Shown: positions 1 through 32,121 of the stretch, piece after piece
Layout: every line of letters starts with the position of its first letter
Position numbering within the stretch: the first letter of the stretch is position 1
Source of the DNA: Halobacteriales archaeon SW_6_65_15
GTDB lineage: Archaea > Halobacteriota > Halobacteria > Halobacteriales > Haladaptataceae
DNA: 32,121 nt
Assembly: GCA_003023465.1 (NCBI GenBank)
Contig: PXSM01000166.1
Coordinates: forward strand, 4,555-36,675
Reading direction: 5' to 3'
Notes under the pieces: generated by a model
Told to the model about the DNA's origin: nothing
Databases searched by the model: none
Seen by the model: the letters and a program-made list of their open reading frames with translations, nothing else
Position numbers and translations under genes: made by a program

Positions 1-11
1 GCTCGGTTCGA

Positions 12-221
12 CTACTCGCCCGCGACGAGGAACGTCTTGCCGCCCTTGCGTTCGAGGTACACGTCGTTCACGTCGGTGAACCACTCGCCGACGTACTCGT
101 ACACGCGGTCGAGATCGACGCCGGAGACGTCCAGTACCGTCCGGTCGGGTTCGTCGCCCCGGCGTTCCCCGCGAGCGAACTCTGCTATCATGTTCGAGAC
201 GTGTCGGGGGAACATTATCAA
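12..221 (-). CDS. small conserved-looking hypothetical protein
   Basis: A 69-residue acidic protein with codon use like its neighbours. It starts M-I-M-F-P-R-H and ends in a short hydrophobic strand (TFLVAGE). It has no signal peptide, membrane segment or metal motif. The middle reads as a beta-alpha unit (VLDVSGVDLDRVYEYVGEWF). Two starts are possible, Met1 and Met3, and I see no clear TATA element to choose between them. Its stop codon is only 12 bases from the window edge, so its downstream neighbour is unseen. I do not recognise the family; function unknown. Confidence 0.55.
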   Translation of the reverse strand: MIMFPRHVSNMIAEFARGERRGDEPDRTVLDVSGVDLDRVYEYVGEWFTDVNDVYLERKGGKTFLVAGE

Positions 222-329
222 GGTGAGCCGTCCGCAGTGAAAGTGAAACTGGTCGCAAGCGTCGCTGTGCTGGCGAATCGGCCGGGCGGCAGAACCCTGG
301 ATGCCCGTCGGGAAACTCGCCGACGACGG

Positions 330-539
330 TCAGAGGTAGTGGGCGGCGATGTAGGTCAGGATCGCGAGGGAGACGAACGGGACGACGTGGAGTCCGAGCG
401 CGATAGTCTCGATGAAGAGGTTCGGCTCGTAGGTCGAGCCAGTGACGAGGAGGACGACGAAGAATAGGATCATCCCCAACGGGATGAGGTTGACCGAGAT
501 GTCCAGAAGCGTCTCGCGGTCGAATACGGAGTTGGCCAT
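330..539 (-). CDS. small two-helix membrane protein (DUF6684-like)
   Basis: A 69-residue protein with two hydrophobic segments, at about residues 16-36 (VNLIPLGMILFFVVLLVTG) and 45-67. It begins MANSVFDRETLLD. A start five codons upstream (554) is possible. A TATA-like GAGTTTAAC at 566-575 lies 27-36 bases before the chosen ATG but only 12-21 before the other, which favours 539 as a leaderless start. The pattern 'FDRETLLD-x-x-V-N-x-I-P-L-G' is what I remember of the haloarchaeal DUF6684 family, whose role is unknown. The family name is from memory and is less certain than the membrane topology. Confidence 0.65.
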   Translation of the reverse strand: MANSVFDRETLLDISVNLIPLGMILFFVVLLVTGSTYEPNLFIETIALGLHVVPFVSLAILTYIAAHYL

Positions 540-584
540 CGTACGCGTAGACACGGGTGCGACGAGTTTAACGGCATCGGCCGC

Positions 585-980
585 TCAGCCGTACAGCAAC
601 TGCTCGGCCTGCGTTCGCCGCCGGTCCGCGTCGAAGGCGGGGTCCAGCTTCGAATCGGTCGCCAGTCGGTCCAGCACGAGCAGGGGGTCGGTCCCGCCGC
701 GTTCGACTCGTTCGAGCAGCGCCTCGATTTCGCTTCGGTAGAGCGCCAGCGAGTCGAGGAGTCCGACTGCGATGGCCATGTCAACGCCTACCTCCCCGTC
801 GGGGAAGGCGTCGCTGACGGCTCCGAAGTCCGGAGACTCCTCCGGCGCACTCTCGGCAGGTTCGAGGGTTAGACAGTGGGTACAGAGCGCAGCGAACTCG
901 GTCTCCTCGGGGAGATACTCCCGCAGGTCGTCCGGCACCTCGAAGGTCACCTGCTCGCTTCCGCACTCGGGACAGGTCAT
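585..980 (-). CDS. zinc-ribbon protein (DUF6276-like)
   Basis: A 131-residue soluble acidic protein. The N-terminus has a four-cysteine zinc ribbon: CPEC at residues 3-6 and CTHC near 34-37. A helical domain ends in QLLYG. The ATG at 980 is chosen because the ribbon begins directly after it (M-T-C-P-E-C) and a T-rich element (GCTTTTC, about 1004-1010) is at the right distance for a leaderless transcript. Upstream in-frame codons give a non-acidic tail typical of non-coding DNA. It resembles the haloarchaeal DUF6276 family; role unknown. The upstream neighbour on the same strand is atpD. Confidence 0.7.
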   Translation of the reverse strand: MTCPECGSEQVTFEVPDDLREYLPEETEFAALCTHCLTLEPAESAPEESPDFGAVSDAFPDGEVGVDMAIAVGLLDSLALYRSEIEALLERVERGGTDPLLVLDRLATDSKLDPAFDADRRRTQAEQLLYG

Positions 981-1082
981 ACCGGAGGATGGGCGGGAGC
1001 AGTGAAAAGCGTAGGTGGAGCGACGGACGGACAAGTGGCGCAGAACGCGTCAAGTGAGAAACGAACCGTTGGACAGAGTGGA

Positions 1083-1811
1083 TCAACAAACGCGGAAGGG
1101 AAGAGGCCCGGAGGCGGCTTCAGCCGCTGGAGGGCCGCGGGTTGCCCTTTTCATGAACGTTTTGCAAGCGAGCCACTCTCTCTCCTCTTGCTCCTTCTTG
1201 GCCTTGATCTTCTTCAGGCGGAAGATCTCCTCGCGCTCCTGCTCTTCGAGCTTCTGCTCGATGTACTCCTGATTCTCGCGGAGTTCGGGCAGGAGCTTGA
1301 ACTCCAGCGCGTTGACCCGGCGCTTGGTGGTCTCGATCTCGCGGAGCATCTTCTTCATCGCGGTCTCGACCTCCGCGGCGAGGATGATGCTCTCCAGCAG
1401 TTCCTCGTAGGCCTCGGCGGCCTCGTCGATGCGGGCGCTCGTCCCGAGCACGCCGTACCCGCGCTCGTCGAGGCTCTTGCGGACCTTGGTGGACTCGATC
1501 TGCGGGACGACGACGCCCATGATGTTCTTGGACTCGGTGGTGATCTCGGGGTGCTCCTTGAGCGCGGCCGCCGCACCCCGGACCGCCACGTCGCCCTCCA
1601 TCGCGCGGGCCATGTTGATCTTCTGCTGGGCGAGTTCGTAGTTGGCCTCGAGACCGGAGCGGACGTCCTGCGCCTGGTCGAGGATGTCCATGAACTCCAT
1701 GATGAGGCCGTCACGTTTCTTCTCCAGCGTGTCGTGGCCCCGCTCGGAGAGCTCGATGCGGTCCTCGATCTGCATCAGCTCTTTCCGAGTGGGCTTGACG
1801 TCCTTGGCCAT
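1083..1811 (-). CDS. atpD: A-type ATP synthase subunit D with repeat-encoded tail
   Basis: The 242-residue central rotor stalk subunit of the A1 sector, which turns inside the A3B3 head and couples it to the membrane ring. Family hallmarks are the start [20 protein letters not shown], the conserved [14 protein letters not shown] segment, and long N- and C-terminal helices for an antiparallel coiled coil ([14 protein letters not shown] near 172-185). After residue about 212 the usual lysine/glutamate tail is replaced by a cysteine-, proline- and alanine-containing stretch. This stretch is the translation of a dispersed repeat copy (1105-1173). The gene is separated from atpB by about 5.1 kb of rhodopsin genes. 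It lies 36 bases after blh with no clear promoter of its own, so it is probably transcribed with the rhodopsin block. Confidence 0.93.
1105..1173 (+). repeat. dispersed structured repeat, copy 1 (inside atpD 3' end)
   Basis: This 69-base unit matches 31401-31469 in the same orientation and 15322-15254 inverted. It has an outer stem GGCCC/GGGCC and symmetric GGA/GGA bulges. The inner stem is GGCGGC/GCCGCT with loop TTCA. A conserved single-strand block follows, ending AACGTTTTGCAA. The right-hand hairpin present in the other two copies is absent here: the atpD coding sequence begins exactly where it should be. The copy is read as protein in the atpD frame. Confidence 0.85.
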
Positions 1812-1847
1812 CTTGGTCGGAGATTGTGGCTGGAGAGGGTTAACCTT

Positions 1848-2882
1848 TTACAGTCGCGTTCGTCCCGCCCAGATACCTTCCGCGGCGTCGAGCAAGCTGA
1901 CAACGACGACGTGCGGGAGCGTCAACACCGCGATCACCACGAGGTACAGCGCGACGAGACCGCGAAGGTCTCCCGGCGGCCGGGGCACCGCGACGGCGAA
2001 CCCGCAGAGTATCGCCAGCGCCGCGAGCGTCAGCGGCGTCGCCTCGCGAGCGAACCTGGCCAACGCTTCGAGCGAGCGCCCCTGCCGGAGACGGTCGGCC
2101 GCGACGTCGTCGAGTGCGACCGCACGGAGGACGTGGCGAACCGAGTGCCAGCAGCAGAAGTACACCCCGACCGCGACGACCGGCGGGACCGTCGCGAAGA
2201 ACGCCCAGAGCAGGCCCGTCTCGGCGGCGTCGATCCCCCATTGGCGGTGGTCGGTCGCTCGACTGTAGCCGACCGCGAGCGCCAGAGCAGTGAGCGCGGC
2301 GAACCCGCCGCCGAGCGCCACCCGGACGGTGGGCGCGAACGGCCACGCGAGCGCGAACGACGAACCGAACAGCGCGACGAACCCGTCGAGCACCGACCGA
2401 TACCGGGCCGGAAACGCCACGAGCGGGACGAGCATCGGGAATCCCCCGCGGACGAACACCGCGAGGACCCGCTGGGGTCGCGTTCGGAGGTGGTCGACGC
2501 CCACCAGCGAGACGAGCGCGTGGAGGTCTCCCTGTCCCCAGTGGAACCACGTCAGAAGGACGAACGCGACCGCGGCCGCGACCGGCGCAACGAACCAGAC
2601 CGCGGCGTACGCACAGCCGAACAGGAGGTACAGCGCCCCGACGAATGCGAGCGACCGGGTCCCGACGGACGCGTCCCGAGCGCGGGGGAGGACGAACGGA
2701 TCGACCGCACCGTGGGGCAGGCCGAAGACGACGCTGGCCGCCAGCGGAGCGTACCGAAGCGGCGGTGGAAGTTCGGCCCCCGCGAGGAAGGCGACCGCGA
2801 CGACCGCGACCGGGGACCACGCCGGGAGGATCGCGGCTCGCTCGAAGGGACCCCACGACGCCGTCCTCGTCGTGGCACTCAC
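1848..2882 (-). CDS. blh: Brp/Blh family beta-carotene 15,15'-dioxygenase
   Basis: An integral membrane enzyme that cleaves beta-carotene into retinal, the chromophore of bacteriorhodopsin. About 344 residues with many hydrophobic helices. Family histidine motifs are all present: GLPHGAVD (His57, Asp61), TWFHWGQGD (His114), CCWHSVRH (His246 and His250) and TLPHVVV (His324). The start is taken as the GTG at 2882 because GTGA overlaps the TGA stop of crtY by four bases, a translational-coupling arrangement. In-frame ATGs at 2888 and 2903 are alternatives. It sits between crtY, which makes its substrate, and atpD. It is in the operon that also makes the opsin, so the retinal supply is encoded beside its user. 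Confidence 0.93.
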   Translation of the reverse strand: MSATTRTASWGPFERAAILPAWSPVAVVAVAFLAGAELPPPLRYAPLAASVVFGLPHGAVDPFVLPRARDASVGTRSLAFVGALYLLFGCAYAAVWFVAPVAAAVAFVLLTWFHWGQGDLHALVSLVGVDHLRTRPQRVLAVFVRGGFPMLVPLVAFPARYRSVLDGFVALFGSSFALAWPFAPTVRVALGGGFAALTALALAVGYSRATDHRQWGIDAAETGLLWAFFATVPPVVAVGVYFCCWHSVRHVLRAVALDDVAADRLRQGRSLEALARFAREATPLTLAALAILCGFAVAVPRPPGDLRGLVALYLVVIAVLTLPHVVVVSLLDAAEGIWAGRTRL

Positions 2883-3613
2883 TCCCATCGGTCGAGTACC
2901 CAATCGTACAGGAGCAACCCCTGGACGACGAAGAGGTTAGTCGCGAGGAAGAACGTCGCCTCCTCGATGGGAAGCCCGAGCAGCGTCCATCCGGTGGTGT
3001 AGGCCGGTGCGAGCGTCCAGATACCGTTCCGAAGCGCCAGCCAGTCGATCACCCAGAGGTACGCCGTGGGCACCGCCACCGCGACGACGAGCGTGCGTCG
3101 CCGCACCCAGAGTTGCGTCCAGCCGAACCCCCACTGGAGCGCGAGTACCGGCCCGGCCCACCCGAGGATCGCGCCGAGGTACAGCGTCTGGCGGCCGGTC
3201 AGGAGCGCCACGCCGACCGCGCCGACGCCGACACCCGCGGCCGCACCGAGCGCACGGGCCCGTGGGGAGAGCGACGACTGGTCGGCACCGTCAGAGTCGT
3301 CGGCTCGCGTCCCCCGGTCGAGCCACAGCGCGGCGACCAGCGGCTGGACGAGCATGAACAGGTACTCCTCGACCGGTGCGTGCCAGAGCGTCGCCGCGAC
3401 GGCTCCCTCGCCGTACCACCACACGCCGCGCTGGATGAGGTAGTTGTCCCACGGAACGGTGTACGCCAGCGCCACTGCGGTGACGATGGCGACGCCCGAC
3501 CAGCGCACGTCGCTCGACGCCGTTCGCGAGCCTGTGGTAGCTACCGCGGACAGTACGAGTAGCGCCGGCACCAGAAACGTCAGGTGGAATCCGAGGTACG
3601 TGGTGAGGCTCAT
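2879..3613 (-). CDS. crtY: lycopene beta-cyclase (fused heterodimer type, CrtYcd)
   Basis: The 244-residue membrane enzyme that closes the ends of lycopene to give beta-carotene, the precursor of retinal. It has two tandem halves of about 100 residues, each with the family's motifs: PWDNYL (54-59) and PVEEYLFM (80-87) in the first, DWLAL (190-194) and PIEEATFF (215-222) in the second. Hydrophobic helices alternate with short charged loops, and a charged linker (about 99-120) joins the halves. The same fused form is known from Halobacterium salinarum. It overlaps the blh start by four bases. The gap to bop upstream is 139 bases with no clear TATA element, so read-through from bop is likely. 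Confidence 0.93.
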   Translation of the reverse strand: MSLTTYLGFHLTFLVPALLVLSAVATTGSRTASSDVRWSGVAIVTAVALAYTVPWDNYLIQRGVWWYGEGAVAATLWHAPVEEYLFMLVQPLVAALWLDRGTRADDSDGADQSSLSPRARALGAAAGVGVGAVGVALLTGRQTLYLGAILGWAGPVLALQWGFGWTQLWVRRRTLVVAVAVPTAYLWVIDWLALRNGIWTLAPAYTTGWTLLGLPIEEATFFLATNLFVVQGLLLYDWVLDRWE

Positions 3614-3710
3614 GGAGTGAGCGACGGCGTCGGCGGTGGACTCTGTCGTTCGCGTCCGCTCCGGTCGAAGCCGGGGCGTTTTGGTCGCGTCGCCCCGGCC
3701 CTCCTATCGG

Positions 3711-3771
3711 GCCAGGCGGGAGGGCCGTACCGTCAGGCGGAAGGGCGTCTCGTCAGGCGGGAGTGGCCTCG
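3711..3771 (-). repeat. three tandem units of about 20 bp at the bop stop codon
   Basis: Units at 3711-3731, 3732-3751 and 3752-3771 share GTCAGGCGGRAG. The bop stop codon (3753-3755) lies in the third unit. On the minus strand the second unit repeats a TGA in another reading frame, giving a backup stop. Similar arrays occur at two other gene ends in the window. Confidence 0.6.
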
Positions 3772-4502
3772 CGTTCGCGCCTGGCCGCCGCAGCGTCGTC
3801 GATGGCCTTCCGGCTTGACAGCAGGATGATGCCGAACCCGACCTTGGCCGTGAGGTCGAGGACCATGAATCCGGCAGTCTCGACGCCGAGGCCGATCACG
3901 CCGAGTCCCTCGGTGCCGAAGAGCCACCAGACCGGGTAGATCGCCCACACGACGACGATGAGGTTACGGAGCCGCGTGAAGGTGGCCTGTGCCTCCGCCG
4001 ACACCTCCGAAACCTGCTCGCTGAGCGTCCCGAACAGGAAGTACAGCAACACGACCAGGAAGCCGGTGCTGACCCCCCACCAGACGAGGCGGCGTGCTCC
4101 CTCGCCGAACGCACCGGTTCCGGCGGTCAGCGTCGCGACCGCGCCGGTCCCAATCATCAGCATGTCGAGGCCCACGAGGGTTCCGAGTTGGTTACGGTTC
4201 GCCCGTGCGAGCAGTCCGAGATCGAGGAGTAACAGCGGCGTCGTGAAGAACCAGTCGGTGTACCGCGCCCAGTAAATCGGCACCTCCTCACCGCCGAGTT
4301 CGACCGTCGTCAGTCCGAACCCGAGCGCCATCGCGAGGTAGTTCACGAACGCGATGGCGGTGATGAATATCGTGACGATGAAGAACTCCTGTCGGCGTTC
4401 GTCACGCACGTTACGCCCTCTGGCGATGAAGTACAGCATCCCCACGAACATTCCGGCGGTTCCGAGCCAGAGCCATATCGATTCGCTACCAGGTTGTGCC
4501 AT
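3753..4502 (-). CDS. bop: bacteriorhodopsin (light-driven outward proton pump)
   Basis: A 249-residue seven-helix retinal protein. It has the full proton-pump residue set: Arg80, Asp83 (Schiff-base counterion, BR Asp85), Trp84, Asp94 (proton donor, BR Asp96) in [19 protein letters not shown], then Asp216 and the retinal-binding Lys220 in [10 protein letters not shown]. The proton-release glutamates are also kept (Glu198 and Glu208, BR Glu194/Glu204). It is therefore a pump, not a halorhodopsin (which has Thr at the counterion position) or sensory rhodopsin (which lacks the donor Asp). The start is the ATG directly downstream of a Bat-type promoter. There is no long leader peptide as in H. salinarum. 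Neighbours are bat upstream and crtY, blh and atpD downstream. Confidence 0.97.
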
Positions 4503-4527
4503 ACACGTCGAGATATGTGAGCGAACC

Positions 4528-4557
4528 GAATAAAGCGAGATACCAAACTAGTGTGGT
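4528..4557 (-). promoter_or_regulatory. bop promoter: Bat upstream activator site and TATA box
   Basis: On the minus strand, ACCACACTAGTTTGG (4543-4557) matches the published H. salinarum bop UAS consensus ACCcnactagTTnGG at all but one weakly conserved position. Eight bases further is CTTTATTC (4528-4535), a TATA box 26-33 bases before the bop ATG, implying a nearly leaderless mRNA. The order and spacing are those of the known Bat-controlled bop promoter. Confidence 0.85.
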
Positions 4558-4621
4558 ACGTTCGGTCCCGAAGTGACCGACGAACTACCTCACGCCCGCA
4601 GGACGACAGGGACGAGCAGAA

Positions 4622-6616
4622 TCAAGGTGATTTCTCGAAGAAAGACGCGAGCAGTTTTCGCTGGCCGGCTCTGAGGTGCTGGTGGAACGTCGAACGGGTG
4701 ACGTCCATCGACGCCGCGAGTTCGTCACCCGAGACGGCGTGAGGCCACTCGAAGAAGCCGCCGAAGTACGCGGTCTGGAGCGCCGAGAGCTGTCGGTCCG
4801 TTAGCGACTGTCGCACGTCGCGGACGAACCCGTGGCGCGAGTCGCCCGACCGTTCTCGATGGTGGAGTTTCGTCAATCCGACGCCGTCGTAACGCGCTTC
4901 GAGGGCCGTGACGACGGATCTCGCGGCCGGCTCGCCGGGCACCTCGAACGACAGTTCGACGCGATCTCGGGTCGCTTCGAGGTCGGTCACACGTGCGCCA
5001 CGGTCTCCGACTCGGCTCAGCACGGTATCTGCCGACAGCACTACCTCCGAGAGCGACCCCGTCGGCTCGTTCCTGACGACGCTCACCCGCTCTATTGCCG
5101 ACGAGGCGTCGGCCAGCGAGGGGAGGTTGGCTGGCACTCGGCCGTCAGTCGCGAGGAACAGGAGCAACGTCCCGTCCTTGCGGCGATTGGCGCCCTCGGC
5201 GGTGAACCGACGGTCGGCGGCCCCAGCGAGTTCGGCCAGAGGCATCCGCGAGTCCGTGACCGACAGTTCGACGTCGACGGCACCGTCGGTCGCGACCATC
5301 CGCTTGTTTTCGAGGGCGTCGATGGCGCTGGCAGTCGCGCGGCCGATCGACCCGAGTACGGTGGCGTCGTTGCTGTCGAAGGCGTCGGTGTCGGTCGCGT
5401 AGGCCGCCAGCACTCCGTACGTGGTTTCGCCGTAGGTCAACGGGACCGCCACGACCGAGACCGGAGGCTCCTCGGTCGCCCAGTCCACGTTCGGCGACAC
5501 CGTCTCGTCGCCCGTCGCCGTCCTGACCTCACTGTCGGCGACGGCCGCTCCCGTCGGGGTGTCACTCGATATCGGAACCGATCGATCCGCGAGGTCCGCC
5601 CCGGCGTCACCAGCCCACGCGCTGGTCGTCACCTCTTCGCGGCCGAGGTCGGCCTCGCCTATCCAGGCCGCCGTGTAGGCGTCGGTGGCGGCCACCCGGT
5701 TGCAGACGCGGTACTCTACCTCCCGGCGGGAACTCGCATCGACCAGGACCTTGGTCACGTCCTCGACGAGTCCCTGAACCTCGTCGAGGACGCGTTCGAC
5801 CGTGCGGCGCTTGGCGCGACACTCTTCGGCCCACTGACGGGCGGCGGCCGCGGCCCGTCGCCGCCTCGTGACGTCGGTCTGGAAGCCGACGTAGTGGGTG
5901 ACCGTCCCGTGCGCGTCGCTGATGGGCGCGAGGTCCACCCGGTTCCAGAACGGCTCCCCGTCGCGCCGATAGTTCCGTAGTTCGACCGAGACGGCTTCCG
6001 CCGACTCGATGCCTGCCCGTAGCTCCCGAACTGCATCGGGGGCTGTGTCGGGGCCTTGCAGGAACCGGCAGTTGCGGCCCAGCACCTCCTCGGCGGGGTA
6101 CCCCGTCAGTCGCTCGAACGCGTCGTTGACGTACACGAGCGGTTCGTCGGGTTGCGTGGCGTCTGCGACGGTGATGCCGACGGGCGCTTCGTCCATGGCG
6201 CGCTCCTTCAGCGCCTCCGAGATGCCGACGGAAGGCTTCCCGTCGAGAAGGTTCGCGAGCCGTCGGCGAAGGCGCGCGGCCCCGTCACCGTGTTTCGGGA
6301 CGAACGCGCCGCCTGCATCGAGCACCGCGCCCCCGAGCGCCGACTCGTCGGCGTCCGAGAACACCACGACCGGGATCTGACCGTGGACCTCTCGAGTCCG
6401 CCGGAGCAGGTCCAACCCGTTCCAGTCGGGAAGCCGGAATTCGGTGACCACGCAGTCGGGCCGCCGGTCCCGAACCGCCTCCAGACCCGATCCGCCCGTG
6501 GACGCGGTACGAACGTCCGCACCCGCCGCTCCCAGCAGGTCCTCGACGCGGGTCGTCGCATCGCCGTCGGGATCGACGTACACCACGTCCACACCATCCA
6601 TGGCTTGCATCGCCAT
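4622..6616 (-). CDS. bat: bacterio-opsin activator (REC-LOV/PAS-GAF-BAT-HTH)
   Basis: A cytoplasmic transcription regulator expected to bind the bop UAS. 664 residues from the ATG at 6616. Domains in order: receiver-like (8-125), PAS of LOV type (139-251), GAF (about 290-436), the Bat-associated domain (441-600) and a C-terminal HTH_10 (about 602-654; SLTDRQLSALQTAYFGGFFE). The receiver has Glu59 where the phosphorylated Asp should be (VVTEFRLPDWNG), so phosphorylation is doubtful. The PAS carries the LOV signature GRNCRFLQG with Cys183, the residue that forms the flavin adduct in true LOV sensors, plus NYRRDGEPFWN. This suggests blue-light or redox sensing, by inference. Start choice: a TATA element at 6639-6645 fits 6616. 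Starts at 6649 (non-conserved) or the next two Met codons are possible. Confidence 0.9.
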   Translation of the reverse strand: MAMQAMDGVDVVYVDPDGDATTRVEDLLGAAGADVRTASTGGSGLEAVRDRRPDCVVTEFRLPDWNGLDLLRRTREVHGQIPVVVFSDADESALGGAVLDAGGAFVPKHGDGAARLRRRLANLLDGKPSVGISEALKERAMDEAPVGITVADATQPDEPLVYVNDAFERLTGYPAEEVLGRNCRFLQGPDTAPDAVRELRAGIESAEAVSVELRNYRRDGEPFWNRVDLAPISDAHGTVTHYVGFQTDVTRRRRAAAAARQWAEECRAKRRTVERVLDEVQGLVEDVTKVLVDASSRREVEYRVCNRVAATDAYTAAWIGEADLGREEVTTSAWAGDAGADLADRSVPISSDTPTGAAVADSEVRTATGDETVSPNVDWATEEPPVSVVAVPLTYGETTYGVLAAYATDTDAFDSNDATVLGSIGRATASAIDALENKRMVATDGAVDVELSVTDSRMPLAELAGAADRRFTAEGANRRKDGTLLLFLATDGRVPANLPSLADASSAIERVSVVRNEPTGSLSEVVLSADTVLSRVGDRGARVTDLEATRDRVELSFEVPGEPAARSVVTALEARYDGVGLTKLHHRERSGDSRHGFVRDVRQSLTDRQLSALQTAYFGGFFEWPHAVSGDELAASMDVTRSTFHQHLRAGQRKLLASFFEKSP

Positions 6617-6638
6617 ACCACATCGTAGGACTCGACAG

Positions 6639-6645
6639 ATATGAA
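6639..6645 (-). promoter_or_regulatory. TATA box of bat
   Basis: TTCATAT on the minus strand, 23-29 bases before the chosen bat ATG, fitting a leaderless transcript. Just upstream there is a CTAG core but no convincing match to the rest of the Bat UAS. Confidence 0.5.
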
Positions 6646-6649
6646 TCAT

Positions 6650-6945
6650 GGGCTAGCTGGCGACCGAGCGCCCGGAGAGCAGAACGCGTGGACCGTGGCG
6701 CACGGTACATTGCGGTCGCTTCTGCGTACGACAGCTCCTCCGTTCCGGGAACGACGCTATAATGGTCTCGAAATCACGGTCGTTGCTCTATCCCCGACGT
6801 CACGCTCGCGTTCCGCCGAAAGGTGGTTCTTGCTTCCGAAACGTCGTCGGGTGGTACGAACTGACTTCGAAACGCCGCGCGAGCGAACCCGCGAACGACC
6901 GCCCGGAAGATGGCCGAAGCGTCCGCAAAAAAGCGTACAGTGCCC
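6650..6945. other. 296-base intergenic region between atpB and bat
   Basis: There is no gene on either strand. It holds the atpB terminator (oligo-T at its right end) and the bat promoter at its left end. The middle is GC-rich with no repeat or RNA gene that I can recognise. It is the left-hand break point at which the rhodopsin block enters the ATP synthase gene order. Confidence 0.7.
6927..6932 (-). terminator. oligo-T terminator after atpB
   Basis: Six T on the minus strand (A6 on the plus strand), 14 bases after the atpB stop codon. Archaeal RNA polymerase terminates at such tracts. This would end the atpHIKECFAB transcript before the rhodopsin block and leave atpD dependent on another promoter. 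Confidence 0.55.
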
Positions 6946-8370
6946 TCAGTCCGCAGCGACTTCTTCGGCTTCCTCTGTCTCGGCTTCTTCGGGGTAGTAC
7001 TCCTCGATGAGGTCCTCGTCCACGCGGTTGAGTTCCTCCGTGGGGAGCATCCCGAGCAGGTCCCAGCCGATGTCGAGGGTGTCGTCGATGTCGCGGTTCG
7101 TGTCGAAGCCCTGATCGACGAACTCGTCCTCGAACCGGTCGGCGAAGTCGAGGTACTTGTTGTCGCGCTCGCTCAGGGCCTCCCGGCCGACGATGTTCAC
7201 GAGGTCGCGGAGGTCTTTCCCCTCGGCGTATGCAGCGAACAGCTGGTCGGCGACGTCGCTGTGGTCTTCTCGGGTGAATCCTTCACCGATCCCGTCGTCC
7301 ATCAGGCGCGATAGACTCGGTGAGACGTTGATTGGCGGCTTGACACCCTGACTGTTGAGGCCACGGTTGACGTAGATCTGGCCCTCGGTGATGTAGCCGG
7401 TCAGGTCCGGAATCGGGTGGGTGTCGTCGTCGCCGGGCATCGTGAGGATGGGAATCTGGGTGACCGACCCCTCGCGGCCCTCGATGCGGCCCGCGCGCTC
7501 GTAGAGCTGGGCGAGGTCGGTGTACATGTATCCGGGGTAGCCGCGGCGGCCCGGCACCTCTTCGCGCGCGGCACCGATCTCGCGCAGGGCCTCGCAGTAG
7601 TTGGTCATGTCCGTCAGGATGACCAGCACGTGGTAGCCCTTGTCGAACGCGAGGTATTCCGCGGTCGTCAGCGCGAGTCGCGGCGTGACCGTCCGCTCGA
7701 CGGCGGGGGCGTCCGCGAGGTTCATGAAGACCACCGAGCGCTCCAGCGCGCCGGTTCGCTCGAAGTCCTCCATGAACTCGTTGGCCTCCTCGGCGGTGAT
7801 GCCCATCGCGCCGAAGATCACTGCGAACTCCGAGCCCTCGTCGTCTTCGCCGGCTTCGTCCTCCTCGGGCACGGTCGCCTGTCGCGCGATCTGGAGCGCG
7901 AGTTCGTTGTGGGGCAGTCCGGAGCCCGAGAAGATCGGCAGCTTCTGGCCGCGGACCAGCGTGTTCATCCCGTCGATGGCCGACACGCCGGTCTGGATGA
8001 ACTCCTCGGGGTACTCGCGGGCGGTGGGGTTGATCGCCGCACCGACGATGTCGCGGCGCTCGTCCGGGACGATCTCGGGGCCGCCGTCGATGGGGTTGCC
8101 CGACCCGTCGAGGACGCGACCGAGCAGGTCCTCGGTGACCGGCATCTTCATGGTCTCGCCGAGGAACCGCACCGACGACTTCCGGTCGATGCCTTCGGTA
8201 CCCTCGAACACCTGAATCGAGACGAGCCCCTCGCTCGATTCGAGTACCTGTCCGCGCTTGGTGTCGCCGTTCGGCGTCTCGATCTCGACGATCTCGTCGT
8301 AGCCGATGGGCTCGTCGACTTCGGCGAACACCAGCGGACCGCTGATCTCCGTGATGGTCTGTTCCGTCAT
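6946..8370 (-). CDS. atpB: A-type ATP synthase subunit B, possible internal start
   Basis: The non-catalytic nucleotide-binding subunit of the A1 head. If translation begins at the in-frame ATG at 8370 (codon 580 of the joined frame), the product is 474 residues, a normal length for AtpB. It starts [13 protein letters not shown], close to the usual haloarchaeal start. There is no separate stop codon for atpA and no evident Shine-Dalgarno motif just upstream (GCGGACCTCGAAGACGAC), so independent initiation is uncertain. This entry is an alternative reading of the 3' half of the joined frame, not an additional gene. Confidence 0.6.
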
Positions 8371-10107
8371 GTCGTCTTCGAGGTCCGCGACGAACTCCTC
8401 GGCCTCGTCGTCGGAAGTCGTCGCGATGCGGTTCAGCCGGGGCGCGGCGTCGATGTCGGTGACCTCGTCCACGGGGACGCCCGCGTCGAGCGCCTCGAAC
8501 GCCTCGTCGTTGAACGTCCGGATGGCCCCGAGGATGAGGTAGGTCTTCTCGGGCGGACAGTTGGTGTCCACCTCGTGGAGCGCGTTCTGCTGGAGGAACG
8601 CCTCGCGGATGTAGCGGGCGACTTCCAGCGTCAGCTGCTGGTCCTCCGGCAGGGCGTCCTTGCCGACCAGCTGGACGATCTCCTGAAGCTCGTCCTCCTC
8701 GTCGAGCACGTCCACCGCCCACTGGCGCTGCTCGGGCCAGTTCTCGTCGACGTTCTCCTCGAACCACGGGTCGAGCTGGTCGGTGTACAGCGAGTACGAC
8801 TCGTTCCAGTTGATCGAGGGGAAGTGACGACGCTCGGCGAGGTCGGCGTCGAGCGCCCAGAACGTCTTGACGATGCGCAGGGTGTTCTGGGTTACCGGCT
8901 CCGAGAAGTCGCCGCCCGGCGGGCTGACCGCGCCGACCACGGTGACCGACCCCTCGGTGTCGTTGATGTTCTCGAAGTAACCGGCGCGCTCGTAGAACTC
9001 CGACAGGCGCGCGGCGAGGTAGGCGGGGTAGCCCTCCTCGCCGGGCATCTCTTCGAGGCGCGAGGAGATCTCGCGCATGGCCTCGGCCCACCGCGAGGTG
9101 GAGTCGGCCATCAGCGCCACGTCGTAGCCCATGTCGCGGTAGAACTCCGCGATGGTGATACCGGTGTACACGCAGGACTCGCGGGCCGCGACCGGCATGT
9201 TCGACGTGTTGGCGATGAGGCAGGTCCGGGACATCAGCGGCTTCCCGGTGATGGGGTCTTCGAGCTCCGGGAAGTCGTCGATGACCTCGGTCATCTCGTT
9301 TCCGCGCTCACCGCAACCGATGTAGACGACGATGTCGGCGTCGGCCCACTTCGCCAACTGCTGCTGGGTGACGGTCTTGCCCGAACCGAACGGACCGGGA
9401 ATCGCGGCGGTCCCGCCCTTGGCGAGCGGGAACAGACCGTCCTGAACGCGCTGGCCCGTGACCAGCGGCGTCCGGGGCGTCTTCTTGTCGGCCGCGGGCC
9501 GGGCCTCGCGGACCGGCCACTCCTGGCGCATCGAGATCTCCTCGCCGTTGTCGAGTTCGACGACGGTGTCCTCGACGGTGTAGTTGCCGCTCTCGACGGC
9601 GACGACCTCGCCGCCCTCGTAGTTCGGCGGCACCATCACCTTGTGGTCGATGCTCTCGGTCTCCGGAACCGTGCCGAGGATGTCGCCGGGTGCGACCTCG
9701 TCGCCCTCGCTGACCTCGGGCTGGAACTCCCACGTCTTCTCGAGGTCGATGCCGGGGGCGTCCACGCCGCGGTCGAGGAACGCGCCCATCTTGTCTTCGA
9801 GGACCGTCAGCGGGCGCTGGACGCCGTCGTAGATGGAGTCCAGCATGCCGGGTCCGAGGTCCACGGACAGGGGTTCGCCGGTGTTCTCGACCGGTTCGCC
9901 CGGCGCGACGTTCGACGTCTCCTCGTACACCTGAATCGTCGTCAGGTTCCCTTCGATCTCGATGACCTCGCCCATCAGCCCTTCCTCGCCGACGTAGACC
10001 ACGTCGTTCATCCGGGCGTCGAGGTCAGTGGCGGTCACGACCGGTCCACTTACGCTCTCGATGACGCCGTCCTCTCGGACCGCGTCGGTTTCGGTTGCTT
10101 GGCTCAT
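6946..10107 (-). CDS. atpA-atpB: A-type ATP synthase subunits A and B joined in one reading frame
   Basis: A single 1053-codon frame. Residues 1-583 are catalytic subunit A: Walker A GPFGSGKT at 238-245, the signature [10 protein letters not shown], and about the normal length of 586. From residue 584 ([14 protein letters not shown]) it is regulatory subunit B, with the signature [11 protein letters not shown] and end EEVAAD. No stop codon separates them. The junction reads [12 protein letters not shown]: the A tail normally ends a few residues later and B normally starts with its own short leader before TITEISG. This looks like a short deletion removing the A stop and the B start. A and B have the same orientation in the A3B3 head, so the A C-terminus and B N-terminus lie at opposite ends. 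A linker-free fusion would not fit a normal head. ATGA overlap with atpF at its start. Confidence 0.8.
8371..10107 (-). other. atpA: catalytic subunit A module of the joined atpA-atpB frame
   Basis: Codons 1-579. The beta-barrel (about 10-80), the subunit-A-specific non-homologous insert (about 120-190), the P-loop domain with GPFGSGKT (238-245) and the C-terminal helical domain are all present and unbroken. It hydrolyses or makes ATP in the A3B3 head. In the +1 frame a TGA overlaps the ATG at 8370 (ATGA, the usual coupling overlap in this operon). A one-base indel near the end would therefore also restore a separate gene, but the residues before the junction look right for AtpA in the present frame. 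Confidence 0.7.
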
Positions 10108-10445
10108 TCGTTGTCACCTTGTTCGTCTTCGTCCATTAGGTCGATACCGATTGCACGCTTGATGTTCTCGCGCAGTCCGCCGCTACCCGCGCCGCCACCG
10201 ATGGAGACCATCGTCGGTTCGACGCTCGTCTCGACCTCCTGTCGCACCTTCCGCGACAGGTAGTCGAGGTCGTCGTCGTGCATCACGACGATGCCGACGT
10301 CGTCGTCTTCGAGCACGCGGGTCACGGCGTCGTCGAGTTCCGCGTCCTTCTCGGCGTCCGGGACGTTCTCGAACTTCCGGACGCCGGCGAGGCGGAACCC
10401 GGTGGTGAACTCCGGACTGCCGACGACGGCGATCTCCTGGCTCAT
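10104..10445 (-). CDS. atpF: A-type ATP synthase subunit F
   Basis: A 113-residue central-stalk subunit with a CheY-like fold, involved in coupling and regulation. It begins [22 protein letters not shown], the family start, and has the conserved [12 protein letters not shown] strand. The ATG overlaps the atpC stop and its own stop overlaps the atpA start, both by four bases (ATGA), so it is translationally coupled on both sides. The C-terminal tail is acidic. Confidence 0.93.
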
Positions 10446-11503
10446 AGTACCACCAGTTCTTCCTCGATCTCCTCTTGGCTCAGCCCCGCTTCGCGGCCGC
10501 GCGCGACGGCGCGGATGTTCTCGACCTCGCGCTCCTTGGCGAGGATGTACGACAGCACGGGACAGATCGACAACGGGAACACGTGCGAGAGTCGGTCGGA
10601 GTACTCCAGCAGTGCAACGTCTAGTGCGTGCTCGAAGCCGATGAGACTGTCGGCGCGCTCCAGTTCGTCGAGCGCGTCCGACAGGTCGTCGCCGTACGTG
10701 CTGTCGCGGACGAACGTGACGAGTTCGTCGACGTTCTCCGACAACTGCGCGAGGTCCGAGGCGGTGAACAGGTCGCCGCCCTCTATGAAGTACTCCTCGG
10801 GGTCGATGTCCGCACCGCTCCGGGCGATGCGCAGGACGTTCCGGGCGTTCCGGAAGTCGATCTCCGCCCGCAGGAAGTCGGCGTACAGCTGGTTCGCGCG
10901 GTTGTCCGTCTCGGCGACGCCCGCGATGAGGCCCTCGTAGTACGTGCGGTCGACGGCGTTCTCCAGCGGAATCAGCACGCCGGTGTCCTCGTAGTCCGCG
11001 TAGGCGGCCGCGAGGGCGTCGCCGTAGCGCGTGCGGTCGAGGAGTTCGACGGCCTCCTCGATGGACTCGGCCTCCGCGAGTCGGTCGAGGAACTGGCGGT
11101 CGAACTCGCCCGCGTAGATGAAGTCCTCCGCGATGGTCTCGCCGTCAGCACCGGAGTAGATACCCCGGATGACGGTCTTGATATTCCACGCGTCGAACTT
11201 CCGAAGGTACCGGGCGATCAGCGTGTACAGCCGACCGTCGGCCCACCGGAGCAGGTCCTCGAAGTGCTTGGCGAGGTTGCGGTTCAGTGAGTACTCGATG
11301 AGATCGACGCCCGAGTACCGCGAGCCGAGCGCGTTGATCTCCGTCTCGTACTCGGTCTCTTCCATGTACCGCGCGATCTCGCCGGGACCCATCCGGAGGA
11401 GCTTGCGATAGTCCTCGTCGTCGAACAGCTTGGCCCGTCGCTTCTTGACCCGGGCGGTGACGTACTCGTAGTTCGAGCTTCCTTCCGTCTCTTTTACGCT
11501 CAT
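10442..11503 (-). CDS. atpC: A-type ATP synthase subunit C
   Basis: The 353-residue funnel-shaped subunit (homologue of V-ATPase d) that links the central stalk to the rotor ring. The all-helical sequence starts with NYEYVTARVKKRRAKLFDDEDY and contains RIAAVLR-type helices such as WNIKTVIRGIYSG, the pattern of the three-fold repeated C-subunit domains. The length is normal for haloarchaea. ATGA overlaps with atpE upstream and atpF downstream. Confidence 0.93.
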   Translation of the reverse strand: MSVKETEGSSNYEYVTARVKKRRAKLFDDEDYRKLLRMGPGEIARYMEETEYETEINALGSRYSGVDLIEYSLNRNLAKHFEDLLRWADGRLYTLIARYLRKFDAWNIKTVIRGIYSGADGETIAEDFIYAGEFDRQFLDRLAEAESIEEAVELLDRTRYGDALAAAYADYEDTGVLIPLENAVDRTYYEGLIAGVAETDNRANQLYADFLRAEIDFRNARNVLRIARSGADIDPEEYFIEGGDLFTASDLAQLSENVDELVTFVRDSTYGDDLSDALDELERADSLIGFEHALDVALLEYSDRLSHVFPLSICPVLSYILAKEREVENIRAVARGREAGLSQEEIEEELVVL

Positions 11504-12081
11504 TGCTCGAAGAGGCGTTCACTGATGTCCTGAAGGTTGTCCTCCCAGACGTCCTCCAGCACCGAGTCGAACGTGTTGTTCACGCGCAGTCGGGACTCGC
11601 TACTCTCGACCACGACGCCGCCGAGGCAGTCGTACTCCCCGGCGTACTCGTAGCCGTCGTAGTCGGCGACGAGGTCCGTCAACAGCTCGTCGTCCTCGGG
11701 CTTGCCGTAGACGCGGACGGTGTCGCCGTCCTCGAACTCTTCGGCGGCGGCGTCGAGGAGTTCCCGCGTCAGCTCCTCGCGGCGGTCGCCTTCGAGCGTG
11801 GCGATGCGCTCCTCGACGTCCGCGCGGACCTCTTGCAGGACGTCCCGACGGGCTTCGAGTCGCTTCTGCTTGGCCTCCAGCTTGGCGCTGGAGAGCTTCT
11901 GTTCGCGCTCTTGGGAGATTGCCTGCTCGGTCTCCCGTTCCTGCTCCGCGAGTATCTCCTCGGCGTCGGCCTCCGCCTCGGAGCGAATCTGCTCGGCGCG
12001 CTCGTCACCCTCCGAACGAATGTCCTTCGCGCGCTCGCGGGCTTCGTTTCGAATATCCTCAACTACTGTGTCCAGACTCAT
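11500..12081 (-). CDS. atpE: A-type ATP synthase subunit E (peripheral stalk)
   Basis: A 193-residue peripheral stalk subunit that pairs with subunit H to hold the A3B3 head still. The N-terminal two thirds is a long charged helix (about 5-110, rich in E, R, A and Q) for a right-handed coiled coil with AtpH. The C-terminal globular head contains LGGVVVESSESRLRVNNTFD, the family's signature end region. It starts 24 bases after atpK and overlaps atpC by four bases. Confidence 0.93.
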   Translation of the reverse strand: MSLDTVVEDIRNEARERAKDIRSEGDERAEQIRSEAEADAEEILAEQERETEQAISQEREQKLSSAKLEAKQKRLEARRDVLQEVRADVEERIATLEGDRREELTRELLDAAAEEFEDGDTVRVYGKPEDDELLTDLVADYDGYEYAGEYDCLGGVVVESSESRLRVNNTFDSVLEDVWEDNLQDISERLFEQ

Positions 12082-12105
12082 TGATGAAGAGGGAAAGGGG
12101 TGCGT

Positions 12106-12387
12106 TTATCCGACGAGGAACACGACGACCAGCGCCAGGATGACGAGCGTCTCGGGCAGGACCGTCATGATGAGGCCCGTACCGAAGAGGCTCTCGTCCT
12201 CGGCGATAGCACCGATTGCCGCACTACCGATACCTCGCTCGGCGTAACCCGCGCCCAGCGCGGCGAGGCCGACCGCGAGCGCGGCCATGCCGTTCTCGGT
12301 AATCGCCTGAAGCGGCGTCAGCGCGTCGATTCCGCCCTGTGCGAACAGTACACCGAACTCCACCATCGCCAGCATAGTTTCGAACAT
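12106..12387 (-). CDS. atpK: A-type ATP synthase subunit K (rotor ring proteolipid)
   Basis: A 93-residue c-type subunit. There are two membrane helices, about 33-58 (glycine/alanine rich) and 69-92. The second carries the ion-binding carboxylate Glu79 in TVLPETLVILALV. The loop between them is GSAAIGAIAEDESLFG. Several copies form the proton-driven ring. It lies 246 bases after atpI, a gap that holds a possible promoter. A separate promoter would suit a subunit needed in many copies. Confidence 0.93.
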   Translation of the reverse strand: MFETMLAMVEFGVLFAQGGIDALTPLQAITENGMAALAVGLAALGAGYAERGIGSAAIGAIAEDESLFGTGLIMTVLPETLVILALVVVFLVG

Positions 12388-12633
12388 AGTTTTGGAGTCT
12401 CCTATTGCTCTCGTAACCGGACACTCGTATTTCCCGTTACTGCCATCATAAAGCTTCTCAAAAGAGTTCGGCAGGGACGGAGGTCTGAGGCCGCGAATAT
12501 CGGCTTATGGTACCGAATGACAAATAGCTCGAAACCGAGCCGCGGTTCTCGAACGTGCTGGTCGAAGCGACGCAGACAGAGGCTCGAGACGACGGAAAGC
12601 GACCGTCAGAAAGCGACGACAGGACGAAAAACC
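12388..12633. other. 246-base gap between atpI and atpK
   Basis: There is no gene. A TATA-like GCTTTATG on the minus strand (12447-12454) lies 60-67 bases before atpK, and an AGGAG motif in the inverted repeat GGAGACTCC sits shortly before the ATG. The stretch interrupts an operon whose other genes overlap or nearly touch, so an internal promoter or an mRNA processing site for atpK is plausible. Confidence 0.45.
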
Positions 12634-14847
12634 TCAGTCCTGCGTCGTGTACTGGCGGTCGTAGCCGAACGGCTCGTACTCCTTGCCGCCGCCCTCGTAG
12701 AACTTGCCGAAGAACTCGACGTACTCGAGACGGATCGCCTGCAGTCCGGCGCTCGTGATACCGAGCGCGAGCACCAGCAGGTGGCCGAGGACGAGCACGA
12801 GGATGCCGCCGAGGATGCCCCCGATGCCCGAGTGCATCAGGCCCGGGAACATGATGGACGCGCCTTCGTAGTGGCTCTGGACGTACTCCGGCCCGTAGCT
12901 CGTCATGAAGTGCCACTCCTCGCCGTGACCGTGGTCGATGGCGTACACGCCGAAGAACAGGAGATTGACCACGAAGGCCATCCCCGCCTTGGCGAGCAGC
13001 ACCGCGGCAATCCGTGTGTACGAGAGCGCGTCCGACAGGACGCTCAGGCTCTCGAGCGCGCCGATGAGCACGCCGGGACGGCCGAGGTGCTTGACCTCAC
13101 CCGCGATGTAGAGGACGAGGCCGATTGCCGCGACGGCGAGCCCGAGGTTCCCGACGGCGGGTGAGAAGCCCGCGAAGCCGAACTCGAACGGGTGGCCCGC
13201 GAAGATCTCGAAGATGAACTCCGGCTTCTGCCCGACTGGCTTACTGAAGATCCACGTCCAGACGCCGGCGAACAGCAGGACCCACGAACCGCTCTCGAGG
13301 ACCGCCTCGACCGGGTCGTGGCCGACCTCCTCGATGAAGCCGAAGACGTACCCGACCGTCATGTGGACGAGTCCCAGCAGGATGGAGACGACCATCCACG
13401 TCAGCGCGAAGTCCTCGCCGACGGGCTGGAGACCTTTCTCCATCGGCGGGTGCCCGGCCCAGACGATCTCGCCGAGCACGTGCAGGCCGAAGAACTCGCC
13501 GTACAGCACCCCGAACAGCGCGGTGAAGCCGCCGGCCCACAGCGCGATGCCGCCGAGGCTGTTGATAGCCGGATTGTCGAACGACTCGTACATCCAGTAG
13601 CCGATGGCCATGTACAGGAGGCCGTACCCGAGGTCGCCGATCATGAACCCGAAGAACAGCGGGAACGTCAGGAACAGGACGACCGTCGGGTCGAACTCGA
13701 AGTACTTCGGCCGGTTGATGGTCTCGACCAGCAGTTCGAAAGGCTTGACAGCACCGGGGTTGTCCTGCACGACCGGTGGCTGGTCGTCGTCCATCGTGGT
13801 GCCACCGTCGGACGCGAGGTCCGACGAGGCTCGCGAACCATCGGTTCGCTCCCCCCCGTCGGCCTCGACGTCCTTCACGTCGGGCTCCTCCGGACCGTGC
13901 GCCTCGTGGGCGTCGTAGGAGGCGCGTTCGAGTTCGTCCACCTCGACGTGGTCGCCGACGGCGTCGCCGAGCGCGCTCGCCAACTCGGTGTAGCGCTCGG
14001 TCGGAATCCAGCCCTCGGCGACGAACGCGTTCTCTGTCGTGGCGAAGTTGAGCGGCGCTTCGGCCTTCTGGACGTCGATGCTCAGCTTCTCCTCGGCCGC
14101 CAGCAGGAATCCGGCGGCGTCGAGCTTCAGGTCCTCGATCTCCTGCTCGACGCCGTCGAGCTTGGATTCGAGCTTCTGACGCTCGTGTTCGAGTTCCTCG
14201 ACGTACTCCTCGGGACTCCCCTCGGCGTCGGGGACGTCCAGTCGCGCGAAGTCCACGCCGACGAGCGCCTCGTCGAGCGCGTCCGCGTCCGCCTCGTCTT
14301 CGGGATAGGCGAAGACCGCGACGGTGCCGCCCTCGCCGAACACCTCGTACGCGCGGATGGCGCTGTCGTCGTCGAGCGTGGCACGAATCTCCTCGGCGTC
14401 ACCCTCGCCGACCGCGACCTGCAGGGTCTGGTAGCCCGAGAGCAGGTCGAGGTCGATACCGAGGTCGGCGTACGGCGTGATGGAGTCGATTCGCTCCTCC
14501 ACATCGCGGAGGTCGTTCTCCAGTTCGCTCCGACGGTCGTCGAGTTCGTTGACCTCCTCGCGGACGGATTCGAGTTCGTCTTCGAGGGCGTCGTCGGTGA
14601 CGATGCGGCTCGGCCCGGCGTCCTCGTCGTCTACGTCGAGGATGCTTTCGAGCGAGCGCACGGTGACGAGCTTCTCGGACGCCGCTTCGGCACCCTCGAT
14701 GGGGTTGCCGGGCTCGAAACCCGACCACGAGCCGTCGTAGTCGGAGAGATGCACCAGATTCAGCTCGTGGACGGTCTCGATGACGTCGTCCATGACGGCC
14801 CGCGAACCCGTCACGGACACCTTGCTCATTTGCTCAGGTCTGAGCAT
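12634..14847 (-). CDS. atpI: A-type ATP synthase subunit I (membrane stator, a-subunit homologue)
   Basis: A 737-residue stator subunit that forms the proton half-channels beside the K ring. The soluble N-terminal half (1 to about 340) contains long coiled-coil arms (EDELESVREEVNELDDRRSE). A low-complexity acidic linker (about 315-355) follows, then seven to eight membrane helices. The essential arginine is Arg612 in LSDALSYTRIAAVLLAK. The start at 14847 (MLRPEQMSKVSVTG) overlaps the atpH stop by 14 bases and matches the haloarchaeal family start. Met7 at 14829 is an alternative. Confidence 0.93.
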   Translation of the reverse strand: MLRPEQMSKVSVTGSRAVMDDVIETVHELNLVHLSDYDGSWSGFEPGNPIEGAEAASEKLVTVRSLESILDVDDEDAGPSRIVTDDALEDELESVREEVNELDDRRSELENDLRDVEERIDSITPYADLGIDLDLLSGYQTLQVAVGEGDAEEIRATLDDDSAIRAYEVFGEGGTVAVFAYPEDEADADALDEALVGVDFARLDVPDAEGSPEEYVEELEHERQKLESKLDGVEQEIEDLKLDAAGFLLAAEEKLSIDVQKAEAPLNFATTENAFVAEGWIPTERYTELASALGDAVGDHVEVDELERASYDAHEAHGPEEPDVKDVEADGGERTDGSRASSDLASDGGTTMDDDQPPVVQDNPGAVKPFELLVETINRPKYFEFDPTVVLFLTFPLFFGFMIGDLGYGLLYMAIGYWMYESFDNPAINSLGGIALWAGGFTALFGVLYGEFFGLHVLGEIVWAGHPPMEKGLQPVGEDFALTWMVVSILLGLVHMTVGYVFGFIEEVGHDPVEAVLESGSWVLLFAGVWTWIFSKPVGQKPEFIFEIFAGHPFEFGFAGFSPAVGNLGLAVAAIGLVLYIAGEVKHLGRPGVLIGALESLSVLSDALSYTRIAAVLLAKAGMAFVVNLLFFGVYAIDHGHGEEWHFMTSYGPEYVQSHYEGASIMFPGLMHSGIGGILGGILVLVLGHLLVLALGITSAGLQAIRLEYVEFFGKFYEGGGKEYEPFGYDRQYTTQD

Positions 14848-15166
14848 GCACCGCCTCCTCGAACAGGTCTACCACGTGTTCGGCGACCGATTCCTCGTTC
14901 TCGCGCGCCCGCGCTTCGAGCGCCTCGCGCTCGTCCTCGCCCTCGGCGAGGATCTCTTCGCGCTCGGCTTCGATCTCCTCGCGGGCCTCCGCGAGCCGTT
15001 CCTCGTGGAGTTCCGCCGCCTCCTCCTCGGCGTCGCGGCGGATCTCGTCGGCCTCCTCCCGGGCGTCGGAGATACGCTGGTCGCGCTCCTCCTCGGCCTC
15101 GGCGACGATTTCGTCGGCCTCTCGTTCGGCCTCCTTGATGCGTTCGAGAACCTCTGGCCTCGGCAT
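14834..15166 (-). CDS. atpH: A-type ATP synthase subunit H (peripheral stalk), first gene of the operon
   Basis: A 110-residue, almost wholly helical, charged protein (MPRPEVLERIKEAEREADEI...) that pairs with AtpE in the peripheral stalk. The long run of E/A/R heptads is a coiled coil. The ATG at 15166 is chosen because upstream in-frame codons run through the promoter and the dispersed repeat, giving a non-acidic extension. A TATA box lies 29-36 bases before this ATG. Confidence 0.9.
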   Translation of the reverse strand: MPRPEVLERIKEAEREADEIVAEAEEERDQRISDAREEADEIRRDAEEEAAELHEERLAEAREEIEAEREEILAEGEDEREALEARARENEESVAEHVVDLFEEAVHAQT

Positions 15167-15194
15167 ACTAATCACGCGAAAGTTGCAGAAGCGC

Positions 15195-15202
15195 GTATAT
15201 AC
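15195..15202 (-). promoter_or_regulatory. TATA box of the atp operon
   Basis: GTATATAC, 29-36 bases before the atpH ATG on the minus strand, with an upstream CGCAAGTA that could serve as BRE. It predicts a very short 5' leader. The dispersed repeat copy 2 starts 35 bases further upstream. Confidence 0.7.
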
Positions 15203-15236
15203 TACTTGCGAACTTTCTGCCCCAACCTTTTCCTGC

Positions 15237-15322
15237 AGGAGCGCTCTCCGAGCGCTCCTTTGCAAAACGTTGATCAAAAGCCCAACGCACGTCCCTTCGG
15301 CGGCTAAAGCCGCCTGCGGTCC
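15237..15322 (-). repeat. dispersed structured repeat, copy 2 (upstream of the atp operon)
   Basis: The same element as at 31401-31488, inverted. It has a right hairpin AGGAGCGCTC-TCC-GAGCGCTCCT (15237-15259) and the conserved block TTGCAAAACGTTGATCAAAA. An inner stem GGCGGC/GCCGCC has loop TAAA as read on the plus strand. The outer stem is poorly kept. It lies between the divergent atp operon and the methyltransferase gene. Confidence 0.85.
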
Positions 15323-15398
15323 TTGCTCCGCTCGCGTTCGTTCACCTGGCCGCCCCAAATGACAGGATTATTTGGCCAGCACCCCCAACCCGCGAGCG

Positions 15399-15962
15399 AT
15401 GGGTATCCTCGAAGACAAGCGCCGGGCGCGCCTATTCTACAAGTACCTCTCGAAGGTGTACGACACGGTCAACCCGTTCATCTGGAACGAGGAGATGCGC
15501 GCCGAGGCGCTGACGATGCTCGACGTCGAAGAGGGCGACCGGGTGCTCGACGTGGGCTGTGGCACCGGCTTCGCCACCGAGGGGCTGCTGGAGCACACCG
15601 AGAACGTCCACGGCCTCGACCAGAGCGTCCACCAACTGGAGAAGGCGTGGGACAAACTCGGCAAGCACGACCCCGTGAGCTTCTACCGCGGCGACGCCGA
15701 GCGCCTCCCGTTCAAGGACGACACCTTTGACGTGGTCTGGTCGTCGGGCTCCATCGAGTACTGGCCCGACCCCGTCGCGACGCTCCGGGACATGCGCCGC
15801 GTCGTCAAGCCCGGCGGGCAGGTCCTCGTGGTCGGCCCGAACAACCCCAAATCGACGGTCATGCAGAAGGTCGCCAACGCCATCATGCTCTTCGAGATGG
15901 GACCGTCCTACGACCCGGACATCGCAATTACTACTGTCGCGCGCGACCCCGACGAGGAGTGA
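15399..15962 (+). CDS. SAM-dependent methyltransferase, shortened near the C-terminus
   Basis: A class I methyltransferase, 187 residues from the ATG at 15399. An ATTATTT element (15367-15373) lies 26-32 bases before it, a leaderless arrangement, which rules out the upstream in-frame start. The SAM motif is VLDVGCGTGFATEGL, followed by GDAERLPFKDDTFDVVWSSGSIEYW and VKPGGQVLVVGPN. It resembles the UbiE/quinone-type methyltransferases of haloarchaea (substrate unproven; menaquinone-pathway role possible). After AIMLF the sequence jumps directly to EMGPSYDPDIAITTVAR. In relatives, as I remember them, about 20-25 residues (a helix rich in D/E) lie between. The SAM pocket is intact, but the C-terminal fold may be damaged. 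Confidence 0.8.
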   Translation: MGILEDKRRARLFYKYLSKVYDTVNPFIWNEEMRAEALTMLDVEEGDRVLDVGCGTGFATEGLLEHTENVHGLDQSVHQLEKAWDKLGKHDPVSFYRGDAERLPFKDDTFDVVWSSGSIEYWPDPVATLRDMRRVVKPGGQVLVVGPNNPKSTVMQKVANAIMLFEMGPSYDPDIAITTVARDPDEE

Positions 15963-16231
15963 GGGAACGCAAGCGACCGACTGTTCATCCACCTCGGCGC
16001 GCGCTGGCGCGACCTCGTGTCGCGCCCTCACCGTGCGAGGGATGAGCATCGCAGGCCGGAGCAACGCGGAGGCCGAGACGCGCAATCGGCTGGGGAGGAG
16101 GTGGCTCTCGCGGGGCGGTTGCGGTTTCCCTAGGCTCAAGCAGTAGCTAGCGCCCCGACATTGGAAATATTTTTCGTGCTTTTATCTTTTTACTCCTGTT
16201 CTTAGAGATTGTTTTCATGTTCGTGAAATGG
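15963..16231. other. 269-base intergenic region with a hairpin and T-rich end
   Basis: No gene is supported. A perfect 8-bp hairpin GGCGCGAC-CTCGT-GTCGCGCC (16006-16026) lies after the methyltransferase. The GC-rich stretch to about 16140 has the look of degenerate haloarchaeal repeat DNA. From 16165 it becomes AT-rich, with plus-strand T runs (ATTTTTC, CTTTTATC, CTTTTTAC) that could terminate transcripts from the left. Confidence 0.5.
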
Positions 16232-16693
16232 TTACCCCGTTCCAGACACCTCCGCGACGATAGTGTCTTCGACGGAGAATTCGACCACGACGGTCGAACC
16301 CTCCGAGATCAGCGGGTCGTTGGTCCCCGCGAGCTGGAAGCTCGCAGTCTCACCCGCAGTCCACTCGGGGTCCGTCGCGCTGTTGAGCGGCCCGGTCGGT
16401 CCCGGTTCGAAGCCCCGCGCCGAGAAGAACGGCACCGGGGGCTGGGCGTCCAGCGGGGTGTCGTCCACGCGAATCCGAACCGAGAGGTCGCGTACGTCCA
16501 GCGGTTCGCCGCCGCGATGGACGAAGGTGAGCCGGTTCGCGTCGGCGTCGACTCGCAAGTCGATGGCGGCGCGGGGTGCGTCCGAGGGCGGCGTCGCCTC
16601 GAACGCGACGCTGGCGACGGTCCCCGCGAGCGCCGCGGTGACGACAAGCAGGAGGACGATACCGAGGACGGGAGAGGTAGCGCGGTCGGTCAC
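16232..16693 (-). CDS. type IV pilin N-terminal domain protein
   Basis: A 153-residue secreted or membrane-anchored protein. The GTG start at 16693 gives VTDRATSPVLGIVLLLVVTA: a short charged head, a prepilin-like TSPVLG site and a single hydrophobic helix (10-30). This is the layout of haloarchaeal pilin-like proteins (DUF1628/Arch_pilin type). The rest is a beta-rich extracellular domain (LTFVHRGGEPLDVRDLSV, PPVPFFSARGF). Codons upstream of the GTG are not acidic and are unlikely to be coding. It is a single gene, so it may be a minor pilin or pilin-like surface protein rather than a pilus operon member. Confidence 0.75.
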   Translation of the reverse strand: MTDRATSPVLGIVLLLVVTAALAGTVASVAFEATPPSDAPRAAIDLRVDADANRLTFVHRGGEPLDVRDLSVRIRVDDTPLDAQPPVPFFSARGFEPGPTGPLNSATDPEWTAGETASFQLAGTNDPLISEGSTVVVEFSVEDTIVAEVSGTG

Positions 16694-16814
16694 GGGCTGG
16701 GTTCGTCCCGTCTTCGGGCTTGAACCTTCGGGCGAATGATGAGTCGAGAGGAGGACCCACTGAAATAGTGAGATCAAGCAGCCAAGACGGAGGGAACGCG
16801 GCTTAGAAAGCCCC

Positions 16815-16846
16815 CGCCCGGTCGCGGTCGCTTGCGCGACCGGGCG
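16815..16846 (+). repeat. 12-bp perfect hairpin in a likely repetitive GC-rich segment
   Basis: CGCCCGGTCGCG (16815-16826), loop GTCGCTTG, CGCGACCGGGCG (16835-16846). It is preceded by TAGAAAGCCCC and followed by GGCCCCTTTATCCC. From memory, similar AAAGCCCC...GGCCCCTTT segments recur in haloarchaeal genomes, but only this copy is in the window. Confidence 0.55.
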
Positions 16847-16893
16847 GCCCCTTTATCCCACCCGGTGGTTCGTTTCACCCGATGTCGTCCGGC

Positions 16894-16977
16894 GGTCGCG
16901 TCACCGAGCGGTTGCTGTGATGGACGCGTCATCAAGCGCGTGCTGTAACGGTTGCGTCACCGAGCGCAAGTAGTGGG
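16894..16977 (+). repeat. three tandem 28-bp units
   Basis: Units at 16894-16921, 16922-16949 and 16950-16977 share GCGTCAYCRAGCG at identical spacing. Units 1 and 2 agree at 21 of 28 positions. On the minus strand each unit has a TGA. The period of 28 puts them in all three frames, about 40 bases after the stop of the gene ending at 17018. Confidence 0.6.
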
Positions 16978-17017
16978 CAATAGAACAAAATTGCACGCAG
17001 GAAGGAGTGAAGCGTCG

Positions 17018-18271
17018 CTACGAGTCAGCTTCCACGGGCGTCGCGGTCACGTTGACCGTCGTCCCGTCGTGGGTCGCGCTCACCGCGAACTGCTCGGCGG
17101 GGCCGAGCGTCCAGAGGACGCCGTTCGAGTTCGTTCGACCCACGGATTCACCCGCGACCGTGATCTCTCCTTGGAGGGGTGCCCCGGTCTCGTTTGTGAA
17201 CTGCACCCGGAGCGGACCGCCGGGGTACGTGCGGTTGACCGCGAGCGTGACGTTGTCCGAGGAGTTGACGACGCCCGGTCCCGGCGGGAGCGAGTGCTCG
17301 CCGGTGAGGCGTTTGTGCTGGACCTCCTTGAACACCTCTTCGGTTCCGGCGTCGTAGTAAACAACGAGGCGTCCATGCGCGTGCTCGAAGAACATCCGGT
17401 GGATATTGGTACCACCGAATCCGGAGTTAATCCCCCAACTGGTACTCTGGTTCCATGCCCACGAGTATTGGCTCGTTATCGCGTCTCGCGCTTCCTGCCG
17501 GGAGTTCGGATTTGAAGCACCCGGATCGCGTCTATCGGTTCGGACGACTTCGCGTACAAATTCGTTACCAACGACGGACGAGAGTACGACCCCAGTATCA
17601 CTGGCTGCGACGTATACGCGTGCTTGGGACGCCTTGCCCCGCATCATATCCGATATCTGACCTCTGACTGGACCTTCGAGAGTAACGAGTTTCCCCCGAA
17701 GAGCGTTTGCCTGTGCCTTCATCTGGAATCGCGGAATCGATTCCGCTCGCAATTGCATTGCTTCCGTCAACGCCAGAATTTCGTTTACCTCCGTGTCGAT
17801 TCTACCGAGACCCCTAAGATACTCCGCTCTCGAGATCGTCCCGTTAATAAACGCGTTTGTGACCCGTTTCTCTTCGGCTTGTAGCGAGATGATTCGGTTC
17901 TCGATTCGATACCGATACTGGTTCAAAATCCGTTTCTTCTGCTCGTCGCTCTCGGCGGCCGCCAGCTGCTGGTCGAGAACCTCGACGCTGAGTTTGGTCC
18001 TGAACCCGTCGCGATCCATGGTCAGTGAATCTCCGAGGGCCAGCGACGGCGAGTCGAAGGCCGTGCGCGCCGGGTCCGTCCCGAGCGTCGTCACGAAGGT
18101 CGTGTTCCCGCCCGGCGCGGACTGGACGGTGTCGTTGCCAGTTCGTTGGGCGGCGTCAGTAGTGGTCTGGGCGGCGTCCGACGCGGGCGCAGTCGGGGCC
18201 GACGCCTGCAGTGCAACTGCTCCGGGCGAGAGGGCGAGCAGTAATGCCAGCATAACGGGGATGAGTCGCAT
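17018..18271 (-). CDS. secreted protein of unknown function (DUF7096-like)
   Basis: 417 residues with a clear Sec signal peptide (MRLIPVMLALLLALSPGAVALQA, cleavage about residue 21). A Thr/Ala-rich linker and an N-glycosylation-rich exterior (many N-x-T/S) follow. A helical middle (about 90-215; DQQLAAAESDEQKKRILNQYRYR) is followed by a beta-sandwich-like C-terminal domain (VTLAVNRTYPGGPLRVQFTNETGAPLQGEITVAG). There is no catalytic motif that I recognise. A TATA element at 18298-18307 lies 27-36 bases before the ATG. It is divergent from the membrane wHTH gene at 18427. This pairing suggests a cell-surface protein whose expression or signal is linked to that regulator (inference). Confidence 0.75.
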   Translation of the reverse strand: MRLIPVMLALLLALSPGAVALQASAPTAPASDAAQTTTDAAQRTGNDTVQSAPGGNTTFVTTLGTDPARTAFDSPSLALGDSLTMDRDGFRTKLSVEVLDQQLAAAESDEQKKRILNQYRYRIENRIISLQAEEKRVTNAFINGTISRAEYLRGLGRIDTEVNEILALTEAMQLRAESIPRFQMKAQANALRGKLVTLEGPVRGQISDMMRGKASQARVYVAASDTGVVLSSVVGNEFVREVVRTDRRDPGASNPNSRQEARDAITSQYSWAWNQSTSWGINSGFGGTNIHRMFFEHAHGRLVVYYDAGTEEVFKEVQHKRLTGEHSLPPGPGVVNSSDNVTLAVNRTYPGGPLRVQFTNETGAPLQGEITVAGESVGRTNSNGVLWTLGPAEQFAVSATHDGTTVNVTATPVEADS

Positions 18272-18426
18272 TACGTTGGGTTACTCACGCATCAACCATT
18301 AAAATATGCACGGAACTATGAAACCGGGGGAGAACCGCGGAGAACAGCCGAGACGTTTTACGGAGGGTTCTGACGTTTTATCTCCGGATGGAAAGTATTT
18401 TCTTGTCGGCGGGTTCACGCGAGAGT
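18272..18426. promoter_or_regulatory. divergent promoter region with two direct repeats
   Basis: The leftward TATA is ATTAAAATAT (18298-18307) and the rightward TATA is AGTATTTT (18394-18401), each about 30 bases from its start codon. Between them GACGTTTTA occurs twice (18352-18360 and 18372-18380), exactly 20 bp apart, i.e. on the same helix face. This is a candidate operator for one of the flanking genes' regulators. Confidence 0.5.
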
Positions 18427-19671
18427 ATGCGGTCATCTGCCGCCCTCCTCGTCACCGTCCTCCTCGCGGTCAGCGCCGTCGCCGGAGTCGGCGCGGCCGC
18501 CCCCGCAGACGACCGAGTGCGCGCCCCTACTAGCGACCTCTCGGATAGCGCCCTCTCGGTCTCGGAGAACAGCCACTCGCTCTCGGAGAAATCCCCTTCC
18601 GTTTCGGGCCACGCCTACTCGACGACCTCGACCGTCGATGGGACGCCCTCGAACGGCACGAACGTGACGGCGCGCGACGAGACGAAGCTACACGTCGCGC
18701 TCCGCAAGAACGGAGACGCCCGATGGAACGTCACCGCGCAGTTCGCCCTCCGCAACGAGAACGAAACCGCCGCGTTCCGCGAACTGGCCAGTAGCTACGA
18801 GAACGGCAACGCCGACGCCGGACCCTCCGTCGCCACGTTCGAGCGCATCGCCGAGCGCGCGGCCTCGGAGACCGGCCGCCAGATGGAGATCGGGAACGTC
18901 ACCCGGTCGGCTCGGCTCGTCCAGAACGGAAGCGTCGGCGTCCTCTCGCTGTCGTTCACGTGGAACAATTTCACCCGAACCGAGGACCGTCAAGTCGTCA
19001 TGGGCGACGCGTTCTGGTTCGGCTCCGAGACGTGGCTTCCGAGCCTGAACGAAGACCAGACGCTGGTGTTCGTCGCACCCGACGAGTACCAGATCAACGA
19101 CGCGAGCCCCTCCGGCGGCACCATCCGGGACGCGCGGGTGTTGAGCTACGAGGGACCGAAGACGTTCCAGTCGGGTGAGTTCACGGTGACCTACTCCCCG
19201 AAGAACGCCCCGCCTACGGCATCCGAACGCTTGCCCGACCTTTCGGGAGCCTCCGGACTCATCATCCTGCTCTTCCTGTTCAGTGCTGGTGGCGTCGGGG
19301 CGTACGCGTTGTTCCAACGGCGCGGTGCGGACCCCGTCAGAGAGACCGAAGATTCCGACGACGAGTCGCCAGCGGTTCCTGTGCGTGGCGACGAGGCCGG
19401 TCCAGATGGACGCGGCGGCGAGAGCGACGCCGAAGAAGACGACGGACCGGCCACCGAGTTGCTGAGCGACGAGGAGCGCGTCCTCCGACTGCTCAGGGAC
19501 AACGACGGCCGGATGAAGCAGGCCCAGATCGTCAAGGAGACCAACTGGTCGAACGCCAAGGTCTCCCAACTGCTCTCGAAGATGAGCGACGACGGCGACG
19601 TGGACAAACTCCGCATCGGCCGCGAGAACCTCATCACGCTCCCCGACGAGGACGTGACCGATACGGAGTGA
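18427..19671 (+). CDS. membrane-anchored winged-helix transcription regulator
   Basis: 414 residues. Signal peptide or N-terminal helix MRSSAALLVTVLLAVSAVAGVGAAA, then an extracellular beta-rich domain (about 70-275, with NGTNVTA glycosylation sites). One transmembrane helix follows (SGLIILLFLFSAGGVGAYALF, about 280-300), then an acidic cytoplasmic linker and a C-terminal wHTH (about 345-405; VLRLLRDNDGRMKQAQIVKETNWSNAKVSQLLSKM). It is probably a one-component sensor: the outside domain senses and the inside domain binds DNA, as in other haloarchaeal DUF7345/DUF7343-type proteins. The ATG at 18427 is chosen by signal peptide and TATA spacing. Three 14-bp units bearing stops surround its end. 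Confidence 0.82.
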   Translation: MRSSAALLVTVLLAVSAVAGVGAAAPADDRVRAPTSDLSDSALSVSENSHSLSEKSPSVSGHAYSTTSTVDGTPSNGTNVTARDETKLHVALRKNGDARWNVTAQFALRNENETAAFRELASSYENGNADAGPSVATFERIAERAASETGRQMEIGNVTRSARLVQNGSVGVLSLSFTWNNFTRTEDRQVVMGDAFWFGSETWLPSLNEDQTLVFVAPDEYQINDASPSGGTIRDARVLSYEGPKTFQSGEFTVTYSPKNAPPTASERLPDLSGASGLIILLFLFSAGGVGAYALFQRRGADPVRETEDSDDESPAVPVRGDEAGPDGRGGESDAEEDDGPATELLSDEERVLRLLRDNDGRMKQAQIVKETNWSNAKVSQLLSKMSDDGDVDKLRIGRENLITLPDEDVTDTE

Positions 19672-19695
19672 CCGACACCGAATGACCGACCGGCG
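19654..19695 (+). repeat. three tandem 14-bp units with stops in all frames
   Basis: Units RTGACCGAYMCSGA at 19654-19667, 19668-19681 and 19682-19695. TGA at 19655, 19669 (the gene's own stop) and 19683 fall in three different frames. Confidence 0.65.
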
Positions 19696-19767
19696 CGCAA
19701 GCCATCGCGAGCCGGTCGGCGCGGAAATCCGTTCGGCGAAAACCGCCAGCATCGAGTCGCGCGTTTC

Positions 19768-19779
19768 GTAAACGTTTAC
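19768..19779. promoter_or_regulatory. perfect palindrome at the etfBA core promoter
   Basis: GTAAACGTTTAC, a 12-bp perfect palindrome, covers the region 25-36 bases before the etfB ATG where the TATA box must lie. A regulator bound here would compete with TBP, so it is a candidate repressor site. Alternatively it is simply an AT-rich TATA region. Confidence 0.5.
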
Positions 19780-19803
19780 CCCCAAGGCGGCGACGTTTCG
19801 TCT

Positions 19804-20595
19804 ATGAAGGTCCTGGTGACCGTAAAGGAAGTCGCCGAAGTCGCCGACGACTTCGAGATAGAGGGGACCGAGGTAGGCGAGCGCTACCTCGAGTACGACC
19901 TGAACGAGTGGGACGACTACGCCGTCGAGGAGGCCGTCCAGCTGAAGGAGGACGGCCCGGCCGAGGAGGTCGTGGCCGTCACCATCGGTCCCGAGCGGGC
20001 CGAGGAGACCATCCGGATGGCGCTGGCGAAAGGGGCCGACCGGGCGGTCCGCATCTGGGACGACGTACTGGAGGAGCCGGACCTGCTCGACGTCGAGACG
20101 AAGACGAACCTCCTCGCGGCCGTCGTCGAGGAAGAAGAACCCGACCTCGTGCTGACCGGCGTCCAGTCGGGCGACGACAACTTCGGCGCGACCGGCGTCT
20201 CGCTGGCCGACGAGATCGGTTTCCAGTGGGCCGCGGTGGTCAACGCCCTCGACTACGACCACGACGAGGGCGTCGCGCACGTCCACCGCGAACTGGAGGG
20301 CGGCGTCGAGGAGCTGACCGACGTCGAACTCCCCGCGGTGCTCACCATCCAGACCGGTATCAACGAGCCGCGGTACGCCAGCCTCCGGGGCATCCGGCAG
20401 GCCCAGAGCAAGGAGATCGCACCCAAGAGCCTCGCTGACCTCGGGCTCGACGCCGGGGCCATCGAGAGCGAACTCGACCTGACCTCGATGTACGAACCCG
20501 AGAGCGAGAGCGACGCGACCATCTTCGAGGGCGACGCGAGCGAGACCGCCGCCCAACTTGCCGAGGTTCTCCGCGAGAAGGGGGTGGCAGAATGA
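19804..20595 (+). CDS. etfB: electron transfer flavoprotein subunit beta
   Basis: 263 residues. With EtfA it carries electrons from acyl-CoA and other flavin dehydrogenases to the membrane quinone pool. Family features: start MKVLVTVKEVAEV, YDLNEWDDYAVEEAVQLKE, and the nucleotide-binding region DLVLTGVQSGDDNFGATGVSLADEIGF. Then PAVLTIQTGINEPRYASLRGIRQA. It overlaps etfA by four bases (ATGA). Confidence 0.95.
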   Translation: MKVLVTVKEVAEVADDFEIEGTEVGERYLEYDLNEWDDYAVEEAVQLKEDGPAEEVVAVTIGPERAEETIRMALAKGADRAVRIWDDVLEEPDLLDVETKTNLLAAVVEEEEPDLVLTGVQSGDDNFGATGVSLADEIGFQWAAVVNALDYDHDEGVAHVHRELEGGVEELTDVELPAVLTIQTGINEPRYASLRGIRQAQSKEIAPKSLADLGLDAGAIESELDLTSMYEPESESDATIFEGDASETAAQLAEVLREKGVAE

Positions 20596-21545
20596 GTTCG
20601 GACGTACTCGCCGTCGCCGAACACCGCCGGGGCGTCCTCCGGGACGTGAGCTACGAACTCATCTCCGCCGGGGAACTGCTCGCCGACGCGACCGGCGGCG
20701 ACCTCCACGTCGCCATCATCGGCGGCGACACCGAGGCGTTCGCCGACGACCTCAACCGCAAGGGCGTCGATTACGTCCACACCGTCTCGGAAGGCGAGGA
20801 GTTCAACCACGACGTCCACGTGCAGGCGGTCGAGGCGCTCCACGCCGAGATCGACCCCGAGGCCCTCGTGATGGCCAACAGCGTCAACGGTCTCGACTAC
20901 GCTCCTGCGGTGGCGAACAGCCTCGACCTCCCGCTGGTGACCGACGCCGTGGGACTGGAGTACGACGGCGACCTGACGGTGACCCGCGAGATGTACGGCT
21001 CGAAGGTCGAGACCACCGTCGAGGTCTCGGGCGACCAGTACGCCGTCACCTTCCGCGGCGGGGAGTGGCCCGCGGCGGAGGGCGTCGGCGACGCCGAGAT
21101 CGGGGAGTTCGACGTGGACATCGACACCGACACCGGCAGTAGCGTCACCGGGTTCGAGGAGGTCGGCGGCGGCGACGTGGACATCAGCGAAGCCGACTTC
21201 ATCGTCTCCATCGGCCGGGGCATCGAGGAGGAGGACAACCTCCCGCTCATCGAGGACCTCGTGGAGGCGACCGACGCCACCCTCGCCTCCTCGCGGCCCA
21301 TCGTGGACAGCGGCTGGCTTCCCAAGAACCGGCAGGTCGGCCAGTCCGGCAAGGTCGTCACGCCCGACGTCTACCTCGCAATCGGCATCTCGGGAGCCGT
21401 CCAGCACGTCGCGGGCATGAAGGGCAGTGACACCATCATCGCCATCAACACCGACCCGAACGCGCCCATCTTCGACATCGCGGACTACGGCATCGTCGGC
21501 GACCTGTTCGACGTGGTGCCCGAACTCATCGAGGAGTTCAGCTAG
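20592..21545 (+). CDS. etfA: electron transfer flavoprotein subunit alpha
   Basis: 317 residues. The FAD-binding C-terminal domain carries the signature [20 protein letters not shown], followed by [20 protein letters not shown] and LIEEFS at the end. The N-terminal domain matches the alpha/beta ETF fold ([20 protein letters not shown]). It is coupled to etfB by ATGA. About 700 bases downstream lies a decayed copy of its 3' end (22237-22408). Confidence 0.95.
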
Positions 21546-21710
21546 GGGTTCGGCTTCGTTCCTTCTTTCGGCGGTACTCGGTTCCGCCGCTTTCGCACTG
21601 TATCGACGATTTCTGGAGCCGAAGGAGTGATACGAATGACTAAAAAATTGTTTGAGAAACGCGTAGTTGGTTCTTGAGTAATGCGACAAAGCGAACCATC
21701 GAACCGCGCC

Positions 21711-22166
21711 TCAGCGTTCGTGGACCGTCACGTCCACCTCGGCATCCGCTACCTCCGCGGTCATCATCGTCGCCTGCTCGGCCGGGTTCGCGCCCGTCGC
21801 TGACCCCGGATTCAGTAATCGGATGCCCTCGTGAACCTCGTCCTCGACGTCGTGGCTGTGGCCGCCGATGCCGACGATCGGCCGGTCGTTCGCCCACGCC
21901 CGCGTCCGGGCCCGCGCCGTGTCCGCGACGGCGTTCAGCCAGTCCTCGCGGCTCATCACCATGCCGTCGGTCAGGTGGACGGCGCGTTCCACGGGGTTGA
22001 GCGTACCGTGTGTGACGACGAACGTGACGCCGCCGAGCGTCGTCTCGGCGACCGACGGCAGGCCGACACCTTTCGGGTCGGCATTCCCCTGCACGGCGGT
22101 CAGTTCGTCAGGAATCTCCTCCTCGCGGGCGGGGACGTGGGTATCGGAGATGATTGCGAGTTGCAC
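21711..22166 (-). CDS. YfcE/MJ0936-type metallophosphoesterase missing its GD motif
   Basis: 151 residues from a GTG at 22166 (V-Q-L-A-I-I-S-D-T-H). A TATA-like element on the minus strand (22187-22197) suits this leaderless start, and codons upstream overlap an etfA remnant. Metal-binding motifs present are DTH (9-11), GN in VQGNADP, THGT and GGHSH. The expected segment with HAGDFDS between the first and second motif is missing: VPAREEEIPD runs directly into ELTAVQGN, where relatives have about 30 more residues. Without that aspartate the two-metal centre cannot form normally, so the protein is probably inactive or the sequence has a deletion. The C-terminus (GIRLLNPGSATGANPAE) is intact. 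Confidence 0.75.
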   Translation of the reverse strand: MQLAIISDTHVPAREEEIPDELTAVQGNADPKGVGLPSVAETTLGGVTFVVTHGTLNPVERAVHLTDGMVMSREDWLNAVADTARARTRAWANDRPIVGIGGHSHDVEDEVHEGIRLLNPGSATGANPAEQATMMTAEVADAEVDVTVHER

Positions 22167-22236
22167 GACCCCTACGTCGCGGACATGATACAAAAACGTA
22201 CTGCGAGAGTCGTGGGGTCCGCAGTCGGGCGCGGGG

Positions 22237-22408
22237 GTCAACACGGACACCGGGTCGGTCGTCACCGGGTTTGAGGAGGTCGACGGCGGCGAGGGGGTAA
22301 CCCATCATCGCCACCGATCCCAACGCGCCCATCTTCGACATCGCCGATTACAGTATTTTCGGCGACCTGTTCGATGTGGTGTCCGAACTCATCGAAGAGT
22401 TCGAGTAG
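22237..22408 (+). pseudogene. decayed 3' remnant of a second etfA
   Basis: 22237-22296 reads VNTDTGSVVTGFEEVDGG, like EtfA residues [16 protein letters not shown]. After a junction near 22297-22303 and a frame change, 22304-22408 reads [20 protein letters not shown]...ELIEEFE-stop, matching the EtfA end but lacking two residues (IN). About 80 codons between the two parts are missing. It differs from the intact etfA at many third positions, so it is a diverged paralogue, not a fresh copy. Confidence 0.8.
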
Positions 22409-22465
22409 AAACAGTAGCCTTTCCGGTATAGCTTTCACGGCAGAGCCCCAGAAATTTGAGATATC

Positions 22466-23059
22466 TCACTTTAACACAGTTGAGAGGACGTTTGTGACTT
22501 CGACTTTGTATTCCCGAGAGTTCTCCCATTCCCAAAGGCGGTCACCGTACTCAAACATGTCAAATACACCGGCACTAAGCATCCAGTTGTACTTCTCGTG
22601 TTCTGTTTGCTCGTCAGGATACGTCCGTTTCAGGAGATGACATCGGTCGAAGTACTCCATCAGTGCGATGAGCATTCCAAGTTCCAACTGAAAGCCCCCT
22701 TTATCATGTTCACAAATACCGATAATGTAGTCGGAGTGGTCAGCAATTAACTTGAACTGGATCATCGGGTGGAGACCGTCGGGAAAGTCTTCCATGAGAT
22801 ATGCTCTGCAGTTCTCCCCAGCCCAGTTTTGTAACTCTTCTTTAAGGTAGATGAGTTTCTGCTTCTCGTTCGCGTCCTCGTTGTAGCTTCCGAGAACGAA
22901 ACACTGCGAGTCATAAGTCGGAGGCCTGGCTAGCTCCGGTCCCATCTCCATGAGTGCCTCGTACTCTGCTGGAGGGAGATTAGTCCGATGATCGTGTTCC
23001 CGGACCTGTTGGAGGAGTTCTTGAGGTTGTAGGCAATCTTTACTGGCCTTACGGACCAT
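22466..23059 (-). CDS. TIR / deoxyribosyltransferase-like protein
   Basis: 197 residues from the ATG at 23059. CTTATA (23084-23089) on the complementary strand gives a TATA box 26-31 bases upstream. The core is an alpha/beta domain: strand CFVLGSYNED (53-62), AYLMEDFPDG (87-95), and strand YIIGICEHDKGGFQLELGM (111-129) with Glu126 in the G-x-x-x-E-L-G position. This is where TIR and nucleoside 2-deoxyribosyltransferase-like domains keep their catalytic glutamate. The C-terminal part is aromatic-rich (YNWMLSAGVFDMF, LWEWEN). Base composition is clearly more AT-rich than the neighbours, suggesting transfer. It is divergent from a wHTH gene. The fold assignment is by motif only; a role in immunity is an inference. 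Confidence 0.6.
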   Translation of the reverse strand: MVRKASKDCLQPQELLQQVREHDHRTNLPPAEYEALMEMGPELARPPTYDSQCFVLGSYNEDANEKQKLIYLKEELQNWAGENCRAYLMEDFPDGLHPMIQFKLIADHSDYIIGICEHDKGGFQLELGMLIALMEYFDRCHLLKRTYPDEQTEHEKYNWMLSAGVFDMFEYGDRLWEWENSREYKVEVTNVLSTVLK

Positions 23060-23392
23060 TTGACGGCTAGTATGTAGCACATTCTTATAGTGCTTTCGAC
23101 TGTTGTAGTCTATACCAATGTGGTCACCACCACAACTGTTATTAAGTACAAATTCAAACAAAGAGGTATGCGTTGGGAGACCCACGTCAGTACGGCGAAG
23201 GACACGCAAGCATTATCGAGAAAAGCACGCAATACAGGAGATTGCGTGGCTTGATAATGTGAACGTAGTCCACGTACACTCGATAGAATCGCTGGTAAGT
23301 CAACCGGGTACGAAGAAAAACAGTAACCCACGGAATTCGCCCCGTCATATGACCAGCTCCACGTGGGGCTAGGCGTATGACTACAGACAAAG
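23060..23392. other. 333-base divergent intergenic region of the AT-rich island
   Basis: It holds the TATA box of the leftward gene (23084-23089) and a TATA-like CATATG (23347-23352) for the rightward one. An ATG at 23377 starts a 12-codon frame (MTTDKDDPTQEK, stop at 23413-23415) that overlaps the wHTH gene start. The centre is AT-rich with no gene that I can support; reading further upstream from the leftward gene gives only a TTG-started extension. Confidence 0.5.
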
Positions 23393-23905
23393 ATGACCCA
23401 ACACAAGAAAAATGACGGTTCCCTGCTACAGAGTAGGGAGAGTTCGAACCAGAACCCGGAAGAACAGGCTGACAACATCCGGGAACTACTGAACCTCGTT
23501 ACACAAGAAACGAGGTACGTGCTGATTCAGAATATCGTGGCGCATCCAAAAGAGATGCCCTCGCTGAAGGAATTAGCATACGCGAATCCAAGTAAAAGCA
23601 AAAGTACGATTCGGAACCACCTTGACAAGCTGATCGAAGCTGACGTTGTCGAGGCAGTTCATCTGCCTAAAGAAGAACGGAGTCGAGACCTACCACACAG
23701 GTTCTTCCGCTTGACTGGAGCAGGTCGTGGTTTCCTTGAAAACCACGACCTGCTGAAGGCGGAAGAAACCCTCAAGGAGATGCATTCGATGTTGGAGAAG
23801 ACGGACGAGATTCAGAAATACGCAGAAGCACCTCGTCCGAGTATTCCAGAAAACAACGACGATGAAGAGATGTCGGGCAACTCGCGTCGAAAAGTAAAGC
23901 CATAA
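23393..23905 (+). CDS. winged-helix transcription regulator
   Basis: 170 residues. The wHTH is at about 25-105: LLNLVTQETRYVLIQNIVAHP, LKELAYANPSKSKSTIRNHLDKLIEADVV (recognition helix around 60-75), and the wing-region LPHRFFRLTGAGRGFLENHDLL. A helical tail (LLKAEETLKEMHSMLEKTDEIQKY) and a basic C-terminus follow. This architecture is common in haloarchaeal ArsR-like regulators next to mobile or defence genes. The true start may be the leaderless ATG at 23377, in another frame. Removing one A from the A5 run at 23408-23412 would join it smoothly (MTTDKDDPTQENDGSLL...). The partner gene is the divergent TIR-like gene. Confidence 0.75.
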   Translation: MTQHKKNDGSLLQSRESSNQNPEEQADNIRELLNLVTQETRYVLIQNIVAHPKEMPSLKELAYANPSKSKSTIRNHLDKLIEADVVEAVHLPKEERSRDLPHRFFRLTGAGRGFLENHDLLKAEETLKEMHSMLEKTDEIQKYAEAPRPSIPENNDDEEMSGNSRRKVKP

Positions 23906-24055
23906 TCCAACCCGGCGCTGTTTTCTCAATAGACATCAACTTTCCGAATAGTATGAAGTGTACCCTCGAAATAACTGCATGTCTTCTAACACAGTATCGA
24001 AAATGGTACGAACCAATCCGTCACCTACTTTTTCGCCCGGTCCTGAGTACCGCCA

Positions 24056-24898
24056 ATGGACTACCCCGAGTCCCGGCGGGCGCTGGTCGAGGAGCGCCTC
24101 GAGACGGTCCTCGACCGGGTCGAACCCACGGAACTCTCCGAAGAGGTCCGCCACGTCGCGCTGTCGGGCGGCAAGCGCGTCCGGCCGACCGTCACGGTGC
24201 TCTCCTGCGAGGCCGCCGGGGGCGAGGCCGAGGACGCCGTGGACTTCGCGGTCGGGGTCGAACTCATCCACGACGCCTCGCTGGTCATCGACGACATCAT
24301 CGACCGGTCGGACACCCGGCGCGGAAGCCCGAGCGCGTGGGCCGAGTTCGGCTACGCCCCGGCCATCGTCGCCAGCGACGGACTCATCGGCGAGGCCTTC
24401 GAACTCTTCTCGTCGGACCCGCGCGCGATGGAGGCCGTCGCCGACGCGATGGTCGAACTCGGCGAGGGCGAGGCCACCGAGTTGGTCGCCCGGCCGTCCG
24501 ACCGCGAGGAGTACATGGAACTCGCCCGCCGGAAGACCGGAGCGCTGTTCCGGGCCGCGGCCGAGTTGGGAGCGCTGGCGGCCGACGCCGACCCCGCGAC
24601 GGTCGAGGCGTTCGGCGAGTACGCCGAGAAGGTGGGCGTCGCGTTCCAGATCCGCGACGACGTACTCGACGCCACGGCGGACGCCGACGACCTCGGCAAG
24701 CCGACGGGCCACGACGCCGAGATGGGTCGGCCCTCCATCGTGCGCGTCACCGACCTCACCGCCGAGGAGGCCGACGACCTCGCCCACGAGAAGTCCGAGG
24801 CCGCGCTGGCTGCGCTCGACCGCGCGGCGACGCCCGACCTGACCGCGACCGACTACCTCCGCGACCTCGCGGCGTTCGTCGTGACCCGCGAGCACTGA
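24056..24898 (+). CDS. polyprenyl (isoprenyl) diphosphate synthase
   Basis: A 280-residue trans-prenyltransferase that condenses isopentenyl diphosphate onto an allylic diphosphate. The first aspartate-rich motif is DDIID (79-83) followed by RRG; the second is DDVLD (201-205). GGKRVRPTV (38-46) is the usual diphosphate-binding segment. It resembles the short haloarchaeal paralogues of geranylgeranyl diphosphate synthase. Product length cannot be told: the residues before DDIID (VELIHDASLVI) include no bulky aromatic block at the fifth position. A T-rich TATA element (24026-24033) precedes the ATG by 23-30 bases. It converges on the DUF373 gene, with seven bases between the stops. Confidence 0.9.
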   Translation: MDYPESRRALVEERLETVLDRVEPTELSEEVRHVALSGGKRVRPTVTVLSCEAAGGEAEDAVDFAVGVELIHDASLVIDDIIDRSDTRRGSPSAWAEFGYAPAIVASDGLIGEAFELFSSDPRAMEAVADAMVELGEGEATELVARPSDREEYMELARRKTGALFRAAAELGALAADADPATVEAFGEYAEKVGVAFQIRDDVLDATADADDLGKPTGHDAEMGRPSIVRVTDLTAEEADDLAHEKSEAALAALDRAATPDLTATDYLRDLAAFVVTREH

Positions 24899-24905
24899 CG
24901 GCCGT

Positions 24906-25997
24906 TTAACTCACCCGTTCGGCCTGCCGCGACTGGCGCGACTCCGCGATGGCGAACGCCAGCGTGCTGACGAGCCCGAGCAGGGTACCAGCCGTGAGCA
25001 TCGCCGCGAGGTACGTGAGCGAGACCCGCCCGAGGAAGTAGGCGCTGACTGCGTGGAGGACGGCCGCGATGGCGAAGACGTAGAACGGCGCGTTCAGGTA
25101 GCGCCACCGGAAGCGGTCGGCCAGATACTCGTCGGTAATCTGGCCGAGGCTGGTGGTGATGCCCGCGGCGGTGAACCACGTCACGGCCCCGTAAACGAGC
25201 GCCGCGAGGACGCGCAGGGGACCGACCGGGTCGTCGGTTCCGCTCTCGACCACGTCCAGCATCTCGACGCCCCGGACGCCGCCGATGACCAGCAGGGCAG
25301 CCGCGACGACGTAGGTGATAAGCGTCACCCGGCCCGCGTACAGGCTGTTTCTGGCCGTCTCGGCCGCCTCGTCCAGTAGTTGCTCGACGCCCAGCCCTCT
25401 GCCGAGGACGTAGAGGCCAAGCAGGCCGGAGGTGACGCCGAAGACGGCCGCGCCGGGGAGTCCGAGCGCGTCGGAGATGATGGCCAGCGGGTAGATGAGC
25501 AACAGGATGCCGAGCGGAACGAGGATGGTTCCGCGGGTCTCGGGGTCGTCCAGCACCTGCTTGATGGTGTAGTACATCGATTCGAGGTCCTGCGCCTGCC
25601 GGACGACCACCCGGCGCACCCCATCGACAGTGACCCGCGAGCGGACGACCGGAATCACGCTCTCGTCCTGCGCGCCGTCGGTGACGATGACCGCCCGGAC
25701 CTCCTCGCTGGTCGAGAGGCCCGCGAGTACCTCGTCGACCTCGTCGCCGACCGCCCGATTCGCGGCGATGTCGCCGCCCTCGTTGCCGGTCACGACCGCC
25801 ACCTCTACCTGCTCGTCCGCGATCTGGTCGGCGAGGTGGACGCCCTCGAACATGACGTTCACGTCGCTGTCCTCGGGGTCGGCAGTCGCTAACGAGACCG
25901 CGGCCGCTTCCACCGCGTCCCTACCGACGACGGGCGTGTCGAAGGTGGTCTTGCGACCGAGGTCGTCGTCGAGGTCCACGCACAGGACCAGCAGCAT
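24906..25997 (-). CDS. DUF373 family membrane protein
   Basis: 363 residues. The soluble N-terminal domain (1 to about 145) begins MLLVLCVDLDDDLGRKT, with VAVVTGNEGGDIAANRAVGDEVDEVL and AVIVTDGAQDESVIPVVRSR, which are DUF373 hallmarks. QDLESMYYTIKQVLDDPETRGT leads into a C-terminal part with about six membrane helices. The family is archaeal and widespread with no proven function. A TATA-like AGTTAAA (26021-26027) lies 24-30 bases before the ATG. Confidence 0.9.
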   Translation of the reverse strand: MLLVLCVDLDDDLGRKTTFDTPVVGRDAVEAAAVSLATADPEDSDVNVMFEGVHLADQIADEQVEVAVVTGNEGGDIAANRAVGDEVDEVLAGLSTSEEVRAVIVTDGAQDESVIPVVRSRVTVDGVRRVVVRQAQDLESMYYTIKQVLDDPETRGTILVPLGILLLIYPLAIISDALGLPGAAVFGVTSGLLGLYVLGRGLGVEQLLDEAAETARNSLYAGRVTLITYVVAAALLVIGGVRGVEMLDVVESGTDDPVGPLRVLAALVYGAVTWFTAAGITTSLGQITDEYLADRFRWRYLNAPFYVFAIAAVLHAVSAYFLGRVSLTYLAAMLTAGTLLGLVSTLAFAIAESRQSRQAERVS

Positions 25998-26197
25998 TAT
26001 CGGGGGGTATGCGTCCGGGGTTTAACTTCTTTCGGGGAAGCGATCAGAGGTCGGAAGCTACTCCGCTGAGGGTGTCGGAGCTTGGCTTCCTCTACAACAC
26101 TAACATCAAAACAGTGTCTCTATAGCATCGATATTAAAACGATGTGCGAAGGACGAAGATGTGAGTGTAAACGGCTACGCGTAAATGGGAAGCGCAA

Positions 26198-26983
26198 TCA
26201 GTTAGAATAACAGTCCCCGCCGAAACAGTGGTAGCGGCAACCGGAGCAACAGCCGGTGCCCCCACATTCGTTCGTACTTACTTCCCCCCAGTAACAATCG
26301 TCGGAATCAGGACAACAGTAAACCTCCGTTGTCCAACATCCAGGGTCATTAGCACACGACTCTATGTGTACTTCCTCGTATTTGCAAACACCACTAGTGT
26401 AGCAAGAGGAAGTAGTCGAAACGATGGTGTTATCCTGCTCTTCAATCACGAAATGTTTATCACCGTCTTTGGCATCGAATCGTTGTGTGACGATCATGTA
26501 TGCGCGGTTAATTTCAGGCTGAACAGTAAGATCAAGCTTGAAATCTTTCATCCATTTGTGCGTACGGAGGCTGGCAGAGGGAGTCCCTTTCCATGTCCCG
26601 AAGCCCATCGAAGCAAAACCGTGATTGAACGGGAATGCCTCAATTGAGGGTTCTTCGATGATCCGCCAATCAGACTTGACGTATCGGTCGTCTACTCGCT
26701 CGGAGAGTACTTCGTTTTCGCTGACGGGTGACGAGAGAGTCTCGAAAATCTTTGCTGCGTTCCTGTTGAAGACATCTCGCTGTTTCTCTACGTCCATGCC
26801 GAAATACTGGTTTCGCAGTTCTCTTCTTTTCTTCTCTGAAATCGGTCCTCTGTCACTACTATTGTATTTCGTGACACCGTCGCTCTTCGCTGCCTTTACC
26901 TTCCTTGTACTTATCGTGAGAGCACTTACACCGCCAGCAAGTGATTGAAGAACTTTCCGCCGGTTTGGACTATCGTGCGACAT
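26198..26983 (-). CDS. Tat-exported protein with 13-cysteine C-terminal peptide (halocin-like precursor candidate)
   Basis: 261 residues. The twin-arginine signal NRRKVLQSLAGGVSALTIS (7-25) targets folded export. A charged central region (about 35-190) has no cysteine. All 13 cysteines lie in the last 68 residues (194-261), in clusters such as YCCPDSDDC, GGTGCCSGC and HCFGGDC. The layout (Tat signal, cysteine-free pro-region, compact Cys-rich tail) is like that of the halocin C8 precursor, but I see no sequence match to halocin C8, whose tail is hydrophobic. Alternatives: a metal- or redox-binding surface protein. The DNA is markedly AT-rich compared with the flanks. The ATG at 26983 is supported by a TATA box at 27009-27015. 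Confidence 0.65.
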   Translation of the reverse strand: MSHDSPNRRKVLQSLAGGVSALTISTRKVKAAKSDGVTKYNSSDRGPISEKKRRELRNQYFGMDVEKQRDVFNRNAAKIFETLSSPVSENEVLSERVDDRYVKSDWRIIEEPSIEAFPFNHGFASMGFGTWKGTPSASLRTHKWMKDFKLDLTVQPEINRAYMIVTQRFDAKDGDKHFVIEEQDNTIVSTTSSCYTSGVCKYEEVHIESCANDPGCWTTEVYCCPDSDDCYWGEVSTNECGGTGCCSGCRYHCFGGDCYSN

Positions 26984-27010
26984 TGCATTGTTATTTAGCA
27001 CCTGTTGCAA

Positions 27011-27164
27011 TAAAATTTTTTATTATTTGCTAGTTATATGCCGTAGAAATTCCTATTGTAACCGACATCCGATACCTTCAGACCCCCAATACGTAATTCT
27101 CCAAACGTACTTTATTCCCGCTTTCTGTTCTTTGCTCGCGGCCTATTGTGAATCGAACAGGAGA
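27011..27164. other. AT-rich intergenic stretch
   Basis: There is no gene. The left end carries the AT-rich promoter of the Cys-rich gene (AATAAAATTTTTTATT). The rest is the 3' region of the lipoprotein gene. Confidence 0.4.
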
Positions 27165-27881
27165 TTATCCTTCAATCCAATCCGGACGTTCCACAGTAGT
27201 CTCGTCAAGGTCGCGGAGGTGCCACTCATCAACTTGTCTAGTACTATCACCGGCAAGAGTTCGTTCGAAATTGTATCCGAGTCCATTCTCTCCGATTAGG
27301 GCTTGAACACTGACCCAATTCAGACGTTCGCTGTCCGGATCACTTCCAGTGTTACTAAACCGATACAAAGTCTCGTCGTTCGTCGCCTCCGTTCCGATCT
27401 TGTTCACACTGGCGGATTCGAGCGATGAGCGGCCTGTGAATTCCCCTTTATTGATAGAGAGTTGCTCTGTCTCTCCCGTCTGCCACTCACTATCGATTCG
27501 CTTCCGATAGGACGTCGTGTTTTCACCGTAGTAAACCTCGAGTCGATCGGCGTCAGTTCCCGAGAAGGAGGCGCGACCCCTTACGTCGGCGTGGACACGG
27601 TCCCCCTCGACACGGACAGTCCAGAGCGTGTGGGTCTTCGGGTTGCTCGTCTCGGGGTCAAGTGACACCCTCGTCCACTCCACAGTCCCACTCCGGTTGG
27701 CAAGTTGGTTACTATGTGCGGTAGCGAGTTCGTGATTATCAGTGACTTCGCCGTCTTCGACGCCCGGAATTCCTTCGCTTGTCCCTGTGTCCTTCATAGA
27801 ACTACCGGTACAGCCAGCCACGATCGCGGTAAGGCCTAACATACCAGTTCGGAGAACCGAACGCCGAGGTAATTGCGTCAT
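27165..27881 (-). CDS. Tat lipoprotein of unknown function (DUF7537-like)
   Basis: 238 residues. PRRSVLRTGMLGLTAIVAGC combines a twin-arginine motif with a lipobox (AGC, Cys24), so it should be exported folded and lipid-anchored outside. The mature part is beta-rich (THTLWTVRVEGDRVHADVRGRASF, DRLEVYYGENTTSYRKRID), similar to haloarchaeal DUF7537 lipoproteins as I remember them (ANRSGTVEWTR near the N-terminus). A TATA element (CTTAAAT, 27906-27912) lies 25-31 bases before the ATG. It is in the same AT-rich island, and on the same strand, as the Cys-rich exported protein. The two may act together at the surface (inference). Confidence 0.7.
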   Translation of the reverse strand: MTQLPRRSVLRTGMLGLTAIVAGCTGSSMKDTGTSEGIPGVEDGEVTDNHELATAHSNQLANRSGTVEWTRVSLDPETSNPKTHTLWTVRVEGDRVHADVRGRASFSGTDADRLEVYYGENTTSYRKRIDSEWQTGETEQLSINKGEFTGRSSLESASVNKIGTEATNDETLYRFSNTGSDPDSERLNWVSVQALIGENGLGYNFERTLAGDSTRQVDEWHLRDLDETTVERPDWIEG

Positions 27882-28136
27882 AGGCAGGTATTAGATATGC
27901 TACAACTTAAATATTCTGGGTATATTGACTATAAAAAACCTTCATAGAGAGTAGTTTATAAGTTGGGATTTTCTTTTGAATGATGCGTTACTCTTGTGCT
28001 TCATCACCAACAACGTAAATTGAGTAGATAGTTTCGGAACTGTACAGAACGGGATACTCGTTAGCATAGTTGATTTCCTTCGAAACACAGATTCGCACGC
28101 TTTTTCAGCGTCGGCCCAGTACACAGTTACAACTGA
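27882..28136. other. 255-base AT-rich gap
   Basis: It contains the lipoprotein promoter and, at its right end, a CTTTTTC element before the radical SAM gene. No gene or RNA is recognised. The composition returns to GC-rich only at about 28080, which marks the right edge of the acquired-looking island. Confidence 0.45.
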
Positions 28137-29129
28137 ATGATCTCGAAAGGCTGTGAACAGTGCGCCAAAGGGGGCAAGATGGTGCTCTTCGTCTACGGCT
28201 ACTGCGACCAGCGGGACTGCTTCTACTGTCCCCTCGGCGAGAACCGCAAGAACGTCACCGACGTGTACGCCAACGAGCGGAAGGTCGAGTCCGACGAGGA
28301 CGTCATCGCCGAGGCCAACCGCATGGACGCCCTCGGGACCTCCATCACGGGTGGCGAGCCACAGGAGGCGATGGCGAAGACGACGCGGTACCTCCGCCTG
28401 CTCAAGGACGAGTTCGGCGAGGACCACCACACCCACCTCTACACCGGCATCACCGGCGGACGCGAGAACATGCGTCGCCTGTCCGAAGCGGGTCTGGACG
28501 AGATCCGATTCCACCCGCCGCTGGACCTCTGGGGCGACATGCACGGCACAGAGTGGGAGGACATCCTCTACGTCGCCCGCGAGGAGGGCCTGACCCCCGC
28601 GTTCGAGATTCCCGGCATCCGGGCCGAGGAGGAGTTCCTCAAATTCCTCGACGAGGGTGCGGCCGAGTTCTGCAACGTCAACGAGTTCGAGATGAGTCAG
28701 GGGAACTTCCGCCGGATGCAGGAGAAGGGCTACGAACTCCAGGACGGCCACATGAGCGCGGTCGAGGGCTCGAAGGAGATTCTCGACGTGATGGGCGACC
28801 ACGAGCGCGTCTACTTCTGCACCTCCGTGTTCAAGGACGCCGCCCAGCACCGCAACCGGATGAAGCGCATGGCCCGGAACATCCGCCGGGAGTTCGACGA
28901 GGTGACCGACGACGGGACCATCGTCTACGGCAAGACGTGGGAGACCGAGGAACGACTCGAAGCCCTCGGCGTGCCCGAGAAGTTCTACACCGTCAAGTCC
29001 GACCACGTCGAACTGGCGTGGTGGCTGCTGGAGGAGATGGTCGAGGAGGGCGACGTCGAGAAGGGCGAGATCGTCGAGCAGTACCCCACCGTCGATGGGC
29101 AAGTCGTCGAGCGGACGCCGTTGGCCTGA
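28137..29129 (+). CDS. radical SAM protein (COG2108 family)
   Basis: 330 residues. The N-terminus has GCEQC (Cys6, Cys9), then the cluster motif C-DQRD-C-FY-C (Cys23, Cys28, Cys31) and PLGENRKN. The usual radical SAM spacing is CX3CX2C; here it is CX4CX2C. SITGGEPQEA (GGE motif, SAM binding) and the TIM-barrel strands (HLYTGITGG, EIRFHPPL, PAFEIPGI) follow. Archaeal proteins of this family are annotated as related to pyruvate formate-lyase activating enzyme; the substrate is unknown. Extra cysteines (EFCNVNEFE, YFCTSVFKD) could hold a second cluster or modify the substrate. The gene is full length and GC-rich, unlike the island before it. Confidence 0.88.
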   Translation: MISKGCEQCAKGGKMVLFVYGYCDQRDCFYCPLGENRKNVTDVYANERKVESDEDVIAEANRMDALGTSITGGEPQEAMAKTTRYLRLLKDEFGEDHHTHLYTGITGGRENMRRLSEAGLDEIRFHPPLDLWGDMHGTEWEDILYVAREEGLTPAFEIPGIRAEEEFLKFLDEGAAEFCNVNEFEMSQGNFRRMQEKGYELQDGHMSAVEGSKEILDVMGDHERVYFCTSVFKDAAQHRNRMKRMARNIRREFDEVTDDGTIVYGKTWETEERLEALGVPEKFYTVKSDHVELAWWLLEEMVEEGDVEKGEIVEQYPTVDGQVVERTPLA

Positions 29130-29191
29130 TTTTCAGCGAGTTACGGGGCGACCGACGGGAATTATTAGTTCCGAAGCTGTCAGTCTCGCGC

Positions 29192-29679
29192 ATGGACGAC
29201 CAGCGTCGCGCCGAAATCCAGCGAGAGGTTCAGAACCGCGCCGGGGAAGTCCTCGCTGGCGTCGAATCCAGATGGGACGACGTACCCCGGCTCGACCCGT
29301 CACCGACGACGAGGGGCGGTTCCTGTGCGTGTACAGCCCGGTCCGCAACGAGTGGGAGACGCCCGGCGGTGCCGGAGACCCCGGCGAAATTCCGAGCGAG
29401 ACGGCTCGCAGAGAGACCCGCGAAGAGACCGGCGTCGAGTGCGAACTCACCGGCGTCCTGCACACCCGGCTGATGGAGATCGACCTCGGAGCGCCCGAGC
29501 GACTGCCGATTCCCGTCGTGGAGTTCACCGTGCGGCCCGTCGGCGGGGCCGAGTTGACCGACGACGAAGTCGAAGCCCACGGGGAGATCAGCGACCTCGA
29601 CTGGTTCGGTCCCGAGGAACTGCCGTCCGAGATTCGGGAATACGAGCAGAAGCGCGCGCACCTCCGGTCGGTGTCGTGA
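29192..29679 (+). pseudogene. NUDIX hydrolase gene with deletion/frameshift
   Basis: The ATG at 29192 has a perfect leaderless promoter (AATTATTAG, 29160-29168) and encodes MDDQRRAEIQREVQNRAGEV...ESRWDDVP. Near 29280-29300 the frame is lost, and the NUDIX domain continues in another frame: VTDDEGRFLCVYSPVRNEWE, then the full NUDIX box G-AGDPG-E-IPSETAR-REtREEtGV and the end AHLRSVS (stop 29679). In related proteins about 30-40 residues lie between the N-terminal helix and the first NUDIX strand, so a deletion whose length is not a multiple of three is likely. As it stands no intact hydrolase can be made, unless a GTG or other internal start is used. Confidence 0.75.
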
Positions 29680-29717
29680 CGCCCGGTGGGTGGCGTGACG
29701 CCCGGGCGGCGACGTGA
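29676..29717 (+). repeat. two-and-a-bit tandem 19-bp units with stops in all frames
   Basis: GTGACGCCCGG units begin at 29676 and 29695, with a third GTGACG at 29714. TGA at 29677 (the NUDIX stop), 29696 and 29715 fall in three frames. Confidence 0.65.
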
Positions 29718-29741
29718 CGAATCGGGAATCTCGTTCGGCCG

Positions 29742-30869
29742 TCAGTACAGCAGGTCCGCGGTCAGTTTGTCGCGCTCCTCGTCGGTCAGCGAGTAGCGTT
29801 CCAGTTCCTCCTCGAACGAGCCGAGGTCCTCCTTGCGGTCCTGATGGGCTTCGAGGAAGTCGGCCACCTCGTCGGCGGCGTAGTTCTTCAGTTCGCCCGT
29901 GAGGAGTTCGCCGCTCCGGTACTCGTCGGCGAGTTCCTTGACCTTCTGGTCGTCGCGCTCGAAGAAGTAGTAGAGGAGCTGGTACGCCACGTCCACGTCG
30001 GGGTCGCCCCCGAGTTCGCGGTGCTCCTCGATTGAGGTCTGGCCGCCGGAGTAGGCGTACTTCTGTATCTTGTCGCGCACGGTCTCGCGGTCGTCCGAGA
30101 GGAAGATGGTCGGCGCGTCGTCGGAACTGCTCATCTTGCCGCCCTCTCCCTTGAGCTGGGGGAAGAAGCGGCTCAGCATCGCCGACGGTTTGTACACGTC
30201 GTAGTCCTCCTTCGCCGCGACGTCGCGGCACAGGCGGATGTGCGGGTCCTGATCGACCGCGATGGGGACCATCGTCCGGTGGCGACCGTGGATGAGCTGG
30301 GGGAGCAGGAGGTGGGTCGCCTGCACCGCCGGGTAGAACGACAGACCGATGTTCTCGGGGTCGCCGTACGTCGCGTCCACGGTCGATTGGGTGTACCGCT
30401 TGGCGAACTTCGCGGCCCACGGGTAGATCACGTCACTGTCGGCGGTATCGACCACGATCCGGGTCCGCTCGGGGTCGAACCCGACCGCCATGATCTCCTC
30501 GATGTTCTGTCGGGTCCACTTCTGGAGGTCCTCGAAGTCCTGGTCCTTGGCGAAGTACTTCTCGTCGTCGGACATCGGGATGAAGACGTACGCGCCGGTC
30601 TGCTCCTGGAGATACTTCGCGAGGTAGAACGGGAAGACGTGGCCGATGTGCATCGGTCCGGACGGGCCGACGCCGGTGACGTCGAGGTACTCCCCGACGT
30701 CCCGGCCGCCGTAGAAGATGCCGCGGCTGACGAGCGGATGAACCGGGTCGGGGAACCGCTCTCGCTGCTCCTCGGTCAGGTCGTCGGCACCGAACTGCTC
30801 CAGTACGCGGTCGTAATCGACGTCACCCTGAACTGCGTACGGAGTGACGGTGAATTCGTCCTGAGTCAT
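29742..30869 (-). CDS. trpS: tryptophanyl-tRNA synthetase
   Basis: A 375-residue class I aminoacyl-tRNA synthetase that charges tRNA-Trp. The HIGH motif is GPSGPMHIGHVFPF, the KMSKS motif is GGKMSSSDDAPTIFL, and AVDQDPHIRLCRD lies between them, as in the archaeal/eukaryotic TrpRS type. The C-terminal helical domain ends DKLTADLLY. The ATG at 30869 is chosen by the conserved start (MTQDEFTVTPYAVQGDVDY) and a TATA element CATTATTATG (30892-30901) 23-32 bases upstream. The longer in-frame reading is not conserved-looking. Confidence 0.95.
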   Translation of the reverse strand: MTQDEFTVTPYAVQGDVDYDRVLEQFGADDLTEEQRERFPDPVHPLVSRGIFYGGRDVGEYLDVTGVGPSGPMHIGHVFPFYLAKYLQEQTGAYVFIPMSDDEKYFAKDQDFEDLQKWTRQNIEEIMAVGFDPERTRIVVDTADSDVIYPWAAKFAKRYTQSTVDATYGDPENIGLSFYPAVQATHLLLPQLIHGRHRTMVPIAVDQDPHIRLCRDVAAKEDYDVYKPSAMLSRFFPQLKGEGGKMSSSDDAPTIFLSDDRETVRDKIQKYAYSGGQTSIEEHRELGGDPDVDVAYQLLYYFFERDDQKVKELADEYRSGELLTGELKNYAADEVADFLEAHQDRKEDLGSFEEELERYSLTDEERDKLTADLLY

Positions 30870-31109
30870 ATTGCTAGGTGGCTCTGGGACGCATAATAAT
30901 GTAGCGAAGCGGCCCATATCCCCGTGGGACGAATAGGCGGACCGGCGAGAGGCAACCATCGAGCGACCGATAACCAGACAGCCGACCCCCGAGTACCGCT
31001 TCGGTTACTCCGGGGACGACAACGCGAAGTTGACGGCCGTATGTGCTGGTTGAAAGGCGGAATCGGTCGAACCGTCGGGTTGTTCAGTACGACTCACGAA
31101 CGGGACTCC

Positions 31110-31364
31110 ATGAGAGGACGAATCCTATTGGCGGTGGCAGTGCTACTCGTCAGCGCGCTCGGGGCGGGCTGCTTCGGACCCGAGGAGGACCCATCGACCG
31201 AAGTCGAGGGCGAGGAGACCACGCCCGGAGAGGAGACGGTCGAGGCAGGAGGTCAACCGCAGGGCCAACCGGCGAACGACACGGCCAACGTAGAAGAGAC
31301 CACGACCGCCCCTGCCGAGAATGATGGAGACGACGAGGAGACCGACGGCGAAGGTGACGGATAA
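31110..31364 (+). CDS. small lipoprotein with acidic disordered tail
   Basis: 84 residues. Signal peptide MRGRILLAVAVLLVSALGAGC with lipobox LGAGC (Cys21), so it is lipid-anchored outside. The rest is wholly low-complexity Glu/Thr/Gly/Gln/Asp with no folded domain. It could be a real small surface lipoprotein. Alternatively it is the head of a larger lipoprotein whose domain was lost, since the dispersed repeat copy 3 follows 36 bases after its stop. Function unknown. Confidence 0.6.
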   Translation: MRGRILLAVAVLLVSALGAGCFGPEEDPSTEVEGEETTPGEETVEAGGQPQGQPANDTANVEETTTAPAENDGDDEETDGEGDG

Positions 31365-31400
31365 AGAGACGAGCAGTGAATAGGCGGACAGAGCGAGAAA

Positions 31401-31488
31401 GGCCCGGAGCGCGCTTTAGCGCGCGGAGGGCCGCGCGTTGGGCTTTTCATCAACGTTTTGCAAGCGAGCGACTCGGCGAGTCGCTCGC
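31401..31488 (+). repeat. dispersed structured repeat, copy 3 (complete)
   Basis: The most complete copy. Outer stem GGCCC/GGGCC (31401-31405 with 31428-31432), symmetric GGA/GGA internal loop, and inner stem GCGCGC-TTTA-GCGCGC (31409-31424). The conserved block is GCGTTGGGCTTTTCATCAAC and the following GTTTTGCAA. The right hairpin is GCGAGCGACTC-GGC-GAGTCGCTCGC (31464-31488). It lies between convergent genes (lipoprotein and aRF1). Confidence 0.85.
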
Positions 31489-31512
31489 GCAGTAAAAGGT
31501 TGTAGGTTGTAT

Positions 31513-32121
31513 TTAGACGCCGGTCGAGTAGCGCAGGATGCCCGCGACGCCGCCGAACGCCGACTTCAGTTGTTCGCCCTTCTCGAAGTCGGTGGAGATG
31601 AACTTCGTCTCGGTGCCGCGCTGGTCGGCGATGTTCATGAGGTGCTCGATGGCGTCCTCGCGCTCGACGACCTCGGCGGTCGAACCGTCGTCGCAGGTGT
31701 GCTCGGGTGTGTCCTCGCGCTGGTCGACGAACTCGAACGCCTCGGCGTCGCCGCAGTCGTAGACCACCACGTCCTTGCGGAGGTCCTCGGAGAGCAGGAG
31801 GCGATCCACCGACCCCATCACGAGGTTCTTGCGAGTGGGCTCGAACCCGTAGGTGGCGAGGTCGCCCTGATTGAGTTCCTTGAAGAACTCCTCCATCTCC
31901 TGCTTGTCCTTCATCACCTCGGCGTCGGCCAGCGCGTCCTCGGCCTTGTCCACGAGGTCGTAGAGGCCGGACTCGTCGGTGTAGGCCACGTCGAACTTCC
32001 CGAGGACCTGATCTTGAAGCTCGTGGTGGAGGTAGTCGCCGTCGAGGAACTCGTCCTTGGTCGGCGACGGACCGCCGACGAGGATACCGTCGAGGTCGCC
32101 GCGCTCGGGGACGAACAGCTC
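31513..32121 (-). CDS. prf1: peptide chain release factor aRF1, C-terminal part (runs off the window)
   Basis: About 202 codons of the 3' end; the 5' part, including the GGQ loop, lies beyond the right edge. The visible part begins ELFVPERGDLDGILVGGPSPTKDEFL, the core of domain 2/3. It continues FDVAYTDESGLYDLVDKAEDAL and TRKNLVMGSVDRLLLSEDLRKDVVVYDC, and ends TKFISTDFEKGEQLKSAFGGVAGILRYSTGV, the standard aRF1/eRF1 C-terminus. It terminates translation at all three stop codons. In-frame Met codons inside are not starts. Confidence 0.93.
   Translation of the reverse strand, partial: ELFVPERGDLDGILVGGPSPTKDEFLDGDYLHHELQDQVLGKFDVAYTDESGLYDLVDKAEDALADAEVMKDKQEMEEFFKELNQGDLATYGFEPTRKNLVMGSVDRLLLSEDLRKDVVVYDCGDAEAFEFVDQREDTPEHTCDDGSTAEVVEREDAIEHLMNIADQRGTETKFISTDFEKGEQLKSAFGGVAGILRYSTGV

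Follow-up and report, generated by a model that had tools for sequence, protein, structure and literature searches.

What is made by a haloarchaeal gene whose product opens with a Tat signal, runs for most of its length without a cysteine and then crowds 13 of them into its last 68 residues? We addressed this question for an ORF of 261 codons, read from an ATG start on the reverse strand of a 32,121-nucleotide stretch of DNA (the window; features in Table 1), which a sequence-only reading had proposed to encode a halocin-like or cysteine-rich secreted peptide precursor in AT-rich DNA foreign to its surroundings.

A precursor gene in a variable chromosomal site

The layout described in that reading was borne out in each of its parts. 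The Tat motif reads NRRKVLQSL, residues 1-193 hold no cysteine, and the tail cysteines fall at positions 194, 200, 210, 216, 223, 224, 230, 240, 245, 246, 249, 253 and 258, a concentration (at least 13 in 68 residues) with a probability of 7e-17 against the background of 0.53% cysteine in the genes of the window. No model in Pfam, NCBIfam or PADLOC matched the protein. The GC content of the gene (0.486) follows that of the 2139-bp insert in which it lies (0.485), against 0.705 and 0.647 for the flanks.

Table 1. Features of the insert, its flanking genes and the precursor, in window coordinates
Feature	Position	Strand	Basis or remark
DUF373 gene, one flank of the insert	24906-25997		normal GC
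Low-GC insert (0.485) at a variable site of the chromosome, flanked by DUF373 and radical-SAM genes	25998-28136
Cysteine-rich-tailed Tat precursor, 261 aa	26198-26983	-	ORF reading; homologues in 59/392 genomes
Tat signal region, residues ~1-32, RRKVL at residues 8-12	26888-26983	-	R8, R9, L12 invariant (32 homologues)
Pro-domain, residues ~47-166, cysteine-free	26486-26845	-	alignment and predicted structure
Hydrophilic linker of variable sequence (residues ~167-193), where cleavage is presumed	26405-26485	-
Putative mature peptide: cysteine-rich tail with 13 Cys (residues 194-261)	26201-26404	-	sequence and alignment
Tat lipoprotein, DUF7537-like, same insert as the precursor	27165-27881	-	RRSVLRTG...VAGC; PF24381 E=5.5e-6, below curated cut-off
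Radical-SAM gene, other flank of the insert	28137-29129		normal (high) GC

Both flanking genes were found, 85-95% identical, in 17 other Halorussus genomes. Upon comparing the distance between them, we observed a gap of 127-480 bp in nine of the 17 (G001, G002, G003, G005, G006, G008, G010, G013 and G017), one of 1.0-1.8 kb with unrelated genes inside, where these were read, in seven, and one of 26 kb in the remaining genome (G009). As the flanks lie within 127-480 bp of each other in those nine genomes, the insert is foreign to the site. Elsewhere the site holds membrane proteins (L152, L157), glycosyltransferase-like proteins (L153-L156) and a hydrolase-like lipoprotein (L158), assigned by ORF reading without a family scan. 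Hence, the interval between the DUF373 and radical-SAM genes is a variable spot for insertions in Halorussus, filled differently from species to species, and its present cargo in the window is the precursor together with the DUF7537-like Tat lipoprotein.

The adjoining radical-SAM gene raised the possibility of a ribosomally synthesized and post-translationally modified peptide with this enzyme as its maturase. We rejected this candidate, because every one of the 17 other Halorussus genomes has the radical-SAM gene, high in GC and 91-95% identical, even where the adjoining slot is empty, indicating a core gene rather than a maturase for the precursor. Separately, the window holds a second low-GC island (about 0.48, positions 22000-23900), which encodes an HTH regulator (23393-23905, + strand; PF12840) and a 247-residue protein (22466-23209, - strand) matched by no Pfam or PADLOC model.

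The precursor belongs to a large haloarchaeal family

Remote relatives were first found by single-sequence genome searches (E=3e-8 to 2e-5), after which a profile of seven sequences was run against the order, represented by 392 genomes. It had matches at E<=1e-4 in 59 of them, from 26 of the 95 genera, with up to six per genome among the matches listed. A phylum-wide sample of 197 genomes gave matches at E<=1e-8 in only two, both from the same order. At a cut-off of E<1e-12, the loci that we fetched held 86 ORFs matching the profile; a tail with at least six cysteines was present in 84, the other two having 0 and 3. The protein of the window scored E=1.9e-45 against the A2 profile, which includes it. 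Members often occur in several copies or in tandem arrays, such as three in L068 and two in L051; the source genome also carries a further member split over two frames (L207/L208, C3:340-920), about 5 kb from an intact one. Two members (L088 5521-6183 and L066 7263-7922) show an extreme cysteine density, with 20-22 cysteines in tails of roughly 50 residues.

In domain-library scans of 32 members, only Tat-signal models matched consistently and no enzyme domain was found. The RRxxL motif was invariant among 32 aligned homologues and was recovered by a simple motif search in 75 of the 86 ORFs. The sequence-only reading had suggested looking for the tail on other Tat proteins and had named two findings that would speak against a peptide precursor, namely homologues that keep the tail within a folded enzyme, and a lack of export; the search returned a large family of Tat-motif proteins with cysteine-rich tails, no homologue with the tail inside an enzyme and a conserved Tat motif. 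We found no relatives of the precursor in viral contigs or PLSDB plasmids. Judged by its sequences, this is a large unannotated haloarchaeal family of Tat-type precursors with hypervariable cysteine-rich tails. The titles and abstracts returned by searches of the open literature for cysteine-rich, Tat-exported and halocin-like families contained no description of it, and an earlier mention is possible.

A modular architecture that resembles halocin C8 in layout

Aligned members share a common architecture of an RRxxL motif, an N-domain of ~110-120 residues, a variable linker and a cysteine-rich tail of 35-74 residues that is usually centred on a CC pair. The N-domain ends in the motif ..TAxIxI....LxVxVQPxxxRSYAxV, and the window protein has a motif of the type TA-x-I ... 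VQP-x-x-x-R-[SA]-[YF]-A followed by a CC-centred tail. Mean pairwise identity, with cysteines left aside, was 0.23 in the pro-domain against 0.12 in the tail; in the linker (residues ~167-193) mean pairwise identity was 0.12. AlphaFold2 models of two members left the tail unresolved; for the N-domain both predicted a helix-loop-helix and then an antiparallel sheet of four strands. Their overall confidence was low (mean pLDDT 43 and 52), with most of the N-domain in the better model at 68-87 in ten-residue blocks. Fold searches with these poor models gave a best E of 0.17, which is not significant, and a viral fold library likewise gave no significant match.

The halocin C8 precursor ProC8 is exported by the Tat pathway and split into an immunity peptide, HalI, and the halocin HalC8 (PMC11509114). 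The new family has in common with it Tat export (here from the motif), a cysteine-poor pro-domain and a C-terminal cysteine-rich peptide. The C8 peptide measures ~70 residues, and C8 precursors, like the new family, occur in haloarchaea, with the same genus among the hosts, and sometimes in several copies per genome. The tails differ in chemistry, being hydrophobic in C8 and polar, mostly acidic, in the new family. We obtained no match to TIGR04449 (halocin_C8_dom) in the window protein at E up to 10 or in 32 relatives at E up to 1, and a profile comparison of the tails by hhalign detected no similarity (P=0.78). The pro-domains gave P=0.03 with seven C8 sequences and 0.33 with 40, which is not significant, and the best single pro-domain match to C8, at 13.4 bits, was close to unrelated control ORFs, which reached up to 11.3. 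A full-length profile comparison with C8 returned a low E-value, which we discounted because it aligned the same 30 columns and Tat signals formed part of the profiles. Membership of the halocin C8 family was therefore rejected, in agreement with the earlier description of a C8-like layout on unrelated sequence. Precursors of the halocin C8 type itself (L171, L182, L184, L187, L189), several of them from Halorussus, have after the C8 domain a conserved acidic extension that ends in ..[VI][DN]VDIPY[FL].

A candidate maturation protease beside a subset of precursors

Several members of the family are adjoined by lipoproteins in which an HExxH motif is followed by an E-G-x-x-T-Y-V stretch farther downstream. 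These matched the Hvo_1808 family model NF038145 of NCBIfam at E=2e-11 to 2e-23, below its curated cut-off, making them distant relatives of that family. Among 89 precursors, eight (about 9%) had a gene for an HExxH surface protein no farther than 1.5 kb away, where 0.47 would be expected (P=3e-8); since three of the eight cases are apparently orthologous Halorussus loci and two form a tandem pair, they amount to about five independent ones. Precursor and HExxH gene lie 12 bp apart on one strand in L069 and overlap in L078, and at both loci they probably form an operon. Upon inspecting the surroundings of protease relatives in 20 further regions, chosen prospectively, we found one new adjacent precursor (L138) and none in the other 19, indicating that the HExxH protein family is broad and that a subset of it is linked to precursors, beside some of which it occurs as an accessory gene. 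The insert in the window has no HExxH surface-protein gene. We suggest the Hvo_1808-like HExxH protein as a candidate maturation protease, with protease activity predicted from its motif.

The same association could be read in another way, in which the tails are secreted inhibitors or partners that regulate surface proteases of the cell or of its competitors, and the HExxH neighbour is the cognate target. Disulfide-rich scaffolds are typical of inhibitors, which, together with the HExxH surface proteins beside a subset of loci, speaks for this idea. However, most members have no protease neighbour, the tails are very diverse, and searches of Pfam and PDB sequences returned neither a known inhibitor domain nor a relative of solved structure, so that we consider inhibition unlikely.

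No comparable role emerged for the lipoprotein in the insert. That the next gene upstream on the same strand encodes a Tat lipoprotein, as had been read from the DNA, is correct, and the protein is weakly DUF7537-like; its suggested role as partner or immunity factor found no support. In 16 genomes checked, DUF7537-like genes numbered 4-13 per genome and were seldom beside precursors, with one further adjoining case in L059. As such genes are frequent and their proximity to precursors is not clearly enriched, position alone does not make the neighbour an immunity factor, and across the precursor loci of the family there was no consistently present gene that could be one.

Tails are usually constrained within lineages and differ between them

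Within closely related pairs, dN was well below dS in body and tail alike, showing that purifying selection acts on relatives of the precursor. In about two thirds of 32 related pairs, mostly orthologues, the tail had a lower dN than the body, and in L065/L080 the tails were 75% and the bodies 47% identical. Cysteines were mostly kept between related pairs, and all were kept in the closest. Some tandem or divergent paralogues (L067, L050/L098) instead had tails more divergent than their bodies. Within a lineage the tail is thus usually under tighter constraint than the body, and yet it differs between lineages, which is the pattern of a mature effector joined to a tolerant pro-region.

Conservation of tails between orthologues is unlike the fast diversification of a strict arms race, and this counts against an antagonist. 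It would also suit secreted peptides for signalling or kin recognition, pheromone-like and not antimicrobial, given tails that are hypervariable across the family and conserved between orthologues, and several paralogues per genome. No conserved receptor or regulator gene was found nearby across the loci, though, and tails of 35-74 residues with 6-22 cysteines seem costly for a signal. We regard a purely signalling role as distinctly unlikely.

Even cysteine counts point to disulfides

Counting cysteines in the tails, we obtained an even number for 81 of the 84 members (P=1e-20); after single-linkage grouping at 40% identity, 53 of the 56 groups were even (P=8e-13). Such parity across the family makes intramolecular disulfides likely and metal binding less so. 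It also removes the support for the earlier suggestion that the odd count in the window marks a metal site or an intermolecular bond, the window copy being exceptional within the family. A metal-binding domain, metallothionein-like or redox, on an exported protein would fit the very high cysteine density of L066 and L088 and the 13 cysteines of the window copy; against it, metal binding does not need the even counts, the Tat motif predicts an extracytoplasmic location and the alignment contains no conserved metal motif, which together make this domain very unlikely.

Odd counts were limited to three members, with 13 cysteines in the window gene, 11 in a paralogue from its own draft genome and 7 in L128. 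An HExxH lipoprotein gene beside that paralogue is split by a frameshift (L049, source genome C114, 9638-10818), the mark of a pseudogene or of an error in assembly. With this gene frameshifted and another member of the same genome split over two frames, decay or assembly error is a plausible source of the odd number, and the window copy may be defective, dimeric or mis-sequenced. That this copy is a cassette in decay or wrongly assembled, with no function at present, in a family that is itself functional, would agree with these defects, with the rarity of odd counts elsewhere and with an assembly that is 62% complete, but we hold it highly improbable for an intact ORF that keeps the signal, the body motif and the CC-centred tail pattern.

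Discussion

We suggest that the members of the family each end in a different disulfide-rich peptide, which a protease probably sets free to serve as a weapon or a signal; production would resemble that of known halocins, with unrelated sequences. Among the readings considered we favour the more specific proposal of a halocin-like precursor, whose tail would be cut off as a disulfide peptide antagonising related archaea, and we give it an even chance. In its favour are the size of the family and its arrays, the hypervariable tails with their even cysteine counts, the lower dN of the tail in most related pairs, the HExxH neighbours, and the parallels with ProC8 and with a protease-activated precursor in Haloferax mediterranei. 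According to this proposal, the gene product would be a preproprotein exported by the Tat pathway, in which the ~120-residue pro-domain would chaperone the tail, mask it or do both, and might be self-protective, as HalI is for halocin C8. Outside the cell, the tail would fold with intramolecular disulfides, a secreted protease would cut the variable linker, and a disulfide-rich peptide of ~7 kDa would be set free to act against related archaea. As members differ mainly in the tail, each genome could have its own small arsenal. The Hvo_1808-like HExxH lipoprotein would be the likely protease, encoded next door in about 9% of cases, and the window copy would use one encoded elsewhere. Against the halocin-like proposal count the lack of an adjoining protease in most members, the window copy included, the 19 of 20 further protease regions that hold no precursor, the odd cysteine number of the window tail, the failure to find a consistently present candidate immunity gene, and structure models that do not resolve the tail.

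Two known systems bear comparison, the second by analogy only. In Haloferax mediterranei, a protease-activated antagonist precursor was shown (mBio 2026; PMC12893001), the HmHapP/HFX_0892-HlyR4 system, in which a helical fragment from the N-terminus is active and a serine halolysin serves as the protease (PMC12893001). Compared by description only, it is like the new family in its secreted precursor and in activation by an extracellular protease, as proposed here, and differs in that we place the proposed activity in a disulfide-rich C-terminus and that our candidate protease has an HExxH motif.

Conotoxin-type precursors of cone snails join a signal and a pro-region to a hypervariable, disulfide-rich C-terminal peptide and occur as many paralogues. 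The new family, in contrast, is archaeal and of the Tat type, and we claim no homology. Tentatively, and as a possibility that we place somewhat short of an even chance, the family may represent an undescribed haloarchaea-wide class of gene-encoded peptides rich in disulfides, each made as the hypervariable tail of a preproprotein that the Tat pathway exports, and matured at some loci by a dedicated HExxH surface protease encoded alongside.

If true, this would be an archaeal counterpart to conotoxin-style peptide arsenals. The halocins of known sequence are few. With 84 cysteine-tailed members read, the family would add many diverse candidate peptide effectors of archaea, a set that would carry a testable disulfide signature and, in some loci, an adjoining candidate protease. 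It would also offer a way into the question of how peptides rich in disulfides, once exported by the Tat pathway, reach their fold in near-saturated salt.
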